Shown: positions 1 through 64,000 of the stretch, piece after piece
Layout: the number at the start of each line of letters is the position of its first letter
Position numbering within the stretch: the stretch's first letter is position 1
Assembly: GCF_027922305.1 (NCBI RefSeq)
Contig: NZ_BSFK01000013.1
Span: 1-64,000 of the forward strand
Direction of reading: 5' to 3'
Source of the DNA: Methylopila jiangsuensis
GTDB lineage: Bacteria > Pseudomonadota > Alphaproteobacteria > Rhizobiales > Methylopilaceae
DNA length: 64,000 bases
The notes under the pieces: generated by a model
The model's database searches: none
Seen by the model: only the letters and a program-made list of their open reading frames with translations
Told to the model about the DNA's origin: nothing
Position numbers and translations under genes: made by a program

Positions 1-468
1 GTGACGGGGACGACCTACAGCGGCGACGTGCTGTTCGGCGGCAACGGCAACGACACGCTGAGCGGGCTTGGCGGCAACGACGAGCTGAACGGCGGCCGGG
101 GTGACGACACGCTGATCGGCGGAAGCGGCGCCGACATCCTTCGCGGCGGACTGGGCGCGGACACGTTCCGGTTCGTGGACAAGCCTACGTCAAGCTCCAG
201 CTTCGACACCATCGTCGACTTCGCGCATGGCGTGGACCGGATCGAGCTCGACAGCGCCGCCTTCACGGCGCTTGCGGAAGGGACGCTGTCGTCGAGCGCG
301 TTCCATCTGGGCGCCGCGGCGTCGGACTCGTCGGATCGGCTCATCTACCACAAGTCATCGGGCTCGCTGTTCTATGACGCGGACGGGACCGGCTCCATCG
401 CCGCGATCAAGATCGCGGAGCTGAGCTCGCACCCGACGCTGTCGGCGTCCGACATCTTCGTGTCGTAA
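1..468 (+). CDS. RTX (hemolysin-type calcium-binding repeat) protein, C-terminal part
   Basis: The visible 155 residues hold glycine/aspartate-rich nonapeptide repeats ([40 protein letters not shown]), followed by a roughly 100-residue tail with ADTFRF and DADGTGSI motifs as in the M10/serralysin C-terminal domain. Such repeats bind calcium, and the uncleaved C-terminus directs type I secretion. The gene is probably truncated at the window edge: the GTG at base 1 aligns with an internal valine (VTGT) of the next gene, so it need not be the start. The last 155 residues closely match the end of the downstream RTX gene, down to identical DNA over the final codons, which indicates a tandem duplication. 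The effector function of the missing N-terminus is unknown. Confidence 0.85.
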
Positions 469-501
469 GGGGCCGATCGGGCTCGCGCGAGCCTCGGGAG
501 T

Positions 502-535
502 GCGCCCCATGTCGGCCCAGGCCGACATGGGGCGC
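502..535. terminator. Strong inverted repeat after the first RTX gene
   Basis: There is a perfect 15-bp stem (GCGCCCCATGTCGGC and its complement) with a 4-base loop, 34 bases after the stop codon. It has no T-run, so it is a factor-assisted terminator or RNA-stabilising hairpin rather than a textbook intrinsic terminator. Confidence 0.6.
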
Positions 536-781
536 AGGGCTGGATGCCCGGCCTGTTCAGGCGGACGTTCATTTGTTTCTCGAGCCGGTAAACGTGTGTC
601 CGCCTCCTAAAACGGTGAGCGTTCGTATAAATGGCGGGCCGTCTTGAGCAAAGAGGGTTTGATTGTTACGCCTTATGAATTTGGGTGAAGTATTTTACGT
701 AGACACCGCCAGCGCGTCGCGAAATAAATCATTCCTGACGGCTCGCGCCGGCAAGGTTGGAATTTTACAGGATGGAAGGCG
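536..781 (+). promoter_or_regulatory. Leader region of the second RTX gene
   Basis: This gene-free stretch is relatively AT-rich between about 590 and 720, unlike the surrounding coding DNA, so it probably holds the promoter of the gene starting at 782. I could not pick one convincing -35/-10 pair. An AGGA about 10 bases before the ATG is the likely ribosome binding site. Confidence 0.35.
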
Positions 782-2908
782 ATGGCGACGAGGACGGGAA
801 CGAACGATCCGGAGACGTTGATCGGCACCCGCGGCGCGGACACCCTCAGCGGTCTCGGCGGCGATGACAAGCTGGTCGGCGGCCGCGGAAACGACACGCT
901 GATCGGCGGCCGCGGCGACGATCAGCTGCTGGGCGGCGCGGATCGGGACATCTTCTCGTACCGCGAACGGGGTTTCGGCGACGACGTGATCGGCGACTTC
1001 AGCGCCGGCGATCGCATCTCGCTGACCTATTTGGGCATCGGCGGTTTCAACGATCTGATGCCCTACATCACCAACACGGCGGACGGCGCCAGGATTTCGC
1101 TGCGGTGGTTTGGTTACAACGAGTCGATCCTGATCAGCGGCGTGTCGGCGAACGCGCTGAAGGCCACGGACTTCATCTTCAACACGTCGAAGGCCGCGCT
1201 CACCGTCACGGGCACGGCGGGAGACGACGTGGTCTTCGGCGGCGCCGGCAACGACACGCTGTTCGGTCTTGGCGGCCGGGACGAGCTGAACGGTGGCGCC
1301 GGCAATGACATCCTTGTCGGAGGCGCCGGCGTCGACTTCCTGCGCGGCGGGGCCGGCAAAGACATCTTCTCCTACCGCGAGCGCGGCTTCGGCAATGACG
1401 CGATCCTCGACTTCGGCTCCGGCGACCGCATCTCGCTGACCTATCTCGGCGTCAGCGACTTCGACACGCTGAAGTCCTATTTCACGGACACGCCGGAAGG
1501 CGGCACGCGCATTTCGCTGAGCTGGAACGGCTACAGCGAGACGATCCGGATCGACGGCGTTCCGTCCGCCTCGCTGAAGGCGTCGGACTTCATCTTCAAC
1601 ACGTCGGTCTCGCCGCTGACCGTCGAGGGGACCAACGCCCGGGATGTGCTGTTCGGCGGCAACGGCAAAGACACGCTGCTCGGCCTCAAGGGCCATGACG
1701 ATCTCAACGGCGGCGCCGGCAACGACATCCTGGTTGGCGGCGCGGGCGATGATCTGCTGCGCGGAGGGACCGGAGCGGACATCTTCTCCTACCGCGAGCG
1801 TGGCTTCGGCGTCGACGTGATCGACGACTTCGGCGCGCGCGACCGTATATCCCTCACCTATCTGAACGTCGGCGGCTTTGACCAGCTGAAGCCCTACATC
1901 TCCGACACGGCGGACGGCGCGAAGATCACGCTGGGCTGGGAGAACGCCGCGGAGTCGATCCTGATCAAGGGCGTGTCGGCGGCTTCGCTGACGGCGTCGG
2001 ACTTCATCTTCAACGCTTCGACCGCAGCGCTGAACGTGCGCGGCGCCGGCCGCGGCGACGTCCTGTTCGGCGGCAGGGGCGACGACACACTGTATGGCGG
2101 CGGCGGCGAGCTCAACGGCGGCGCGGGGAACGACACGCTCTACATGTCGTCCGGCGAAAACATCCTGCGCGGCGGCGCGGGCGTGGACACGTTCGTCGTT
2201 TTCGATCGTGCCTTGGGCCGTAACGTGATTGACGATTTCGAGGCGGGAGAGCGCATCTCGGTCGCGAAGCTGAACGTCGGCGACTTCGACACGCTGAAGC
2301 CCTACATGACCGACACGCCCGGCGGAACGCTGATCACGCTCGGCTGGCACGGCCTGCGCGAGTCGATCCTGGTGAAGGACATCCCGATCGATCTGCTGAC
2401 GGCGTCGGACTTCATCTTCAACACGTCCTCCGCCGCTCTGAACGTCACCGGCACGAAAAACGTCGACATCCTGTTCGGCGGTGACGGCGACGACAAGCTG
2501 AGGGGCTATGAGGGCGCGGACGAGCTGAACGGCGGCCGGGGCGACGACATCCTGAACGGCGGCGCCGGGGCGGACGTGCTGCGTGGCGGACAGGGCGCCG
2601 ACACCTTCCGGTTCTCGGACATTCCGACGGGCGCGGCGCAAGCCGACACGGTCGCGGACTTCGAGCACGGCGTCGACCGGCTCGATTTCGACGGCGCGGT
2701 GTTCACAGGGCTTGCGGCGGGAGCGCTGGCGGCGAGCGCGTTCCATCTGGGAACGGCGGCGGCGGACGCCGCCGACCGCCTGATCTATGACGGCGCGTCG
2801 GGCTCGCTGCTCTACGACGCGGACGGGACCGGCTCCATCGCCGCGATCAAGATCGCGACGCTCACCTCGAACCCGACGCTGTCGGCGTCCGACATCTTCG
2901 TGTCGTAA
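782..2908 (+). CDS. Large RTX calcium-binding protein with four internal 138-residue repeats
   Basis: This 708-residue protein consists of RTX nonapeptide blocks (GGxGxDxL) separated by roughly 100-residue spacers, ending in the same M10-type tail as the preceding gene. The spacer cassette (SYRERGFG, DRISLTYL, FIFNTS) occurs three times nearly intact and once diverged. No protease, lipase or lectin domain is visible and there is no N-terminal signal peptide, which fits type I secretion through the C-terminus. The likely role is an extracellular or surface calcium-folded protein, possibly matrix or adhesin. No type I secretion genes lie in the window. The ATG at 782 leads straight into the first repeat block. 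Confidence 0.85.
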   Translation: MATRTGTNDPETLIGTRGADTLSGLGGDDKLVGGRGNDTLIGGRGDDQLLGGADRDIFSYRERGFGDDVIGDFSAGDRISLTYLGIGGFNDLMPYITNTADGARISLRWFGYNESILISGVSANALKATDFIFNTSKAALTVTGTAGDDVVFGGAGNDTLFGLGGRDELNGGAGNDILVGGAGVDFLRGGAGKDIFSYRERGFGNDAILDFGSGDRISLTYLGVSDFDTLKSYFTDTPEGGTRISLSWNGYSETIRIDGVPSASLKASDFIFNTSVSPLTVEGTNARDVLFGGNGKDTLLGLKGHDDLNGGAGNDILVGGAGDDLLRGGTGADIFSYRERGFGVDVIDDFGARDRISLTYLNVGGFDQLKPYISDTADGAKITLGWENAAESILIKGVSAASLTASDFIFNASTAALNVRGAGRGDVLFGGRGDDTLYGGGGELNGGAGNDTLYMSSGENILRGGAGVDTFVVFDRALGRNVIDDFEAGERISVAKLNVGDFDTLKPYMTDTPGGTLITLGWHGLRESILVKDIPIDLLTASDFIFNTSSAALNVTGTKNVDILFGGDGDDKLRGYEGADELNGGRGDDILNGGAGADVLRGGQGADTFRFSDIPTGAAQADTVADFEHGVDRLDFDGAVFTGLAAGALAASAFHLGTAAADAADRLIYDGASGSLLYDADGTGSIAAIKIATLTSNPTLSASDIFVS
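950..2602 (+). repeat. Tandem intragenic repeat, four units of about 414 bp
   Basis: Equivalent codons recur at 950, 1364, 1781, 2189 and 2603, giving units of 414, 417, 408 and 414 bp. The first three share the SYRERGFG spacer opening. The fourth has VVFDRALG in its place and a shortened repeat block before it. All units stay in frame. Confidence 0.85.
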
Positions 2909-2912
2909 GGTT

Positions 2913-2956
2913 GCGCGGACGACGGGCGCGGTCTCGGCCGCGCCCGTCGTCCGCGC
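2913..2956. terminator. Bidirectional terminator-like hairpin between convergent genes
   Basis: A perfect 19-bp GC-rich stem with a 6-base loop lies 5 bases after the RTX stop and 13 bases before the end of the convergent ATPase gene. It can fold on either strand. There is no clear T-run. Confidence 0.7.
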
Positions 2957-2969
2957 GGTTATGGGCGCG

Positions 2970-4127
<1,158 letters not shown>

Positions 4128-4228
4128 GACGAGGTTGTAGCCCGTCGGCGGCGCGCCGTCAGCGCCCGCCCTTGACCCGCCGGTCCCCGCCGCTAGCCTC
4201 TCGGCCCCATCGAGAGCCCGGAGCGCGC

Positions 4229-4996
4229 ATGTCCGCCGAGATCGTCCTCATTCCCTGCCTCAGCGACAACTACGCCGTGCTGCTGGCCGATTCCGCGTCG
4301 AACGCCGTGGTCCTGGTGGACGCGCCGGAGGCGGGGCCGATTCTGGAGGCGCTGGACGCCCGCGGCTGGGCGCTGACCCATGTGCTCATCACCCACAAGC
4401 ACGCCGACCACATCGACGGCCTGCCGGCCCTGATCGAGCGTTTTCACCCGCAGGTGTTCGGCCCGAAGGCGGAAGCGGACGCCATTCCGGGCCTCGACGT
4501 CCAGCTCGCCGAGGGCGACGTGGCGGAGGCGGGGCCGTGGCGGTTCGAGGTGATCGCGACGCCCGGCCACACCAGGGGCCACATCGTCTATCACGAGCCC
4601 CGCGAGGGCTGGCTGTTCGCCGGCGACACCCTGTTCGTCATGGGCTGCGGCCGGCTGTTCGAGGACACGCCGGAGGCCATGTGGCGCTCGCTGTCGAAGC
4701 TCGCGGCGCTGCCGGCGGAGACGCGGGTGTGGTGCGGCCACGAGTACACGCTCTCCAACGCCAGGTTCTCGGCGGGCGTGCTGCCGGAGGATTCCGCCGT
4801 CGCCTCCCGGCTCGCCCAGATCGAGCGCAAGCGCGCGGCGGGCGAGCCCACCGTGCCGAGCACCATCGGCGCGGAGCGGGCCACCAACCTGTTCCTGCGC
4901 GCAGGCGAGGACCGGGTGGCGGCGGCGCTGGGCCTCGCGGGCGGCGATCCGGCCGCGATCTTCGCGGCGCTGCGCGAGCGGAAGAACCGGGGATGA
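4229..4996 (+). CDS. gloB: Hydroxyacylglutathione hydrolase (glyoxalase II)
   Basis: Glyoxalase II hydrolyses S-D-lactoylglutathione to D-lactate and glutathione, the second step of methylglyoxal detoxification in the cytoplasm. The 255-residue protein has the metallo-beta-lactamase motif THKHADH at residues 55-61, then GHTRGH, FAGDTLF and the C-terminal RATNLFLR typical of GloB. The length matches the family (about 250-258). The start is the ATG giving MSAEIVLIPCLSDNYAV, the usual GloB N-terminus; an in-frame start 19 codons upstream adds only unconserved residues. It overlaps the next gene by four bases (ATGA), indicating translational coupling. Confidence 0.93.
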   Translation: MSAEIVLIPCLSDNYAVLLADSASNAVVLVDAPEAGPILEALDARGWALTHVLITHKHADHIDGLPALIERFHPQVFGPKAEADAIPGLDVQLAEGDVAEAGPWRFEVIATPGHTRGHIVYHEPREGWLFAGDTLFVMGCGRLFEDTPEAMWRSLSKLAALPAETRVWCGHEYTLSNARFSAGVLPEDSAVASRLAQIERKRAAGEPTVPSTIGAERATNLFLRAGEDRVAAALGLAGGDPAAIFAALRERKNRG

Positions 4997-5430
4997 CGGC
5001 CGCCCTCGACGCGGACGGGATCGTCGCGCTGCTGGGACTGGAGCCGCACCCGGAAGGCGGCTTCTACCGGGAGACGTTCCGCGATCCCGCGACGGACGCC
5101 GCCGGCCGCTCCCGCTCCACCTGCATCTATTTCCTGCTGAAGGCCGGCCAGTCGTCGCACTGGCACCGGGTGGACGCGGTGGAGACCTGGCACCACTACG
5201 CCGGCGCTCCGCTGGAGCTTGGCCTGTCCACGGGCGAGGGCGTGGAGCGCCTCCGCCTCGGCGTCGATCTCGCCGCTGGCGAGCGGCCGCAGGCGGTCGT
5301 GCCGGAAGGCTGGTGGCAGGCGGGGCGCACGCTGGGCGACTGGACGCTTGTGGGCTGCACGGTGGCCCCCGCCTTCGACTTCGCCGGCTTCGAGCTGGCC
5401 CCGCCCGGCTGGGCGCCCGCGGGCGCCTGA
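4993..5430 (+). CDS. Cupin family protein, DUF985
   Basis: A 145-residue cupin of the DUF985 (YML079-like) family. Diagnostic stretches are LEPHPEGGFYRETFRD near the N-terminus, SRSTCIYFLL and the SSHWHRVDAVETWHHYAG core strand, then VPEGWWQAG and VGCTVAPAFDFAGFEL at the end. The fold is a small beta-barrel that may bind a metal or sugar-like ligand, but no enzymatic role is firmly known. Its start overlaps the gloB stop by four bases, so the two genes form one transcription unit. Confidence 0.85.
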   Translation: MTAALDADGIVALLGLEPHPEGGFYRETFRDPATDAAGRSRSTCIYFLLKAGQSSHWHRVDAVETWHHYAGAPLELGLSTGEGVERLRLGVDLAAGERPQAVVPEGWWQAGRTLGDWTLVGCTVAPAFDFAGFELAPPGWAPAGA

Positions 5431-5447
5431 CGACGCTCGGAGCAAGC

Positions 5448-5485
5448 CGTCAGGCTCGAGCGTGTCCCACAGGTGTCCGGTCTGG
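5448..5485 (+). repeat. Dispersed intergenic repeat, copy A (degenerate)
   Basis: It begins CGTCAGGCTCGAGCGTGTCC. It resembles three other intergenic segments in this window (14368-14417, 26419-26473, 63486-63537), which share a CGTCAkGCCCGnGC-like opening and a CCTCGGGC/CATGGCGC-like middle. Confidence 0.45.
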
Positions 5486-5522
5486 CGTTCTGTCGATCGC
5501 GCGGTCTTTGCTGGGCTCATCG

Positions 5523-5599
5523 CTCCCCCTCACCCGGCCCTTCGGGCCGACCTCTCCCCGGCGGCGAGAGGTCGGCCCGAAGGGCCGGGTGAGGGGGAG
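5523..5599. repeat. Perfect 34-bp palindrome (REP-like element)
   Basis: Two perfect 34-base inverted arms (starting CTCCCCCTCACCCGGCCCTT) are separated by a 9-base loop. It lies between convergent genes (the DUF985 cupin and the RND permease). The CCCTCACCCGGCCC...GGGTGAGGG type is familiar as an intergenic palindrome in many proteobacteria. It may act as a bidirectional terminator or REP element. Confidence 0.75.
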
Positions 5600-5698
5600 A
5601 ATGGCGTCACGATCAAGCTGTGCGGGGCCGGACAGTGATGACGCAAGCCCGGGCCTGACCGCCTGGATCGAGCGCCTCAGCCGCTCCTCGACGCCACG

Positions 5699-8600
5699 TC
5701 ACTCCGCCGGGGCGAGCTTGCCCTCGGGCGTGGCGCCTTCGGCGAGCTTGTCCCGCGCCAGCGCCCGGCAGGCCACATAGAACAGCGGCGTGTAGATCAG
5801 GCCGAAGATCGTGACCCCGATCATGCCGTAGAACACGGAGGTTCCGAGCGACTGGCGCATCTCGGCGCCGGCGCCCGTGGCGAGCGCCAGCGGCAGCACG
5901 CCGAGGATGAAGGCGAGCGAGGTCATCAGGATCGGCCGCAGGCGGGTCTTGGCGGCCTCGATCGCGGCGCGGGCGCGGCCCTGTCCGCGCTCCTCGTTCT
6001 GCTTGGCGAACTCCACGATCAGGATCGCGTTCTTGGCCGCGAGCCCGATCAGCACCACGAAGCCCGCCTGAGCCAGGATGTCGACCGGCATGCCGCGCAT
6101 ATTGAGCCCCGACACCGCCGCCAGCAGGCACATGGGCACGATCAGGATGATGGCGAGCGGCAGCGTCCAGCTCTCGTACTGGGCGGCCAGCAGCAGGAAC
6201 ACCAGCAGCACCGAGGCCGCGAACAGGTAAAGCCCCGCGCTGCCGGCGAGCTTCTCCTGCAGGCTGAGCTCGGTCCATTCGAAGCCGAAGCCGGGCGGCA
6301 GCGTCTCCGCCGCCACCTGCTCCATGGCGGTCATGGCGTCTCCGGACGAGAAGCCGGGAGCCGCGGAGCCTTGAATCTCCGCCGCCTGGAACAGGTTGTA
6401 GCGCGGCACGCGGTAGGCGCCGGTGATCTCGCTGAAGCTCGCGACCGAACTCAGCGGCACCATCTCGCCGCTGTCGCTGCGGGTGCGGTAGCGGCCGATG
6501 GCGTCCACGTCCTGCCGGAACGGCCCGTCCGCCTGCGCCGCCACCCGGTAGGTGCGGCCGAGCAGGTTGAAGTCGTTCACATAGGCCGAGCCCAGATAGA
6601 CCTCGAGCGTCTCGAACACCCGGTCGGCCGGCACGCCGATCATCTCCGCCTTCACGCGGTCGATGTCGGCGAAGATCTTGGGCGTGCCGGTGTCGAACGG
6701 CGTGAACGCGCGCGCCAGCTCCGGCCGTGCGTTTGCGGCGGCGACCAGCTCGTTCGCGACCGCCGCGATCTCCTCAGCCGAGGCGCCGCGTTCGCTGGTC
6801 ACCATCATCTTGAAGCCGCCGGTGGAGCCGATGCCCCGCACCGAGGGCGGCAGCACGGTCACGATCTGCGCGTCCTGGATGTCGGCGAGCGCGGCGGTGA
6901 CCTTCGCCCGCATGGTCGCCAGATCGAGGCCCTTGGCGGCGCGCTCCTCATGGGGCCGCAGCACGGTGAAGACGCGGCCCACGTTGGAGGCGTTGGAGCC
7001 GGTGGCGCCGTCGATGCCGCTGCTCGACACCGCGACCTGCACGCCGTCGAGCCGCTTCAGCCGCTCGGCGATCTCCACCACCACGGCGTCGGTGCGCTCC
7101 AGCGCCGCGCCCGGCGGCAGGCGCACGATCGAGACCAGCAGCGACTGGTCCTGATCGGGAATGAAGCCGGTGGGCGCGCGCATGAGCTGCCAGCCGGCGA
7201 GGCCCACCAGCCCGAGATAGGCCGCGAGCGCCAGCGCCGACACCCGCAGCAGCCGCGCGGTGAGCTTTCCGTAGCGGTCCGACAGCCAGTCGAAGCCGCG
7301 GTTGAAGCGGCGGAAGAACCACTGCAGCGCCCGCGCCGGCCAGAACCGCGACCGCGCCGCCTCGCCATGGGCGTGCGGCTTCAGCAGGATGGCGCAGAGC
7401 GCCGGCGACAAAGTGAGCGAGACGAAGGCCGAGATCAGGGTCGCGACCGAGATGGTGATGGCGAACTGCTCGAAGAACTGGCCCGGAATGCCGGGCATCA
7501 GCGCGGACGGCGCGAACACCGCCATCAGCACCAGCGCGATGGCGATCAGCGCCACGCCCACCTCGTCCATGGTGACGTGGGCGGCCTGTTTCGGCGTCAG
7601 GCCGTTCTCCAGGTTCCGCTCCACGTTCTCGACCACGATGATGGCGTCGTCGACCACGATGCCGATGGCGAGCACCAGTCCGAGCAGGGAGATGGTGTTG
7701 AGCGAGTAGCCGAAGGCGGCGAGCGCCGCGAAGGTGCCCACCAGCGACACCGGGATCGCCACGATCGGCACGATCGCCGCGCGCCAGCGCTGCAGGAACA
7801 GCAGCACCACCAGCGCCACCAGGATCACCGCCTCGATGATGGTGGCGTAGACCGCGTGCACCGAGGCCGAGACGAAGCGGGTGGGGTCGAAGTTGATGGC
7901 GTATTCGATCCCCGGCGGGAAATCCTTCGCGAGCTCCGCCATGGTGGCCCGCACTTCGTCGGCGGTGGCGAGCGCGTTGCCGCCCGGAAGCTGGAACACG
8001 CCGACGCCGACGCCCGGCGCGTCGTTGATGTAGGTGCGGTCGGTGACGGTCTGGCTCGCGATCTCCACCCGCGCCACGTCGCGCACGCGGGTCACGCGGC
8101 CGTTCTCGCTCTTGATCACGATGGCGCCGAACTGCGCCGGATCGGTGAGGCGTCCCAGCGCCTCCACGTTGAGCTGGTAGGCGCGGGAGGTGGCGGTGGG
8201 CGGCTGGTTGACCACGCCCGCGGAAATCTGCGCGTTCTGGGCCCTGAGCGCCGCCACGATCTCGCCGGCGGTCAGGTTGCGCGCCGCCGCCTTGTCCGGG
8301 TCGAGCCAGATCACCATGGACAGGTCCTGCGCGCCCAGCATGCGCACGTCGCCCACGCCCTCGATGCGGGCGAGCCGGTCGCGGATCGCGAGGTTGACGT
8401 AGTTCGAGACGTAGAGCTGGTCGCGGGAGCCGTCGGGCGAGCGCATGTGCACGGCGAGCAGCAGGTCCGGCGAGGACTTGCGCACGGTTAGCCCCTGCCG
8501 CGACACGGATTCCGGCAGGCGCGGCAGGGCCAGCGACAGCCGGTTCTGAACCAGCACCTGGGCCTTGTCGAGGTCGGTCCCGAGCTTGAAGGTGACGGTG

Positions 8601-8875
8601 GTTGTGAGCTGGCCGTCGCCGGTGGCCTGGGAGGACATGTAGAGCATGTCCTCGACGCCGTTGATCTGCTGCTCGATCGGCGTCGCCACCGTGTCGCTCA
8701 CCACCTGCGCCGAGGCGCCCGGATAGTTGGCGCGGATGACCACCGTCGGCGGCACGATCTCCGGATATTGCGACAGCGGCAGCGAGAAGAAGCTCGCCGC
8801 GCCGATCAGCGTGATCAGGATCGACAGCACCACCGCGAAGATCGGCCGGTCGATGCAGAAATGCGCAAGCCGCAT
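5699..8875 (-). CDS. RND multidrug efflux transporter, HAE1 family inner-membrane permease
   Basis: This 1058-residue AcrB/MexF-type proton-driven pump opens with RPIFAVVLSILITLIG and SLPLSQYPEIVPPTV. It carries the charged TM4 motif GIVVDDAIIVVENVERNLE, whose paired aspartates relay protons, and the periplasmic GFIPDQDQSLL motif. The second half repeats the TM bundle (VLIGLAAKNAILIVEFAKQ). The length is typical for HAE1 pumps. It follows the adaptor gene by 13 bases in the same operon. No outer-membrane factor is present, so it probably recruits a TolC-like protein encoded elsewhere. Substrates cannot be predicted; no regulator gene is adjacent. Confidence 0.93.
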   Translation of the reverse strand: MRLAHFCIDRPIFAVVLSILITLIGAASFFSLPLSQYPEIVPPTVVIRANYPGASAQVVSDTVATPIEQQINGVEDMLYMSSQATGDGQLTTTVTFKLGTDLDKAQVLVQNRLSLALPRLPESVSRQGLTVRKSSPDLLLAVHMRSPDGSRDQLYVSNYVNLAIRDRLARIEGVGDVRMLGAQDLSMVIWLDPDKAAARNLTAGEIVAALRAQNAQISAGVVNQPPTATSRAYQLNVEALGRLTDPAQFGAIVIKSENGRVTRVRDVARVEIASQTVTDRTYINDAPGVGVGVFQLPGGNALATADEVRATMAELAKDFPPGIEYAINFDPTRFVSASVHAVYATIIEAVILVALVVLLFLQRWRAAIVPIVAIPVSLVGTFAALAAFGYSLNTISLLGLVLAIGIVVDDAIIVVENVERNLENGLTPKQAAHVTMDEVGVALIAIALVLMAVFAPSALMPGIPGQFFEQFAITISVATLISAFVSLTLSPALCAILLKPHAHGEAARSRFWPARALQWFFRRFNRGFDWLSDRYGKLTARLLRVSALALAAYLGLVGLAGWQLMRAPTGFIPDQDQSLLVSIVRLPPGAALERTDAVVVEIAERLKRLDGVQVAVSSSGIDGATGSNASNVGRVFTVLRPHEERAAKGLDLATMRAKVTAALADIQDAQIVTVLPPSVRGIGSTGGFKMMVTSERGASAEEIAAVANELVAAANARPELARAFTPFDTGTPKIFADIDRVKAEMIGVPADRVFETLEVYLGSAYVNDFNLLGRTYRVAAQADGPFRQDVDAIGRYRTRSDSGEMVPLSSVASFSEITGAYRVPRYNLFQAAEIQGSAAPGFSSGDAMTAMEQVAAETLPPGFGFEWTELSLQEKLAGSAGLYLFAASVLLVFLLLAAQYESWTLPLAIILIVPMCLLAAVSGLNMRGMPVDILAQAGFVVLIGLAAKNAILIVEFAKQNEERGQGRARAAIEAAKTRLRPILMTSLAFILGVLPLALATGAGAEMRQSLGTSVFYGMIGVTIFGLIYTPLFYVACRALARDKLAEGATPEGKLAPAE

Positions 8876-8888
8876 CGGCGTCGCCTCG

Positions 8889-10058
8889 TCAGCTTGCGGG
8901 CGGGGCCGCGGGGTCGATGGCGCCCGGCTGGGGCCGCACGGTCGCGCCGACGCGGGCCTGCATCAGGCCCTTGATCACCACGCGGTCGGTCTTCTCCAGT
9001 CCGTCGCGGATCACGATCAGTCCGTCCGGCTGCACCGGCCCCGGCCGCACCTGACGCTGCCGCACCACGTTCTTCTCGTCGACCACGCGCACCACCTTCT
9101 CGATCTGGTCGCTGAGCACGGCGCTCTCGGGCACCAGCAGCGCCTCGTAGGCCTCGCCGCGGGGGGCGCGCACCCGGCCGAACTGGCCCGGCGTCAGCGC
9201 CCCGTCGGCGTTCTGGAAGGTGGCGCGGGCGCGGATGGTGCCGGAGCCGGTCTGCAGGCGGTTGTCGAGGAAGTCGAGCGCGCCCTGGCGCGGCCAGCCC
9301 TCCTCGCCGTCCCGGCGGGCGCTGACCGGCAGCCCCTGGGTCGCCCGCGCCGCGCCGCCCACCTGCCGCTGGCGGGCGAGCAGGTCGCCTTCGGAGATGT
9401 CGAACACGAAATAGAGCGGGTCTTCGGCGAGCACGGTGGTCAGCACCGTGGAGGCGCCGTCGCCCACCACCAGATTGCCGATGTCGATCCGCCGGTCGGA
9501 GGCGCGGCCCTTCACCGGCGAGCGCACCTCGGTGAACTCCAGATCGAGCCGGGCGCGGGCGACGGCGGCTTCGGCGGCCTTGAGCGTCGCGTCCGCCGCC
9601 TGCCGCTGCTGGACCCGCTGCTCGTGGGTCGCGACCGAGATGTTGGAGCTGGTGACGAGCTTCTGGCTGCGCTCGGCGTCGGCCTCGGCGAAGGCGAGCT
9701 GGGCCCTGGCGCCGGCGAGCTGGGCCTCGGCCTGGGCCAGCGCGGTCTGGTAGGGGCGCTTGTCGATGACGAACAGCACCTGTCCCGCCTCCACCAGCGC
9801 GCCGTCGGTGAAGTTGATCTCGGTGAGATAGCCCGACACCCGCGGGCGCACCTCGACGGTGGCGGTGGGCTCGAACCGGCCGGTGAACTCGTCATAATCG
9901 GTCACCTGCCGCACCAGCGGCGTGGCCACCGTCACCGCCGGCGGGGGAGGGGCCGCGGTCTGGGCGGTGGAGGAGCCGCCGCGCCCGAGGCCGTAGACGG
10001 CGGCCGCCCCCGCCAAAGCCACGACGCAGAGCGCTCCGAGGACGCGAACCGTCCGCAT
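8889..10058 (-). CDS. RND efflux periplasmic adaptor (membrane fusion protein)
   Basis: A 389-residue HlyD/AcrA-family adaptor linking the RND pump to an outer-membrane channel. It has an N-terminal membrane anchor (VLGALCVVALAGAAAVYG), the first half of the lipoyl domain (VEVRPRVSGYLTEINF), an alpha-hairpin rich in Ala/Gln (TALAQAEAQLAGARAQL), the second lipoyl half (FTEVRSPVKGRAS) and a beta-barrel region. No clear lipobox precedes a mature cysteine, so the anchor is probably a transmembrane helix. I chose the ATG at 10058 because a GGGAGG lies 8 bases upstream; the TTG at 10073 overlaps that ribosome binding site. It is the first gene of the operon with the permease. Confidence 0.9.
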   Translation of the reverse strand: MRTVRVLGALCVVALAGAAAVYGLGRGGSSTAQTAAPPPPAVTVATPLVRQVTDYDEFTGRFEPTATVEVRPRVSGYLTEINFTDGALVEAGQVLFVIDKRPYQTALAQAEAQLAGARAQLAFAEADAERSQKLVTSSNISVATHEQRVQQRQAADATLKAAEAAVARARLDLEFTEVRSPVKGRASDRRIDIGNLVVGDGASTVLTTVLAEDPLYFVFDISEGDLLARQRQVGGAARATQGLPVSARRDGEEGWPRQGALDFLDNRLQTGSGTIRARATFQNADGALTPGQFGRVRAPRGEAYEALLVPESAVLSDQIEKVVRVVDEKNVVRQRQVRPGPVQPDGLIVIRDGLEKTDRVVIKGLMQARVGATVRPQPGAIDPAAPPAS

Positions 10059-10236
10059 GCGACAGCCTCCCAAGCTCGCGCGGGCGGGGGGCCGCGCCGA
10101 TACGAAAGTAGATGATCGCGCGAAAAGACGAGATCACGATGTCGTCGCTGAAACGCGACATTGGGTCTCGACCTTGGTCCCGGGCGCGCCTAGCTGAAGG
10201 GCCGTCCCTTGATCTCTGCATCCGCGAGGCGCCGTT

Positions 10237-11715
10237 TTGCCCATCTCCATCCGGTTCGACAACTCCTATGCCCGGCTGCCGGACGCGTTCCATCACAAGG
10301 TGGCGCCGACGCCGGTGGAGACGCCCCGGCTGATCGCGCTGAACCGGCCGCTCGCCGCGGAGCTGGGGCTGGACGCCGACGCGCTCGACGGACCGGAGGG
10401 CGCGGAGATCTTCTCCGGCAACGCGGTTCCCGACGGCGCGGAGCCGCTGGCGGCCGCTTACGCCGGGCACCAGTTCGGCGGGTTCTCGCCCCAGCTCGGC
10501 GACGGCCGCGCCATCCTGCTGGGCGAGGTGATCGACAGCCGCGGCGCGCGGCGCGACATCCAGCTCAAAGGCGCGGGGCTGACGCGCTTCTCCCGGCGCG
10601 GCGACGGACGGGCGGCGCTCGGGCCGGTGCTGCGGGAGTACGTGGTCAGCGAGGCCATGCACGCGCTGGGCGTCCCCACCACCCGTGCGCTGGCGGCGGT
10701 TTCGACCGGCGAGGCGGTGATCCGCGAGCGCGTGCTGCCGGGCGCGGTGCTGACACGGGTGGCGTCGAGCCACATCCGGGTCGGCACGTTCCAGTATTTC
10801 GCGGCGAGAGGCGACGTGTCCGGCCTCAGGGCGCTCGCCGACCATGCCATCGCCCGGCATTATCCGGAGGCAGGCGACGCGGAGCGGCCCTATCTCGCGC
10901 TGCTGGAGGCGGCGATCGCCCGGCAGGCGGCGCTGATCTCCAAATGGCTGCTGGTGGGCTTCGTCCATGGCGTCATGAACACCGACAACATGTCGGTCGC
11001 GGGCGAGACCATCGACTATGGTCCCTGCGCCTTCCTCGACGCCTACGATCCGGCGGCGTCGTTCAGCTCCATCGACGAGTTCGGCCGCTACGCCTACGCC
11101 AGCCAGCCCAACATCGGGCAGTGGAACCTGACGCGGCTCGCCGAGTCCCTGCTGCCGCTGATGGACCCCGACCCGAACGCCGCGCTGGAGCAGGCGCGGG
11201 GCGCGCTCAAGCGCTATCCCGAGCTGTTCAACGTGGCCTATCTCGACGGCCTGCGCGCCAAGCTCGGCCTTGCGGAGGCGCGAGAGGAGGATCTCAGGCT
11301 CGCGCAGGACCTGCTGGACCTGATGGCGCGGGACCGGACCGACTACACGCTCACCTTCCGCCGGCTCGCCCGCGCCGCCGAGCGCCCCGAGGGCGACGCG
11401 GCGCTCAGGGCGAGCTTCGCCGACGCGGCCGGCTTCGACGGCTGGCTCGCGCGCTGGCGGGCGAGGCTGGCGGCGGAGGGGCGGGCGCCGGGCGAGGTCG
11501 CGGCCCATATGCGGCGGGTCAGCCCCGCGATCATTCCCCGCAACCATCAGGTGGAGGCCATGATCGAGGCGGCGGTGGAGCGCGACGACTTCGCCCCGTT
11601 CCGCGACCTGCTGGCGGCTGTCGCCGCGCCTTACGAGGACCGCCCGGCCCATGCGGCCTACGCCGATCCGCCGCCGGAGAGTTTCGGCCCCTACCGCACC
11701 TTCTGCGGCACCTGA
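10237..11715 (+). CDS. selO: Protein adenylyltransferase SelO (YdiU/UPF0061)
   Basis: SelO is a pseudokinase-fold enzyme that binds ATP in flipped orientation and transfers AMP to protein Ser/Thr/Tyr residues, linked to redox stress. The 492-residue product matches the family length and shows FDNSYARLPDAFH at the start, the AAYAGHQFGGFSPQLGDGRA signature, DIQLKGAGLTRFSRRGDGRA, and HGVMNTDNMSVAGETIDYGP (catalytic/metal segment). It ends in YRTFCGT, with cysteine at the site that is selenocysteine in animals. The start is TTG at 10237, the only one placing the conserved N-terminus correctly. It is transcribed divergently from the RND operon. Confidence 0.93.
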   Translation: MPISIRFDNSYARLPDAFHHKVAPTPVETPRLIALNRPLAAELGLDADALDGPEGAEIFSGNAVPDGAEPLAAAYAGHQFGGFSPQLGDGRAILLGEVIDSRGARRDIQLKGAGLTRFSRRGDGRAALGPVLREYVVSEAMHALGVPTTRALAAVSTGEAVIRERVLPGAVLTRVASSHIRVGTFQYFAARGDVSGLRALADHAIARHYPEAGDAERPYLALLEAAIARQAALISKWLLVGFVHGVMNTDNMSVAGETIDYGPCAFLDAYDPAASFSSIDEFGRYAYASQPNIGQWNLTRLAESLLPLMDPDPNAALEQARGALKRYPELFNVAYLDGLRAKLGLAEAREEDLRLAQDLLDLMARDRTDYTLTFRRLARAAERPEGDAALRASFADAAGFDGWLARWRARLAAEGRAPGEVAAHMRRVSPAIIPRNHQVEAMIEAAVERDDFAPFRDLLAAVAAPYEDRPAHAAYADPPPESFGPYRTFCGT

Positions 11716-11861
11716 TCCGGGACGGGGCGATAAGGCGCGCCGCCGAGCCATGCGCCGCCGTCGCGGAGGTCCGCGCCGGGCGGGGCTCGACGGCATGGCG
11801 CGGCGCCGCGTAAAGCGCGGCGTGCGGCCGGATCGCGGCCGTTGCTCCAAGGCTCAGCCAT

Positions 11862-12716
11862 ATGATGCGCACCGGTTTCGCTCTCGTCCTGGCCTTGGCG
11901 CTCGCCGCGCCGTCCGTCGCGCGCGCGGCCGAGGAGTACGAGCCGCGGCTCACCCTTGACGTTCCGGCCGCCGGGCCGCGCACCGTGGCGCTGACGCTCG
12001 ACGCCTGTTCGGGCGCCACCGACCTGCGGGTGCTCGACGCCCTGATCGCCGACAACGTGCCCGCCACGGTCTTCGTCACCCGCCGCTGGCTGATGGGCAA
12101 CGGCGAGGCCTTCGCCCGCATCCGGGCGCGGCCGGACCTGTTCGAGATCGAGAACCACGGCGACCGGCACGTGCCCGCCATCACCGACGCGCCGGCCATG
12201 TTCGGCATTCCCACCGCCGGCTCGCTGGAAGCGGTGCGGCGGGAGGTGGAGGGGGGCGCCCGGGCGATCGAGACCGCCACCGGCGCCCGGCCGCGCTGGT
12301 ACCGCGACGCCACCGCCCGCTACAGCCGCGACGCGCTCGCCGCCATCCGCGCCGACGGCTACCGGATCGCGGGCTTTTCGCTCAACGGCGACATGGGCGC
12401 TTCGCTGCCCGCCGCCACGGTGGCCCGCCGCATCGCGGGCGCCCGCCACGGCGACGTCATCATCGCCCATATGAACCAGCCGAAACGCGCCGCCGGCGCC
12501 GGCGTGGTGGAGGGCGTGCGGGCGCTGAAGGCGCAAGGGACGAGGTTCGTGCGGCTGAACGACCTGCCCGCCACCGAGAGGGACGGCGCCCCGACGCCGG
12601 GCGGCGCCGGCTGGCCCCGCGCCGTGGCGGCGAGGCCTGCGCCGAAGCTTCCCGTGGGAGCGCCTCGGCCCGGCCCGCCCGTCGCGCCGTCCATGGCGCC
12701 CGTCACGCCCCGCTGA
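11862..12716 (+). CDS. Secreted polysaccharide deacetylase-like protein (NodB fold)
   Basis: A 284-residue protein with an N-terminal signal peptide ([22 protein letters not shown]), so periplasmic or secreted. The NodB-type core begins [13 protein letters not shown]. The classical TFDDG motif is replaced by TLDACSG: the first Asp is kept and the second is Ala, a variant I believe marks a known subgroup. ENHGDRHVP supplies the metal-binding HxxxH-like motif, and [10 protein letters not shown] with IIAHMNQP complete the barrel. The last 45 residues are low-complexity Pro/Ala. The likely role is removal of acyl groups from a cell-surface glycan, with exact substrate unknown. The 3' end overlaps the convergent mntH by 14 bases. 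Confidence 0.8.
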
Positions 12717-14055
12717 GGAAGTCGATCACCAGCTTCACGTTCAGCGCCACGATGATCGCGGCCACCAGCGCCGCCAGCGCGCTCATCCAGCGCGGGGCCA
12801 CGAAGGCCCCCATCTTGGACCGGCTGGCGGTGAACCACACCAGCGGGATCACCGCGAAGGGCAGCTGCAGGCTCAGCACCACCTGGCTCAGCACCAGCAG
12901 CTTCGCCGTGCCGCTTTCGCCATAGAGCAGCGTGACGGCGATGGCGGGCGCGATGGCGATGACGCGGGTGATGAGCCGGCGCAGCCACGGCGCGAGCCGG
13001 ATGCGCAGGAAGCCCTCCATCACCACCTGCCCCGCGAGCGTGGCGGTGATGGTGGAGTTCAGCCCGCAGCACAGCAGCGCCACGCCGAAGGCTGTGGCCG
13101 CCATGGCCCCGCCGAGCAGGGGCCCGAGCAGCGTGTGCGCCTCGCCGAGCTCCGCCACCTCGGTGCGGCCGTTCATGTGGAAGGCGGCGGCGGCGAGGAT
13201 CAGGATCGAGGCGTTGATCAGGAACGCGAAGGACAGCGCCACGGTGGAGTCGAGCGTCGCGAAGCGGATCGCCTCGCGCTTGCCCGCCTCGTCGCGGCCA
13301 TAGGCGCGGGTCTGCACCACCGAGGAGTGCAGGTAGAGGTTGTGCGGCATCACCGTCGCGCCCACGATGCCGAGCGCGATGTAGAGCATGGCCGGGTTGG
13401 TCACCAGCTCCGTGGTGGGGGCGAGGCCGCGGATCACCTGCCCGAAGTCCGGATCCGCCATGGCGAGCTGGACCGCGAAACAGGCGGCGATCACCAGCAG
13501 CAGGCCGATGACGAAGGCCTCGATCCAGCGGAAGCCGATCCGCTGCAGCATCAGCACCAGGAACACGTCGAGCGCGGTGATGATCACGCCGATCTCGAGC
13601 GGTATGCCGAACAGCAGGTTGAGGCCGATGGCGGTGCCGATGACCTCGGCGAGGTCGGTGGCGCAGATGGCGGCCTCGGCCAGCACCCAGAGCACGAAGG
13701 CGACCGGCTTCGGAAACGCGTCGCGGCAGGCCTGCGCCAGATCGCGGCCCGCGCCGACGCCGAGCCGCGCGCACAGCGCCTGCAGCAGGATCGCCATCAG
13801 GCTCGACAGCGCCACCACCGCCATCAGCGTGTAGCCGAACTGGGAGCCGCCGGCGAGCGAGGTCGCCCAGTTGCCGGGGTCCATGTAGCCGACCGCGACC
13901 AGATAGCCCGGGCCGAAGAAGGCGAGGAAGCGCCTCAGCGGCGAGCGGCCGCCGACGCGCACCGACGCGTTGACCTCCGCGAGCGAAGCCTCGCCGGGGC
14001 GCCCCCGCCAGCCGGAGAAGGGCGTGTCGGGCATCGTGTCGGAGGCTTGGGTCAT
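12703..14055 (-). CDS. mntH: Divalent metal/proton symporter, Nramp family (MntH)
   Basis: This 450-residue inner-membrane transporter imports Mn(II), and possibly Fe(II), with protons. The TM1 signature [10 protein letters not shown] and the TM6 signature [12 protein letters not shown] hold the metal ligands (DPGN and MPH). About 11 hydrophobic helices follow. The ATG at 14055 gives [18 protein letters not shown], a plausible hydrophilic N-terminus; the open frame continues far upstream without conserved sequence. A 15-bp palindrome about 60 bases upstream resembles a Mur/Fur-type operator, consistent with manganese control. It is convergent with the deacetylase gene. Confidence 0.93.
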
Positions 14056-14114
14056 CGGGCCGCGCTTGCTCGGAGTCTGGAACGCTTTTGAGTGTCGTTC
14101 GCAACGGAGATAAT

Positions 14115-14129
14115 TGCAAGTGGTTCGCA
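14115..14129. promoter_or_regulatory. Candidate Mur/Fur-type operator upstream of mntH
   Basis: The imperfect palindrome TGCAAGTGGTTCGCA lies 60 bases upstream of the mntH start, in a locally AT-rich patch. Alphaproteobacterial Mur/Fur sites are TGCAAA/TTTGCA-like palindromes, and mntH is a classic Mur target. The match is partial. Confidence 0.35.
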
Positions 14130-14367
14130 GAAGCAATTTTGCGCTGCGGCGTCGCGGGGCCGAGCGGGCAGGGCAAGGGCGAGGGAGCCGTTCGCAGGCC
14201 AAGACGGGCCGTCTCGCTTGCAGGTCCGGCTCCAAGATCAGGCGGGGGACCGGCCGGAACGGCGGGGAACAGTCAGAACCCGTTTGGACAAGGCGGAAGC
14301 GTGCGGCTGAGACTCCCGTCCTGACCGCGCGGAACGCGCGGGCATTCACGATTTTTCGCCGGGAAAC

Positions 14368-14417
14368 TCTTGAACGTTCACGTCGTGGAGGCCCGAGGAC
14401 CACGCTCGGGCCTGACG
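14368..14417 (-). repeat. Dispersed intergenic repeat, copy B
   Basis: Read on the minus strand it starts CGTCAGGCCCGAGCGTGGTC and continues CTCGGGCCTCCACGACG, matching the other copies at 5448, 26419 and 63486. The rest of the 14130-14515 gap holds no convincing gene. Its last part (about 14470-14505) is AT-rich and probably carries the promoter of the small gene at 14530. Confidence 0.5.
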
Positions 14418-14529
14418 CCGAACCGGCTCTCAGGACTCGAGAGGAGGGGAGAGGCGGATGTCGGCCATCATTCTCATTGTATAGAAAAAGAATAGAGTTT
14501 ATATGGGAGTGGAATGAGGAGAACCCCAT

Positions 14530-14613
14530 ATGGGCGTTGTGAAAAACTTTGACATGATGGCGCTGGCCGCCGCGGTCGCGGTCATCGGCGCCATCGTCAT
14601 CGGGGCGTTCTGA
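14530..14613 (+). CDS. 27-residue single-pass membrane peptide
   Basis: This short gene starts ATG GGC GTT GTG AAA AAC and ends TGA. It encodes a polar head (MGVVKNFD) followed by one hydrophobic helix of about 19 residues ([19 protein letters not shown]). Three features support it: a strong ribosome binding site (GAGGAG, 8 bases before the ATG), an AT-rich promoter-like stretch upstream, and an excellent intrinsic terminator 53 bases downstream. I do not recognise a family. It could be a small regulatory or structural membrane protein; a non-coding leader is the alternative. Confidence 0.6.
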
Positions 14614-14665
14614 AGCCGCTCGCCCGCCGCAGCGCTCAAGGCGGCGCAGCCTCGCAAAAGCATAA

Positions 14666-14695
14666 AAAACGGGGCGCTGTTCAGCGCCCCGTTTT
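14666..14695. terminator. Bidirectional intrinsic terminator
   Basis: A 13-bp stem (AAAACGGGGCGCT and its complement) around a GTTC loop, flanked by A-rich and T-rich tracts so that it works both ways. It ends the 27-residue gene on the plus strand and the cold-shock gene on the minus strand. Confidence 0.85.
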
Positions 14696-14735
14696 CATTT
14701 TCATCGATCGAGAGACCCGCGAGGGCCCGTTCGGA

Positions 14736-14939
14736 TCACTCGGCGCGCAGGTTCGCAGCCTTGGTCTTGCCACGCTCCATCACCACTTCGAAGCCGACCT
14801 TCTGGCCTTCGACGAGGGTGTGCAGGCCGGAACGCTCGACGTCGGAGATGTGCACGAACACATCCTTCGAGCCGTCGTCCGGCTGGATGAAGCCATAACC
14901 CTTCTGGGTGTTGAAGAACTTGACGGTGCCGCTCGGCAT
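14736..14939 (-). CDS. Cold-shock domain protein (CspA family)
   Basis: A 67-residue single-domain nucleic-acid chaperone with RNP1 (KGYGFIQ) and RNP2 (VFVHIS), starting [12 protein letters not shown] as is typical for alphaproteobacterial Csp proteins. A GGAGG lies a few bases before the ATG at 14939. An in-frame upstream extension to 15083 has no cold-shock homology. The untranslated region upstream is probably long, as for other csp genes. A shared terminator lies just downstream. Confidence 0.93.
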
Positions 14940-15234
14940 GATCGCCTCCACATGAGCAAGCGCTTGTGCGCAAAAAACCGGCGCCCGGCGGACGCCGATC
15001 GTGCGCAATCCGAATTTGGCTCGTGTCGTAGAGGCAGTAGCTTTCGGCGCGGGCGCCGCATGCAAGCCAGACAAAGCGTCCAAACATCTGATTGCTGACG
15101 CGACAATGGCGCATATGCGCCGGGTCTCGTCAAGCCGGGTTGGGAGCTTCGGAAGCCCCCCGGCGCTGGAACTTGAACGCGGTGGAATCGTTCAAGGAGA
15201 TGCCGCGGCGCACCCTTCCAAGGAGACCAAGGGC

Positions 15235-15759
15235 TTGAAGTCAGCAGATGACGAGCCGGTGACGGAGGCTCTTACTTTCGTCGATGACGGGGTGATCCCC
15301 AACCACCCCCGCTGGCCGGCGCTGATCTATCGCGCGGCGGTCGCCGCCGACGGCGAGGACGCCGCGATCGCGGCCGAGGCGCTGTTCGGAGCGAACGGTT
15401 GGGGCGGCTGCTGGCGTGGCGGGATGTACCCTTACGATCACTACCACTCCGCGACTTCGGAGGCCCTCGCCGTGGCGTCGGGCTGGGCCGAGGTGCGGCT
15501 GGGCGGAGAAGGCGGCAGGGTGGTGCGTCTTGCGGCGGGCGACGTGGCCGTGCTGCCGCCGGGCGTCGGCCATCGCCGCGAATCGGCGAGCGCGGACGTC
15601 CTCCTGGTCGGGGCCTATCCGCCGGACCAGCCCTACGACGAGCTGCGCGGCGCGGACGGCAATGACGCGGCGCGGGACAGGATCGCGGCCGCGCCCCGAC
15701 CCGCCACCGATCCCGTGTTCGGCGCGGAAGGCGGCCTGCGGCGGTTGTGGGCGGCCTGA
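15235..15759 (+). CDS. Cupin domain protein (YjlB-like)
   Basis: A protein of about 174 residues starting LTFVDDGVIPNHPRWPALIYR, followed by a cupin core: GWGGCWRGGMYPYDHYHSA carries the His ligands, then EVRLGGEGG and VAVLPPGVGHRR. This matches the YjlB-type cupins of unknown function. The start is uncertain. TTG at 15235 has AGGAGA 8 bases upstream and gives family-like length; GTG at 15259 is the alternative, and the open frame extends back to 15001. The enzymatic role is unknown. Confidence 0.75.
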   Translation: MKSADDEPVTEALTFVDDGVIPNHPRWPALIYRAAVAADGEDAAIAAEALFGANGWGGCWRGGMYPYDHYHSATSEALAVASGWAEVRLGGEGGRVVRLAAGDVAVLPPGVGHRRESASADVLLVGAYPPDQPYDELRGADGNDAARDRIAAAPRPATDPVFGAEGGLRRLWAA

Positions 15760-15899
15760 GCGGCCGCGCCGGGCTGCGGGGCCCTCTGGGGCGGCGGGGC
15801 CGCGCAGGCCGGGCGAACGGGCGCGCGTCGCTCCATGGAAAGCGATGCGCGTCGGATCAGCCCCCGTCGGATCAGCGCCCCAGCGTGTCGCCAAACGAA

Positions 15900-15926
15900 A
15901 AACCCCGCGCCACCGGCGCGGGGTTT
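15900..15926 (-). terminator. Intrinsic terminator of the TorF-type porin gene
   Basis: A perfect 12-bp stem (AAACCCCGCGCC) with a 3-base loop. On the minus strand it is followed by a T-rich tract (TTTCGTTTGG). It lies 41 bases beyond the porin stop. Confidence 0.8.
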
Positions 15927-15966
15927 CCCGTTTGACCTTGTGATCCGCCCGAAAGGCGGACCGGGA

Positions 15967-16830
15967 TCACTTCAGCTTGGACAGGGCGGTGTCGAAGGAG
16001 ACGCCGACCATGTAGCGATCGCCGCACCAGGTGCTGACGCCGGAGAAGCCGGCGCACTCGCGCTTGGACAGGTCGCTGTCGGAGTAGCGGAAGTCGACCG
16101 TGATCGCCTTGTAGGTGAAGCCGATGCCGGCGTTCCAGGTCAGGTAGTTCGGCAGGTTGAAGCCGCCGTCGGTCTTGCCGGCCCACTGCTTGCCGAACTC
16201 GCCCGACACGTACATGCCGATTTCCGGATAGATCTCGTACGGCACGTTCAGCTTGCCGACCACCGAGGCGTAGGTGGCGTCGGCGCCGCTGTTCACCCAG
16301 TCGGCGGTCCAGAACACGGTGGCGCCGATGCTGCCCAGGTCGCCGAAGGCGTAGGACGGCTTGGCGTAGATTTCCCAGTAGTCGGTGTGGGCGGGCTTGA
16401 TCGGCACGCCGCCGACGAAGGCGAGGTTGGCTTCGCCCGGGTACCAGTAGTACAGGCCGCCGATGTCGATGGTGATGGCGTCCCAGGTGTGACGCAGGCC
16501 GCCGTAGACGTCGATCTCAGCCGCCGGGTCGGAGAAGCCGTAGCCCTGGGGGAACTTGACGCTGGAGGCCCACACGCCGGCGTAGATCCAGTCGAACGCC
16601 TGAACTTCGGCGTAGCCCTGCACCGCCGGACCCTTGTCGGCCTGCTGAACGCCGCGGAAGACGTACTCCGAGGTGAACTTCACGCCGAAGGCGACGTCGA
16701 TCGGCGAAGGCGCCGTCTCGATAATGGCCGCCTCAGGAGCCGCCAGGTCCGCGGCGGACGCGGCGCCGGCAACCGAAAGACCAGTGGCGCAAATCAGCGT
16801 ACCAACTGCGATACCCGAAAACTTCATCAT
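15967..16830 (-). CDS. TorF family putative outer-membrane porin
   Basis: A 287-residue protein with signal peptide (MMKFSGIAVGTLICATGLSVAGAASAA) and a beta-barrel pattern of alternating aromatic strands. FTSEYVFRGVQQADKGPAVQGYAE is the signature of the TorF/Gcw_chp family (PF09694). A pair of cysteines near the end (ECAGFSG...TWCGDRY) may form a disulfide. The solute is unknown. It is monocistronic with its own terminator. A second ATG one codon on leaves the start slightly ambiguous. Confidence 0.85.
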   Translation of the reverse strand: MMKFSGIAVGTLICATGLSVAGAASAADLAAPEAAIIETAPSPIDVAFGVKFTSEYVFRGVQQADKGPAVQGYAEVQAFDWIYAGVWASSVKFPQGYGFSDPAAEIDVYGGLRHTWDAITIDIGGLYYWYPGEANLAFVGGVPIKPAHTDYWEIYAKPSYAFGDLGSIGATVFWTADWVNSGADATYASVVGKLNVPYEIYPEIGMYVSGEFGKQWAGKTDGGFNLPNYLTWNAGIGFTYKAITVDFRYSDSDLSKRECAGFSGVSTWCGDRYMVGVSFDTALSKLK

Positions 16831-16981
16831 CTCTTAATTCCCCGATTCCCGTGAAACGTCAGGCGGTTGCTAGTCAAAATCGACGAGCGGCCGCCTGAAG
16901 TCGAGCCTGATTTTTGTGCGACGCACGCCATTTGGACGATTGATGCTTTTGCGCCACAGCTGTTGTTTCAGGGTGACGAAA

Positions 16982-18121
16982 TTATGACGTGCGCTCGTCC
17001 AGCGGGTGCGTCCTCAGGCGGTGCGGATCGTAAAACGGCGTGCGGACCACATGCGCCGAAAATGTTCCGGCTGAAGAAACCACGTCGAACGCTGTTCCGA
17101 TGCCCTTGAGCGAGGGCTCCACATGAGCAAGCCCGATCGACTTCATCAGATGTCGGCTGTACGTCGTGCTGTTGACTGAGCCGACGTCTTTTCCGTCCTT
17201 GACGATTCTGGCGCCCGGCTCGATCGCCTCATGGGCGTCGATTTCAATGCCCACCTGTGCGACGCGCTCCTTGCCTTTTTTTTCAGCAAGTGCGGCTTTT
17301 CCGTGGAAGTCGGGCTTGGACATGTCGATCGTCCAGTCGGCGCCCACCTCCCACGGCGTGGTGTCGCCCTGGGGCATGTCGAACGGGAAGAACAGCAGCG
17401 CGCCCTCCACCCGCACGATGTCCAGGCAGGACCAGGACGCGGGGACGACGCCGAACGGCTTGCCCGCCTCCAGGATCGCGTCCCACAGGAACGGAGCGTC
17501 CGCGGCCGAGCAGAACACCTCGTAGCCCCGCTCCGCGGAGTAGCCGCCGCGGGCGAGCGAGACCTTTTTGCCGAACAGCTCGGTCGGCGCGTGCTCGAAG
17601 TACTTCAGCTTCGGCAGGTCGAACGGCGTGTGCGGGGCGAGCGCGTCCAGCGCCAGCGGACCCTGCAGCGACAGGATGTGAACGTCGTCGTCCTTGGCCC
17701 AGGTCGCGTCCGCGCCCTCGAAGAAGCCGCCGATGACGTCCTCCAGCGATCCGCCGCCGTGGCTGAGGCGGAATTCGGTCGGCCCGTCGCGATAGACCAG
17801 CACGTCGTCGATCAGCGCGCCGTTCTCGTCCACGATGTTGGAGATCGCGGACTGGCCCGGCTTCAGCGTGTCCACGTCGGAGGTCAGCATGTGGTTGAGG
17901 ACCTTCACCACATCCGGTCCGGAGACGTTGACCATGCGCAGGCCCGAGACGTCGAACAGGCCGGCCCTGGAGCGGACGATCGTCGTCTCTTCATAGGGGT
18001 CGCTGTCGTAGTTCTGCGGGATCGGCATGCCGTTCCAGTCGCTGTCGAGCGCGGAGCCGAGCGCCCGGTGGCGGGAGAACAGCGCGTTCTTGCGGGGGAA
18101 GTCGTCGGCGGTGGTGGCCAT
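16982..18121 (-). CDS. dmmD: Dimethylamine monooxygenase, GcvT-like tetrahydrofolate-binding subunit
   Basis: A 379-residue aminomethyltransferase (GcvT)-fold protein: GLFDVSGLRMVNVSGPDVVKVLNHMLTSD, ISNIVDENGALIDDVLVYR, GYSAERGYEVFC and the GcvT_C-like HVEPSLKGIGTAFDVV. It is not glycine-cleavage GcvT by context, because gcvH and gcvP are absent. It sits last in an operon with the heme oxygenase, reductase and gamma subunits. In characterised heme-dependent oxidative N-demethylases this delta subunit binds tetrahydrofolate and is thought to capture released formaldehyde. Assignment rests on family plus neighbours. Confidence 0.82.
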   Translation of the reverse strand: MATTADDFPRKNALFSRHRALGSALDSDWNGMPIPQNYDSDPYEETTIVRSRAGLFDVSGLRMVNVSGPDVVKVLNHMLTSDVDTLKPGQSAISNIVDENGALIDDVLVYRDGPTEFRLSHGGGSLEDVIGGFFEGADATWAKDDDVHILSLQGPLALDALAPHTPFDLPKLKYFEHAPTELFGKKVSLARGGYSAERGYEVFCSAADAPFLWDAILEAGKPFGVVPASWSCLDIVRVEGALLFFPFDMPQGDTTPWEVGADWTIDMSKPDFHGKAALAEKKGKERVAQVGIEIDAHEAIEPGARIVKDGKDVGSVNSTTYSRHLMKSIGLAHVEPSLKGIGTAFDVVSSAGTFSAHVVRTPFYDPHRLRTHPLDERTS

Positions 18122-18222
18122 TGCGGCGTTTCCTCATGTGGGCACGGAAGGGGGTGGGCGATGGGCGCGACGGCCCGCGGGCGGTCCGTCCGGGCCGCCC
18201 GAAACGTCATGTCCGGCGGAAG

Positions 18223-18244
18223 CGGCGGCCCGTGGAGGCCGCCG
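18223..18244 (-). other. Intergenic hairpin between dmmA and dmmD
   Basis: An 8-bp perfect GC stem (CGGCGGCC) with a 6-base loop lies just after the dmmA stop, inside the 127-base spacer before dmmD. It may attenuate or process the message. No other site is evident in the spacer. Confidence 0.35.
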
Positions 18245-18248
18245 GCCG

Positions 18249-19295
18249 TCATTCGGGATCGGGGAAGAAGCCCGGCGAGGTCGGCGCGCCGTCGTCGTGT
18301 TTCGCGAGATAGGCGACGGTGTCGGCGCGGTAGCGCGTCAGGCCCTTGTAGTCCGCGAGCTCCGGCTTCAGGTCGCGCAGCACGCGGTGCAGGCGCCGGC
18401 CCCATTTGGGGATGGTGACGAGCTCGTTCATCTTGATCATGTAGGCGCGGATCGAGAATACGATGGCGTTGGAGCGCGGCAGGCGCCACAGCGCCTGGAG
18501 CTCCACGCGCAGATGCACCTTGTCGCCCACGTTCTCGGGGGTGACCGTGGTCCGGTCCGCGCCCCACTTGTGGTAGTTCTCCGGGCTGGTGTCGAGCCGC
18601 GGATTGACGGTCATCGTCCAGTTGAGCCGGCGCACGGGACGGCCCTGCTGCAGGTTCAGCAGGAACTTCAGCGCCCGCTCGAAGATGCCCATGTCATGGG
18701 CCAGCGGCACCGGCGCGTGCCATTCCATGAAGTTCATGCCGATGTCGAAGTCGAGCGACCAGTCCGCCTGGGTGGTGATCATCCCGGCGTCCATCCAGAG
18801 ATTGTCGAGCCGCTGGTCCAGCAGCGCGAAGTCGCCCTGGCACTGGCGGGTCACGTACTCCATCGGCGGCTGCGGCAGGGTGGAGACGTCGCCGAAGGTG
18901 AAGGCCTGGTCGATCCCGAGCGGCCGGTTGATCCAATGCCAGCGGTCGCCGTCACGGGTCAGGGTGAAGTGCTCCGGATAGTTCTTCGCCATGGACTCCA
19001 TCAGGAGCTCCAGCAGGTCCCACTCCGCCGTGATCATGTGCGGCAGGGACTGGCAGCGCAGCGGGTCCTCCTTCAGCACCAGCGCCCGGTCGCGCATCTC
19101 GGAGACGTAATGCTCGTCGATGTCGATCGGGAACTCGAACGGGGACTTCACCGGCCCCGGCATGTGCTGCTCGATGTTCACCGCATACATGTACTCGTCC
19201 TTGTCGAACGGGAACGGAAAGCGACGGATCGCCTCCGGGCTGTTCGAGAAGGTGAAGTCGTCGCGGAAGGTTTCCTGCTTGAACTGGATGGTCAT
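18249..19295 (-). CDS. dmmA: Dimethylamine monooxygenase, heme-binding catalytic subunit (DUF3445)
   Basis: A 348-residue DUF3445 protein. Typical stretches are EEYMYAVNIE-like DEYMYAVNIEQH, HMITAEWDLLELLMESMAKNYPEHF, WHWINRPLGI, and LRVELQALWRLPRSNAIVFSIR (the RLPRS-type motif of the family) near the C-terminus. The family is the PAS-like heme subunit of heme-dependent oxidative N-demethylase, which oxidises dimethylamine with O2 and NADPH electrons to methylamine and formaldehyde. It is cytoplasmic. The DmmB, DmmC and DmmD homologues beside it support the call. The gene is intact and full-length. Confidence 0.88.
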   Translation of the reverse strand: MTIQFKQETFRDDFTFSNSPEAIRRFPFPFDKDEYMYAVNIEQHMPGPVKSPFEFPIDIDEHYVSEMRDRALVLKEDPLRCQSLPHMITAEWDLLELLMESMAKNYPEHFTLTRDGDRWHWINRPLGIDQAFTFGDVSTLPQPPMEYVTRQCQGDFALLDQRLDNLWMDAGMITTQADWSLDFDIGMNFMEWHAPVPLAHDMGIFERALKFLLNLQQGRPVRRLNWTMTVNPRLDTSPENYHKWGADRTTVTPENVGDKVHLRVELQALWRLPRSNAIVFSIRAYMIKMNELVTIPKWGRRLHRVLRDLKPELADYKGLTRYRADTVAYLAKHDDGAPTSPGFFPDPE

Positions 19296-19357
19296 GGGCG
19301 TTTCCGTTCAATTCGGGGCAATTCTGAAAGGCCGGGGCCGGGACAGAAGGGGCGCGG

Positions 19358-20320
19358 TCAAAGGTCCAGAACCAGCTCGCGGCCCTTGAGGCGCGAGACG
19401 CAGAGCATGATCTTGGCGCCGGACGCCCGGTCGGCCTCGGTGAGGTAATGGTCGTTGTGGACGAGTTCGCCGTCCGCCTCGATCACCGCCGCCTCGCACT
19501 GGCCGCAGGCGCCGCCGCGGCACAGGAACGGCGCGTCGACTCCGGCCTGCTCCAGCGCCTCCAGCAGGCTCTGGTCGCCGCGGACCTCGCAGGCGATGCC
19601 GGCCTTCGCGAGCCGCACCGAGAACGGCTCGCCGGTCGGCGGCGCCTGGAAGCGCTCGGAATGAAGGTTCTCCTCGGGCCACCCGGCCTCGCGCCCGCCT
19701 TCGAGGATCGCCTCGATCATGCCCGCCGGGCCGCAGACATAGAGATGCGCGCCGAGCGGCTGGTTGGGCAGGATGGCGTCCACCGCGAGCGTTTCCTGGA
19801 AATCGTCGCGGTAGAGCTTGAGCTTGTCGCCGTGGCGGGCGCGCAGTTCGTCCACGAAGGCGCCGCTCGACGTGTTGCGCATGGCGTAATGGATTTCGTA
19901 GGACGCGTCGGTGCGCCTCAGCTCTTCCGCCATGGCGAAGATCGGCGTGATGCCGATGCCGCCGGCGATCAGCAGGTGCTTGCGCCCGGCGTGGACCAGC
20001 GGGAACAGGTTCACCGGCATGGTGATCTTCAGCTCGGTTCCGACCGTGACCTGCTCGTGCATGAAGGCCGAGCCGCCCCGGGACTGGGGCGTGCGCAGCA
20101 CGCCGATGCGGTAGCTGGAGCCGTCCTCGGCCCGGTCGATCAGCGAATAGGCGTTGCGGATGGTGCGGTCCGCCGCCGGCATCAGCACCACCACATGGGC
20201 GCCGGAGGAGAACGGCGGCAGCGGCTCGCCCGAGACGGGCGCGAACCGGAACCGTTTCACAGTCGCGGTCGCCTGCTCGATCTCGACCACGCGCACGGGA
20301 ATCTCGATGCCGCCGCTCAT
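19358..20320 (-). CDS. dmmB: Dimethylamine monooxygenase, ferredoxin-reductase subunit (PDR/VanB family)
   Basis: This 320-residue flavin/iron-sulfur reductase passes NAD(P)H electrons to the heme subunit. It has a flavin-binding barrel (NAYSLIDRAED), an NAD(P)-binding domain (LIAGGIGITPIFAMAEEL, YVCGPAGMIEAIL) and a C-terminal plant-type [2Fe-2S] domain with FLCRGGACGQCEAAV and a distal MLCVSR cysteine. This is the layout of phthalate dioxygenase reductase/VanB proteins. It overlaps the dmmC stop by four bases and precedes dmmA by 62 bases. Confidence 0.87.
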   Translation of the reverse strand: MSGGIEIPVRVVEIEQATATVKRFRFAPVSGEPLPPFSSGAHVVVLMPAADRTIRNAYSLIDRAEDGSSYRIGVLRTPQSRGGSAFMHEQVTVGTELKITMPVNLFPLVHAGRKHLLIAGGIGITPIFAMAEELRRTDASYEIHYAMRNTSSGAFVDELRARHGDKLKLYRDDFQETLAVDAILPNQPLGAHLYVCGPAGMIEAILEGGREAGWPEENLHSERFQAPPTGEPFSVRLAKAGIACEVRGDQSLLEALEQAGVDAPFLCRGGACGQCEAAVIEADGELVHNDHYLTEADRASGAKIMLCVSRLKGRELVLDL

Positions 20321-20928
20321 CGGAACAGCTCCTCAGCCGGGGGAATCTCGCCTGGAACCTCGGCGTCCACGCAGACGCCCTGGAAGGCTCCAAGACGGCG
20401 CGAATAGTGGTCGCGCACGAACAGGTTGAGCCCGCAATGCGAGCAGACGAAGGGGGAGGCGGTGACGTTCTCGGTCATGCCCTTGCAGTGGACGCACTGG
20501 ACGCGCCGGGCGAGCGAGCCGCGGTGCTCGGTGCGCACCGACTGCGGATCGACGCCGTGGGCCTGGGCGAGGGCGACCACCTTGCCGATGAAGCCTTCGG
20601 TTCCGGCCACGTAGATGCGCGTGCCCATGGTGGCGGTCTGGAGGATGACCTCCAGCCGGTTCAGCAGGGTGGGCTGCGTCGGCAGCGGGTGGAAGCCGTC
20701 GGGGCGGAGCGCGGCGAGTTTGGCGCCATGCTCCTGTCCCGCCGAGCCGCCGGGCGCGTAGAGCAGGGTGGCGCGGGCGAGCGCCGCGTCCTCGCCCGCG
20801 AGCATGTCCAGCACGGCGAGCGCGCCTTCGCCTTCCGCCGCGACGAGGTGGCGCTTCGCCCTCCCGTCCAGCCTCAGGCCCTCGTAGATCGGTCTGCTCT
20901 TGATGGTCGCGGCCAACATCTCAGGCAA
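20317..20928 (-). CDS. dmmC: Dimethylamine monooxygenase, small zinc-ribbon subunit
   Basis: A 203-residue protein matching the DmmC-type subunit of the complex. The first 140 residues look like a degenerate nucleotide-binding reductase domain (ATLLYAPGG, RIYVAGTEGFIGKVV). The end carries a zinc ribbon with Cys145/Cys148 (CVHC) and Cys162/Cys165 (CSHC). Its ATGA overlap with dmmB shows coupled translation. In the known complex the role of this subunit is structural or regulatory rather than catalytic. It is the first of the four dmm genes in transcription order (C-B-A-D). Confidence 0.78.
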   Translation of the reverse strand: MPEMLAATIKSRPIYEGLRLDGRAKRHLVAAEGEGALAVLDMLAGEDAALARATLLYAPGGSAGQEHGAKLAALRPDGFHPLPTQPTLLNRLEVILQTATMGTRIYVAGTEGFIGKVVALAQAHGVDPQSVRTEHRGSLARRVQCVHCKGMTENVTASPFVCSHCGLNLFVRDHYSRRLGAFQGVCVDAEVPGEIPPAEELFR

Positions 20929-20951
20929 GGTCTCCGGCTGCTTCAGGTCGT

Positions 20952-20984
20952 GCCCTGGCGCGGAGGCAAGCTCCGCGCCAGGGC
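20952..20984 (-). other. 14-bp intra-operon hairpin before dmmC
   Basis: A perfect 14-bp stem (GCCCTGGCGCGGAG) with a 5-base loop lies between the permease gene stop and dmmC. There is no T-run, so it more likely sets message stability or partial termination than full stop. It could uncouple the permease from the enzyme genes. Confidence 0.55.
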
Positions 20985-20992
20985 GATCGTCG

Positions 20993-22615
20993 TCAGAAGT
21001 GGAAGATGGCGTTGGCGATCAGCACCGTGGCGACGCCGGCGGCGAGCGTGAGGTAGGGCAGCATGCCCGCCTTGCGGTCGGCCTTCAGCGCGCCGGTTCC
21101 GCCCACCTTCAGATCTTCGAGCATCTGGGCCGGGAAGTGGCCCTTGTCCTGCACGTAGTGGCGGTAGAAGAACACCGGGATGATCAGGGCCGCGGTGATG
21201 AGGCCCGCCCACAGCGCCATCGGGTTCCAGACCTTCGCGCCGGCGCCCATGAACACCGCGTTGACGAAGGCGAACACGCCGCCGAGCGCGATGATGAAGG
21301 TGGGCGCCCGGAAGGGCCGCTCGATGTGGCCGTTGTCGATGCGGTGGATCCAGCCCGAGTTCAGGTTCAGGAAGTTGAAGATGATGTAGCCGCAGTTCGA
21401 CACCGCCAGGATGAAGAAGAACGACGTGGCGTCGGCGCAGGCGATTGCGAGCAGCACCAGGTTGACGCCGAGGTCGGTCCACATGGCGGCGGTGGGCGCG
21501 CCGTGGTCGTTCACATGGCTGAGGTAGCGCGGCAGCCAGCCGTCCACCGAGCCCTGGTAGAGGGTGCGCGACGAGCCGGCCATGGCCGTCATCAGGCACA
21601 GCATCAGCGCGAGGATCATGAGCATGACCAGCGCGTTCTCGACGATGGGGCCGCCGCCGACCATGTGGGCGAGCGCCGCCGCCACGCCCGAGCCGTCCAC
21701 GATCGGGGTCTCGAGCATGCCGGTGAGGCCGAGCTCGCTCTGGAAGGTGAAGGGCACGATCACGAAGATCGCGGTGCAGAGCAGGCCCGAATAGAAGATC
21801 GCCTTGAAGGTGTCGGTCTTCGGGTTCTTGAACTCGCGCGTGTAGCAGATCGCGGTCTCGAAGCCGTAGGTCGACCAGGCGGCGATGAACATGCCGCCGA
21901 GCACCAGCGTCCAGCCCGGGATGTTCCAGGCGCCGGGCTCCGGCTTGTAGGCTTCGGCCAGCGGCACGAAGGGCGAGAAGTTCGACCAGTTCACGCCGTG
22001 CTGCAGCAGCGGCGCGACGCCGACGATGGCGAGCGGGATGATGACCAGCAGGCCGATGTACTTCTGCACCCGCGCGGTGGAGAGGATGCCGCGATGCTGG
22101 ACCGCGAAGGTGCCGAGCATCAGCGCCGCGCCGATGAAGAAGGCGGAGTTCAGCGAGAACGACACCGGGCCAAGCGTGCCGGAGGCGAGCGTCCAGGTGC
22201 GCAGGACGGAGGTCGTGTCCGGCGCGATGGCGTTCAGGATTTAGGCCGCCGCGATGGAGCAGCCGAGCGACAGCACCGGCGTCCAGGCGAACCAGTTGCA
22301 CCACACCGACAGCGGCGCGATCGGCTTGGCGTAGCGCACCCAGGCCGCCGCGCCGTAGATGGAGGCGCCGCCGGACTTGTTCGGGAACAGGCCGGCGATC
22401 TCGGCGTAGACGAAGGACTGGAGCAGGCCCATCAGCATGGAGGCCGTCCAGATGGCGAAGGCGGGCGTGCCGGTGGTGCCGGCGATGCCGCCGATGGAGA
22501 ACAGGACCAGCGGCGGCACGCCGCTCGCGACCCAGAAGGCGCCGGTCCAGGAAATGCTGCGATGAAGCTGCTGGCCGCTGTCCGCGGCCGCGCCTCCCGT
22601 GGCTGCTATGCTCAT
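20993..22615 (-). pseudogene. APC-family permease interrupted by an in-frame TAA
   Basis: Two open segments in the same frame (22615-22244 and 22240-20993) together encode a complete permease of about 540 residues in the amino acid-polyamine-organocation family. The first has GVPPLVLFSIGGIAG and FVYAEIAGLFPNKSGGASIYGAA; the second continues with SLNSAFFIGAALMLG and TYGFETAICYTREFKNPKTD. They are separated only by a TAA at codon 125 (minus strand, 22243-22241), inside LGCSIAAA-stop-ILNAIAPDTT, where one base change from a TAC/TAT tyrosine would suffice. Neither half would make a working transporter alone. By position it is probably a methylated-amine importer. It is either a real nonsense mutation or a base-call error. 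Confidence 0.85.
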
Positions 22616-22803
22616 GCTCGTCCCCGTTTCATCACCCACGGGCGCGCGCGCGTCCCGGCGTTTCCTCGTCACGCCGGTTTGCGGACCGCCCCGGCGGCTG
22701 CTCTTTTTTCAACTGCTTTTCAGGTCCGTCCGCCTTTGGCCGGCGTGTTTGGCCGCCGTTCCGAAGACGCTCCGCCGGGCGTCTCCGTCCGGCCTGCGCC
22801 ACG

Positions 22804-22832
22804 GATCATGCAGGCTTTAACGTCGATGTCAA
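22804..22832 (-). promoter_or_regulatory. Candidate sigma-70-like promoter for the permease-dmm operon
   Basis: Minus-strand TTGACA at 22832-22827 and ATGATC at 22809-22804 are 17 bases apart. The -35 is perfect, the -10 weak. It would give a leader of about 180 bases before the permease start. Confidence 0.4.
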
Positions 22833-22835
22833 AAG

Positions 22836-22854
22836 TTTTTCCCGTGAGGAAAAA
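22836..22854. promoter_or_regulatory. Palindrome just upstream of the dmm-operon -35
   Basis: TTTTTCC and GGAAAAA arms flank CGTGA, directly beside the TTGACA at 22827-22832. The AT-rich arms stand out in GC-rich DNA. It may be an operator for a regulator or the end signal of the upstream gene at 22887. Confidence 0.4.
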
Positions 22855-22886
22855 GTAGGCGCCATCTGCGGCGGGACGTCGCGGCG

Positions 22887-23150
22887 TCACCGCCGGAGCG
22901 CGTCCCGGCGGTCCAGCGCCGCGGCGCGGTACGCGTCGGGCAGGGACAGCGCCCAGACGAAGGCGCCGGCGGCGTGCCGGCCCAGAAAGGAGGCGTCTTC
23001 GGGCGCGATCCTGGTGGATAGCCAGCCGAGCAGCAGCGTGAAGAAGGCGAAGCCGAGGCCCCGCCCGGCGCGGCCGATGAGGACATGGCCGGCCCCCGGC
23101 GCGAGCGCCGCGGCCAGCAGGACGAGGCGGGGGTCAGGCGGCCTGCGCAT
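22887..23150 (-). CDS. Small hydrophobic protein, 87 residues
   Basis: The product has two hydrophobic stretches (LVLLAAALAPGAGHVLIG, LGFAFFTLLLGWLS) and a basic tail. The GAGH-LIGRAGRGLGFAFF pattern resembles short membrane proteins of TM2/DUF-type 'GxGxxYxGxxxxG' families, but I cannot name it. Its start overlaps the end of the preceding gene by 17 bases, so the two are probably co-translated. Placement between two amine-type permeases suggests a membrane-associated accessory role. Confidence 0.6.
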   Translation of the reverse strand: MRRPPDPRLVLLAAALAPGAGHVLIGRAGRGLGFAFFTLLLGWLSTRIAPEDASFLGRHAAGAFVWALSLPDAYRAAALDRRDALRR

Positions 23151-23832
23151 GGTCGCCTCCGGCGCTGGCGGCGCGGATGGCGCCGGCGACGCCGAGAGCC
23201 CTGTCGAGCAACGCTTCGATTTCGCCGGCCGGCAGGCGCTCCATGTCGAACCGCAGGTCCCGGAACAGCAGATAGGCCCCCCGCCGCCCCTGCGCCGCCT
23301 GCCAGACGAGGCGGACGCCGCTCGGCCCCGCGAGCAGAGCCTTGCAGCGGGGTTCGGCCAGCGTCGGGGCCAGCGCCTCGGCGATGCGGGGCAGGGCGCT
23401 CTCCGCTTCGGGCTCGCCCCGGAGCGCGGTGTCCTGCGGCCAGTCCGGCGGCGGCGCGAAGGCGCGGGGCAGGCCGCCGCCGGCGGCGAAGAACTCCGCC
23501 CCGGTCGGACGGCGCAGGGCCTCGAAGGCGGCGTCGAGGCCGGCGTCGGCCTTGAGCGTCACGACGATCCAGAGCTGGGGCAGGCGGCGAAAGGCGAGCG
23601 CCTCGGCGATCGGCGTCAGCGCCGCCTCGTGGCTGCGCCAGCGCCCGCGCAAGACGCCGTAGCCGCTCGGGGTCGGCGCGATGCGCCCGCCCTCCAGCAG
23701 CGCCACGCCTTCGGCCAGGAACGCGTGCTGAAGGGCCGCCCGGCGCTGGGCGGCCCTCAGCAGCAGGATCGCGCCGCCGGCGGCCGTCAGGCCGCAGGCG
23801 GCGACGAGCAGGAGCGCGGCCATGGGCGCCAT
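23134..23832 (-). CDS. Unrecognised membrane-anchored protein, 232 residues
   Basis: It has one N-terminal hydrophobic segment (MAALLLVAACGLTAAGGAILLLRA) followed by a soluble domain with no motif I recognise. The soluble part contains GYGVLRGRWRSHEAALTPI, LWIVVTLKADAGLDAAFEALRRP and FRDLRFDMERLPAG. It follows the permease gene by 12 bases and overlaps the next small gene. ATG at 23823 is an alternative start with a better-placed GGGGA. The operon position suggests it serves the adjacent transporters. Confidence 0.65.
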   Translation of the reverse strand: MAPMAALLLVAACGLTAAGGAILLLRAAQRRAALQHAFLAEGVALLEGGRIAPTPSGYGVLRGRWRSHEAALTPIAEALAFRRLPQLWIVVTLKADAGLDAAFEALRRPTGAEFFAAGGGLPRAFAPPPDWPQDTALRGEPEAESALPRIAEALAPTLAEPRCKALLAGPSGVRLVWQAAQGRRGAYLLFRDLRFDMERLPAGEIEALLDRALGVAGAIRAASAGGDHAQAA

Positions 23833-23844
23833 CCCCCGCGGCGC

Positions 23845-25272
23845 TCAGTAGCCGTTGGGCTTCGGCCAGCGCATGGTGAACTGGTCGCCGCGCCGGACGT
23901 ATTTGTAGCGGTGCAGGGCGAACCACAGCGACGCCACGATGAAGAAGGCCATCATCGCCAGCAGCTGCGAGCCATAGCCGAGGAACACCGCCACATAGGT
24001 CACCGCGCACAGCGCCAGCAGCAGGATCGCCGGCAGGGGATGCAGCGGGTGCACATAGCCGCGGTCGATGGTCCCGAGCGGCCATTTGCGGCGGAAGATC
24101 ACCACGCTCAGCGCCATCAGCGTGTAGCCGAGCAGGCCGGACAGGATCGACAGCGTGATGGTCTGGTCCAGCGGGGTCGACACCGCGAACAGGATGGCGA
24201 TCGGCACGAAGAACACGATGGAGCGGAACGGCGTGTGATAGCGGGGATGCACCGCGCCGAACCACACCGGCATGTAGCGGTCGCGGCCCATGGCGAACCA
24301 AGCGCGGGAGGCGTCGTTGATGCAGCCGTTGGCGGAGGCGATGGTGGCGAACAGCGTGCCGAAGAACAGGAACACCTCCAGCGGCGCGCTGCCGGTGAGC
24401 CGGGCCGCGTCGTAGAGCGGCGTGACCGCCTGTCCGAGATACTCCCACGGCATCAGGCCCGTGCCCACGTACCAGGTGATGGTGGCGGCGATCAGCAGCG
24501 TCATCACGCCGGTCAGGGTGCCGAGCGGCAGGGCGCGGGCGGGCGAGCGCACCTCCTCCGCCGCCTGGGTGGTGCCCTCGATGCCGAGGTAGAACCACAG
24601 GCCGAAATGCATGGCGGCGAGAATGCCGAGCCCGCCGTAGGGCAGGCCGGTGAGCAGGTCGCCGTGCTTCAGCGTTTCGCCCGGCGCCCAGGGGCGCACA
24701 TAGAGGAACAGCGTCACGATCGCCGCGAAGGCGATGGCGGTGATGACGAGGTTCAGCGTCAGCGTGGCCAGCACGCCCCGGTAGTTGAGCCAGGCCAGGA
24801 ACACGATCGTCAGCACCATGAAGGCGCGTTTGTCCACCTCGCCCACGAGCCCCATGTTGTGGGTGAAGGCCTCGATCAGGTCGCCGGTGACGATGGCGTT
24901 CGACACCTCCAGCATGGTGTAGGCCATGACGAGGTAGAGCCCGACGTTGAAGGCGGCGAGCGGACCGATGATGTGCTTGGCCTGGGCGTACTGCCCGCCG
25001 GCGGCGGCGACGGTGGAGGTGATCTCGGAATCGATCATCGCCACGCAGGTGTAGAGGATGCCGGCGAGCCAGCAGGCGGTGAGGGCCGCGATGGCGCCGC
25101 CCTTTCCGACCGCGAAGTTCCAGCCCATGAACTCGCCCACCAGCACGATGCCGACGCCCAGCCCCCAGACATGGGCGGGGCCGAGCACGCGCTTCAGGGC
25201 GACGCGGCGGGCGACGGGTTCGGCCGCGGGGGCGGCGACGCCGGCGAGGTTCTGCGGGGTGATGTCGGTCAT
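23845..25272 (-). CDS. APC-family amino acid/amine permease
   Basis: A 475-residue permease with about 12 membrane helices and the APC consensus GVGIVLVGEFMGWNFAVGKGG near the N-terminus and EITSTVAAAGGQYAQAKHIIGPLAAF after it. It resembles ethanolamine permease-type APC proteins. Within a dimethylamine-oxidation region, a methylated amine or ethanolamine-like solute is a reasonable guess, but specificity cannot be read from sequence. ATG at 25272 overlaps the stop of the 56-residue gene (TGATG). This copy is intact, unlike the broken permease next to dmmC. Confidence 0.85.
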   Translation of the reverse strand: MTDITPQNLAGVAAPAAEPVARRVALKRVLGPAHVWGLGVGIVLVGEFMGWNFAVGKGGAIAALTACWLAGILYTCVAMIDSEITSTVAAAGGQYAQAKHIIGPLAAFNVGLYLVMAYTMLEVSNAIVTGDLIEAFTHNMGLVGEVDKRAFMVLTIVFLAWLNYRGVLATLTLNLVITAIAFAAIVTLFLYVRPWAPGETLKHGDLLTGLPYGGLGILAAMHFGLWFYLGIEGTTQAAEEVRSPARALPLGTLTGVMTLLIAATITWYVGTGLMPWEYLGQAVTPLYDAARLTGSAPLEVFLFFGTLFATIASANGCINDASRAWFAMGRDRYMPVWFGAVHPRYHTPFRSIVFFVPIAILFAVSTPLDQTITLSILSGLLGYTLMALSVVIFRRKWPLGTIDRGYVHPLHPLPAILLLALCAVTYVAVFLGYGSQLLAMMAFFIVASLWFALHRYKYVRRGDQFTMRWPKPNGY

Positions 25273-25442
25273 CACTGCCTCGCCGCGGTCTCGCCGGTCT
25301 CGGCGTCGATGATGTCGCCTTCGGCGGAGGAGGTCAGGTAGTCCTCGCTGTAGGACCGGTTGGTCCGCACGAGGTCGATCAGCATCCAGAGCGCGAGCGC
25401 GGCCGAGACCGCCCATGCGCCAAGGTTCAGAAACGCGATCAT
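25272..25442 (-). CDS. 56-residue single-pass membrane protein
   Basis: The product starts MIAFLNLGAWAVSAALALWM (one hydrophobic helix) and continues with a polar tail rich in Ser/Asp/Glu (LVRTNRSYSEDYL, GDIIDAETGE). It is supported by the TGATG junction with the permease start, by same-strand position in a tight array of membrane genes, and by sensible composition. It may be a small subunit of the APC transporter. No family recognised. Confidence 0.65.
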   Translation of the reverse strand: MIAFLNLGAWAVSAALALWMLIDLVRTNRSYSEDYLTSSAEGDIIDAETGETAARQ

Positions 25443-25503
25443 GGCGCATGTCCTCGAAGGGCTGCGGGTTATGGGATCAGGGCGGGCGGGCCCGGCCTCG
25501 CCT

Positions 25504-25905
25504 CTAGCGGCGGCGCGGCGGTCGATCGTCGCCGAAGCGTTCGGCGATCACGTCGCGGTACTCCCTGTCCGACCAGCGCAGCATCACGACGAAGTAGCCG
25601 ACGATGACGAGGGCGGTGAGCGCCAGCGCGCCCCAGGAGAAGCTGTAGTCGAAGCGGGAGCCGATGATCTCCGCGGCCTTGGCGGGGTCGAAGCCGAGCT
25701 TCTCCCACTGCGCCGCCATCACCGCGTTCTGGCCGAGCGACTCCCAGGTGGGCGCGGCCTGCACGGCCTTGGTGACGCCGGCGCCCGACAGCTTCAGCAG
25801 CAGCGGCAGGTAGAGCGTGACCACCACCATCGCCAGCACGAGCAGGGCGTCGACGATCTGTCCCGTCAGGGACTGCGCCGGCGGTTCGTAGGGCGGGCGG
25901 CTCAT
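25504..25905 (-). CDS. Small membrane protein with two helices, 133 residues
   Basis: Helices are at about residues 15-42 (IVDALLVLAMVVVTLYLPLLLKL) and 92-108 (ALALTALVIVGYFVVML). Between them lies a conserved-looking segment (APTWESLGQNAVMAAQWEKLG) probably on the outer side. The C-terminus is charged (WSDREYRDVIAERFGDD). It overlaps the 97-residue gene by four bases. The family is not recognised; co-location suggests a multi-component transporter. Confidence 0.7.
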   Translation of the reverse strand: MSRPPYEPPAQSLTGQIVDALLVLAMVVVTLYLPLLLKLSGAGVTKAVQAAPTWESLGQNAVMAAQWEKLGFDPAKAAEIIGSRFDYSFSWGALALTALVIVGYFVVMLRWSDREYRDVIAERFGDDRPPRRR

Positions 25906-26195
25906 GGCGCCCTCCGCTCAGCCGCGAGCTGGTCGAGGTAATAGATGTCGGTGCCGTAGATCGCCGCCTTGTCGTCGCGGTAATGGCGCAGCAGCGCCGC
26001 CACGGCCGCCGCGTTCAGCAGCAGCACCACGAGGCCGAGCAGCGCCATCAGCCACTGGACGCCCACGGCGGCGAAGGCCGGGGCCATCATCCAGTAGGTG
26101 AAGGCGTAGATCGCCCAGACGGACGCGACCGCGAGAAGCGCGCAGCCGCAATCCTTCTGGAACATGCTGTGTACGCGGGGATCCTGTTCCGCCAT
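25902..26195 (-). CDS. Small membrane protein, 97 residues, first gene of the amine cluster
   Basis: This hydrophobic protein has two helices (CALLAVASVWAIYAFTYWMM and WLMALLGLVVLLLNAAAVAALL) and a cytoplasmic tail ending in KAAIYGTDIYYLDQLAAE. An AGGAG stands 7-8 bases before the ATG. It is the first gene after the promoter at 26252-26280 and overlaps the next gene by four bases. No family recognised. Confidence 0.7.
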   Translation of the reverse strand: MAEQDPRVHSMFQKDCGCALLAVASVWAIYAFTYWMMAPAFAAVGVQWLMALLGLVVLLLNAAAVAALLRHYRDDKAAIYGTDIYYLDQLAAERRAP

Positions 26196-26251
26196 GCCGA
26201 TCTCCTCCCCCTTCGCGGTTTCTTGCGAAGATATTTTTAGTATTGGAAGGA

Positions 26252-26280
26252 AATCTGAATGCCTAAATTTGGATCGTCAA
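26252..26280 (-). promoter_or_regulatory. Candidate promoter of the amine-transport cluster
   Basis: Minus-strand TTGACG (26280-26275), a 17-base spacer and CAGATT (26257-26252) lie in an AT-rich island about 50 bases upstream of the first small membrane protein. Confidence 0.4.
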
Positions 26281-26418
26281 TCGCCTAGTTCTTGTGCGTC
26301 GCGTCAATTCGACGGAGCGGTGCGACATTCTGCCATAGGTTGCGGGCCAGGAGAGGGGCCAATGCGACGAAAGTGTCGAACCCCACGGAACGTTGGCGAA
26401 ACAGGAAACCCGGAACCC

Positions 26419-26473
26419 CGTCATGCCCAAGCCTGGTCATGGCGCATCCGCGATCTGAAGACTCGAGGCTCCC
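26419..26473 (+). repeat. Dispersed intergenic repeat, copy C
   Basis: It begins CGTCATGCCCAAGCCTGGTC and ends near ACTCGAGG, sharing the head and the CTCGAG-like tail with copies A, B and D. It sits between the end of the ABC permease gene and the amine cluster promoter. Confidence 0.45.
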
Positions 26474-26482
26474 GCCGCCGCC

Positions 26483-27271
26483 TCACCGCCCCGGCGCGAA
26501 GCGGCTGTGGGCGGCGCGGGCGGCGGCGTCGAGCAGGAAGCCGATCACGCCGATCACGACCACCGTCGCCATCAGTTCCGGGTAGGCGAGCCGGTCGCGG
26601 GTGTCGAGGATGAAGTAGCCGAGGCCGGCGGAGACGCCCAGCATCTCGCACGGCACCAGCACGATCCACGACACGCCGATGGCGAGGCGCAGGCCCGTCA
26701 GCACATGGGCGGCGACGCCGGGCAGGATCACCCGGCGCAGGGTCTCGAACCGCGTGGCGGCGAGGCTCTCCGCCAGCAGCAGCCAGCGCCGGTCGAGCTG
26801 GCGCACGCCGGCCGCGGTGTTGAGCAGGATCGGCCACACGGCGGCGAAGAACAGCAGGAAATGGATCGGCGCGTCGCCTACGCCGAAGGCCATCACCGCG
26901 ATCGGCATGAAGGACAGCGGCGAGATCATGCGCAGGAACTGGAACGCCGGCGTGGTCGCGGCCTCGAGCTTCGGGCTCGCGCCGATGGCGAGGCCGAGCG
27001 GCACGCCCACCGCGAGCGCCGCGATCAGCCCGATCGCGATCCGCCTGAGGCTGGTCCACACATGCAGCGGCAGGTCGCGGCCCTGAACCAGCTCGGCGAG
27101 GCTTGCGAAGGTGGGGCCCGGCGCGAACAGGCGCGCAAAGGAGCCCGGCGCCGGGACGACATCGGTCGCGACCCACCACAGCGCCACCAGCGCGCCAAGC
27201 CCCGCGAGGCCCAGCGCCGCGTGGCCCGCGGCGCGTCCGCGCGCCCCGGAGACGGACGGCCCGGGACTCAC
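26483..27271 (-). CDS. ABC transporter permease (nitrate/sulfonate/taurine type)
   Basis: A 262-residue inner-membrane permease of the SsuC/TauC/NrtB family (BPD_transp_1). It shows LHVWTSLRRIAIGLIAALAVGVPLGLAIG, the ATPase-docking EAA-type loop AESLAATRFETLRRVILPGVAAHVLTGLRLAIGVSW, and a terminal helix. The start is GTG at 27271, overlapping the TGA of the binding-protein gene (GTGA), which signals translational coupling. It is the last gene of the minus-strand operon that begins near the Rrf2 regulator. Confidence 0.88.
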   Translation of the reverse strand: MSPGPSVSGARGRAAGHAALGLAGLGALVALWWVATDVVPAPGSFARLFAPGPTFASLAELVQGRDLPLHVWTSLRRIAIGLIAALAVGVPLGLAIGASPKLEAATTPAFQFLRMISPLSFMPIAVMAFGVGDAPIHFLLFFAAVWPILLNTAAGVRQLDRRWLLLAESLAATRFETLRRVILPGVAAHVLTGLRLAIGVSWIVLVPCEMLGVSAGLGYFILDTRDRLAYPELMATVVVIGVIGFLLDAAARAAHSRFAPGR

Positions 27272-28467
27272 GCCGAGATGGTTTCCGTGCGAGTGAAGCC
27301 TTCCGGCAGGCCGAAGGCGGTCAGGCCGCCGGCCTCCAGCACCGCCTTGCGCACGAAGCTGTCGTCCACCAGGTCCCGGGCCGCGAAGGCGGGGTCGAGA
27401 TCGGCGAGGAAGCGGTTGTCGCCCTCGATCGCGGTGTCCTTCAGCCGGCGCACCAGCTCCTCGGTGTAGCTCGGGAACGGGTAGGGCTGGAAGTCGATGC
27501 GGCGCTCGCGCCAGTCCGGGTTGCGGATGGCGCCGGAGGCCGCATAGGCCGCGGCGTCGCTCTCCGCCGGCGCCAGCACCTTCTCCAGCACCGCCTTGGC
27601 GTGGGGGGTGTAGCGGTTGTCGCCGTCCTTGGACAGTAGGGCTGCGGTCTCCGCCCGGTTGTCGCGGGTCCAGAGCTGCGCCTTCACCATGGCGTTGACC
27701 ACCTTCTGCGACCACTCCGGCCGCTCGGCGAGATCGCGCTCCTGCATGAACACCACGCAGCAGGCGTGGTCCTTCCACACGTCGCCGGTGAAGCGCAGCA
27801 CCTTGCCGACGCCGAGCGCCTCCGCCGCGGCGTTGAACGGCTCGGCCACGATGTAGCCGGCTATCTGTTTGGCGGCGAGGGCCGGCACCATGTCGGACGG
27901 CGCCATGATCACGAGCTGCACCTCGTTCGGACCGGGAGCGCCGGTCTTCTTGGTGACGGGGGTGAGGCCGTTCTCCTTCAGCAGCGCCTGCAGCACCACG
28001 TTGTGGATCGAGTACCAGAACGGCACCGCCACCGTCTTGCCGCCGAGCTGCTTCACGTCGGTGACATCCGGACCGACGGTGAGCCCCGAGCCGCCGGTGT
28101 GGTTCCAGGCCACCACCTTGGCCGGCGCCTTGGAGCCGTAGCGCGCCCAGATGGTGATGGGCGACAGCAGATGCACCACGTTGACCTGGCCGGAGATGAA
28201 GGCCTCCACGATCTGGGCCCAGCTTCGGAACAGCACCGGTTTCTCGGCCTTCAGGCCCTCCCGGTCGAAGAAGCCCTTGCCGTGGGCCACCAGCAGCGGC
28301 GTGGCGTCGGTGATGGGGAGATAGCCGATCCGCACCGGCTGGTCCGCGCCCGCGGCTTGCGCCCGGGCCTCCGCGGCCCGCAGCAGCGGCGCGGCGCCAG
28401 CGGCGGTGAACAGGCCGGCGAGCTTCACCGCGTCGCGGCGGGAGAACACGAAATCGTCGGTCGGCAT
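27268..28467 (-). CDS. ABC transporter substrate-binding protein (NMT1/SsuA-like), Tat signal
   Basis: A 399-residue periplasmic binding protein. The twin-arginine signal SRRDAVKLAGLFTAAGAAP implies Tat export of the folded protein. The mature part has RIGYLPITDATPLLVAHGKGFFDREGL, typical of NrtA/SsuA/ThiY-type proteins for nitrate, sulfonates, taurine or related anions. The ligand is unknown. The DszC-like flavoprotein in the operon would fit an organosulfur or amine compound. The ATG at 28467 directly precedes the Tat motif. Confidence 0.87.
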   Translation of the reverse strand: MPTDDFVFSRRDAVKLAGLFTAAGAAPLLRAAEARAQAAGADQPVRIGYLPITDATPLLVAHGKGFFDREGLKAEKPVLFRSWAQIVEAFISGQVNVVHLLSPITIWARYGSKAPAKVVAWNHTGGSGLTVGPDVTDVKQLGGKTVAVPFWYSIHNVVLQALLKENGLTPVTKKTGAPGPNEVQLVIMAPSDMVPALAAKQIAGYIVAEPFNAAAEALGVGKVLRFTGDVWKDHACCVVFMQERDLAERPEWSQKVVNAMVKAQLWTRDNRAETAALLSKDGDNRYTPHAKAVLEKVLAPAESDAAAYAASGAIRNPDWRERRIDFQPYPFPSYTEELVRRLKDTAIEGDNRFLADLDPAFAARDLVDDSFVRKAVLEAGGLTAFGLPEGFTRTETISA

Positions 28468-28480
28468 GGCGGGGGCCTTA

Positions 28481-29248
28481 TCAGTGCGGGCGGAGGGCGG
28501 CGCGCAGCGCCGTGAGGATGTCGAGGCGCAGCGCGCCCAGTTCGGCGAGGGCGTCGTCCCGGGGGTGGGCGAGGGCGACGGTCCAGACGCCGATGGCCTG
28601 CGCCGGCCGGCCCCCGAGCAGGACCACCCGGTCCGCGAGGCCAAGCGCTTCGTCGATGTCGTGGGTGATCAGCACCGCGGCGGTTCCGTGGTCGGCCACG
28701 ATCTTCAGCAGCAGGCGCTGCATGCCGGCGCGGGTCACCTCGTCCAGCGCGCCGAACGGCTCGTCCAGCAGCAGCGCGTCGGGCCGGCGGGCGAGGCAGC
28801 GGGCGAGCGCCGCGCGCTGGGCCATGCCGCCGGAGAGCGCCGCCGGCTTCAGCCGCCGCGCGGCGTCGAGCCCGACCTCGGCGATGGCCGCGTCCACCAG
28901 CGCCTGCCGCTCGGCGCGGGCGCGCCGGGGCTGGCGTTTGAAGTCGAGCCCGAAGGCCACGTTGTCCTCCAGCGACAGCCAGGGCAGCAGGCTCGGGTCC
29001 TGGAACGCCATGGCGACGCGGGGGTGGGGGGCGTTGAGCGTCACGCCGCCGGCCGCCACATGGCCCTCGCTCGGCGGCTGCAGGCCGGCCAGCACCCGCA
29101 GCAGGCTGGACTTGCCGACCCCGCTCGGGCCGAGCACCGCCACCACCTCGCCGGGGGCGACGCTGAGGTCGAAGCCGCGCAGCACCGGGGCGGCGGCGCC
29201 CGGATAGCGGATGGCGACGTTCTTCGCCTCCAGCGCGGGCTGGCTCAT
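28481..29248 (-). CDS. ABC transporter ATP-binding protein (nitrate/sulfonate type)
   Basis: A 255-residue ATPase with Walker A GPSGVGKSS, Q-loop FQDPSLLPW, signature LSGGMAQRAALARCLA, Walker B ALLLDEPFGALD and switch ITHDIDEAL, typical of SsuB/TauB/NrtD proteins. It energises the permease encoded two genes downstream. Its start overlaps the stop of the flavoprotein gene by four bases. Confidence 0.92.
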   Translation of the reverse strand: MSQPALEAKNVAIRYPGAAAPVLRGFDLSVAPGEVVAVLGPSGVGKSSLLRVLAGLQPPSEGHVAAGGVTLNAPHPRVAMAFQDPSLLPWLSLEDNVAFGLDFKRQPRRARAERQALVDAAIAEVGLDAARRLKPAALSGGMAQRAALARCLARRPDALLLDEPFGALDEVTRAGMQRLLLKIVADHGTAAVLITHDIDEALGLADRVVLLGGRPAQAIGVWTVALAHPRDDALAELGALRLDILTALRAALRPH

Positions 29249-30321
29249 GCGGCGCGCCCTGTGGGCTCGCCCTGCGCGGCGAGCGCGGCCTTGAGCTGGA
29301 CAAGGCTCGGGGTGATCACCGGCAGGAACGCCGCCTCGCGCCAGCGCCGGGCGAAGCCCTCGCCGGGGCCGGCGAGATAGCACTTGCCGCCGCTCGCCTG
29401 CAGTTCGAGCCCGACCGCGTCGTTGGCGGCCTCCGCCAGCGCGATGCGGATGCGGAACAGCTCGGCGGGGCGGGCCACGAAGGCGCCCTCGGCGAGACCC
29501 TTGCGCAGGGCGTCCGTTCCCGCCTGAAGCCGCTCGGCGGTCGCGTCCAGTTCGGTCCCGAGCGCGTGGCGCCCCGCGCCGGCGGCTGAGCGCGCCTCGG
29601 CGAGCGACCGACGGGCGAGGCCGATGGACATCCCGATCTGGAAGCCGAGAAAGGCCGGGCGCACCTTCGGGCACCAGTCCAGCGCGTCGGGCGCGATCAC
29701 CTCGTCGGGGCCGACGTTCACGTCCTCGAAGCGCAGCGCCGCCGTGCTGGTGGAGCGCAGCGCCATCAGGTCGAGATCGGGCGACCGGATCACGCCGGCC
29801 CGGTCATGGGCGACGGAAGCCACGAACGGGCGCCCGTCCGGGCCCGAAACCGCAGCCGCCACATGGAAGCCCTCGGCCCGGAGATTGGTCACCCAGGGCA
29901 GCTTGCCGTCCAGCCGCAAGCGGCCGCCCTCGGCGCGGGCGGAGACCTGAAGCTCCTCCAGTCCGGCGAGGAACTTCATGGCGTTGGACAGGCCGGTGGC
30001 GCCGGCGACGCGGCCAGCGAACAGGTCCGGCAGCAGGCGGTCGCGCAGGGCGGCGTTCGGGCTCTGGAGCAGATACTCCACATAGGCGCGATGGCCCCAG
30101 AACACGAAGCCCGCCGCGAGCGAGCGCTCGGACACGGCGGCGATCGTCTCCACCACGTCGAAGGTTCCGCCGCCGGCGCCGCCGAGCGACGCGGGCGCGC
30201 CGATGCGGAACAGGTCCGCTGCGGCGAGGCGCGGCAGCAGCTCCGACGGCGCGACGGCGCCGGCGTCGAGGCCGGCGGCGGACGCATCGAGCCAGCCGGC
30301 GAGGATGGGGGAGAGGGCCAT
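29245..30321 (-). CDS. Acyl-CoA dehydrogenase-fold flavoprotein (possible class D monooxygenase)
   Basis: A 358-residue protein of the acyl-CoA dehydrogenase superfamily. It has FDVVETIAAVSERSLAAGFVFWGHRAYVEYLL, ATGLSNAMKFL, LPWVTNLRAEGFHVAAAVS and the late QASGGKCYLAGPGEGFARRWREA segment. The usual catalytic glutamate region of true acyl-CoA dehydrogenases is not evident. Such proteins beside sulfonate-type ABC transporters are often flavin-dependent N- or S-oxygenases of the DszC/SfnB kind, which use reduced flavin from a separate reductase. Substrate unknown. Confidence 0.72.
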   Translation of the reverse strand: MALSPILAGWLDASAAGLDAGAVAPSELLPRLAAADLFRIGAPASLGGAGGGTFDVVETIAAVSERSLAAGFVFWGHRAYVEYLLQSPNAALRDRLLPDLFAGRVAGATGLSNAMKFLAGLEELQVSARAEGGRLRLDGKLPWVTNLRAEGFHVAAAVSGPDGRPFVASVAHDRAGVIRSPDLDLMALRSTSTAALRFEDVNVGPDEVIAPDALDWCPKVRPAFLGFQIGMSIGLARRSLAEARSAAGAGRHALGTELDATAERLQAGTDALRKGLAEGAFVARPAELFRIRIALAEAANDAVGLELQASGGKCYLAGPGEGFARRWREAAFLPVITPSLVQLKAALAAQGEPTGRAA

Positions 30322-30340
30322 GGCGGTCAGGCGCGCGCCG

Positions 30341-30913
30341 TCATTCCGCGGCCGCAGCCTGCGGCCCGTCCCAGCGGTAGGCCTCAAGCTGGGGGTTCAG
30401 CGGCGGCTGGCCGAGATTGTTGGCGAAGTTGCAGAGCGTGGCGAGGCTGACGCCCAGCACCACCTCCAGCGCCGCCTGGTCGTCGAAGCCGGCCGCCTTG
30501 AACGCCGCGAGCTCCGCGTCCGACACCCGGCCGCGGGTGGCGATCACGGCGCTGGTGAAGGTCTGCACCGCGTCGAAGCGGGCGTCGCCGGTGGGCCGCA
30601 GCGCGCGTAGCGCGTCCACCCTGGCCTCGTCGAGTCCGGCCTTCTTGAACGCCACCGCCGTATGTCCGGCGACGCAGAAGCCGCAGCCATGGGTGGCGGC
30701 GGCGGTGAGCTGCACCACCTCGCGCTCGGCGAGCGGCAGCGACGCCCGGCCGTTCAGCCCGCCCACGGTGAGATAGGTCTCAAGCGCCACCGGCGCGTTA
30801 GCCAGCACCCGAAGCAGGTTCGGCAGGAAGCCGTTGGCCTTCTCCGCCGCGGTCAGGAACGGCTTCGCGGCTTCGGGAGCGTCGTCGACGGCGCGGAGCG
30901 GGAGACGGGACAT
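30341..30913 (-). CDS. Carboxymuconolactone decarboxylase / AhpD-like protein
   Basis: A 190-residue all-helical protein with the AhpD-type redox motif CGFCVAGH (CxxC followed by His three residues later) in AAATHGCGFCVAGHTAVAFKKAGL. Family members act as peroxidase-type disulfide reductases. In this operon it could protect or reduce the flavoprotein system or handle peroxide by-products. It follows the Rrf2 gene by 87 bases and precedes the flavoprotein gene by 19. Confidence 0.82.
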   Translation of the reverse strand: MSRLPLRAVDDAPEAAKPFLTAAEKANGFLPNLLRVLANAPVALETYLTVGGLNGRASLPLAEREVVQLTAAATHGCGFCVAGHTAVAFKKAGLDEARVDALRALRPTGDARFDAVQTFTSAVIATRGRVSDAELAAFKAAGFDDQAALEVVLGVSLATLCNFANNLGQPPLNPQLEAYRWDGPQAAAAE

Positions 30914-31000
30914 GAGCGGGCCCTTTCATGCTCTGGTGGTTGAGGCCGCAGTCGAAGGCCGCGCCTCAGCGGAGGAAGGATGGCGTTCCGGCGCTGGACG

Positions 31001-31450
31001 TCAAATCTGGTAGACGAAGCTCGCCATGCCGTCGCCGCCCAGATCCCGCATTTCCGTCAACGTGCGGTGGTCCAGAACGTCGGCGATCGCCTCCCGCACG
31101 TCGAGCATCATCATCCGCACCTCGCAGCGCGTGATGTCCTCGCAGTCCTGACACGGCGCATAGGCCGAGCGGCTGGCGCAGGGCAGGGGCGCCAGCGGCC
31201 CGTCGAGCGTGCGCACGATCTCGCCCACGCTGATCTCGTCGGAGGGGCGGGCCAGCATGTAACCGCCGAGACGTCCCTTCTTGCTGGAGAGCAGTCCGGC
31301 GTTGCGCAGGTCGCCGAGGATCGCGTCGAGAAACTTCTTGGGGATGCCGTTGCGCTCCGCGATCTCGGCCACGAAAGTCGAGCGGCCCGGCGGCAGCGAG
31401 GCCAGGTCGATCATGGCCTTGAGGCCGTATTTGGCTTTCTTCGTCAGCAT
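31001..31450 (-). CDS. Rrf2-family transcriptional regulator with four cysteines
   Basis: A 149-residue winged-helix regulator starting MLTKKAKYGLKAMIDLA, with the recognition region IPKKFLDAILGDLRNAGLLSSKKGRLGGYML. Cysteines are at 91, 100, 103 and 109 (CASRSAYAPCQDCEDITRC). Related regulators (IscR, NsrR, RirA) bind an Fe-S cluster through three cysteines in this loop, so cluster- or redox-sensing is plausible. It is divergent from the gltB-like operon and heads the ABC/flavoprotein operon, so it probably controls both. ATG at 31450 is the family start; the upstream extension is not conserved. Confidence 0.85.
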   Translation of the reverse strand: MLTKKAKYGLKAMIDLASLPPGRSTFVAEIAERNGIPKKFLDAILGDLRNAGLLSSKKGRLGGYMLARPSDEISVGEIVRTLDGPLAPLPCASRSAYAPCQDCEDITRCEVRMMMLDVREAIADVLDHRTLTEMRDLGGDGMASFVYQI

Positions 31451-31522
31451 GCGGAACTCGGGCCGGCGAGGGGCGCGGGGCGTCAGGAATCGACGGCCCC
31501 GAGCGGTGCGCGATTTTTTAAT

Positions 31523-31551
31523 TACATAGATTGAATAGATTTTATGGTCAA
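31523..31551 (-). promoter_or_regulatory. Promoter of the rrf2 operon with repeat in its spacer
   Basis: Minus-strand TTGACC (31551-31546), a 17-base spacer and TATGTA (31528-31523). The spacer holds ATCTATTCAATCTATG, a short direct repeat that could bind the Rrf2 protein itself. Confidence 0.5.
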
Positions 31552-31655
31552 GGCGCCGAGCCGACGCCGGGCGGCCATGCGATGCGCGATGACGTCCGCT
31601 TCCCCCGCGGCGTCGGAGCCTGATCTTCAAGGCGCAGGCGTAGTTCTTGAAATTG

Positions 31656-31688
31656 TTCAAAGTTCAATGTTGAGAGTCTATATTGAAC
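31656..31688 (+). promoter_or_regulatory. Promoter of the gltB-like operon with overlapping inverted repeat
   Basis: TTCAAA (31656-31661), a 17-base spacer and TATATT (31679-31684). GTTCAAT (31662-31668) and ATTGAAC (31682-31688) form an inverted repeat framing the spacer and -10, an arrangement expected for a repressor site. It would give a leader of about 113 bases. Confidence 0.5.
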
Positions 31689-31736
31689 ATCGGCGGCGAT
31701 GGCGCTAAGCGACCCTTCTGTCCCGGAGCTTTGACC

Positions 31737-31755
31737 GTTTTTAAGCGTTAAAAAC
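31737..31755. promoter_or_regulatory. Perfect AT-rich palindrome in the gltB-like leader
   Basis: GTTTTTAA and TTAAAAAC arms around GCG, 49 bases before the TTG start. It may be an operator or a leader hairpin. Confidence 0.45.
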
Positions 31756-31803
31756 AGTGAGTCCGCCGGGTCTTGGCCCCTCGCGAATTCAGGTCCGACG
31801 CCG

Positions 31804-34800
31804 TTGTCCGCTGCCGAGACTTACCGTCTTTTCGACGACGCCGAAGAACGTTCGAGCTGCGGCGTCGGCTTCATCACCCGCAAGGACGGCGTCCAGACCC
31901 ACGACGTGCTGGCGAAGGCCCATGAAGCGCTCTGCGCCGTGCCCCATCGCGGCGGCATGTCGGCGGAGGGCGTGGGCGACGGCGCCGGCGTGTCCGTGGA
32001 CCTTTCGCTCGGCTTCTTCCGCAGCCTCACCGGCCGCGCCGACCTGACGCCCGGCCGCTTCGGCGTGGGCAACGTGTTTTTGCCGCGCGATCCCGCCGAG
32101 CACGAGCGCGCCGGCCGCATCATCGCGGCGGCGCTCGCCGACGAGGGCATGGCCGTGCTGCTCACGCGCGACGTGCCGGTCGACCCGAGCGTGCTGCGGC
32201 CCGCCGCGGTGCGCCGCCAGCTTCCGATCCGCCAGTGGGTGTTCGCCGCGCCGGACGGCGCCCCGGACCTCGCCGCCTTCGACCGCGCCATCAACCGCGC
32301 GCTGCTGGCGATCGAGGCCGACGCCTATTCCGATCCCGCGCTGAAGGGCTTCTATCCGCTGTCGTTCTCGGCCCGCACCCAGGTGCTGAAGGGCCGGCTG
32401 AACTCCAACGAGGTGCTGCCCTACTTCCGCGACCTGACGGACCCGGCCCACGCGGTCCACACCCTGTTCTTCCACACGCGGTTCTCCACCAACACCGACC
32501 CGCGCACCTCCATGGCCCAGCCGTTCCGGCTGATGGCGCACAACGGCGAGCTCAACACCGACAAGAAGAACCGCCTGTCGGAGGCCGCGATCGCCCGAGC
32601 CCGCAACGGCCGCATCGTGTCGCCGGAAGGCCAGTCGGACTCCTGCCGCCTCGACCAGACGTTGCAGAGCCGGGTGATGGAGGACGGGCTCGACCTCGTG
32701 ACCGCGGTGGTCTCCATGATGCCGCCGGCCTGGGAGAACGACGCGACGCTCTCCCCCCAGGTGCGGGCGATGTTCGAGTATTTCTCGCTCTACGAGGAGA
32801 AGAACGACGGCCCGGCGGCCCTCGTCTTCGGCGACGGCGAGATCATCGGCGCGCGCCTCGACCGGCTTGGCCTGCGCCCGCTGCGCTCGGTGGAGACGGC
32901 GGAGTACCTGTGCGTCATGTCGGAGGCGGGGCAGATCCGCTTTCCGGCCGAGACGGTCCTGCGCCGCGGCCGCATCGAGGCCGGCGGCATGCTGTACTGG
33001 GACCACCGCGAGGCGCGGTCCTACGGCACGGCCGACGCGCTGGAGAAGCTCGCCGGCGCCCGCGACTACAAGACCCTGCTGGACGCCGCCCGCGTCACGC
33101 TGGAGGCCCTGCCGGACATCCCGGCGGAGGCTCAGGGGTCGCCGCTGCGCTACAACGGCGATCTGGAGCGCCACCAGCGCTACGTCGCCTATTCGCACAA
33201 TCAGGAAAGCTTCAAGTTCCTGATGGACCCGATGCTGCAGACCGGGTCCGAGAAGATCGCGGCCATGGGCTACGGCCTCGCCATCAACGCGCTCTCCGAT
33301 CAGGAAGGCGGCGTCGCCAAGTATTTCTCCCAGCGCTTCGCGCAGGTGACCAACCCGCCGCTGGACAGCTTGCGCGAAGCGGACGGCATGACGCTGCGGG
33401 TGGCGCTGGGCGCCAAGCCCAACATCGGCGCGCCCTCGGCGCCGCAGATCGTGATCCGCTCGCCGGTGCTCAGCCATCTCGACATGCTGAAGATCCGCGA
33501 GCAGGGCGCCACGCCGAAGCAGCGGTTCGACATCCTCTACGTCCCCGTGTTCGGCGACCCGGCCGGCGCCGCCCGCGCCATCGAGGCGGCGGTCGAGGCG
33601 GTGTGCGATCAGGTCGAGGCCTTCGCGCGCGAGAAGGGCGGCGTCGCGGTGCTGACCGACCGGCACGTGGCGCGCGACCGCGCGGCGCTGCCGCTGATCA
33701 TCGTGATCTCGGCGGTGAACCAGCGCCTGATCGAGCAGGGGCTGCGGCTCCGGGTGTCGCTGATCGCGGAGAGCGGGCAGATCGCCTCCTCGCACCATGT
33801 GGCGACCGCGCTCGGCTTCGGGGCGTCGGCGGTCTATCCGCTCGGCGTCCAGTTCCGGGCCGAGGAGAAGTACGGCGCCGACGCCGACAAGGCCTTCAAG
33901 CGCTTCGCAAAGGCGGCGGAGAAGTCGCTGATGAAGACCATGGGCAAGGTCGGCCTCTGCACCGCCGAGAGCTACATCGGCGGCGAGTTCTTCGAGCCCA
34001 ACTTCCTCGACACCAACGACGGCCCGCTGAAGCGCTGGTTCCCCAACGTGAAGACGCCGGTCGGCGGCGTGACCTTCGAGGTCATCGCCCAGGCGGCGGC
34101 CGACTGGCACCGGAAGGCGCTCGACGTGCGCGGCGAGGACGACATCCCGCTGCTCGGCCTGTTCAAGGAGCGCGCGGAAGGCGCGGGCCACTCCTTCGGC
34201 GTCGCCGCCGTGCGCGGCTTCGTGGACATGACCGAGGAGCCGATCGCCTTCGAGGCGCCGGACGCCGGGTCGGATGCGGACGCGCTGCGCCTGCTGCCGC
34301 TGACGCGGCTCGCCGACGCCTTCGGCCTCGACGAGGAGGCCTACAAGCGCACCAGCTTCGAGCGCCGCAGCCCGCAGGAAATCGACGCCTTCCGCATCAC
34401 GCCCGGCTATCGCGCCTTCAGCCGCATGATGGCGGAGGAGCGCATGCGCCGCCCGGCCGCGCTCCGCGACGTGCTGGCCATGCCGGCGGACGTCACCTTC
34501 CTGACCCACGCGGACGATTTCCGCCGCGAGCTCGGCCGCTTCGCCCGCTTCGGCAATGTGAGCGTCCTCGCCCGCGGCCTGACCCCGGAGCGGGTCGGGG
34601 CGGACGAGTTCCGGCTCGACCTCACCGGGCCGCTCGGCGCCGATCCGGGGCGCCTGACCGCGCTCGGCCAGTCGCTGGTGCAGCGGTTCAAGGCCGACAT
34701 CCTCGGCCACTGGGTCGAGGGCGGGCGGCTCGCGCTCAAGGCGAAGGGCGAGGCGCTGGCCTGGCTGTCGCTGCTGCAGGCCGCGCCGGACAGCGTGGAG

Positions 34801-37296
34801 CTGGAGGAGGTGCAGCCCGCGCACGAGATCACGGCCCTGCTCACCTCCGGCGCCATGAGCCACGGCGCGCTGAACGCGCCCGCTCACGAGGCGGTCGCGC
34901 ACGGCACCAACATGGTCGGCGGCCTGTCGAACTCCGGCGAGGGCGGCGAGCACATGTCGCGCTACGGCACCATCCGGGCGTCGCGCATCAAGCAGCTCGC
35001 CTCGGGCCGCTTCGGCGTCTGGGCCGGCTATCTGGCCGATCCGATGCTGGAGGAGCTGGAGATCAAGATCGGGCAGGGCGCCAAGCCCGGCGAGGGCGGC
35101 CAGCTTCCCGCCGCCAAGGTGACGGTGGAGATCGCGGCCGCCCGCGGCGGCACGCCGGGGGTGGAGCTGGTCTCGCCGCCGCCGCACCACGACACCTATT
35201 CGATTGAGGATCTCGCCCAGCTCATCCACGACTGCAAGGCGGCGCGGGTGCGGGTGATCGTGAAGCTGGTGTCCTCCGAAGGCGTCGGCGTCATCGCGGT
35301 CGGCGTGGCCAAGGCCGGCGCGGACGTGATCAACATCGCGGGCGCCACCGGCGGCACCGGCGCCGCCGCCGTCACCAGCCTGAAGTACACCGGCCGCGCG
35401 GCGGAGATCGGCGTCGCGGAGGTGCATCAGGCCCTCGCCGCCAACGGCCTGCGCCAGAAGGTGACGCTGCGCTGCTCCGGCGCGCACCAGACCGCGAGCG
35501 ACGTGGTGAAGTCCGCGCTGCTCGGCGGCGACAGCTTCGAGTTCGGCACCACGGCGCTGATGATGCTGAAATGCGTCATGGCCAAGAACTGCAACATCAA
35601 GTGCCCGGCCGGCCTCACCACCAACTCCGAACTGTTCGACGGCGATCCGCGCGCGCTCGCCCAATACCTGATGAACATCGCCCACGAGACGCGGGAGATC
35701 CTCGCGGTGCTCGGGCTCAGGTCGCTGCGCGAGGCGCGGGGCCGCTCCGACCTGCTGCACCTGCTCGACCATCCGGCGAGCGTCGGCCGGCTCGACCTGC
35801 GCGCCATGCTGACCCCGGCGGACGAGGTCATCGTCGACGCGCCGGTCTACATGGAGGCCGAGTACGAGCTCGACGACGCCTGGAGCGTCGCCGCCGAACA
35901 GGCCTTCGTCGCCGAGGGTCGGGCCGAGCTCGCGCTCGAAGCCGGGCGCCGCATCGGCAACCGGGACAAGAGCGTGGGCGGACGGCTCGGCGTCGACATC
36001 GAGCGCCTGCTCAACCACACGCTCGCGCCCGAAGTCGCCCGCGCGCTTCCCGCGGTGCTGGAGGACGATCGCGGCCGGCGCTACCTGCGCCCCGGCGCGC
36101 TCACCGTCTCCACCTGGGGCTCGGCCGGCCAGTCCTACGGCGCGTTCTGCAACGACGGCATGGCCATGCGCCATGTGGGCGTGTGCAACGACGGCGTCGG
36201 CAAGGGCCAGTCCGGCGGCGTGATCGCGGTGACGAGCCCGGGCGGCGGCTCGGACGAGGCCGGGGGCAACGTGCTGGTCGGCAACTTCGCGCTGTTCGGC
36301 GCCACCGGCGGCCGCGCCTTCATCGGGGGCCAGGCCGGCGACCGCTTCGCGGTGCGCAACTCCGGCGCCACCGCGGTGGTGGAGGGCGTCGGCGACTTCT
36401 GCTGCGAATACATGACCAACGGCGCGGTGCTGAACCTCGGGGCCTTCGGCAAGGGCTTCGGCAACGGCATGAGCGGGGGCTTCGTCTACCAGTACGATCC
36501 CTATGGCGACCTGCCCGCCAAGGCGAGCCACGACTCGATCCTGCTGTTCCCGGTCACGGGGCCGGACGCCGGCTTCCACGCCGACGCGGTGCGGCTGATG
36601 CTGGAGTGGCACCTGGAGGAGACCGGATCGCCCAAGGCCCGCTGGCTGCTGGACAACTGGGAGACCGAGCGCTCCAACTTCGTCTACGGCCTGCCCGCCG
36701 CGCTGCTGCAGTACCAGGACGCGGACGCCATCCTGAAGGCGAAGCCGCGCAAGGACCTGCTGGAGGAGCTGAGCCTCGCCTCCGCCTCCTGGCAGGTGCG
36801 CAAGTTCAAGCTGGCCTATCGCGACCGCCGCGTGGTGGCCGGCGGGGCGATCCCGTCCGAGGGCGACGTGGGCGCCGAGGCGGGCCTGCGGCTGCTGAAC
36901 GAATACGCGGTGCTCGCCATGGCGCAGCAGCTGGCGCTCGCCCGGCTGCCGGGCGTCGGCGACGTCGCCCATCCGGCGGTCGCCGCCGCGGTGCGCAAGC
37001 TGCTGCTGACCGAGGACTTCGCGCTGATGCAGAAAATCCAGCGCCACGCCCGCGAGGCCCTGTCCGCCTATGGCGACGAGGAGCTCGCGGCGCTGGTGGC
37101 GGACAAGCGGCTGTCCGACTACCGGGCGGCGCTGAGCCTGCGCAACGTGCTCTCCATGGACAGCCCCGGCGTCTATGGCTGGATCCTGCAGCAGAGCGCG
37201 AAGAACCGCGCCGCGCTCGGGCGCCTGCCGAGCTACGAGGAGCTGTTCGCCCGCGCCTCGGTGCGGGACGTCGCCGCCTTCGCCGGTCGGGCCTGA
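31804..37296 (+). CDS. Oversized glutamate synthase large-subunit-like protein
   Basis: This protein has 1830 residues against about 1500 for GltB. Domains in order: an N-terminal glutamine amidotransferase type 2 with nucleophile Cys19 (SSCGVGF) and PHRGG, TNTDPRTSMAQPF, MAHNGELNTD; a central GltS domain from about 440 (QESFKFLMDPMLQTG); an FMN/glutamate-synthase barrel at about 1000-1330 (SGAMSHGALNAPAHEA, NSGEGGEHMSRYG, GGTGAAAVTSLKY); cysteines 1257, 1263 and 1267 for [3Fe-4S], spaced C-x5-C-x3-C rather than the usual C-x5-C-x4-C; a GxGxG beta-helix (GNFALFGATGGRAFIGG) at about 1480-1570; and a C-terminal extension of about 150 residues. The start is TTG, just ahead of Cys19. No gltD lies beside it; a diflavin reductase follows after 42 bases. 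The role may be glutamate synthesis or a related amidotransfer. Confidence 0.85.
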   Translation: MSAAETYRLFDDAEERSSCGVGFITRKDGVQTHDVLAKAHEALCAVPHRGGMSAEGVGDGAGVSVDLSLGFFRSLTGRADLTPGRFGVGNVFLPRDPAEHERAGRIIAAALADEGMAVLLTRDVPVDPSVLRPAAVRRQLPIRQWVFAAPDGAPDLAAFDRAINRALLAIEADAYSDPALKGFYPLSFSARTQVLKGRLNSNEVLPYFRDLTDPAHAVHTLFFHTRFSTNTDPRTSMAQPFRLMAHNGELNTDKKNRLSEAAIARARNGRIVSPEGQSDSCRLDQTLQSRVMEDGLDLVTAVVSMMPPAWENDATLSPQVRAMFEYFSLYEEKNDGPAALVFGDGEIIGARLDRLGLRPLRSVETAEYLCVMSEAGQIRFPAETVLRRGRIEAGGMLYWDHREARSYGTADALEKLAGARDYKTLLDAARVTLEALPDIPAEAQGSPLRYNGDLERHQRYVAYSHNQESFKFLMDPMLQTGSEKIAAMGYGLAINALSDQEGGVAKYFSQRFAQVTNPPLDSLREADGMTLRVALGAKPNIGAPSAPQIVIRSPVLSHLDMLKIREQGATPKQRFDILYVPVFGDPAGAARAIEAAVEAVCDQVEAFAREKGGVAVLTDRHVARDRAALPLIIVISAVNQRLIEQGLRLRVSLIAESGQIASSHHVATALGFGASAVYPLGVQFRAEEKYGADADKAFKRFAKAAEKSLMKTMGKVGLCTAESYIGGEFFEPNFLDTNDGPLKRWFPNVKTPVGGVTFEVIAQAAADWHRKALDVRGEDDIPLLGLFKERAEGAGHSFGVAAVRGFVDMTEEPIAFEAPDAGSDADALRLLPLTRLADAFGLDEEAYKRTSFERRSPQEIDAFRITPGYRAFSRMMAEERMRRPAALRDVLAMPADVTFLTHADDFRRELGRFARFGNVSVLARGLTPERVGADEFRLDLTGPLGADPGRLTALGQSLVQRFKADILGHWVEGGRLALKAKGEALAWLSLLQAAPDSVELEEVQPAHEITALLTSGAMSHGALNAPAHEAVAHGTNMVGGLSNSGEGGEHMSRYGTIRASRIKQLASGRFGVWAGYLADPMLEELEIKIGQGAKPGEGGQLPAAKVTVEIAAARGGTPGVELVSPPPHHDTYSIEDLAQLIHDCKAARVRVIVKLVSSEGVGVIAVGVAKAGADVINIAGATGGTGAAAVTSLKYTGRAAEIGVAEVHQALAANGLRQKVTLRCSGAHQTASDVVKSALLGGDSFEFGTTALMMLKCVMAKNCNIKCPAGLTTNSELFDGDPRALAQYLMNIAHETREILAVLGLRSLREARGRSDLLHLLDHPASVGRLDLRAMLTPADEVIVDAPVYMEAEYELDDAWSVAAEQAFVAEGRAELALEAGRRIGNRDKSVGGRLGVDIERLLNHTLAPEVARALPAVLEDDRGRRYLRPGALTVSTWGSAGQSYGAFCNDGMAMRHVGVCNDGVGKGQSGGVIAVTSPGGGSDEAGGNVLVGNFALFGATGGRAFIGGQAGDRFAVRNSGATAVVEGVGDFCCEYMTNGAVLNLGAFGKGFGNGMSGGFVYQYDPYGDLPAKASHDSILLFPVTGPDAGFHADAVRLMLEWHLEETGSPKARWLLDNWETERSNFVYGLPAALLQYQDADAILKAKPRKDLLEELSLASASWQVRKFKLAYRDRRVVAGGAIPSEGDVGAEAGLRLLNEYAVLAMAQQLALARLPGVGDVAHPAVAAAVRKLLLTEDFALMQKIQRHAREALSAYGDEELAALVADKRLSDYRAALSLRNVLSMDSPGVYGWILQQSAKNRAALGRLPSYEELFARASVRDVAAFAGRA

Positions 37297-37338
37297 GCCC
37301 GAAACGCCAACCCCTCGCCGATCCGGTCGCCCACGCCC

Positions 37339-39108
37339 ATGTCCATTCCGCACATTCCCGACGACGCGCCCTTTTCCGGCGAGCAGCGCGTCTGGCTCGC
37401 CGGCTTCCTCGCGGGCCTGAACTCCCGCCTGCTGGAGAGCGCGGCGCCGGTCGCCGGCGCCGCCGTCTCGGCCGCGGTCGAGGCGCAGGGCGCGCCGCTG
37501 CTGGTGCTCTACGGCACCCAGACCGGCAACGCCGAGGCGGTGGCGAACGACGCCGCCGCCAAGGCGCGGACGCTGGGCCTTGCGCCCGAGGTGCTCGGGC
37601 TCGACGACGTGGACATGGCGCGCTTCACGGGCGCGGAGCGGGTCCTGATCGTCTGCTCCACCTATGGCGAGGGCGAAATGCCCGACAACGCCCATCTGTT
37701 CTGGAAGGCGCTGTCCGCGGAGACCGCGCCCCGGCTCGAACACATGAGCTTCTCGGTGCTGGCGTTGGGCGACACCGGCTATGACGGCTTCTGCCAGGCG
37801 GGCAAGCTGATCGACACGCGGCTCGAGCAGCTCGGCGCCAAGCGGGTCGCGGCGCGGGTGGACTGCGACGTGGACTACGAGACGCCGGCGGCAAGCTGGA
37901 TCGACGAGGCCGTGCCGGCGCTGCCCCAGGGCGCCGGGGTCGCGGCGGCCGCGCCGGCGCCCGCGCCCGCCGCGGCGCTGGCGGCCAGGGCCGCCTGGAG
38001 CCGCCGCAACCCCTATCCGGCGGCGCTCTCGGTCAACCGCCGGCTGTCTTCTCCGGCCTCCGCCAAGGACATCCGCCATCTGGAGTTCGCGCTCGGCGAC
38101 AGCGGCCTCACCTACGAGGCCGGCGACGCGCTGGGCGTGGTCCCCGCCAACGACCCGGCGCTCGTCACGGCGCTGCTGACCCGGCTCGGCCTGAAGCCGG
38201 ACGCCCCGGTTCCGGGCCACGACCGCCCGCTCGGCGAGCTGCTGGGGGCCGCGTTCGAAATCCGCACGCCGTCGCGGGATCTGGTGGCGGCGGTGGAGGC
38301 CCGCGCCGGCGACGAGGCGCTGACCCATGTGCTGCGCCACGGCGACAAGGAGGCTCTGGACGCCTTCCTGTGGGGCAAGGACGTGCTGGACCTGCTCGCC
38401 ATCAACCCGTCGGTTGGCTTCGACGCCGAAGGCTTCGCGGCGCTGCTGCGCCCGCTGCAGCACCGGGCCTATTCGATCTCGTCGAGCCCGCTGGTCTATC
38501 CTGACAGCGTGCATCTCACGGTCGCCGCGGTGCGCTGGCGCTCCGAGCACCGCGATCACGGCGGCGTCTGCTCCACCTTCCTCGCCGATCGCGTCGACGC
38601 GGACGGCCGCGTCGGGGTGTTCGTGTCGCCCAACAAGGCGTTCCGTCCGCCGGCGGACCCGAACGCGCCCATGGTCATGATCGGGCCGGGCACCGGCGTC
38701 GCGCCGTTCCGCGCCTTCCTGCAGCAGCGGCAGGCTACCGGCGCCAGGGGCCGCAACTGGCTGTTCTTCGGCGACCAGCATCGCGCCCACGACTTCTCCT
38801 ATGAAGACGAACTCGGCGCCATGAGCCGCGACGGGGTGCTGACCCGGCTCGATCTCGCCTTCTCCCGCGACCAGGCCGAGAAGATCTATGTGCAGACCCG
38901 CATGCGCGAAAACGGCCCCGACCTGTTCGCGTGGTTGGAGGACGGCGCCTCGGTCTATGTCTGCGGCGACGCCAGCCGCATGGCCAAGGACGTGGACGAC
39001 GCGCTGCACGACGTGATCCGCGTCCACGGCGCCCGTTCGCCGGAGGCGGCGGCGGATTACGTGGACGATCTGCGCAAGGCCAAGCGCTACCTGCGCGACG
39101 TGTACTGA
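37339..39108 (+). CDS. CysJ-type diflavin NADPH reductase
   Basis: A 589-residue protein with an FMN flavodoxin domain (LLVLYGTQTGNAEAVA, CSTYGEGEMPDNAHLFW, LALGDTGYDGFCQAG), a FAD domain (HRAYSISSSPLVYPD, GVCSTFLAD) and an NADPH domain (MIGPGTGVAPFRAFLQQRQ, YVCGDASRMAKDV), ending in KRYLRDVY as in CysJ and P450 reductases. It normally feeds NADPH electrons to the CysI sulfite reductase hemoprotein, but no cysI is present here. Its position right after the gltB-like gene, which has no gltD, suggests it may be that protein's electron donor. Sulfite reduction with a remote CysI is the alternative. Confidence 0.9.
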   Translation: MSIPHIPDDAPFSGEQRVWLAGFLAGLNSRLLESAAPVAGAAVSAAVEAQGAPLLVLYGTQTGNAEAVANDAAAKARTLGLAPEVLGLDDVDMARFTGAERVLIVCSTYGEGEMPDNAHLFWKALSAETAPRLEHMSFSVLALGDTGYDGFCQAGKLIDTRLEQLGAKRVAARVDCDVDYETPAASWIDEAVPALPQGAGVAAAAPAPAPAAALAARAAWSRRNPYPAALSVNRRLSSPASAKDIRHLEFALGDSGLTYEAGDALGVVPANDPALVTALLTRLGLKPDAPVPGHDRPLGELLGAAFEIRTPSRDLVAAVEARAGDEALTHVLRHGDKEALDAFLWGKDVLDLLAINPSVGFDAEGFAALLRPLQHRAYSISSSPLVYPDSVHLTVAAVRWRSEHRDHGGVCSTFLADRVDADGRVGVFVSPNKAFRPPADPNAPMVMIGPGTGVAPFRAFLQQRQATGARGRNWLFFGDQHRAHDFSYEDELGAMSRDGVLTRLDLAFSRDQAEKIYVQTRMRENGPDLFAWLEDGASVYVCGDASRMAKDVDDALHDVIRVHGARSPEAAADYVDDLRKAKRYLRDVY

Positions 39109-39145
39109 ACCGCCCCCCGAAACCGCGCCAAGGGATCGACGCGCC

Positions 39146-40102
39146 ATGCCCCAGCCCTGCCGCGGCGGCGGCTGTCAGAACCGCAGGTTCAGCGAACGCG
39201 ACATCCTGCTCGCGGAGCCGGGAGTCTTCGCCACCACCATCGCGGCCTCGTTCGAGCGCGTCGCGCGGGACCTGCGCGGCATGGACGGGCTGGTGGCCGT
39301 CACGTCGAACCCGGCCGCGGTGATGACGCAGATCGGCGAACTGCCGCCGGCGTCGCGCGCAGGCGGGCGGTTCGCGCCGCCCAAATCCGGGGCCGCGCTG
39401 CGCCTGCGCCCTGAGAGCGTCGACGCGGCGCTGGCGGTGGAGCGCGCCGCCTGCGGGCGGGCGCCGTGCTCGGTGCGGTTCTTCACCGCCGAGGGCGGTG
39501 CGCTGCACAAGGTGTTCCTGTCCGCGCTGATCGACGACTACGCCTTCGCCGAGCTGGCCTCGGACTGGGTCGCGCCGGAGGAGGCTGAGCCGGAGAGCGC
39601 CGCCTCCGGCGAGCCGCGGACGCCCGACGCCCAGGGCTGGAGCCGCCGGGGGCTCGCCTTCCACATCGACAGCCTGTTCGGCGACGGCGGGCTTCGCCGC
39701 CGCGCGCTGCTGCCCCGATGGGGCCGGGACGAGGCGTGGCGGATCGACCCGGAGATCGCGGTCCATCTGCTCGGCCTGCTGACCGAGGCGCGCATGCCGG
39801 TCACGCTGGTGGTGCCGAACGAAGCCTTCGCGCAGATGCATGTGGGCGCGTTCGACGACGTGCGGCGCTCCGGCGACCGGCTGCGGCTCTGCGCCGGCGA
39901 GTGCTCGGTCTCGCTCGACATGGCCGAGGTCGAGGAGGTCTGGGTCTCGCGCTACGACGAGCGCGGCCGCGCGGGGCTGATGGTGGAGTTCTACGACTGG
40001 GGCTTCCAGTGCGTGGCGCAGATCACCGAGACCGGCGACGACCCGCGCCTCGCCCGCTTCTGGCGCCGCGCGGTGGAGGACCTGCCGCCGCTGCAGGTGT
40101 GA
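39146..40102 (+). CDS. HemS/ChuX-like protein with Cys-rich N-terminus
   Basis: A 318-residue protein. The segments AEGGALHKVFLSALIDDYAFAEL and AEVEEVWVSRYDERGRAGLMVEFYDWGFQCVAQI resemble halves of hemin-degrading or heme-utilisation (HemS/HutX/ChuX) domains. The N-terminus MPQPCRGGGCQNRRF has a C-x4-C pair. Heme ligands cannot be assigned. It lies 37 bases after the diflavin reductase, so it belongs to the same operon. It may carry heme or another cofactor for the complex, or take electrons from the reductase as some heme-degrading proteins do. Family assignment is tentative. Confidence 0.6.
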   Translation: MPQPCRGGGCQNRRFSERDILLAEPGVFATTIAASFERVARDLRGMDGLVAVTSNPAAVMTQIGELPPASRAGGRFAPPKSGAALRLRPESVDAALAVERAACGRAPCSVRFFTAEGGALHKVFLSALIDDYAFAELASDWVAPEEAEPESAASGEPRTPDAQGWSRRGLAFHIDSLFGDGGLRRRALLPRWGRDEAWRIDPEIAVHLLGLLTEARMPVTLVVPNEAFAQMHVGAFDDVRRSGDRLRLCAGECSVSLDMAEVEEVWVSRYDERGRAGLMVEFYDWGFQCVAQITETGDDPRLARFWRRAVEDLPPLQV

Positions 40103-40118
40103 GACGTGCAGGTCGACG

Positions 40119-40775
40119 TCAGATCTTGACCACGTCGGTCAGGCGGGAAAGCTCGGTCTCGATCCGCTTCATCACGCTTTCGCCGGTCGCCGACAGCGCG
40201 CTCATCTCCTGCGCCACCACATTGAAGCCGGCGCCGTGTTCGGCGGCGCGGGCGGCCTCGATGCGGGCGTTCAGCGCCAGCAGCCGCAGCGTCTTCAGCG
40301 TGGCGAAGATCTCCGTGATCGCGGCATGCATCAGCGTGACCGATTCCCGGCCGGAATCGAGCCGCTCGGCGAGGTCGGTCAGGCGGCTGGAATCGAGGAT
40401 GATTCCGTCGAGATACTGAACCTCGCCGGTGTCCGGATCGGCCGCGCAGCCGCCGCCGGTCTCGTGCACGAAGCGCCAGCCGCCGGGCGTCTTCAGGCGG
40501 TAGGAGATCTGCCAGCGGCCCTGCGTGGCCAGCGCCTCCGCGACCGCCGCGTTCACGGCGGCCACGTCCTCGGGGTGGATCAGGTCGCTGAAGGCCGCGC
40601 GGGTGTCGACGAAGCGCCGGGCGTCAAGTCCGGTCAGCGCCTCGAAGCCGTTCGAGACCCAGACCATGGCGTAGTCGTCGCTGTTGAGCCCGCGATAGAG
40701 GAAGCCGTCGATGCGCGCGCCGATGCTGAGCGCGTAGTCGCCGAGGTCGATCGGCGCGCCGGAGGAGGACGACAT
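40119..40775 (-). CDS. Soluble PAS protein fused to a minimal chemoreceptor signalling tip
   Basis: A 218-residue protein with no membrane segment. Residues about 25-130 form a PAS fold (YAMVWVSNGFEALTGLDARRF, FSDLIHPEDVAAV, GGWRFVHETGGG). After it comes a short helix pair whose LLALNARIEAARAAEHG and FNVVAQEMSALSATGE match the hairpin tip of methyl-accepting chemotaxis proteins, which contacts CheA/CheW. The long methylation helices are missing, so it may be a compact soluble receptor or adaptor. No chemotaxis genes lie nearby. It is convergent with the HemS-like gene. Confidence 0.75.
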   Translation of the reverse strand: MSSSSGAPIDLGDYALSIGARIDGFLYRGLNSDDYAMVWVSNGFEALTGLDARRFVDTRAAFSDLIHPEDVAAVNAAVAEALATQGRWQISYRLKTPGGWRFVHETGGGCAADPDTGEVQYLDGIILDSSRLTDLAERLDSGRESVTLMHAAITEIFATLKTLRLLALNARIEAARAAEHGAGFNVVAQEMSALSATGESVMKRIETELSRLTDVVKI

Positions 40776-40943
40776 CGGCGGAAGGCCCTTTCGCGCAAGG
40801 GGAGAGCGGCGCGGAGACGCCGCCGCGCTCCGATCAGACCGCGAACAGGGTTAACGCCTCGTTTCCGGGCATGCCGAAAGAATACGCTCAGGTTCCGTTC
40901 CGCCCGGACGTCGCCGAAGCGTGCTGGCGTTTCAAACCGGCTT

Positions 40944-41846
40944 TCAGCCCTCGACCAGATCCTGCTCCGCGTAGCCCTGCAGGTAGAGCAGGGCGGTCAG
41001 GTCGCCGTGGTCGATGCGGACCTGGGCTGCGGAGGCCACCGCCGGCTTAGCGTGGAAGGCGACGCCGAGGCCCGCCGCCTGCACCATGGCGAGGTCGTTG
41101 GCGCCGTCGCCCACCGCCAGCGTGTCCTCAAGCGCGAGGCCCTGCGCGTCCGCCAGCTCCTTCAGCGCCGCGAGCTTGGCCTCGCGGCCCAGAATCGGCT
41201 CGGAGACGAGGCCGGTGAGCAGGCCGGCCCCGTCGATCTCCAGCGTGTTGGCGCGCGCCTCGTCGAAGCCGAGCCGGCGGCCGATGTCGTCGGCGAACGC
41301 GGTGAAGCCGCCCGAGACCAGCGCGGCGCGGGCGCCGTTGGCGCGCATGGTGGCGACCAGCGTCTGGCCGCCTGGGGTGAGGGTGATGCGTTCGTCGAGC
41401 ACCTTGGCGATGGTCTCGGCGGCCGGCAGGCCCTTCAGCAGCGCCGCGCGCTCCTTCAGCGCCGGCTCGAACGCGATCTCGCCGCGCATGGCCCGCTCGG
41501 TGATTTCGGCCACCTGCGGCTTGAGGCCGACCGCGTCCGCCAGCTCGTCGATGCATTCCTGGGCGATCAGGGTCGAATCCATGTCCGCCAGCAGCAGGCG
41601 CTTGCGGCGGCCCTCCGCCGGCAGCACGGCCACGTCCACCGGCGCGCGGCCGATGGCGCTCTGCAGCCGGCGGCGCAGGGCCTGAGGGTCGGTCTCGCCG
41701 CTGACGAGGAATTCGGCCGCGACGCCGCCGTGGAGCATGCGCACCTCGGCCCCGATCACCGCCTGGGCCGCCGTCATGACCAGCGCGGAGTCCACCGCCG
41801 GCTCCAGCGGGTTGGCGATCAGCACGGCGGCGAGCACGGGCGGCAT
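40944..41846 (-). CDS. serB: Phosphoserine phosphatase
   Basis: SerB hydrolyses O-phosphoserine to serine, the last step of serine synthesis. The 300-residue protein has an N-terminal regulatory-type region followed by the HAD core: LLLADMDSTLIAQECIDELAD (catalytic DxDST), ALVSGGFTAFADDIG and VGDGANDLAMVQAAGLGVAFHAKP. ATG at 41846 has GGAG 7 bases upstream; ATG at 41858 is an alternative. It is divergent from miaA with about 100 bases between. Confidence 0.92.
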   Translation of the reverse strand: MPPVLAAVLIANPLEPAVDSALVMTAAQAVIGAEVRMLHGGVAAEFLVSGETDPQALRRRLQSAIGRAPVDVAVLPAEGRRKRLLLADMDSTLIAQECIDELADAVGLKPQVAEITERAMRGEIAFEPALKERAALLKGLPAAETIAKVLDERITLTPGGQTLVATMRANGARAALVSGGFTAFADDIGRRLGFDEARANTLEIDGAGLLTGLVSEPILGREAKLAALKELADAQGLALEDTLAVGDGANDLAMVQAAGLGVAFHAKPAVASAAQVRIDHGDLTALLYLQGYAEQDLVEG

Positions 41847-41945
41847 GGGACACTCCATCGGCGAGGGCCGCTCCCGCGCGGCGCGCTCCCGTCTATAACG
41901 GGCGGGCGCGCGACAGAAGCGCGAACGAACGGACGGACCGAAACT

Positions 41946-42923
41946 ATGACCGAGCGCGCCGAAGGCGAGGCGCCCATCGCCGCCATCCTGATCGCCGGGC
42001 CCACCGCCTCGGGGAAATCGGCGCTGGCGCTGGCGCTGGCGCGGCGCTTCGGCGGGGTGGTGACGAACGCCGACGCGCTGCAGGTCTACGCCGACCTCGA
42101 CGTGCTCACCGCGCGGCCGCCTGCAGTCGATCTCGCCGCCGCGCCGCACGCCCTCTACGGCCATGTGGACGGCGCGGCGCCCTATGCGGTCAGCCGCTGG
42201 CTGGACGACGTGGAGCCGCTGCTCGCCGGCGCGCGCGGCCTGCCGGTGATCGTCGGCGGCACGGGGCTCTATTTCGATTCGCTGCTCAAGGGGCTTTCCA
42301 CCGTGCCGGAGGTGGACCCGGCGATCCGCGCCCGCTGGCGGGGCGCCGGGCCGGAGACCGACCTTCATGCGGAGCTCGCCCGGCGCGATCCCGTGATGGC
42401 GGCGGAGCTCCGGCCGTCGGACCCCCAGCGGCTGATGCGGGCGCTGGAGGTGATTGAGAGCACGGGCCGCTCGCTGGCCCACTGGCGCAAGGCGCCCGCC
42501 AGGGGAAAACTGGACGCCTCCCGCGCGCTGCGCATCGCGCTCGCCCCGGACCGGGCGGCTCTCGACGCCCGCATCGTCCGCCGGCTGGAGACGATGCTCG
42601 CGTCCGGCGCGGCGGAGGAGGCGGTGGCGCTGGAGCGGCGCGGCCTCGCCCCCGACCAGCCGGTGCTGAAGGCGATCGGCGTCGCGGCGTTTTCGGCCTA
42701 CGCCCGCGGCGACCTGTCCCGCGAGGCGGCGCTGGAGCGGGCGCGCATCGGCACGCGGCAATACGCCAAGCGGCAGTCCACCTGGTTCCGGAACCGGATG
42801 CCGGACTGGCTTCACGTGGCGCCGGAGGACGCCGAGGCGCTGGCGCTGGCGGAGATCGGCCGGCGGGGGCTCGACGTCCCGGCGGCTCAGCCCTTCGGCC
42901 GCGACGGGCGCGTGCCCACGTAG
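41946..42923 (+). CDS. miaA: tRNA dimethylallyltransferase
   Basis: MiaA transfers a dimethylallyl group to N6 of adenosine 37 in tRNAs reading UNN codons. The 325-residue protein has the P-loop GPTASGKSALALALA, the NADALQVYADLDVLTARP segment, VIVGGTGLYFDSLLKGLS, DPQRLMRALEV and the C-terminal RQYAKRQSTWFRNR that contacts tRNA. The size is normal. Its last 37 bases overlap the convergent DUF454 gene. Confidence 0.95.
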   Translation: MTERAEGEAPIAAILIAGPTASGKSALALALARRFGGVVTNADALQVYADLDVLTARPPAVDLAAAPHALYGHVDGAAPYAVSRWLDDVEPLLAGARGLPVIVGGTGLYFDSLLKGLSTVPEVDPAIRARWRGAGPETDLHAELARRDPVMAAELRPSDPQRLMRALEVIESTGRSLAHWRKAPARGKLDASRALRIALAPDRAALDARIVRRLETMLASGAAEEAVALERRGLAPDQPVLKAIGVAAFSAYARGDLSREAALERARIGTRQYAKRQSTWFRNRMPDWLHVAPEDAEALALAEIGRRGLDVPAAQPFGRDGRVPT

Positions 42924-43318
42924 AGCGCGCCGGCCGCCACCAGCGCGACGGTTGCGGCAAGCGCCACCGGCGGCGCGTCGGACAGCGCCACGATCACGAT
43001 CGAGGCGGCCATGCCGGCGAAGGCGAACAGCTTGGCGCGGGGCGGGATCACGCCGTCCCGCCGCCACGCCGCCACCGCGGGGCCGAGCGTCGGATGCGCG
43101 AGCAGCCAGCGCTCCAGCCGCGGCGAGCCGCGGGCGAAGCAGGCGGCGGCGAGGATCAGGAACACGGTGCCGGGCATCACCGGCAGGATGACGCCGACGA
43201 TCCCGAGCCCGAGCGCCGCGAGGCCGGCGGCGAGCCAGAGCGCGCGGGCGAACCGGCCGGGGCGCGTTTCGCCGGTTTCATCGGTCGGCCCGGTTCCGTC
43301 TCCCTCGTTTCGCCGCAT
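42887..43318 (-). CDS. DUF454 (YbaN-like) membrane protein
   Basis: A 143-residue inner-membrane protein of the YbaN/DUF454 family, with LWLAAGLAALGLGIVGVILPVMPGTVFLILAAACFARGSPRLERWLLAHPTLG-type residues: the LPVMPGTVFLILAA-CFARGS-R stretch is diagnostic. Three to four hydrophobic helices are present. Function unknown. ATG at 43318 gives the charged start MRRNEGDGTG. Confidence 0.85.
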   Translation of the reverse strand: MRRNEGDGTGPTDETGETRPGRFARALWLAAGLAALGLGIVGVILPVMPGTVFLILAAACFARGSPRLERWLLAHPTLGPAVAAWRRDGVIPPRAKLFAFAGMAASIVIVALSDAPPVALAATVALVAAGALYVGTRPSRPKG

Positions 43319-43404
43319 CGTCGCTCCACATGCTATGGTCGGGTTGTGCGCCGCGAAAAGGTTTGCGGCAAGCCGGCCCGCTGCCATGGAGCGCCGCCCG
43401 CGCG

Positions 43405-44148
43405 ATGACGGATCAGTTCGACTCCACGCTCGGCTCCCTCGGCCAGCCCCAGCCCGCCCCCAAACCCAGCGCCTCGGCGCGCATCCGCACCTACTTCCTC
43501 ACCGGCCTCGTGGTGGCGGGGCCGGTCGCGATCACCATCTGGCTCACGCTGTGGCTGATCGGGCTGATCGACGGCTGGGTGAAGCCGCTCATTCCGCCGG
43601 CCTGGAACCCGGACAGCTACCTGCCGGTGGCGGTGCCCGGCTTCGGCGTGCTGGCGGCCTTCATCGGCCTCACCATCCTCGGCTTCCTGGCCGCCAATCT
43701 CGTCGGCCGCACCATCGTGCAGTCCGGCGAGCAGGTTCTGAACCGGATGCCGATCGTGCGCAGCCTCTACAAGGGCGTGAAGCAGATCTTCGAGACCGTG
43801 TTCAAGCAGGACGGCACCAGCTTCCGCCGCGTGGGCGTGATCGAGTGGCCGGGGCCGGGCCTGTGGTCGCTGTGCTTCATCACCGAGCCGGCGCGGGGCG
43901 CTCTCGCCGCCGGCCTGCCGGAGGGCGAGCATGTCTGCGTGTTCGTGCCCTGCACGCCGAACCCCACCACCGGCTATCTGGTGATGATGGAGGCCGCGAA
44001 GATCACGGAGGTGGGCGTCACCACCGACGAGGCGTTCAAGCTGATCATGTCCATGGGCATCATCCAGCCGGCCTCCGCCCCCGTGGCGGCGCCGCTCCCC
44101 GCGCCCAACCTGCCGGCGCGGCCGGAGGTGGAGACGGCGGGCGCCTGA
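43405..44148 (+). CDS. DUF502 family membrane protein
   Basis: A 247-residue inner-membrane protein of the DUF502 family. It shows RTYFLTGLVVAGPVAITIWLT, GLTILGFLAANLVGRTIV, then NRMPIVRSLYKGVKQIFETVF and a soluble half with VFVPCTPNPTTGYLVMM, all typical of the family. Function is not established. The end is a Pro/Ala-rich tail. ATG at 43405 is chosen because upstream residues are not conserved. Confidence 0.9.
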   Translation: MTDQFDSTLGSLGQPQPAPKPSASARIRTYFLTGLVVAGPVAITIWLTLWLIGLIDGWVKPLIPPAWNPDSYLPVAVPGFGVLAAFIGLTILGFLAANLVGRTIVQSGEQVLNRMPIVRSLYKGVKQIFETVFKQDGTSFRRVGVIEWPGPGLWSLCFITEPARGALAAGLPEGEHVCVFVPCTPNPTTGYLVMMEAAKITEVGVTTDEAFKLIMSMGIIQPASAPVAAPLPAPNLPARPEVETAGA

Positions 44149-44201
44149 GCCGGCTTCCACCCCCGCGCGGCCCGCACGCATGGTCGCGGCGCGCTTGTCC
44201 G

Positions 44202-44220
44202 GCGCCCTTCGGAAGGGCGC
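44202..44220. terminator. Small GC hairpin after the DUF502 gene
   Basis: GCGCCCTT and AAGGGCGC arms with a CGG loop, 54 bases after the stop. No T-run, so only a possible terminator. Confidence 0.4.
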
Positions 44221-44342
44221 GGGCTGCGCCGTCTTGGCGTGGGCGGACGAGGCCTGCATAATGGTTTCATAAGGGTCGCCCGCAGATGCGGGCGGACGCC
44301 CCGCGCGTCCCAAGAAGCCCGTTTTGCGAGGAAGGCGTCGTT

Positions 44343-45029
44343 ATGACCATGTTCGTTCGCCGGCTGGCCGCCGCCGGCGCTGTCACCTTAAGCGTTCTCG
44401 GCGTCGGAGCGGCCTTCGCCGCGCCGACCGCCGTCCAGCTCGTGTTCGAGAGCGGCGGGCTCAAGACGCTCGCGCCCGGCGCCACGCTGTCCTACCGCTT
44501 CGCGCGCGAGACGGACGACAAAACGCTGGCGCCGGCGTTTCAGGACGAGGTGAAGCTGGTGGTGACGGCGGCGGAGGGCGGCGGGAAAGCGGCGACCGTC
44601 GCCATGTTCACCGGCGCGCGCGCCCAGAGCTACGGGCCGCTGTCGGCGGACGGCAATCCGGTGATCATCGCCGTGCTGGAGCAGGACGTGCGCGAGATGC
44701 AGAAGCTGCTCGGCGGCAGTCCCTATTACATCCGCAACCGCATGCGCGACGCCATCAACGCCGGCGAACGGGTGGAGCCGGTGCGGTTCGAGCTCGCCGG
44801 AAAGCCCGTGGACGGGTGGAAGGTGACGCTGAAGCCCTTCGCCCGCGACGCCCAGCGCGACAAGCTGAAGGATTTCGCCGACCGCTCCTACGAGCTCACC
44901 TTCTCGGACGCGGTGCCGGGCGGCCTCTACAGCCTGGTGACGGTGACGCCGCGCAAGAGCGCGGAGACCCCGCTGCTGGTGGAGAACCTGACCTTTTCAG
45001 GCGTGACCTCCGGGGAGGACGCGAAGTGA
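44343..45029 (+). CDS. Secreted protein of unknown function, 228 residues
   Basis: It has an N-terminal signal peptide (MTMFVRRLAAAGAVTLSVLGVGAAFAAP), so it is periplasmic or outer-membrane associated. The mature part is beta-rich, with LSYRFARETDD, VMFTGARAQSYGPL-like AMFTGARAQSYGP, NPVIIAVLEQDVREMQKLLGGSPYYIRNRMRDAI and DRSYELTFSDAVPGGLYSLVT. I do not recognise a named domain. GAGGAAGG lies about 8 bases before the ATG at 44343. It is coupled by a GTGA overlap to the next gene, so the two products probably act together. Confidence 0.75.
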   Translation: MTMFVRRLAAAGAVTLSVLGVGAAFAAPTAVQLVFESGGLKTLAPGATLSYRFARETDDKTLAPAFQDEVKLVVTAAEGGGKAATVAMFTGARAQSYGPLSADGNPVIIAVLEQDVREMQKLLGGSPYYIRNRMRDAINAGERVEPVRFELAGKPVDGWKVTLKPFARDAQRDKLKDFADRSYELTFSDAVPGGLYSLVTVTPRKSAETPLLVENLTFSGVTSGEDAK

Positions 45030-45370
45030 GCCGGCTGCTTCTGATCGTCGCGGCGCTTGGCGTCGGCGCCTGTCCCGCGCTCGCCGGCGTCGGCGACGAC
45101 TACTCCACGGTCGACAAGGCCGACTACATCATCGGCTGCATGGCCGCGAACGGGCAGACCCGGCAGGCGCTGGAGCACTGCGCCTGCTCCATCGACACCA
45201 TCGCCGAGATCCTGCCCTACAAGGAGTATGAGGAGGCCGAGACGATCCTGCGCATGAACAAGATCGCCGGCCAGTCCTCGGAGGTGTTCCGCAACACGGG
45301 GATGTTCCGGGACATCGTCGCCAACATGCGCCGCGCCCAGGCCGAGGCCGAGATCAAATGCTTTCCGTGA
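45026..45370 (+). CDS. Small secreted cysteine-containing protein, 114 residues
   Basis: Signal peptide MSRLLLIVAALGVGACPALAG, then a helical domain with four cysteines (GCMAANG, EHCACSIDTIAEIL, and a terminal IKCFP). The middle (YKEYEEAETILRMNK) is acidic and helical. The cysteines could form two disulfides in the periplasm. The start is GTG inside the preceding stop (GTGA). Family unknown to me; co-translation with the 228-residue protein is the main functional clue. Confidence 0.75.
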   Translation: MSRLLLIVAALGVGACPALAGVGDDYSTVDKADYIIGCMAANGQTRQALEHCACSIDTIAEILPYKEYEEAETILRMNKIAGQSSEVFRNTGMFRDIVANMRRAQAEAEIKCFP

Positions 45371-45466
45371 AGCGGTCCCGGTTTGCATGACGTGGGCGCC
45401 CCGGCGCGCCGTTCCCCGGACAGGCCGCCGGGTCACGGGACCTGACGGCCTCCGAGGCCTGAGGGC

Positions 45467-47683
45467 TTACGGCGCGTAGGTCAGCGTCGTGGTCTGGACG
45501 TTGGCGGCGTCGGGGCCGGTCATGACGTCGATCGGGCCCGGGCTGGCGCCGAACTCGGTCGCGCTCTTCCAGTAGCTGAAATCCGCCTCCGTGACCGGCA
45601 GCTCCACCGTCTTCGTCTCGCCGGCCTTCAGCGCCACCCGGGCGAAGCCGCGCAGGGCGCGCAGGGGCTGGGACACCTCGGCGACCCTCGGGCGCAGATA
45701 GAGCTGCGCCACCGCCTCGCCGTCGCGACGGCCGTTGTTGCGCACGGAGATCGACACGGTGGCGCTTTCGCCCTTGGCCAGGCGCTCGCGGTCGAGCTTC
45801 GGCGGGCCGAAGGTGAAGGAGGTGTAGGTCAGCCCATAGCCGAACGGGTAGAGCGCCGCGTAGGTCGAATCGCCATAGCCGGTGGTGAAGGGCTTGGTCG
45901 GCGTCTCCGCCGGGCGGCCCGTGGGCAGCGCGTCGTGATGGATCGGGATCTGCCCCACCGAGCGCGGGAAGCTCATGGGCAGGCGGCCCTTCGGGTCCAC
46001 GTCGCCCATCAGCACGCGGGCGAGCGCGGGGCCGCCCATGGTGCCCGGCTGCCAGGCGTAGAGGATCGCGGGCGCCCGCTCCGCAAGCGAGCTCAGCGCC
46101 AGCGGGCGGCCGGCGAACACCACCACCACGGTGGGCTTGCCGGCGGCGAGCACCGCGCGCACCAGCTTTTCCTGATGGCCGGGCAGGCCGAGCTCCGAGC
46201 GCGCGGCGCTCTCGCCGGACTGGTTGAAGCGCTCGCCCACCGCCAGCACCACGGCCTGCGACCGGCGCGCGGTCTCGACCGCGGCGGCGATCTCCTCGTC
46301 GGTGGAATCCTCCACCGCCCCGCCATGGGTGGCGAGCACCTCCCCGCCCTCGCCGAGGCGGCGCTCCAGGCCCTCCTTCAGCGTGACGGTCTCATTCGGC
46401 TCGCCGCGGGCGGCCCAGGGGCCGAGCGCGTCGGCGCGCGCGTCGCCGAGCGGGCCGATCAGCGCCACGCGCTTCACGTCCGGGCCGAAGGGGAGAACGC
46501 CGTCGTTCTTGAGCAGAACGAACGACTTCTCCGCCATGTCCTGCGCCGCCGCCTTCTGGGCGTCGGTGAAGATCTCGCGCTTCTCGCGGTCCGGGGTCGT
46601 CCCGCGATAGGGGTCTTCGAACAGGCCGAGATCGTCCTTCAGCGTCAGCACCCGGCGCACGGCCTCGTCCACCACCGCCACGTCGAGTTTGCCCGCCTGC
46701 ACCAGCTTCGGGATCTCCTTCACATAGGCCCGGGACTCCATGTCGAGGTCGGCGCCGGCGGTGAGCGCCTGCCGGGCGGAATCCTCGAGGTCGGCGGCGG
46801 TGCCGTGCTCGGGCAGCTCCTTGATGGCCTGGAAGTCGCTGGTGACGACGCCGGTGAAGCCCCATTCGCCGCGCAGCACGTCAGTGAGCAGATGGCGGTT
46901 GGTGATGGTGGGCCGGCCGTCGGTGGCGTTGAAGGCGGCCATGAAGCAGCGCACGCCGGCGCGGGACGCGGCCTCGAACGGCGGCAGGTAGGCGGCTTTC
47001 AGCGCGCGGGGCGAGAGGTCCTGAGCCGAGTAGTCGCGCCCGCCCTCCACCGCGCCGTTGGCGCCGAAATGCTTGACGCAGGAAGCGGCGTTGTCCGGCT
47101 TTTTCAGGTCCGCGCCCTGGATGCCGCGCACCCGCGCCTCGCCGATGCGGGCGCCGAGCCACGGGCTTTCGCCGGCGCCTTCCACCACGCGGCCCCAGCG
47201 CGGATCGCGCGCCACGTCCAGCATGGGGGTGAAGATCATGTTCACGCCGGCGGCGGTCGACTCCACCGTCGCCACCCGCTCGGCGTTCTCGATCGCCGCC
47301 ATGTCCCAGCTCGCGGCCTGGGCCAGCGGGGTCGGGAACACGGTTCGGTAGCCGTGGATCACGTCCATGGCGAGGATCATGGGGATCTTGAGCCGGGTCT
47401 TCGTGACCGCGATCTCCTGCAGGGTCCGGGTCTGCTCCGCGCCGTAGACGTTGAACAGGGCGCCGACCGAGCCCTCCGCGATGCGGCGGGTCACGTCCTC
47501 ATAGGCCGGCTCCAGCACCGGCACGATGGAGACGAAGTTGAGCTGTCCGGCCTTTTCCTCCAGCGTCATCTCCGAGATCAGCGTCTCCACCCGTTCACGC
47601 CGCTCGGCGGCGAAGACCGGGGCGGGGGCGGCGACGAGGCCGAGGGCGACCAGCGCGGCGAGCGGACGGGGAGTGACGGGCAT
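45467..47683 (-). CDS. bglX: Periplasmic beta-glucosidase, glycoside hydrolase family 3 (BglX-like)
   Basis: A 738-residue GH3 enzyme with signal peptide (LAALVALGLVAAPAPVFA). The catalytic TIM barrel holds MTLEEKAGQLN, ILAMDVIHGYRTVFPTPLAQAASWD, CVKHFGANGAVEGGRDY and the nucleophile motif GVVTSDFQAI (Asp, with Phe where SDW is common). A second domain (FVLLKNDGVLPF, VLAVGERFNQSGE) and a C-terminal fibronectin-III-like domain (VSISVRNNGRRDGEAVAQLYL) follow. It releases glucose from beta-linked oligosaccharides. Length is close to E. coli BglX. Confidence 0.92.
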   Translation of the reverse strand: MPVTPRPLAALVALGLVAAPAPVFAAERRERVETLISEMTLEEKAGQLNFVSIVPVLEPAYEDVTRRIAEGSVGALFNVYGAEQTRTLQEIAVTKTRLKIPMILAMDVIHGYRTVFPTPLAQAASWDMAAIENAERVATVESTAAGVNMIFTPMLDVARDPRWGRVVEGAGESPWLGARIGEARVRGIQGADLKKPDNAASCVKHFGANGAVEGGRDYSAQDLSPRALKAAYLPPFEAASRAGVRCFMAAFNATDGRPTITNRHLLTDVLRGEWGFTGVVTSDFQAIKELPEHGTAADLEDSARQALTAGADLDMESRAYVKEIPKLVQAGKLDVAVVDEAVRRVLTLKDDLGLFEDPYRGTTPDREKREIFTDAQKAAAQDMAEKSFVLLKNDGVLPFGPDVKRVALIGPLGDARADALGPWAARGEPNETVTLKEGLERRLGEGGEVLATHGGAVEDSTDEEIAAAVETARRSQAVVLAVGERFNQSGESAARSELGLPGHQEKLVRAVLAAGKPTVVVVFAGRPLALSSLAERAPAILYAWQPGTMGGPALARVLMGDVDPKGRLPMSFPRSVGQIPIHHDALPTGRPAETPTKPFTTGYGDSTYAALYPFGYGLTYTSFTFGPPKLDRERLAKGESATVSISVRNNGRRDGEAVAQLYLRPRVAEVSQPLRALRGFARVALKAGETKTVELPVTEADFSYWKSATEFGASPGPIDVMTGPDAANVQTTTLTYAP

Positions 47684-47840
47684 GGGGCGGTTCGCGCTCC
47701 TGTTCCGGTTTCGAGGCGGCGGCACTCTCGCCGCGAACGCCGCGCTTGGAAACCCCCTCCGGGCGCCCGGCTTGTGGTCCCGGCCGCGCCCGCCCATAAC
47801 CGCGGGCCCGTGACCTCCCGTCCTTTTCAAGGAGCCCGCC

Positions 47841-48749
47841 ATGACCCGCATCGCCGTGCTCGGAACCGGCCTGATGGGCGCGCCCATGGCGCGGCGGCTG
47901 CTGGGGGCCGGCTTCGCGGTGACGGCGTGGAACCGCACCCGCGCCAAGGCCGAGGCCCTGATCGAGGCCGGCGCGACGGTGGCCGACGCGCCCCGCGACG
48001 CCGCGCGCGAGGCGGACGTGGTCCTCACCATGCTGGAGAACGGCGAGGCGGTCGGCGCCGTGCTGTTCGGGCCCGACGGCGCGGCGGAGGGCCTGAGGCC
48101 CGGCGCGGTCGTGCTGGACATGAGCTCCATCCCGCCCGCCGCCGCGCGGGAGCACGCCTTGCGGCTTCAGGCGCTGGGCGCGGCCCATGTGGACGCGCCG
48201 GTCTCCGGCGGCACGCGCGGCGCGGCGGCGGGAACGCTCGCCATCATGGCCGGCGGGGCGGAGGAGACCATCGCGGGTCTCGCGCCGGTGTTCGCGCCGC
48301 TCGGCCGGGCGCTCCGGGTCGGCCCCAGCGGTTCGGGCCAGCTCGCCAAGCTCGCCAACCAGGTCATCGTCGGCGTCACCATCGGCGCGGTGTCGGAGGC
48401 GCTGCTGCTCGCCGCGGCGGGCGGCGCGGACCCGGCCGCGGTGCGCGAGGCCATCCGGGGCGGCTTCGCGGAGAGCCGGGTGCTGGCGGAGCACGGCCTG
48501 CGCATGGTGGAGCGTGATTTCCTGCCCGGCGCGCCGTCGCGGGTGCAGCTCAAGGATCTGGACACGGCGCTCGCCGCGGCCGCCGAGAGCGGCGCCGCGC
48601 TGCCCCTGTCCGAGAACGTGCGCGCCCGCTATGCGGAGCTGATCGGCGCCATGGGCGGCGCCGAATACGACCACTCCGCCCTGCTGCTGGAGCTGGAGGC
48701 GCGCACGGGCAAGCGCCTCGCGCCGGGGCCGGACCGGCTTCCCGGATAA
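47841..48749 (+). CDS. Beta-hydroxyacid dehydrogenase (3-hydroxyisobutyrate dehydrogenase / tartronate semialdehyde reductase family)
   Basis: A 302-residue NAD(P)-dependent enzyme with an N-terminal Rossmann motif (IAVLGTGLMGAPMARRLL), the substrate-binding motif DAPVSGGTRGAAAGTLAIM, and the catalytic-lysine helix GSGQLAKLANQVIVG. Exact substrate (3-hydroxyisobutyrate, glyoxylate or tartronate semialdehyde) cannot be decided. AAGGAG stands 7 bases before the ATG. It is divergent from bglX. Confidence 0.87.
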   Translation: MTRIAVLGTGLMGAPMARRLLGAGFAVTAWNRTRAKAEALIEAGATVADAPRDAAREADVVLTMLENGEAVGAVLFGPDGAAEGLRPGAVVLDMSSIPPAAAREHALRLQALGAAHVDAPVSGGTRGAAAGTLAIMAGGAEETIAGLAPVFAPLGRALRVGPSGSGQLAKLANQVIVGVTIGAVSEALLLAAAGGADPAAVREAIRGGFAESRVLAEHGLRMVERDFLPGAPSRVQLKDLDTALAAAAESGAALPLSENVRARYAELIGAMGGAEYDHSALLLELEARTGKRLAPGPDRLPG

Positions 48750-48853
48750 CGGCGGCCCCTGCGAAAGCGTGACCGGGGACGGGGGTCGCCGTCCCCGCCG
48801 CTTGCGCCAGATGTCCGTCTCAACAGCAACAAACCGTTGAGGAGACGACGCCC

Positions 48854-49381
48854 ATGTCCCAGTCCGCCAAGAGCGAGCGCGCGGTTCTCTCCAAGGACGA
48901 GTTCGACCTCGTCGCCCAGTCCCATTTCCCGAAGGCCTACGACATCGGCTTTCAGGAGCTGATCGACCTGAACAAGCGGTTGCGCGAGGCGCAGGGCAAG
49001 GAGCGCACGTTCCACCGCCAGCTGCGCCGCCAGTCCAAGGGTTCGGCCGAGGCGCGCGGCGGCAGCTTTCCGGGCGAGGCGGGCAAGACCGCCCGGCGCA
49101 AGGCGGTGTTCGGCGCGGCGATCAAGCGGCTGAACGGCGAGATCTCCCGCCGCCACGAGCTGAAGGCCCGCGAAGACCTGCAGAGCGCCGCCCGCAAGGC
49201 GCTCAATCTGAAGCGTCAGGCGAGCAAGGCCCGTCGGCCCGAGAACGACCCGACCGCGGACAAGGGCATGCGCCCCGTGACCAGCGAGCGCCGCAAGACG
49301 CGGGTGCATCCGGCCACCGTCGGCCGAGTGTCCCAGCGCACCAAGGCGGCGCAGGCGCGCAAGGACAACCGGGCCGGCTGA
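48854..49381 (+). CDS. Small basic protein of unknown function, 175 residues
   Basis: A hydrophilic, strongly basic, mostly helical protein: LSKDEFDLVAQSHFPKAYD, DLNKRLREAQGKERTFHRQLRRQSKGSAE-like helices, then a Lys/Arg-rich tail (KTRVHPATVGRVSQRTKAAQARKD). Composition suggests nucleic-acid or ribosome binding, but I recognise no domain. GAGGAG lies about 9 bases before the ATG. It is 71 bases upstream of glnE. Confidence 0.7.
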   Translation: MSQSAKSERAVLSKDEFDLVAQSHFPKAYDIGFQELIDLNKRLREAQGKERTFHRQLRRQSKGSAEARGGSFPGEAGKTARRKAVFGAAIKRLNGEISRRHELKAREDLQSAARKALNLKRQASKARRPENDPTADKGMRPVTSERRKTRVHPATVGRVSQRTKAAQARKDNRAG

Positions 49382-49452
49382 GGGCTCATCCTTTCGCAAC
49401 CTTGGTCGCGGCGGTCCGGCCCTCTACAAGCGGCCTTGGGAGGACCGAACCC

Positions 49453-52416
49453 ATGACCGCACGCGACCTGTCCGCGCTCAAGACGGACCCCGCGCCGCTC
49501 CACCCGCAGGCGCTCGCCGCACGGCTGGCGGCGGAGCCCGCGCGCCCGTTGCCACGCCTCGACGCGCTGCTCGCCGAGGCGCCCGACCTCGCCGCGCTGG
49601 CGCCCGCGCGCGGTCTGCTTTCCCGCGTGGCGGAGGGCTCGCCCTTCCTGTGGGGGCTGATCGAGCGCGATCCGGCCCGCGCGGCGCGGCTTCTCTCCGA
49701 CGATCCGGACGCGGCGCTCGGCGATGTTCTCGCCCGGCTGGCGGCGGCGTCGCGGGAGGGCGACCGGGCGAAGCTCGCGTCCGTTCTCCGGCGCGGCCGG
49801 GCGGAGGCGGCGCTGCTGGTGGCGCTGGCGGATCTGGGCGGCGTGTGGGATGCGTTTCAGGCCACCGCCGCGCTCTCCGCCTTCGCCGACGCCGCGATCC
49901 GCGCCGCGACCCGCTTCGCTCTGCGCGAGGCCCATGACGCCGGCAGGCTGCGGCTGCCCGACCCCGCCGATCCGGAGGCCGGCTCCGGCTTCTTCGTGCT
50001 GGGCATGGGCAAGCTCGGCGCCGGCGAGCTGAACTATTCGTCCGACGTGGACCTGGTCTGCTTCTACGACGGGCAGACGGCGCCGGTGGCCGATCCGGCC
50101 GAATCCACCGCCGCCTTCGTGCGCGTGACCCAGACTCTCACCAAGCTGCTGCAGGAGCGCACCGCGGAGGGCTATGTGGCCCGCGTCGACCTGCGCCTTC
50201 GCCCCGACCCCGGCGCGACGCCGGTCGCGCTCTCCCGCGACGCGGCCATGATCTACTATGAGACGGTGGGCCAGAACTGGGAGCGCGCCGCCATGATCAA
50301 GGCGCGCGTGGTGGCGGGCGACGTCACGGCGGGCGAGGCGTTCCTGAGCGAGCTGCGCCCCTTCATCTGGCGCCGGTCGCTGGACCATGCGGCCATCTCC
50401 GACATCCACGCCATGAAGCGGCAGATCCACGCCCACAAGGGCCACGGCGAGATCGCGGTCGCCGGCCACAATCTCAAGCTCGGCCGGGGCGGCATCCGCG
50501 AGATCGAGTTCTTCGTGCAGACGCAGCAGCTCGTGGCCGGCGGCCGCGATCCGGCCTTGCGGGTGCGCAAGACCGTGGAGGGGCTGAACCATCTGGTGGA
50601 GGCGGGCTGGATCACGGCGCAGGCCCGCGACGAGCTGACCGAGGCCTACGCCTTCCTGCGCGGCGCCGAGCACCGGCTGCAGATGCGCAACGACGAGCAG
50701 ACCCATTCGCTGCCCGAGAGCGCCGAGGAAATGGAGGCCTTCGCCCGCTTCGCGGGGTTCGACGGCGCCGGAACCTTCGGCGAGGCGCTGACCCGCCGCC
50801 TGCGGCTGGTGCAGGCCCATTACGCCCATCTGTTCGAGGACGCGCCGCCGCTTGCGGCGGAGGTGGGCAATCTGGTGTTCACCGGCGAGCAGGACGACCC
50901 GGAGACGCTGAAGACCATCGCCGCGCTCGGCTATCGCGAGCCGTCGTCGGTGTCGGCCATGGTGCGCGGCTGGCATCACGGCCGCTACGCCTCCATGCGC
51001 ACCGCGCGGGCGCGGGAGCTGCTGACCGAGCTCGGGCCGGCGCTGCTCGCCGCCTTCGCCGGCTCCGGCCGGCCGGACGAGGCGCTGTTCGCCTTCGACA
51101 AGGTGCTGGAGCGCACCCAGGCGGGCGTGGCGCTGCTGGCGCTGATCCGGGCCAACCCGCAGATCCTCGCGCTGCTCGCCGACGTGCTGGGCGCCGCGCC
51201 GCGCCTCGGCGAGACGCTGGCGCGCCGTCCCCGGGTGCTGGACGCGCTGCTGGACCCGGCCTTCTTCGGCCATCTGCCCGACCGGCGCGAGATCGAGGAG
51301 CGGGTGGCGCATGCGCTGGGCGACGCCCGCTCCTACGAGGACACGCTCGACCGCGCCCGCATCGTGGGGCAGGAGCTCAACACGCTGATCGCGCTCCGGA
51401 TCGCGAGCGGCACCGCGGAGACCGCGGAGGCGGGCGCCGCCTTCGCCCGCATCGCCGACGTGCTGGTGACGGCGCTGTTCGAGGCGGTGACGGCGGAGCT
51501 GCGCGCCGCCCATGGCGAAGTGCCCGGCGGGGCCGCGGCGGTGGTGGCGCTCGGCAAGCTCGGCGGCGAGGAGATGACCGCCGCCTCCGACCTCGACCTG
51601 ATCCTGCTCTACGAGCATCCCGACGACGTGCAGGAGAGCGACGGCCGCCGGCCGATCGCGCCCAGCCAGTACTACGCCCGGCTGACCCAGCGGCTGGTCT
51701 CGGCGCTGTCGGCGCCCACCAGCGAGGGCGTGCTCTACGAGGCGGACGTGCGGCTGCGCCCTTCGGGCCGCGCCGGGCCGCTGGCGACCCGGCTGCGGGC
51801 CTTCGAAACCTATCAGGCGGAGGAGGCCGAGACCTGGGAGCACATGGCGCTGACCCGCGCCCGGGTGATCGCCGGCCCGAAGGCGTTCCGCCGCCGGGTG
51901 GGCCGGGCGCTCGGCGCCGTGCTGCAGGCCAGGCGCGATCCCGCGAAGGTGGCGAAGGACGTCGCCGCCATGCGCGCGCTGCTGGACCGGGAAAAGGGCG
52001 CGGGCGGGGTCTGGAACCTGAAACACGCGCCGGGCGGCGTGGTGGACGTGGAGTTCGTGGTTCAGGCGCTGCAGCTCGCTTACGCCGCGGCGCGGCCGGA
52101 GATCCTGCACACCTCCGTGCTGCCGGCCCTGTCGCGGCTGAAGCAGGCGGAGCTGCTGCCCGCCGACGATTTCGAACCGCTGGAGGCCGCGGCCAAGCTG
52201 CAGCTCGATCTGACGCAGGCCATCAGGCTCGCCGTCGGCAAGACCTTCGCCCCGCAGGACGCGCCGGCGGGTCTGAAGCAGCTTCTGGCCCGCACGGCCA
52301 ACGCGCCCGATTTCAAGGTGCTGGAGGCGGAGCTGTCCGACGTCCAGAAGGCCGCCCGCGCCGCCTTCAGGCGCGTGATCGCGCGGCTGAAGGCGGAGGC
52401 CGGCAAGGCCGCCTGA
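49453..52416 (+). CDS. glnE: Bifunctional glutamine synthetase adenylyltransferase/adenylyl-removing enzyme
   Basis: A 987-residue enzyme that adenylylates glutamine synthetase when nitrogen is ample and removes AMP when it is scarce, under PII control. The two nucleotidyltransferase domains are visible: GMGKLGAGELNYSSDVDLVCFYD (N-terminal, removal) and ALGKLGGEEMTAASDLDLILLYEHP (C-terminal, transfer), each followed by an RNA-ligase-like helical domain (RGGIREIEFFVQTQQL; PGGVVDVEFVVQALQL). ATG at 49453 has GGGAGG about 10 bases upstream. Confidence 0.95.
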   Translation: MTARDLSALKTDPAPLHPQALAARLAAEPARPLPRLDALLAEAPDLAALAPARGLLSRVAEGSPFLWGLIERDPARAARLLSDDPDAALGDVLARLAAASREGDRAKLASVLRRGRAEAALLVALADLGGVWDAFQATAALSAFADAAIRAATRFALREAHDAGRLRLPDPADPEAGSGFFVLGMGKLGAGELNYSSDVDLVCFYDGQTAPVADPAESTAAFVRVTQTLTKLLQERTAEGYVARVDLRLRPDPGATPVALSRDAAMIYYETVGQNWERAAMIKARVVAGDVTAGEAFLSELRPFIWRRSLDHAAISDIHAMKRQIHAHKGHGEIAVAGHNLKLGRGGIREIEFFVQTQQLVAGGRDPALRVRKTVEGLNHLVEAGWITAQARDELTEAYAFLRGAEHRLQMRNDEQTHSLPESAEEMEAFARFAGFDGAGTFGEALTRRLRLVQAHYAHLFEDAPPLAAEVGNLVFTGEQDDPETLKTIAALGYREPSSVSAMVRGWHHGRYASMRTARARELLTELGPALLAAFAGSGRPDEALFAFDKVLERTQAGVALLALIRANPQILALLADVLGAAPRLGETLARRPRVLDALLDPAFFGHLPDRREIEERVAHALGDARSYEDTLDRARIVGQELNTLIALRIASGTAETAEAGAAFARIADVLVTALFEAVTAELRAAHGEVPGGAAAVVALGKLGGEEMTAASDLDLILLYEHPDDVQESDGRRPIAPSQYYARLTQRLVSALSAPTSEGVLYEADVRLRPSGRAGPLATRLRAFETYQAEEAETWEHMALTRARVIAGPKAFRRRVGRALGAVLQARRDPAKVAKDVAAMRALLDREKGAGGVWNLKHAPGGVVDVEFVVQALQLAYAAARPEILHTSVLPALSRLKQAELLPADDFEPLEAAAKLQLDLTQAIRLAVGKTFAPQDAPAGLKQLLARTANAPDFKVLEAELSDVQKAARAAFRRVIARLKAEAGKAA

Positions 52417-52440
52417 CCGCCGGGCGCGTGCGCGCCGCCG

Positions 52441-54543
52441 TCACCCCGCCCGCAGCAGGCGCACGGCGGCGTCGCGCTCGAACAGGTGGAGCAGCAGCCG
52501 CAGGGCCTCGCCCCGTTCGCCGGCGAGGTTGGGGTCGGTGGCGAGGATCAGCCCCGCGTCCTGATGGGCGATGCGCGCCAGCTCGCCATGGACCTCCATG
52601 CGGGCGAAGCGGAACACGGCCATGCCACTCTGGCGCGCGCCCAGCACCTCGCCCTCGCCGCGCAGCTCAAGATCCTTCTCGGCGATGACGAAGCCGTCGT
52701 CGGTGTCGCGCAGGGTCTCGAGCCGCGCCTTCGCGGTCTCGCCCAGCGGCCCCTTCCACAGCAGCAGGCAGGTGGAGCGTTCCGCGCCGCGCCCGACCCG
52801 GCCGCGAAGCTGGTGCAGCTGCGCGAGGCCGAAGCGCTCGGCGTGCTCTATCACCATGATGGTGGCTTCGGGCACGTTGACGCCCACCTCGATCACGGTG
52901 GTCGCGACCAGAATGGAGGAGCGGCCCTCCACGAAGGCCGCGACGGCGGAGTCCTTTTCCGCCGCCTTCATCTTGCCGTGCACCAGCCCGACGCGTCCGG
53001 GGAAGGCGTCAGACAGCTCGGCGAAACGGTCCTGCGCCGCCGCCACGTCCAGCGTCTCCGACTGCTCCACCAGCGGGCAGACCCAGTAGACCCGCGCGCC
53101 GGCGTCGATCGCCCGGCCGATGGCGGCGATCGTCTCCTCCAGCCGGTCGAGGCTGACGAGCCGGGTGTCGATGGGCGTGCGGCCCGGCGGCTTCTCGTCG
53201 AGCGCGGACTGGTCCATGTCGCCAAAGGCGGTGAGCGCCAGCGTTCGGGGAATGGGCGTCGCGGTCATCACCAGCACGTCCACGGCGGCGCCCTTGGCGG
53301 CCAGCGCCAGCCGCTGCCGCACGCCGAACTTGTGCTGCTCGTCCATCACCGCGAGCGCCAGATCCCGGAAGGCCACGTCGTCCTGGAACAGCGCGTGGGT
53401 GCCGATCAGCAGGTCGATCTGGCCGGCCGCGAGGCGCTCCAGCACGGCGGCGCGCTCGCGGCCCTTCTCGCGCCCCGTAAGCAGGCCGAGCCGCACGCCC
53501 GCCTTCTCCGCCAGCGGCTCCAGCGTGGCGAGATGCTGGCGGGCGAGGATTTCGGTCGGCGCCATCAGCGCGGCCTGCCGCCCGGCTTCGATCACCACCG
53601 CGGCGGCCAGCAGCGCCACCACCGTCTTGCCCGAGCCCACGTCGCCCTGCAGCAGCCGCAGCATGCGGGCGTCGGCGGCGAGGTCGGCGCGGATGGCGTC
53701 TAGCGCCCGCTCCTGCGCGCCCGTGAGCTGGAACGGCAGCGCGGCGAGCACGGCGCGCGTCACCCGGTCGTCGCCGACGCTGGCGCGGCCCCTGGCGCGC
53801 TTCATGTGGGCGCGCACCAGCTGCAGCGCGAGCTGGTTCGCGAACAGCTCGTCGTAGGCGAGGCGGGTCAGAGCCGGGCCTTCGGGCGCAAGCTCCTCCG
53901 GCCGGGCCGGCCGGTGCAGGGCGTTGAGGCTGGCGGCGAAGCCCGCGAAGCCGCGCTGGGCGAGGAAGGCGCCGTCCAGCCATTCGGGCAGGGCGGGCAG
54001 CCGCTCCAGCGCCGCGCGGGCGAGGCGGCTGATCAGGTTGTGCGTCAGCCCTTCCACCAGCGGATAGGTCGGCTCCACCGGCGGCAGCCGGGCGAGCCCG
54101 TCCGCGTCGAGCACATGGGCGGGATGGACCATCTGCGGCATGCCGTCGAACATCTCGGGCGCGCCGGCGATCCAGCGGGTGGCGCCCACGGGCAGCAGAT
54201 GCTCGAGGAGAGGCGCCTTGGCGCGGAAGAACACCAGCGTCATGGCGCCGGTGCCGTCCGCCACCACCACCCGGTAGGGCGCGCGCGGGCTGCGCGGCGG
54301 CTGGTGGCGCTCCACCACCGCCTCCACCAGCGTGGTCTCGCCGGGGCGCATGTCGGCGATGGTCGAGCGCGTGCGCCGGTCCACGCCGCCGGTCGGCGCA
54401 TGGAACAGCACGTCGATCACCCGCGGGACGTCGCCGCCGGGGGGCGCGCCGAGCAGGCGCGTCAGCGCCTTCGCGACCTTGGGGCCGACGCCGGGCAGGG
54501 CGGTCGCTTCCGCGAACAGGGGATCGAGGCGGGAGTCGCGCAT
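52441..54543 (-). CDS. recG: ATP-dependent DNA helicase RecG
   Basis: RecG regresses stalled forks and processes Holliday junctions. The 700-residue protein has an N-terminal wedge/OB region (FHAPTGGVDRRTR, TLVFFRAKAPLLEHLLPVG), then helicase motifs: LLQGDVGSGKTVVALLA (Walker A), VMDEQHKFGVRQR (DEQH box), MTATPIPRTLALT (motif III), and motifs V-VI (ATTVIEVGVNVPEATIMVIEHAERFGLAQLHQLRGRVGRG). It is convergent with glnE, 24 bases apart. Confidence 0.96.
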   Translation of the reverse strand: MRDSRLDPLFAEATALPGVGPKVAKALTRLLGAPPGGDVPRVIDVLFHAPTGGVDRRTRSTIADMRPGETTLVEAVVERHQPPRSPRAPYRVVVADGTGAMTLVFFRAKAPLLEHLLPVGATRWIAGAPEMFDGMPQMVHPAHVLDADGLARLPPVEPTYPLVEGLTHNLISRLARAALERLPALPEWLDGAFLAQRGFAGFAASLNALHRPARPEELAPEGPALTRLAYDELFANQLALQLVRAHMKRARGRASVGDDRVTRAVLAALPFQLTGAQERALDAIRADLAADARMLRLLQGDVGSGKTVVALLAAAVVIEAGRQAALMAPTEILARQHLATLEPLAEKAGVRLGLLTGREKGRERAAVLERLAAGQIDLLIGTHALFQDDVAFRDLALAVMDEQHKFGVRQRLALAAKGAAVDVLVMTATPIPRTLALTAFGDMDQSALDEKPPGRTPIDTRLVSLDRLEETIAAIGRAIDAGARVYWVCPLVEQSETLDVAAAQDRFAELSDAFPGRVGLVHGKMKAAEKDSAVAAFVEGRSSILVATTVIEVGVNVPEATIMVIEHAERFGLAQLHQLRGRVGRGAERSTCLLLWKGPLGETAKARLETLRDTDDGFVIAEKDLELRGEGEVLGARQSGMAVFRFARMEVHGELARIAHQDAGLILATDPNLAGERGEALRLLLHLFERDAAVRLLRAG

Positions 54544-54646
54544 GGCGCTAATGGAGGCGCCGCGCCGCCCGGAGGCAAGAGGCTGGATGCGCGCGACGGC
54601 CCCGCGTCGTGGAAACGCCGGGCCGTCGCGGCGGGTCGGGCGAGCG

Positions 54647-55447
54647 TCAGAACCGGTAGCTGACGCCGGTGAGCACGGTGTGGGTCTTGGTGTCCACCCT
54701 GGCCTTCATGCCGGCGGCGTCCCAGCCGTAGGTCTTGGAGCCGAAGTCGGCGTAGCGGTATTCGGCGTGGACGCGCCAGTTGTCGGTGAGCGCGGCCTCG
54801 ACGCCGCCGCCCACCGTCCAGCCGACGCGGGTCTTGGATTTGGAGACCGAGCCGGAGACGCCGCCGTTGTCGTAGAAGCCGGAGACCTGCTCGCGCAGCA
54901 GCGCCAGGCCGCCGGTGGCGTAAAGCAGCACGGAATCGGTGGCGAGATAGCCGACGCGGGCGCGGATCGTGCCGTCCCAGGTGTGCTTCACCCGCGCGCC
55001 GCCGGAGGCGATGAAGGAGCCGTCGAAGCCGGCGAGCGTCGGAATGGCGACGGGCGAGGACACGGCGTAGGATGAGCTGTCCTTGCCCCACGCCGCGTCG
55101 GCGAGGACGCCGACCACGATCGAGGACGAGGCCTGATAGTCGTAGCCGAGGCGCACGCCGCCGGTGAAGCTGTCGACGTCGAAGGAGTGGCCGGCCGAGC
55201 CTGGATTGAACGCCACGGCCGCCGCGGTGACCGTGCTCACCGGCGTGGTCGGCGTCAGCGGAACCCTGTCGAAGCGGGCCTCGCCGTTCACGTCGCCCCA
55301 GCGGTAGCCGCCCTGCACGCCCACATGGAACCCGGTCCAGCTCGGGGCTTCGGCGTAAGCGGCGCCGAGGTCGGCGGCGGAGGCCGACGCGATGTCGAAA
55401 AGAGTGAGCGTCGCAAGCGCGGCGACGGCTGCGGTTGTTCTGGTCAT
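54647..55447 (-). CDS. Outer-membrane beta-barrel protein (Omp25/Omp31-like)
   Basis: A 266-residue protein with signal peptide (MTRTTAAVAALATLTLFDIASASAADL). It has SWTGFHVGVQGGYRWGDVNG, GVRLGYDYQASSSIVVG, TIRARVGYLATDSVLLYATGGLA and WRVHAEYRYADFG, and ends in SYRF with the terminal aromatic residue used by the barrel-assembly machinery. This is the small alphaproteobacterial Omp25/31 eight-stranded type, probably structural. Confidence 0.88.
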   Translation of the reverse strand: MTRTTAAVAALATLTLFDIASASAADLGAAYAEAPSWTGFHVGVQGGYRWGDVNGEARFDRVPLTPTTPVSTVTAAAVAFNPGSAGHSFDVDSFTGGVRLGYDYQASSSIVVGVLADAAWGKDSSSYAVSSPVAIPTLAGFDGSFIASGGARVKHTWDGTIRARVGYLATDSVLLYATGGLALLREQVSGFYDNGGVSGSVSKSKTRVGWTVGGGVEAALTDNWRVHAEYRYADFGSKTYGWDAAGMKARVDTKTHTVLTGVSYRF

Positions 55448-55574
55448 GTCCGGTCGTTCCCCAAGCGCCGGATGCGGCGGCGCGGAGTAACGATCGACGA
55501 ACGTGCTTAATCAAAGGTTAACGACAAGGCGTCGGCGGGTGAAGTGCGAGTCTTGTGACAGTATTGGGCTTCAG

Positions 55575-56866
55575 TTATGGCGCCAAAATCGAGAGCGTTT
55601 CCTCGAATTTGCCGTGTCCGGCTGGTATATGGTCCACGCGCACCAGTTCGGCCTCCAGCGAGGGGTCGAAGCGCTCCCGCACGAAGGCTGCGGCGCCCTC
55701 GGCGTCCACTGGCCGGTCGGACGCGGCCACGTAGCGGATTTCGATCCGGTCGAGGGCGGTCTGGACGAGCTGGATCTGGCGGTAGTCGATGAAGGCGCGG
55801 AAGCCGGAGGCGTTGGCGTAGGGCGCGAGCACGCGGCCGTCGGCGAGGTGGAACAGGTTGCGCGCGCGCCCGACCACGGCGCGCAGCGAGCCCAGCGACC
55901 GGCCGCAGGGCGCCGTCTCCGGGCCGCGGATCGCGTAGTCGCCGATGGCGTAGCGGATCATGGGCATGGCGTAGGCGTAGAGCGGGGTGACGACCACGCG
56001 GCCGAGCTCGCCTTCGGCGGCGGGCGCTCCGTCGTCCCGCAGCACCTCCACCCGCATGGTCTCGTCGCAGCTGTGCATCAGCCCGCAATCCGGGCACTGC
56101 GCGGCGATCAGCCCGGTCTCCGAGGCGCCGTAGAGGTCGAGGACGTCGCAGCGGAACGCGCGCCGCGCCGCCGCCCGCGCCTCGGGCGTCATGGCCGTGC
56201 CGGTGGAGAGGATGCGCTCGAAGCGCAGCGGCGCGTCGCGGCGCGCGGCCTCCTCCGCCAGCGCCTGAAGATGCGCGCCGCCGCGGGCGAACAGATAGGC
56301 CGGGCGGACCCGCGCCAGCCAGTCCACCTGGGCGCCGATGTCGGCGATCAGCTCCAGAACGTGGCGGGTGGAATCCGGGCGACCGATGCGCCAGCCGCCC
56401 CGCGTCGACCCGCGCTCCCGCATGGACGGCTCGTAGGTGGACATGAAGCTGGCGAGGCTCTTCGCGCCGTCGAGGCGCCACCAGTCATAGGCCCGGTCGC
56501 TCTGGGCGGCGGAGGCCACGTCCAGCAGGCGTTCGTGCCGGTAGGTCAGCGGGCGGCCGTGGAGCCGGACGTGGAGCCGGTCTCCACCGGGCCGCAGAAC
56601 GGCGGAACGGCGTCCGCGAACACGGCCTCGGGAGCGTCTTGCAGGTCGGCCCACGTGAGGAGCGGCAGCCTGAGCCAGTCGGCGTCGCAGGCCCCGGACA
56701 GGCGGCGTCCGCGCAGCCGCGCGCCATAGGCGCGGGTGTGGGCCGCCGCATGGGCCAGAAGCTTCGCCGCGAGCCCGCCCTGATAGGCGGCGAGCTCCGC
56801 GCGCGGCAGGCGTTCGGTGGCGTCGAGCGCGGCGCGAAACTTGAGGACCAGATCTTCGATCGCCAT
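55575..56866 (-). pseudogene. PaaK-like adenylate-forming ligase disrupted by a frameshift
   Basis: The N-terminal 100 or so residues (MAIEDLVLKFRAAL... to ETGSTSGSTAAR-stop) and the C-terminal part (RPLTYRHERLLDVAS... to EETLSILAP) lie in different frames. They join exactly at the ATP/AMP-binding loop: ETGSTSGST then GRPLTY. Restoring one G in ACGGCCGCC (about 56551-56560) gives a continuous protein of about 430 residues, the size of PaaK/phenylacetate-CoA ligase relatives, with LDLYGASETGLIA and MIRYAIGDYAIRG. The C-terminal CDCGLMH-like PDCGLMHSCDE hints at a metal site. The substrate is unknown; such proteins often activate unusual acids. As read, the gene is inactive. Confidence 0.82.
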
Positions 56867-56992
56867 GGCGCGCGGGCTCGCTGAACTCGACGGCCGCCAG
56901 ATCACGGCGCGCCGCCGCCGCGCGCAAGGGAAAACGCGGCGAACGACGGATTTTGAGCCGCGCCGGCTAGAGACTTCGCGGCGCCGGCTCCT

Positions 56993-57946
56993 ATGTCGCG
57001 AACGATGAGCCCCATCTCCGCCCTCAAGGCCGCCTGCCTCTCGGCCCTCTTCGCCCTGTCGCCCGCAGCCGTGCGGGCGAACGACATCGTCGGCGGGCTG
57101 GTGGAGCGCCGCCTGCTCACCCACAGCGAGGCGCTCGGGCGCGACATCGCTTACAGCCTGTACCGCCCGGCCGCCGAGCCCCGCGACGGCGAGACATGGC
57201 CGACGCTGTTCCTGCTGGAGGGGCGGCCGAGCGAGACCGACTGGCTCGATCAGGGCGACGTGCAGAACATCCTCGACCGCGCCATCGCGGACGGCGTGAT
57301 CCCGCCGATGCTGGTGGTGATGCCGGTCGCGCCCCACAGCTGGTACGTGGACAATCCGGACCCCGGCGGGCAGGGGCGCATGAAGACGGCCATCGCCCGC
57401 GACCTGCGTTCCGCGCTGGAGCGGCGCTTCCCGCTCGCCCGCTGCCGCGAGGCCCGCGCCGTCGCGGGGCTGTCCATGGGCGGCTACGGCGCGCTGCTGT
57501 TCGCCCTCGACGAGCCGGATGTGTTCGGCGCTGGCGTCAGCCTGTCGGGAGCGATCGCGCCGCCGATGGCGGCGGAGGACGAGGCGCGCGCCGTCCGCGC
57601 CGACCGGTTCTACGACCGGGCGTTCGGCGCGCCGCTGGCGCGGGAGCGCTTCAACGCCTGGAACCTGTTCGGCAAGGCCGAGGCGTTGCGGCAGGCGCGG
57701 GAGACACCCGCGATCTTCCTTGCGATCGGCGACCGCGACCGGGCGGGGCTGCTGCAGAGCACGGCGCTTCTCCACGCGCAGCTTGCGCGCGCGGGGGTCG
57801 ACAGCTCGCTTCGGGTCGGCCCGGGCGGGCACGACTGGGAGGTCTGGAAGCGGGATCTCGCCGCGGCGCTGGAATGGCTCGGCCCGCGGCTCGATCCCGG
57901 CTGCGGCGGCGAGATCGCCTCCCATGAGGGCGCCGCCCTGCGCTGA
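56993..57946 (+). CDS. Secreted alpha/beta-hydrolase esterase, paralogue 1
   Basis: A 317-residue protein with signal peptide (ISALKAACLSALFALSPAAVRA) and an esterase D/mycolyltransferase-like fold. The nucleophile elbow is VAGLSMGGYGALLFA; a late Asp (IGDRDRAG) and His (GGHDWEVW) complete the triad. The oxyanion segment reads FLLEGRPSETDW, whereas the neighbour has the usual YLLHGGGPGEADW. The clear paralogue at 58047 indicates tandem duplication. The start is ATG at 56993; ATG at 57005 is possible. Substrate unknown. Confidence 0.82.
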   Translation: MSRTMSPISALKAACLSALFALSPAAVRANDIVGGLVERRLLTHSEALGRDIAYSLYRPAAEPRDGETWPTLFLLEGRPSETDWLDQGDVQNILDRAIADGVIPPMLVVMPVAPHSWYVDNPDPGGQGRMKTAIARDLRSALERRFPLARCREARAVAGLSMGGYGALLFALDEPDVFGAGVSLSGAIAPPMAAEDEARAVRADRFYDRAFGAPLARERFNAWNLFGKAEALRQARETPAIFLAIGDRDRAGLLQSTALLHAQLARAGVDSSLRVGPGGHDWEVWKRDLAAALEWLGPRLDPGCGGEIASHEGAALR

Positions 57947-58046
57947 GCGCCCAGCTTTCGGGCGTGACGCTGTGTGCGTCGCAGCGTAACGTTTCCGTTA
58001 CGGCCGCGCACGGCGCGCGGCCCTGATCGCGCCCGCGAGCCACGCC

Positions 58047-58982
58047 ATGACGCCGCAGCTCAGCCTTCTCGCCAGCCTTGTCGCCGCCTCCGTTCTCAGT
58101 TTCGGGGCCGCCCCCGCGGCGTCCGGCGTGGTGGAGCGCAACCTGACCGCCCCGAGCCCGGCGCTGGGCAAGCCCATCCGCTACAGCCTCTATCGCCCGG
58201 CGACGCCGCCGACGCTCGGCCAGCGCTGGCCGGTGCTCTACCTGCTGCATGGCGGCGGGCCGGGCGAGGCGGACTGGCTGGACGCCGGCGGTCTCGCCGC
58301 CACCATGGACCGCGCGATTTCGGACGGCCGCATGCCGCCCACGGTGGTGGTGATGCCCCAGGCCGGCAACAGCTGGTACGTGGACAACACCGACATCGGC
58401 GGCGAGGGCGCCATGGAGACCGCGCTGACCCGCGATCTGGTCGCCGCCATCGACGCCCGTCTGCCCACCGCCGCCTGCCGCGAGGGCCGCGCGGTGGCGG
58501 GCCTCTCCATGGGCGGCTACGGCGCGCTGCTGTTCGCCTTCGACAAGCCGGGCCGGTACGGCTACGCCATCAGCCTGTCCGGCTCCATCACCCAGCCGAT
58601 CGCGCCGCAGATGACCCAGCGGCTGAAGCGCGCCCGCACCTTCTACGACGGCGCCTTCGGCGCGCCGTTCGACGTGAAGCGCTTCAACCGCTGGAACCTG
58701 TTCCCCAAGGCGCGGCGGCTCGCCCTGCGCCGCCACAAGCCGGATGTGTATCTGAACGCCGGCGACAGGGACCCCGGCGGAATCGTGCAGGGCTCCACCG
58801 AGATGCATCTGGCGCTGCTGCGTGCAGGGGTGGACAGCAAGCTCACGGTGGCGCCGGGCCGGCATGAATGGGCGCTGTGGCGGCGGGAGCTCGGCCCGGC
58901 GCTGGATTGGCTCGGAACCCGCATCGACCCGACCTGCGGCGCGTCCGGCGTGGCGGCGGCGCCGACCACCTCGACCCAGTGA
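58047..58982 (+). CDS. Secreted alpha/beta-hydrolase esterase, paralogue 2
   Basis: A 311-residue protein with signal peptide (LASLVAASVLSFGAAPAASG) and complete esterase motifs: YLLHGGGPGEADWLD (oxyanion hole), VAGLSMGGYGALLFAFD (Ser), NAGDRDPGG (Asp) and PGRHEWALW (His). It aligns along its length with the gene 100 bases upstream, including MPQAGNSWYVDN against MPVAPHSWYVDN. Relatives include feruloyl/acetyl esterases and trehalose mycolyltransferase-like hydrolases, so a surface ester or glycan ester is the likely substrate. Confidence 0.85.
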   Translation: MTPQLSLLASLVAASVLSFGAAPAASGVVERNLTAPSPALGKPIRYSLYRPATPPTLGQRWPVLYLLHGGGPGEADWLDAGGLAATMDRAISDGRMPPTVVVMPQAGNSWYVDNTDIGGEGAMETALTRDLVAAIDARLPTAACREGRAVAGLSMGGYGALLFAFDKPGRYGYAISLSGSITQPIAPQMTQRLKRARTFYDGAFGAPFDVKRFNRWNLFPKARRLALRRHKPDVYLNAGDRDPGGIVQGSTEMHLALLRAGVDSKLTVAPGRHEWALWRRELGPALDWLGTRIDPTCGASGVAAAPTTSTQ

Positions 58983-59144
58983 GCGCGCCGGCGCTGGCGA
59001 CAGGTGTTCCGTGCGGAGAGGATTGAGCTTCAGGCCTCCGCGCGGGAGCGCTCCGGGCCGGTCGGCGCGCCCGCGAAAACGCGAAGGCCCGCCGGTCCGC
59101 CTGGAGGAGCGGAGCGGCGGGCCTCGTCGCCTACCGGAGAACCC

Positions 59145-59825
59145 TCAGAACCGGTAGGTCACGCCGGCGCCCACGACCCAGGGGTTGATCTTGGCCTTGC
59201 CGCGGATCGAGCCGCCGCCGGCGGTGGCGATGTCGATCTTCGGGCGCATGTGGATGTACTTGACGTCGAAGTTCACGCCCCAGTGCTCGTCGATCATGTA
59301 GTCGAAGCCCACCTGCGCGGCCGGGCCGACCGAGTTCTTCAGCTTCACCTTGCGCACGACGCCGCCGGCGGCGTCCTCGCCGAAGAAGATCGAGTAGTTG
59401 AGGCCGACGCCCACATAGGGCTTGAACGCGCCGAAATTGGTGAAGTGGTACTGGGCCATCACCGTCGCCGGCAGCACCCACGTGTCGCCCACGTTCACGC
59501 CTCTCAGCGCGCCGCGGCCCTTGATGGCGTGGGTGCTGACGCAGCAGATGGTCTCCACCGCGAAGTTCGGCGTGAAGAAGTAGCTGAGGTCCACCTCCGG
59601 CATCACCCGGCTCGACACATGGGCGCTGCCCGGCGTGTTGAACTTGGCCGACGAGTTGGGCAGCACGGCGATGGCGCGGGCGCGCAGCATGAAGCCGGTG
59701 AAGGGCTCCGCCGGAACCGAGACCGCCTGCGCGGGTTCGTCGATCGGCGCGTCCGCGGCGTAGGCGGCGGGCGCAAGGGCGGCGGAGGCGGCGAGAACGA
59801 GCGCCGCGGCTCTCAGAGCGGTCAT
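59145..59825 (-). CDS. ompW: OmpW family outer-membrane protein
   Basis: A 226-residue protein with signal peptide ([25 protein letters not shown]). OmpW features are [67 protein letters not shown] and the terminal VGAGVTYRF. It is an eight-stranded barrel with a hydrophobic channel for small nonpolar molecules. It lies 56 bases downstream of the universal stress protein gene on the same strand and could share its FNR-type control, since ompW genes are often oxygen-regulated. Confidence 0.92.
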
Positions 59826-59881
59826 TTCAGGAAACTCCCCGTGGAACGGTCGGCCGCCGCAAGGCGCGCGGCGGCGCAAGG

Positions 59882-60724
59882 TCAGTGCGACATCAGCAGG
59901 CAGATGTCGGAGGTCTCGAGCAGGTCGCGGGTCGCGCCGCCGAAGAACCACTCGCGCGTCCGGCTGTGCCCGTAGGCGCCGGAGACGATGAGGTCCGCCC
60001 CGAAGTCGGACGCCACGTCGAGCAGCTCCTGCGCGATGGAGTTCAGCTCCCCGGTGCGCAGCGTGGGGCGGGCGTCCACCTGGTGGAGGCGGAGATAGGA
60101 GGCCACGTCCTCGGCGCTTTCGTCGCGGAAGGTCTCGCCCGCCGCCACCACCAGCACCTCGTCGGCGGCCTTCAGCACGGGCAGCGCGTCGCGCACCGCG
60201 CGCCGGGCCTCGCGCGTGTCCTTCCACGCCACCACCACCCGGCGGCCGAGAAGCTCGTCGCGCTCCGGCGGCACGACCAGGATCGGCCGTCCGGCCTCCA
60301 GCGCCACATAGCCGGGGGACACGCCGAGCGCCGGATCGACCACGTCGTAGGTGGCGCGGCGGCCCAGCACGATCAGGTCCGCCGAACGGGCGGCCTGCAC
60401 CAGATGGCGATCCGGATCGGCCATGTCCGAGGTCCAGCGCACGTCGTTGCGGCCGGCGGTCGCCTGATCGAAGGCGCGCTTGGCGGCGGCGATGTCGTCC
60501 TCGACGCGCTTGCGCTCCTCGTCGGCGGCGAACACTGTGACATTAGGCGTCATGTCGCCGTAGACCGGCGTCAGCATGGCCTGGGCGGCGGCGCCGGTGA
60601 GGCGGGCGCCGAAACGGTCCGCCAGTCCGAGAGCGAGCCTGGCGCGGTTGAGCGCGTAGGGGCCGAGGTCCATATGGACCAGCACGCTCGCAAGCCCCGG
60701 TATGCCGTTCGATGCGTAAGCCAT
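59882..60724 (-). CDS. Universal stress protein with two tandem Usp domains
   Basis: A 280-residue protein with two UspA folds: residues about 10-150 ([36 protein letters not shown]) and 155-280 ([50 protein letters not shown]). The second carries the ATP-binding G-x2-G-x9-G-type signature. Such proteins are commonly induced at low oxygen. A FixK/FNR-type box (60785-60798) lies 61 bases upstream of the ATG, supporting that here. Confidence 0.9.
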
Positions 60725-60784
60725 TTCGGCCTCCGTCGCGTTCCGACTGTGGCCAGAGCATGGCGCGGGCCTTGCGGCGGCTCC

Positions 60785-60798
60785 TTGATTTCGGTCAA
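60785..60798. promoter_or_regulatory. FixK/FNR-type box between usp and the FixL-like kinase
   Basis: TTGATTTCGGTCAA matches the symmetric consensus TTGAT-N4-ATCAA at 9 of 10 positions. It is centred in the divergent region and could activate either gene. Confidence 0.7.
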
Positions 60799-60901
60799 GA
60801 ACAGGGATGCGTTTCACAGTGTTCGCCGGGGAAACCGATCTGACGCCGCCCTTTTCTCCCTCCACGTCGCTCGCCCCGCGCGCCGATCGGGCCCGACAGT
60901 C

Positions 60902-62350
60902 ATGCTGACGGCGGCGCCCGATCCGCTGGCGCTGGCGACGCTCGATCCCGAGGGACGGGTGGCGGCCTGGAGCGTCGGCGCCGAGCGCCTGTTCGGATGG
61001 GATGCGGCCGAGGCGGTGGGGCGTGACGTCCGCGCGCTCGGCGCGCCGGCCCATGCGCTGGAGCGGGCGCTGGCCGACGGCCGGTTCGAGGGCGAGGCCG
61101 AGGCGCGGCGCCGGGACGGCTCCGCGGTTCGGGTCCATATGGCGGTGCTGCCGACGCCGGGGCCGGGCGGCTCGCCCATCGGCTTCGCCGCGGCCTTCCG
61201 GCTGTCCGACGCCGGGCTTCCGGCGGAGGTGAGCCGCGCCCATCTGCGCTCGATCCTCGAGACCGTGCCGGACGCCATGATCGTGATCGACGATCAGGCC
61301 CGGATCCGCTCCTTCAGCGCCGCGGCGGTGCGCCAGTTCGGCTACGCCGAGCACGAGGTGGTGGGCCGCAACGTCAGCCTGCTGATGCCGGAGCCCTATC
61401 GCAGCCAGCACGACGGCTACATTTCCCGCTACCTCGCCACCGGCGAGCGCAAGATCATCGGCGTCGGCCGCATCGCGGTGGGCCTGCGCAAGGACGGCAA
61501 CACCTTTCCCATGGAGCTGGCGGTCGGCGAGACCACCTCGTCCGGGCAGCGCTACTTCACCGGCTTCGTGCGCGACCTGACGGAGATCCAGCGCGCCGAG
61601 ACCCGGATGCAGGAGCTGCAGTCCGAGGTGGTCCACATGTCCCGCTTCACCGCGCTCGGCGAGATGGCGTCCACGCTCGCCCACGAGATCAACCAGCCGC
61701 TGACCGCGATCGCGAACTATCTCAAGGGCTGCCGCCGCATCCTCAACCGTATGGAGGGCGACGAGGCCCCGACGCTGCGCGACGCGGTGGGGCAGGCGGC
61801 GGCGCAGGCGCTCCGGGCCGGCGACGTCATCCGTCGCCTGCGGGAGTTCGTGGCCCGCGGCGAGAGCGAGCCCCGGATCGAGAACCTGCCCCGGCTGATC
61901 GAGGAGGCGAGCGCGCTCGCCCTCGTGGGCGCCAAGGAGCAGGGCGTGCGCGTCACCTACAGGCTCGCGCCGGACGCGGCGCTGGCCTTCGCCGACCGCA
62001 TCCAGATCCAGCAGGTGCTGCTGAACCTCATCCGCAACGCGGTGGAGGCCATGCAGGACAGCGAGACCCGCGAACTCACGGTGGAGAGCCTCGCGCTGAA
62101 GCCGGAGCGGCTCGCCATGATCCGCGTCACCGACACGGGGCCCGGCCTCGCCCCGGACGTGGCGGAGCGGCTGTTCCAGCCCTTCGTCACCACCAAGGCG
62201 CAGGGCATGGGGGTGGGACTGTCGATCTGCCGCACGATCGTCGAGGCCCACGGCGGAAAAATCTGGGCGGAGCCGGCGCCGGGCGGCGGGGCGTGCTTCG
62301 CCTTCACGTTAAGGGCCATCGGTCACGAGGAGCTTCGGGATGCGCGCTGA
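60902..62350 (+). CDS. fixL: FixL-like PAS sensor histidine kinase lacking the heme-ligand histidine
   Basis: A 482-residue soluble kinase with two PAS domains (about 1-105 and 120-235) and a FixL-type transmitter: H-box [16 protein letters not shown] with phosphoacceptor His261, N-box [12 protein letters not shown], and G-boxes [12 protein letters not shown] and [18 protein letters not shown]. The second PAS closely follows FixL ([33 protein letters not shown]), but the segment that is DPHIIGIGR in Bradyrhizobium FixL reads ERKIIGVGR here, so the heme-ligand His is Lys184. It may sense something other than heme-bound oxygen. It overlaps fixJ by 11 bases. Confidence 0.88.
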
Positions 62351-62951
62351 CGCGGTGGTGCATGTGGTGGACGACGACGCGGCGGTGCGCCAGTCGCTGG
62401 CCTTCCTGCTGGTTTCCGACGGACTGGCGGTCCAGACCCACGAAAGCGCCGCCGACCTGCTCGCGGTGGCGCGCGACATCGACGGCTGCGTCGTCACCGA
62501 CGTGCGCATGCCCGGCGTCGACGGCATCGAGCTGCTGCGCCGGCTGAAGGCGCAGGGCGTCCACCTGCCGGTGATCGTGATGACGGGCCACGCCGACGTG
62601 CCGCTGGCGGTGGAGGCCATGAAGGCGGGCGCCGTCGACTTCATGGAGAAGCCGTTCGACGACGAGGCCATGCTCGCCGCCGTGCGCGGCGCGCTGGATC
62701 GGCAGGCGGACGTCGCGGGCCGGCAGGACCGGGCGGCGGAGGCCAAAGGGCGGATCGCCGCCCTGTCCGAGCGGGAGCGGCAGGTGCTGGACGGGCTCGT
62801 GGCCGGCCACGCCAACAAGGCGATCGCCTATGATCTCGGCATCAGCCCGCGGACGGTGGAGATCTACCGCGCCAACGTCATGACCAAGATGCGCGCGGCC
62901 AGCCTGTCCGAGCTGGTGCGGCTGGCGCTGCTGGCCGAAATGGCCGACTGA
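62340..62951 (+). CDS. fixJ: FixJ-type response regulator
   Basis: A 203-residue regulator. The receiver domain has [14 protein letters not shown] (acidic pocket), VVTDVRMPG with phosphoacceptor Asp54, [28 protein letters not shown]. The LuxR-type output domain has [40 protein letters not shown]. The partner is the FixL-like kinase whose 3' end it overlaps. In related bacteria phosphorylated FixJ activates fixK, and a FixK-type gene lies 700 bases away. Confidence 0.94.
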
Positions 62952-63004
62952 ACCTTCCGCGCGGCGCCCTTAAGGAATTGACCGGAGTGGCGGCGGCTTC
63001 GGGC

Positions 63005-63018
63005 TTGAGGCAGGTCAA
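63005..63018. promoter_or_regulatory. FixK/FNR-type box upstream of the lone receiver gene
   Basis: TTGAGGCAGGTCAA keeps the TTGA-N6-TCAA core, 72 bases before the ATG at 63090. One mismatch per half relative to TTGAT-N4-ATCAA. Confidence 0.55.
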
Positions 63019-63089
63019 GGGTCCGCTTTGCGTCCTGCGCTAGGGATGACGGCGGACGGAACCTCTTCACTCAGCCGGGCGCCCGCACC

Positions 63090-63470
63090 ATGCCGCCACA
63101 GCAGGATCTGGTCATCGTCGTGGACGACGACGCCGCGGTGCGGCAGGCGCTGCGCTTCGCGCTGGAGCAGGAGGGGCTCGAGGTGCGGGACTACGCCGAC
63201 GGCGGCGAACTGCTCGCCGAAGCCGAGCTGCCGCGCCACGCCTGCCTGCTGATCGACCAGTTCATGCCCGCCATGAGCGGGGTCGATCTGGTGCGCCGCC
63301 TGCGACGTCGCCACGTGCGGCTGCCCGCGATCCTGATGACGGGACGTTCGAGCCGGGAGCTGCGCGAGAGCGCCAGCCGCGCCGGCTTCGCCTGCGTGCT
63401 GGAGAAGCCGCTCGACGACGGCGCGCTGATGGACACGATCCGCTCGGAGCTCGCGCGCGAGATTCATTGA
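63090..63470 (+). CDS. Single-domain response regulator (FixJ receiver-like)
   Basis: A 126-residue receiver with no output domain: [31 protein letters not shown] (phosphoacceptor Asp56), ILMTGRSSRELRESASRAGFACVLEKPLDD. It resembles the FixJ receiver and may be a phosphate sink or competitor for the FixL-like kinase, comparable to lone receivers found beside fixLJ-fixK in Bradyrhizobium. The FNR-type box upstream suggests feedback by FixK. Confidence 0.9.
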   Translation: MPPQQDLVIVVDDDAAVRQALRFALEQEGLEVRDYADGGELLAEAELPRHACLLIDQFMPAMSGVDLVRRLRRRHVRLPAILMTGRSSRELRESASRAGFACVLEKPLDDGALMDTIRSELAREIH

Positions 63471-63485
63471 GCGGCTGGCGGAAGC

Positions 63486-63537
63486 GAGGCTCGAGCGTTC
63501 CGGTGGTGGACGCCCGAGGGCAAGCGCGGGCATGACG
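63486..63537 (-). repeat. Dispersed intergenic repeat, copy D
   Basis: Read on the minus strand it starts CGTCATGCCCGCGCTTGCCC, continues TCGGGCGTCCACC and ends AACGCTCGAGCC, the fullest copy of the family seen at 5448, 14368 and 26419. It lies between convergent genes. Confidence 0.5.
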
Positions 63538-63640
63538 AGGGCGTGAACTGCGACGCCGACCTTGAACGCCGGAAACGCGCGACGCCCGCCGTGCTCTGGC
63601 GGGTCTCGACGGCGGACGGTGGAAGGACGACGCGCGGCGT

Positions 63641-64000
63641 TCAGGCCGCCGCGAGCGCCTGCAGTCGGGGGGCGTCCAGCACGCGCACGCCGTCCGGCAC
63701 CACCAGCAGCGTCCGCTCGCGGGCGAGGCGGGAGATCACCCGGCTCACCGTCTCGATGGTGAGGCCGAGATGGTCCGCAAGGTCCTGCCGGCTCATGGGC
63801 AGCGCGATGGTGACCGCGCCGCCGCCCCGGCGGGCGAGACGGCCGCGCAGGGCGATCAGGAAGGCTGCGACGCGCTCCTCCGCCGACCGGCGGCCCAGCA
63901 GCACGATGTGGTCCTGAGCGGCGGCGAGTTCGTCGGCCGCGGCCCGGCGGAGGCTGGCGAGCAGATGGGGCTTGCGTTCCGCGAGCGCCGCATAGGCGTG
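63641..64000 (-). CDS. Crp/Fnr-family regulator of the FixK type, C-terminal part
   Basis: The visible 119 residues run off the window edge, so the sensor domain is not seen. The part present has the dimer helix (HAYAALAERKPHLLASLRRAA, HIVLLGRRSAEERVAAFLIAL) and the HTH MSRQDLADHLGLTIETVSRVISRL. The recognition helix E-x2-SR (ETVSR) is that of FNR/FixK proteins reading TTGAT-type boxes, and two such boxes lie in this locus. Whether it has FNR iron-sulfur cysteines cannot be known from this window. Confidence 0.9.
   Translation of the reverse strand, partial: HAYAALAERKPHLLASLRRAAADELAAAQDHIVLLGRRSAEERVAAFLIALRGRLARRGGGAVTIALPMSRQDLADHLGLTIETVSRVISRLARERTLLVVPDGVRVLDAPRLQALAAA

Follow-up and report, generated by a model that had tools for sequence, protein, structure and literature searches.

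In the window analysed here, a stretch of 64,000 nucleotides of Methylopila jiangsuensis DNA, three tandem open reading frames on the plus strand, separated by gaps of 42 and 37 bases, encode the proteins that we term GltBx, CysJx and HemSx. The genes and the features of GltBx are as follows:

31804..37296, plus strand: GltBx, 1830 aa from a TTG start, homologous to the glutamate synthase large subunit but of a distinct family
31858..33075, plus strand: GltBx residues 19-424, GATase_2, class II glutamine amidotransferase domain (Pfam)
33178..33996, plus strand: GltBx residues 459-731, Glu_syn_central (Pfam)
34222..34782, plus strand: family-specific insert separating the central domain from the FMN domain, within GltBx residues 807-993 (comparison with canonical GltB)
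34786..35718, plus strand: GltBx residues 995-1305, Glu_synthase, FMN-binding domain (Pfam)
35572..35604, plus strand: C-x5-C-x3-C at GltBx residues 1257, 1263 and 1267, presumed [3Fe-4S] ligands (motif; cluster inferred)
36052..36552, plus strand: GltBx residues 1417-1583, GXGXG beta-helix domain (Pfam)
36745..37293, plus strand: GltBx residues 1648-1830, family-specific C-terminal extension (predicted all-helical)
37339..39108, plus strand: CysJx, 589 aa, a diflavin reductase with FMN, FAD and NAD(P)H domains, the proposed electron donor of GltBx
39146..40102, plus strand: HemSx, a protein with the two-repeat HemS/PhuS/ChuS fold, optional third gene (318 aa)

The initial annotation had described three consecutive plus-strand genes with these gaps, a full GltB domain layout without a neighbouring gltD, a complete diflavin reductase with no hemoprotein partner alongside, and a HemS-like third gene. 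The first three claims held on ORF coordinates, Pfam domains and gene neighbours, and the last on Pfam and, at the level of fold, Foldseek. Neither gltD nor cysI adjoins the trio; both are present elsewhere in the genome, where GltD adjoins canonical GltB. Upstream of the trio lie an Rrf2 regulator, a sulfonate-type ABC transporter and an SfnB-like dehydrogenase, which from sequence alone appear to resemble genes of sulfonate and cysteine metabolism. A sulfur role inferred from this neighbourhood was considered and rejected, since in the two congeners that also have the trio none of these genes accompanies it. Comparison of the congeners' upstream regions yielded only one weak ABC-ATPase match (36%), and an Rrf2 homologue precedes the pair in 1 of 80 related loci (L060).

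GltBx belongs to a family distinct from canonical GltB, with 63-87% identity within the family against 30-47%, by segment, to canonical GltB; it scores 1038.9 bits with the NCBIfam GltB equivalog NF008730, just under the cut-off of 1047. With the NADPH-dependent enzyme formed by GltB and GltD (EC 1.4.1.13; Azospirillum 6s6x family, Bacillus 7mfm) it shares the large-subunit domain order, the glutaminase cysteine, the FMN domain, the three cysteines and the beta-helix, whereas it differs in its lack of GltD, its diflavin partner, its cysteine spacing and two extra segments. The glutaminase and FMN-domain motifs are kept: CG(V/I)GF occurs close to the N-terminus in 87 of 88 GltBx sequences, and in the window the TTG start lies about 18 residues ahead of Cys19, followed by GVGF, which we take to be the catalytic nucleophile from its role in the family. 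The altered spacing C-x5-C-x3-C, noted in the initial annotation, was confirmed in 88/88 sequences, as against C-x5-C-x4-C in the canonical GltB of both E. coli and M. jiangsuensis, and a stretch of the FMN domain reads SGAHQTA where canonical GltB has DGGLKTG. Because of these two changes in the FMN domain, the cofactor or kinetics of GltBx may differ.

The C-terminal extension had been put at roughly 150 residues, which held only in part, its real length being about 180, and an insert of some 140 residues that separates the central domain from the FMN domain had been overlooked. Neither segment has a Pfam match below E 0.1, and the insert has none up to E 10; for the C-terminal extension no known family was found, nor any solved relative by structure search. 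Foldseek with the whole GltBx model returned GltB structures, the model spanning only residues 770-1830 with a mean pLDDT of 70.

CysJx carries the Pfam domains Flavodoxin_1, FAD_binding_1 and NAD_binding_1 and has no cysteine motif of the Fe-S type. Its best solved relatives are structures of CysJ, the flavoprotein alpha subunit of sulfite reductase (6efv, 9c91), with which it shares the order of flavodoxin, FAD and NADPH domains. It exceeds the cut-off of the CysJ-type NCBIfam model PRK06214 (471.3 against 432) but falls below those of TIGR01931 (614.6 against 668, E 2e-184) and PRK10953 (520 against 838). Unlike CysJ, it is paired with GltBx rather than CysI, and in a tree of 40 CysJx and 11 other CysJ sequences its clade is split from the other sampled CysJ with branch support of 99/98. 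M. jiangsuensis has a second CysJ adjoining a CysI-like gene, as do 8 of 10 other tested genomes in which a second CysJ is present, making it unlikely that CysJx serves a CysI encoded elsewhere, a possibility that would have refuted the initial annotation. The search for a second CysJ came up empty in 2 of the 12 genomes tested (G061 and G065), where a partnership of CysJx with CysI is therefore not excluded.

HemSx matches the Pfam families HemS and ChuX_HutX, both over their cut-offs, and Foldseek matched it to PhuS, HemS and ChuS structures (E 1e-20 to 3e-17), whose two-repeat fold it shares. It differs from them in its low identity (17-23%), in its place in the GltBx operon and in that no histidine is invariant among 18 HemSx sequences, in an alignment without a mapped heme-ligand position. 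Of 80 loci, 20 have the gene after CysJx and the rest either lack it or gave no detection, and it is missing from the enterobacterial loci where the pair has replaced gltBD; the earlier proposal that it forms a third component is thus only partly upheld.

The GltBx-CysJx pair, by contrast, is conserved across genomes, as the initial annotation required: the two genes are same-strand neighbours in 87/87 related loci as well as in the window, with match ends 12-199 bases apart. Eighty of these loci are the best 80 of at least 574 relatives, and the hosts comprise alpha-, beta- and gammaproteobacteria, Actinomycetota and one verrucomicrobial MAG. Distances among GltBx and among CysJx sequences correlate (r 0.94 over 88), a result that co-inheritance alone would also produce.

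The strongest evidence for a diflavin-driven glutamate synthase comes from gene replacement at native gltBD sites, in genomes that have retained no canonical gltB. Across the enterobacterial loci (Pantoea, Erwinia and kin), arcB lies upstream of the pair in 17/17, a position matching that of gltBD in E. coli. The ancestral gltB leader, as known from E. coli, is kept before the pair in all 17 (52-112 bases at 75-90% identity, E no higher than 7e-10), with sspB downstream in 15/17 within the sequence stretch examined. Both GltBx and CysJx are retained at these replaced sites, and nothing else is common to them. SAR92 has the gene order pilM, pilQ, aroK, aroB, GltBx, CysJx, hemE, to be compared with pilM, pilQ, aroK, aroB, gltB, gltD in Acinetobacter; this is a second case in which the pair has replaced gltBD.

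Canonical GltB coexists with GltBx in 15 of 26 genomes and is absent from the remaining 11. No GltD match (E 1e-15) was obtained in 9 of these 11, under conditions that detected the E. coli control, and the other two hold only longer GltD paralogues (frames of 651-1101 aa). Two further genomes, G150 and G199, yielded no canonical GltB, no GltD and no PF00208 glutamate dehydrogenase (GDH), and dependence of GltBx on an unlinked GltD can therefore be set aside as a general explanation. A PF00208 GDH is present in 10 of the 11 GltBx-only genomes of the 26-genome set, with only a weak partial match in G070, so on sequence grounds GltBx is not the sole possible glutamate source there.

Knockout of gltB in Pantoea ananatis has been reported to cause glutamate auxotrophy (PMC12364357, 2025), in a species described as lacking any close relative of the E. 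coli GOGAT and having a putative gltB 64% identical to the GOGAT large subunit of Agrobacterium tumefaciens (PMC12364357); the knockout claim reportedly goes back to the paper on this species' genome (Hara 2012). Our own comparison gave 68% identity between the GltBx proteins of P. ananatis LMG 2665 and A. tumefaciens CNPSo 675; identity to E. coli GltB did not exceed 42%. The initial annotation had left the product as glutamate or another amidotransfer product; the knockout supports glutamate, the activity itself remaining inferred.

Upstream regions hint at a possible link with iron. IdeR-like boxes scoring at least 13/19 precede 12 of 15 actinobacterial GltBx genes, where 0.12 would be expected; the other three have no good box, and among 7 leaders of canonical actinobacterial gltB genes one reached 13 as well. 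IdeR was the sole regulator whose box stood out over 81 upstream stretches, in which consensus scans for Fur, RirA and CymR stayed near control without clear enrichment and those for Irr, IscR and NsrR showed only a slight excess. The best Fur box before 10 enterobacterial GltBx genes scored 14/19, and most reached 10-12. Rfam gave no match at the gathering score in 6 loci and only chance-level matches around the window's leader, while a conserved element in the actinobacterial leaders has a weak consensus fold.

Taken together, we consider it likely (probability of roughly 0.8) that GltBx is the large subunit of an NADPH-dependent glutamate synthase whose second component is CysJx, a flavin-only diflavin reductase of the CysJ type that stands in for the iron-sulfur subunit GltD. 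Some bacteria seem to depend on this form of the enzyme alone. The earlier suggestion of such a replacement is supported by the pairing and by the displacement of gltBD, with electron transfer inferred and without biochemical evidence. Electrons would pass from NADPH through the FAD and FMN of CysJx to the single [3Fe-4S] cluster and then the FMN of GltBx, whose N-terminal domain would free ammonia from glutamine for the conversion of 2-oxoglutarate to glutamate; the extra segments of GltBx may dock CysJx. GltD has two [4Fe-4S] clusters, and the iron cost would be one [3Fe-4S] for the GltBx/CysJx enzyme against one [3Fe-4S] and two [4Fe-4S] for GltBD. That the enzyme is iron-sparing is a possibility resting on the boxes before the actinobacterial copies, and a lower iron need may be why other bacteria retain it alongside canonical GltBD. 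A bolder reading, which as a whole we hold no more firmly than its opposite, is that NADPH-diflavin GOGAT constitutes a further class in which flavins replace the [4Fe-4S] clusters of GltD, iron-sparing and induced by low iron where it accompanies GltBD, and twice made the sole GOGAT by displacing gltBD in place.

The best-surviving alternative, which we nevertheless regard as unlikely, is that GltBx draws electrons from ferredoxin or flavodoxin like the Fd-GOGAT of plants and cyanobacteria, the co-transcribed CysJx serving another role. In its favour, GltBx, like Fd-GOGAT, consists of one large subunit with no GltD, and Fd-GOGAT structures of similar core (Synechocystis 1llw, 1ofd) are among its best solved relatives. 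Against it, an NAD(P)H-diflavin reductase gene always adjoins GltBx, CysJx forms its own clade, and only these two genes are kept in common where gltBD was replaced. A role of the trio in heme or siderophore iron acquisition, in which CysJx would reduce HemSx so that heme can be broken down, with GltBx yielding an amidotransfer product of unknown identity, is very unlikely. Diflavin reductases do feed heme oxygenases, and this reading is favoured by the fold of HemSx, the actinobacterial IdeR-like boxes, the siderophore uptake genes adjoining the trio in Ketogulonicigenium and the homologues of TonB receptors or siderophore-interacting proteins flanking some other loci; however, HemSx is found in a minority of loci and in no enterobacterial one with replaced gltBD, it has no invariant histidine, and the reported P. 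ananatis phenotype is glutamate auxotrophy. Finally, that CysJx is a spare sulfite-reductase flavoprotein feeding CysI beside GltBx by chance is very unlikely and largely refuted, for although its CysJ-like sequence (TIGR01931), the sulfonate- and cysteine-type genes upstream and the two genomes without a detected second CysJ favour it, the second CysJ beside a CysI-like gene, the separate clade and the absence of those sulfur genes beside the trio in two congeners all speak against it.

No pairing of GltB with CysJ was described in the literature searched. GOGAT holds a central position in the entry of nitrogen into metabolism; in the forms known from bacteria, the electrons come from GltD or ferredoxin. 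If a third donor were confirmed for the proposed GltBx-CysJx enzyme, hundreds of genomes that label the genes "glutamate synthase-related protein" and "sulfite reductase alpha" would need reannotation, and glutamate synthesis without gltD in Pantoea and its relatives would be explained. Should the enzyme also prove iron-sparing, it would be an amino-acid counterpart of the swap from ferredoxin to flavodoxin.

The GltB-like gene (GltBx), the CysJ-like diflavin reductase gene (CysJx) and the HemS-like gene (HemSx) stand in tandem, separated by gaps of 42 and 37 bases, respectively.

Features of the trio and its surroundings
31804-37296, plus strand: GltBx, open reading frame
37339-39108, plus strand: CysJx, open reading frame
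39146-40102, plus strand: HemSx, open reading frame
31789-39147, minus strand: 2452-codon open frame opposite GltBx and CysJx, probably an artefact of high G+C
26483-31660, minus strand, divergent from the trio: sulfur-scavenging type cluster (sulfonate/nitrate-type ABC permease, ATPase, binding protein, SfnB-like dehydrogenase, AhpD-like protein, CymR/IscR-like Rrf2 regulator), not adjoining the trio in congeners that have it

Scanning genome contigs with GltBx gave at least 574 confirmed relatives, of which the best 80 were taken further. CysJx lies directly after GltBx at all 80 loci and at 7/7 additional loci from plasmid records and other genomes; the pair is thus present at 87/87 loci and in the window, on the same strand, with 12-199 bases between matches. 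By record label, some of which may be wrong for MAGs and contigs, the 80 loci comprise 42 alphaproteobacteria, 17 Enterobacterales, 3 SAR92-type bacteria, 2 betaproteobacteria, 15 Actinomycetota and 1 verrucomicrobial MAG. Among 57 matches in plasmid records, 9 are 63-75% identical to GltBx and the other 48 fall below 60%, some at 33-43%, a clear identity gap. Across 61 genomes related to the window, GltBx and a close HemSx occur in the same three, therefore the trio is gained or lost together within this genus. Of the 61 genomes, 60 have canonical GltB, the exception being a 67% complete one.

GltBx has the complete GltB domain order. Alignment of five GltBx sequences with E. coli GltB and the canonical GltB of the same genome revealed retention of the glutaminase motifs (N-terminal CGVGF, RFSTNT, HNGE-NT) and of FMN-domain stretches (GAKPGEGGQLP, SPPPHHD-YSIEDLAQLI, GGTGA), whereas the cysteine spacing is C-x5-C-x3-C rather than the canonical C-x5-C-x4-C, and SGAHQTA replaces DGGLKTG. 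Relative to canonical GltB, GltBx also has two additional segments: an insert of ~140 residues lying within 807-993 and, at the C-terminus, an extension spanning 1648-1830. Neither matches a known family; the extension is predicted to be helical (model of residues 770-1830, mean pLDDT 70) and matched nothing in a search of solved chains.

Domain search identified CysJx as a full diflavin reductase, and in a tree with 11 other CysJ sequences, several on long branches, it occupies a separate side of a branch with 99/98 support. A second CysJ was found in 10 of 12 genomes carrying GltBx loci (none in G061 and G065), 8 of the 10 adjoining a CysI-like gene, as on contig C5 of the M. jiangsuensis genome, where CysJ directly follows it. 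In two actinobacterial genomes (G069, G071) the second CysJ lies within a 1359-1417 aa frame, with no CysI match nearby. The M. jiangsuensis genome also encodes canonical gltB followed by gltD (contig C4, gltD at 27405). A third PF01645 protein with the FMN domain only (452-aa frame) is seen on its contig C16 (629988-630962) and at locus L017, and similar frames occur in several other genomes.

A PF01645 search of 26 genomes with GltBx loci found canonical GltB in 15 and GltBx alone in 11: SAR92 genome G070 and ten (G072-G081) labelled Pantoea, Mixta, Enterobacter, Erwinia or Winslowiella, G072 having an additional 446-aa FMN-domain-only frame. Searching for GltD at E 1e-15 returned no match in G070 and G072-G079, and in G080 and G081 only 651-1101 aa frames, which by size we take to be AegA/YgfK-like. 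In the family of G075 (119 genomes), GltBx occurs in four, alone in G075, G150 and G199 and with canonical GltB in G173; canonical GltB occurs in 67, and neither form in 49, very small genomes among them. Neither GltD nor a PF00208 glutamate dehydrogenase (GDH) was found in G150 and G199, the large NAD-GDH family being outside the search. G173 (locus L151) carries GltBx-CysJx and canonical GltBD together; no PF00208 GDH was found there.

At 17/17 enterobacterial loci arcB lies upstream of GltBx, and at 15/17 sspB lies downstream within the available stretch; yhcC was not found in any. The E. coli order is mtgA, elbB, arcB, yhcC, gltB, gltD ... sspB, sspA, rpsI, rplM, and 52-112 bases of its yhcC-gltB leader are kept upstream of enterobacterial GltBx (75-90%, E 1e-19 to 7e-10). 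The coding genes were therefore swapped behind the old leader. SAR92 has pilM, pilQ, aroK, aroB, GltBx, CysJx, hemE, and Acinetobacter pilM, pilQ, aroK, aroB, gltB, gltD, with hemE not found in the stretch examined; in Pseudomonas, hemE follows gltBD. In the CysJx tree, the SAR92 sequences cluster with Paracoccaceae/Roseobacteraceae (support 90/83) and those of the enterobacteria join Lampropedia and Methylobacillus (95/89), suggesting two separate replacement events.

P. ananatis AJ13355 is reported to lack a close homologue of E. coli glutamate synthase (GOGAT) and to carry a putative gltB with 64% identity to an A. tumefaciens GOGAT large subunit; knockout of this gltB reportedly causes Glu auxotrophy (citing Hara 2012), and GDH activity was close to the limit of detection on glucose and ammonium (PMC12364357). 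The relevant passages name no electron donor. The knocked-out gene is very likely GltBx, since the GltBx proteins of P. ananatis LMG 2665 and A. tumefaciens CNPSo 675 share 68% identity and the P. ananatis one reaches no more than 42% against E. coli GltB. Given the loss of GltD and the constant presence of CysJx next to GltBx, CysJx is the most parsimonious choice of donor, a role that remains inferred. The GltBx-CysJx pair is real and widespread, and likely (~0.8) a glutamate synthase variant with a diflavin partner. The initial annotation, proposing a diflavin reductase in place of GltD, mostly held, electron transfer from CysJx to GltBx being inferred. Its HemS-like third component held only in part: HemSx, which has a PhuS/HemS/ChuS fold by structure search, was detected at 17/80 loci with the window protein and at three more (L101, L103, L106) with the Ketogulonicigenium homologue. 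With 20/80 loci in total, HemSx counts as an optional accessory without an assigned role; it evolves fast (22-60% identity), and other copies could have escaped detection.

GltD has clustered cysteines (CMDC, C-x5-C and C-x3-C in the M. jiangsuensis copy, similarly in E. coli), which serve two [4Fe-4S] clusters. In contrast, no cluster motif is made by the conserved cysteines of CysJx: such a motif is absent from the window copy, and only 5/88 copies contain any C-x2-3-C. Upstream of GltBx, 12/15 actinobacterial loci, many closely related and so not independent, bear an IdeR-like box scoring at least 13 of 19 against the IdeR consensus, where random stretches taken from these loci would lead one to expect 0.12; seven canonical actinobacterial gltB genes score 9-13, one reaching 13. 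Ten mycobacterial-type loci (L061, L064-L066, L070, L072, L080, L088, L108, L113) share a conserved leader element (CTCA ... CGAG ... CCC) ~100 bases before GltBx, between the box and the start codon, with a weak consensus fold and no Rfam match. Three Rhodococcus leaders upstream of GltBx (L059, L073, L115) share the stretch GACAACGACGTCT, and in two of these leaders there is no IdeR-like box. In Ketogulonicigenium the trio is followed by siderophore uptake genes, homologues of which flank some other loci, an observation without a background rate. In Caulobacter, canonical glutamate synthase is reported to be lowered under iron limitation, termed iron sparing (PMC3751524). GltBx-CysJx may possibly be retained beside canonical GltBD for iron sparing, a hypothesis with partial support.
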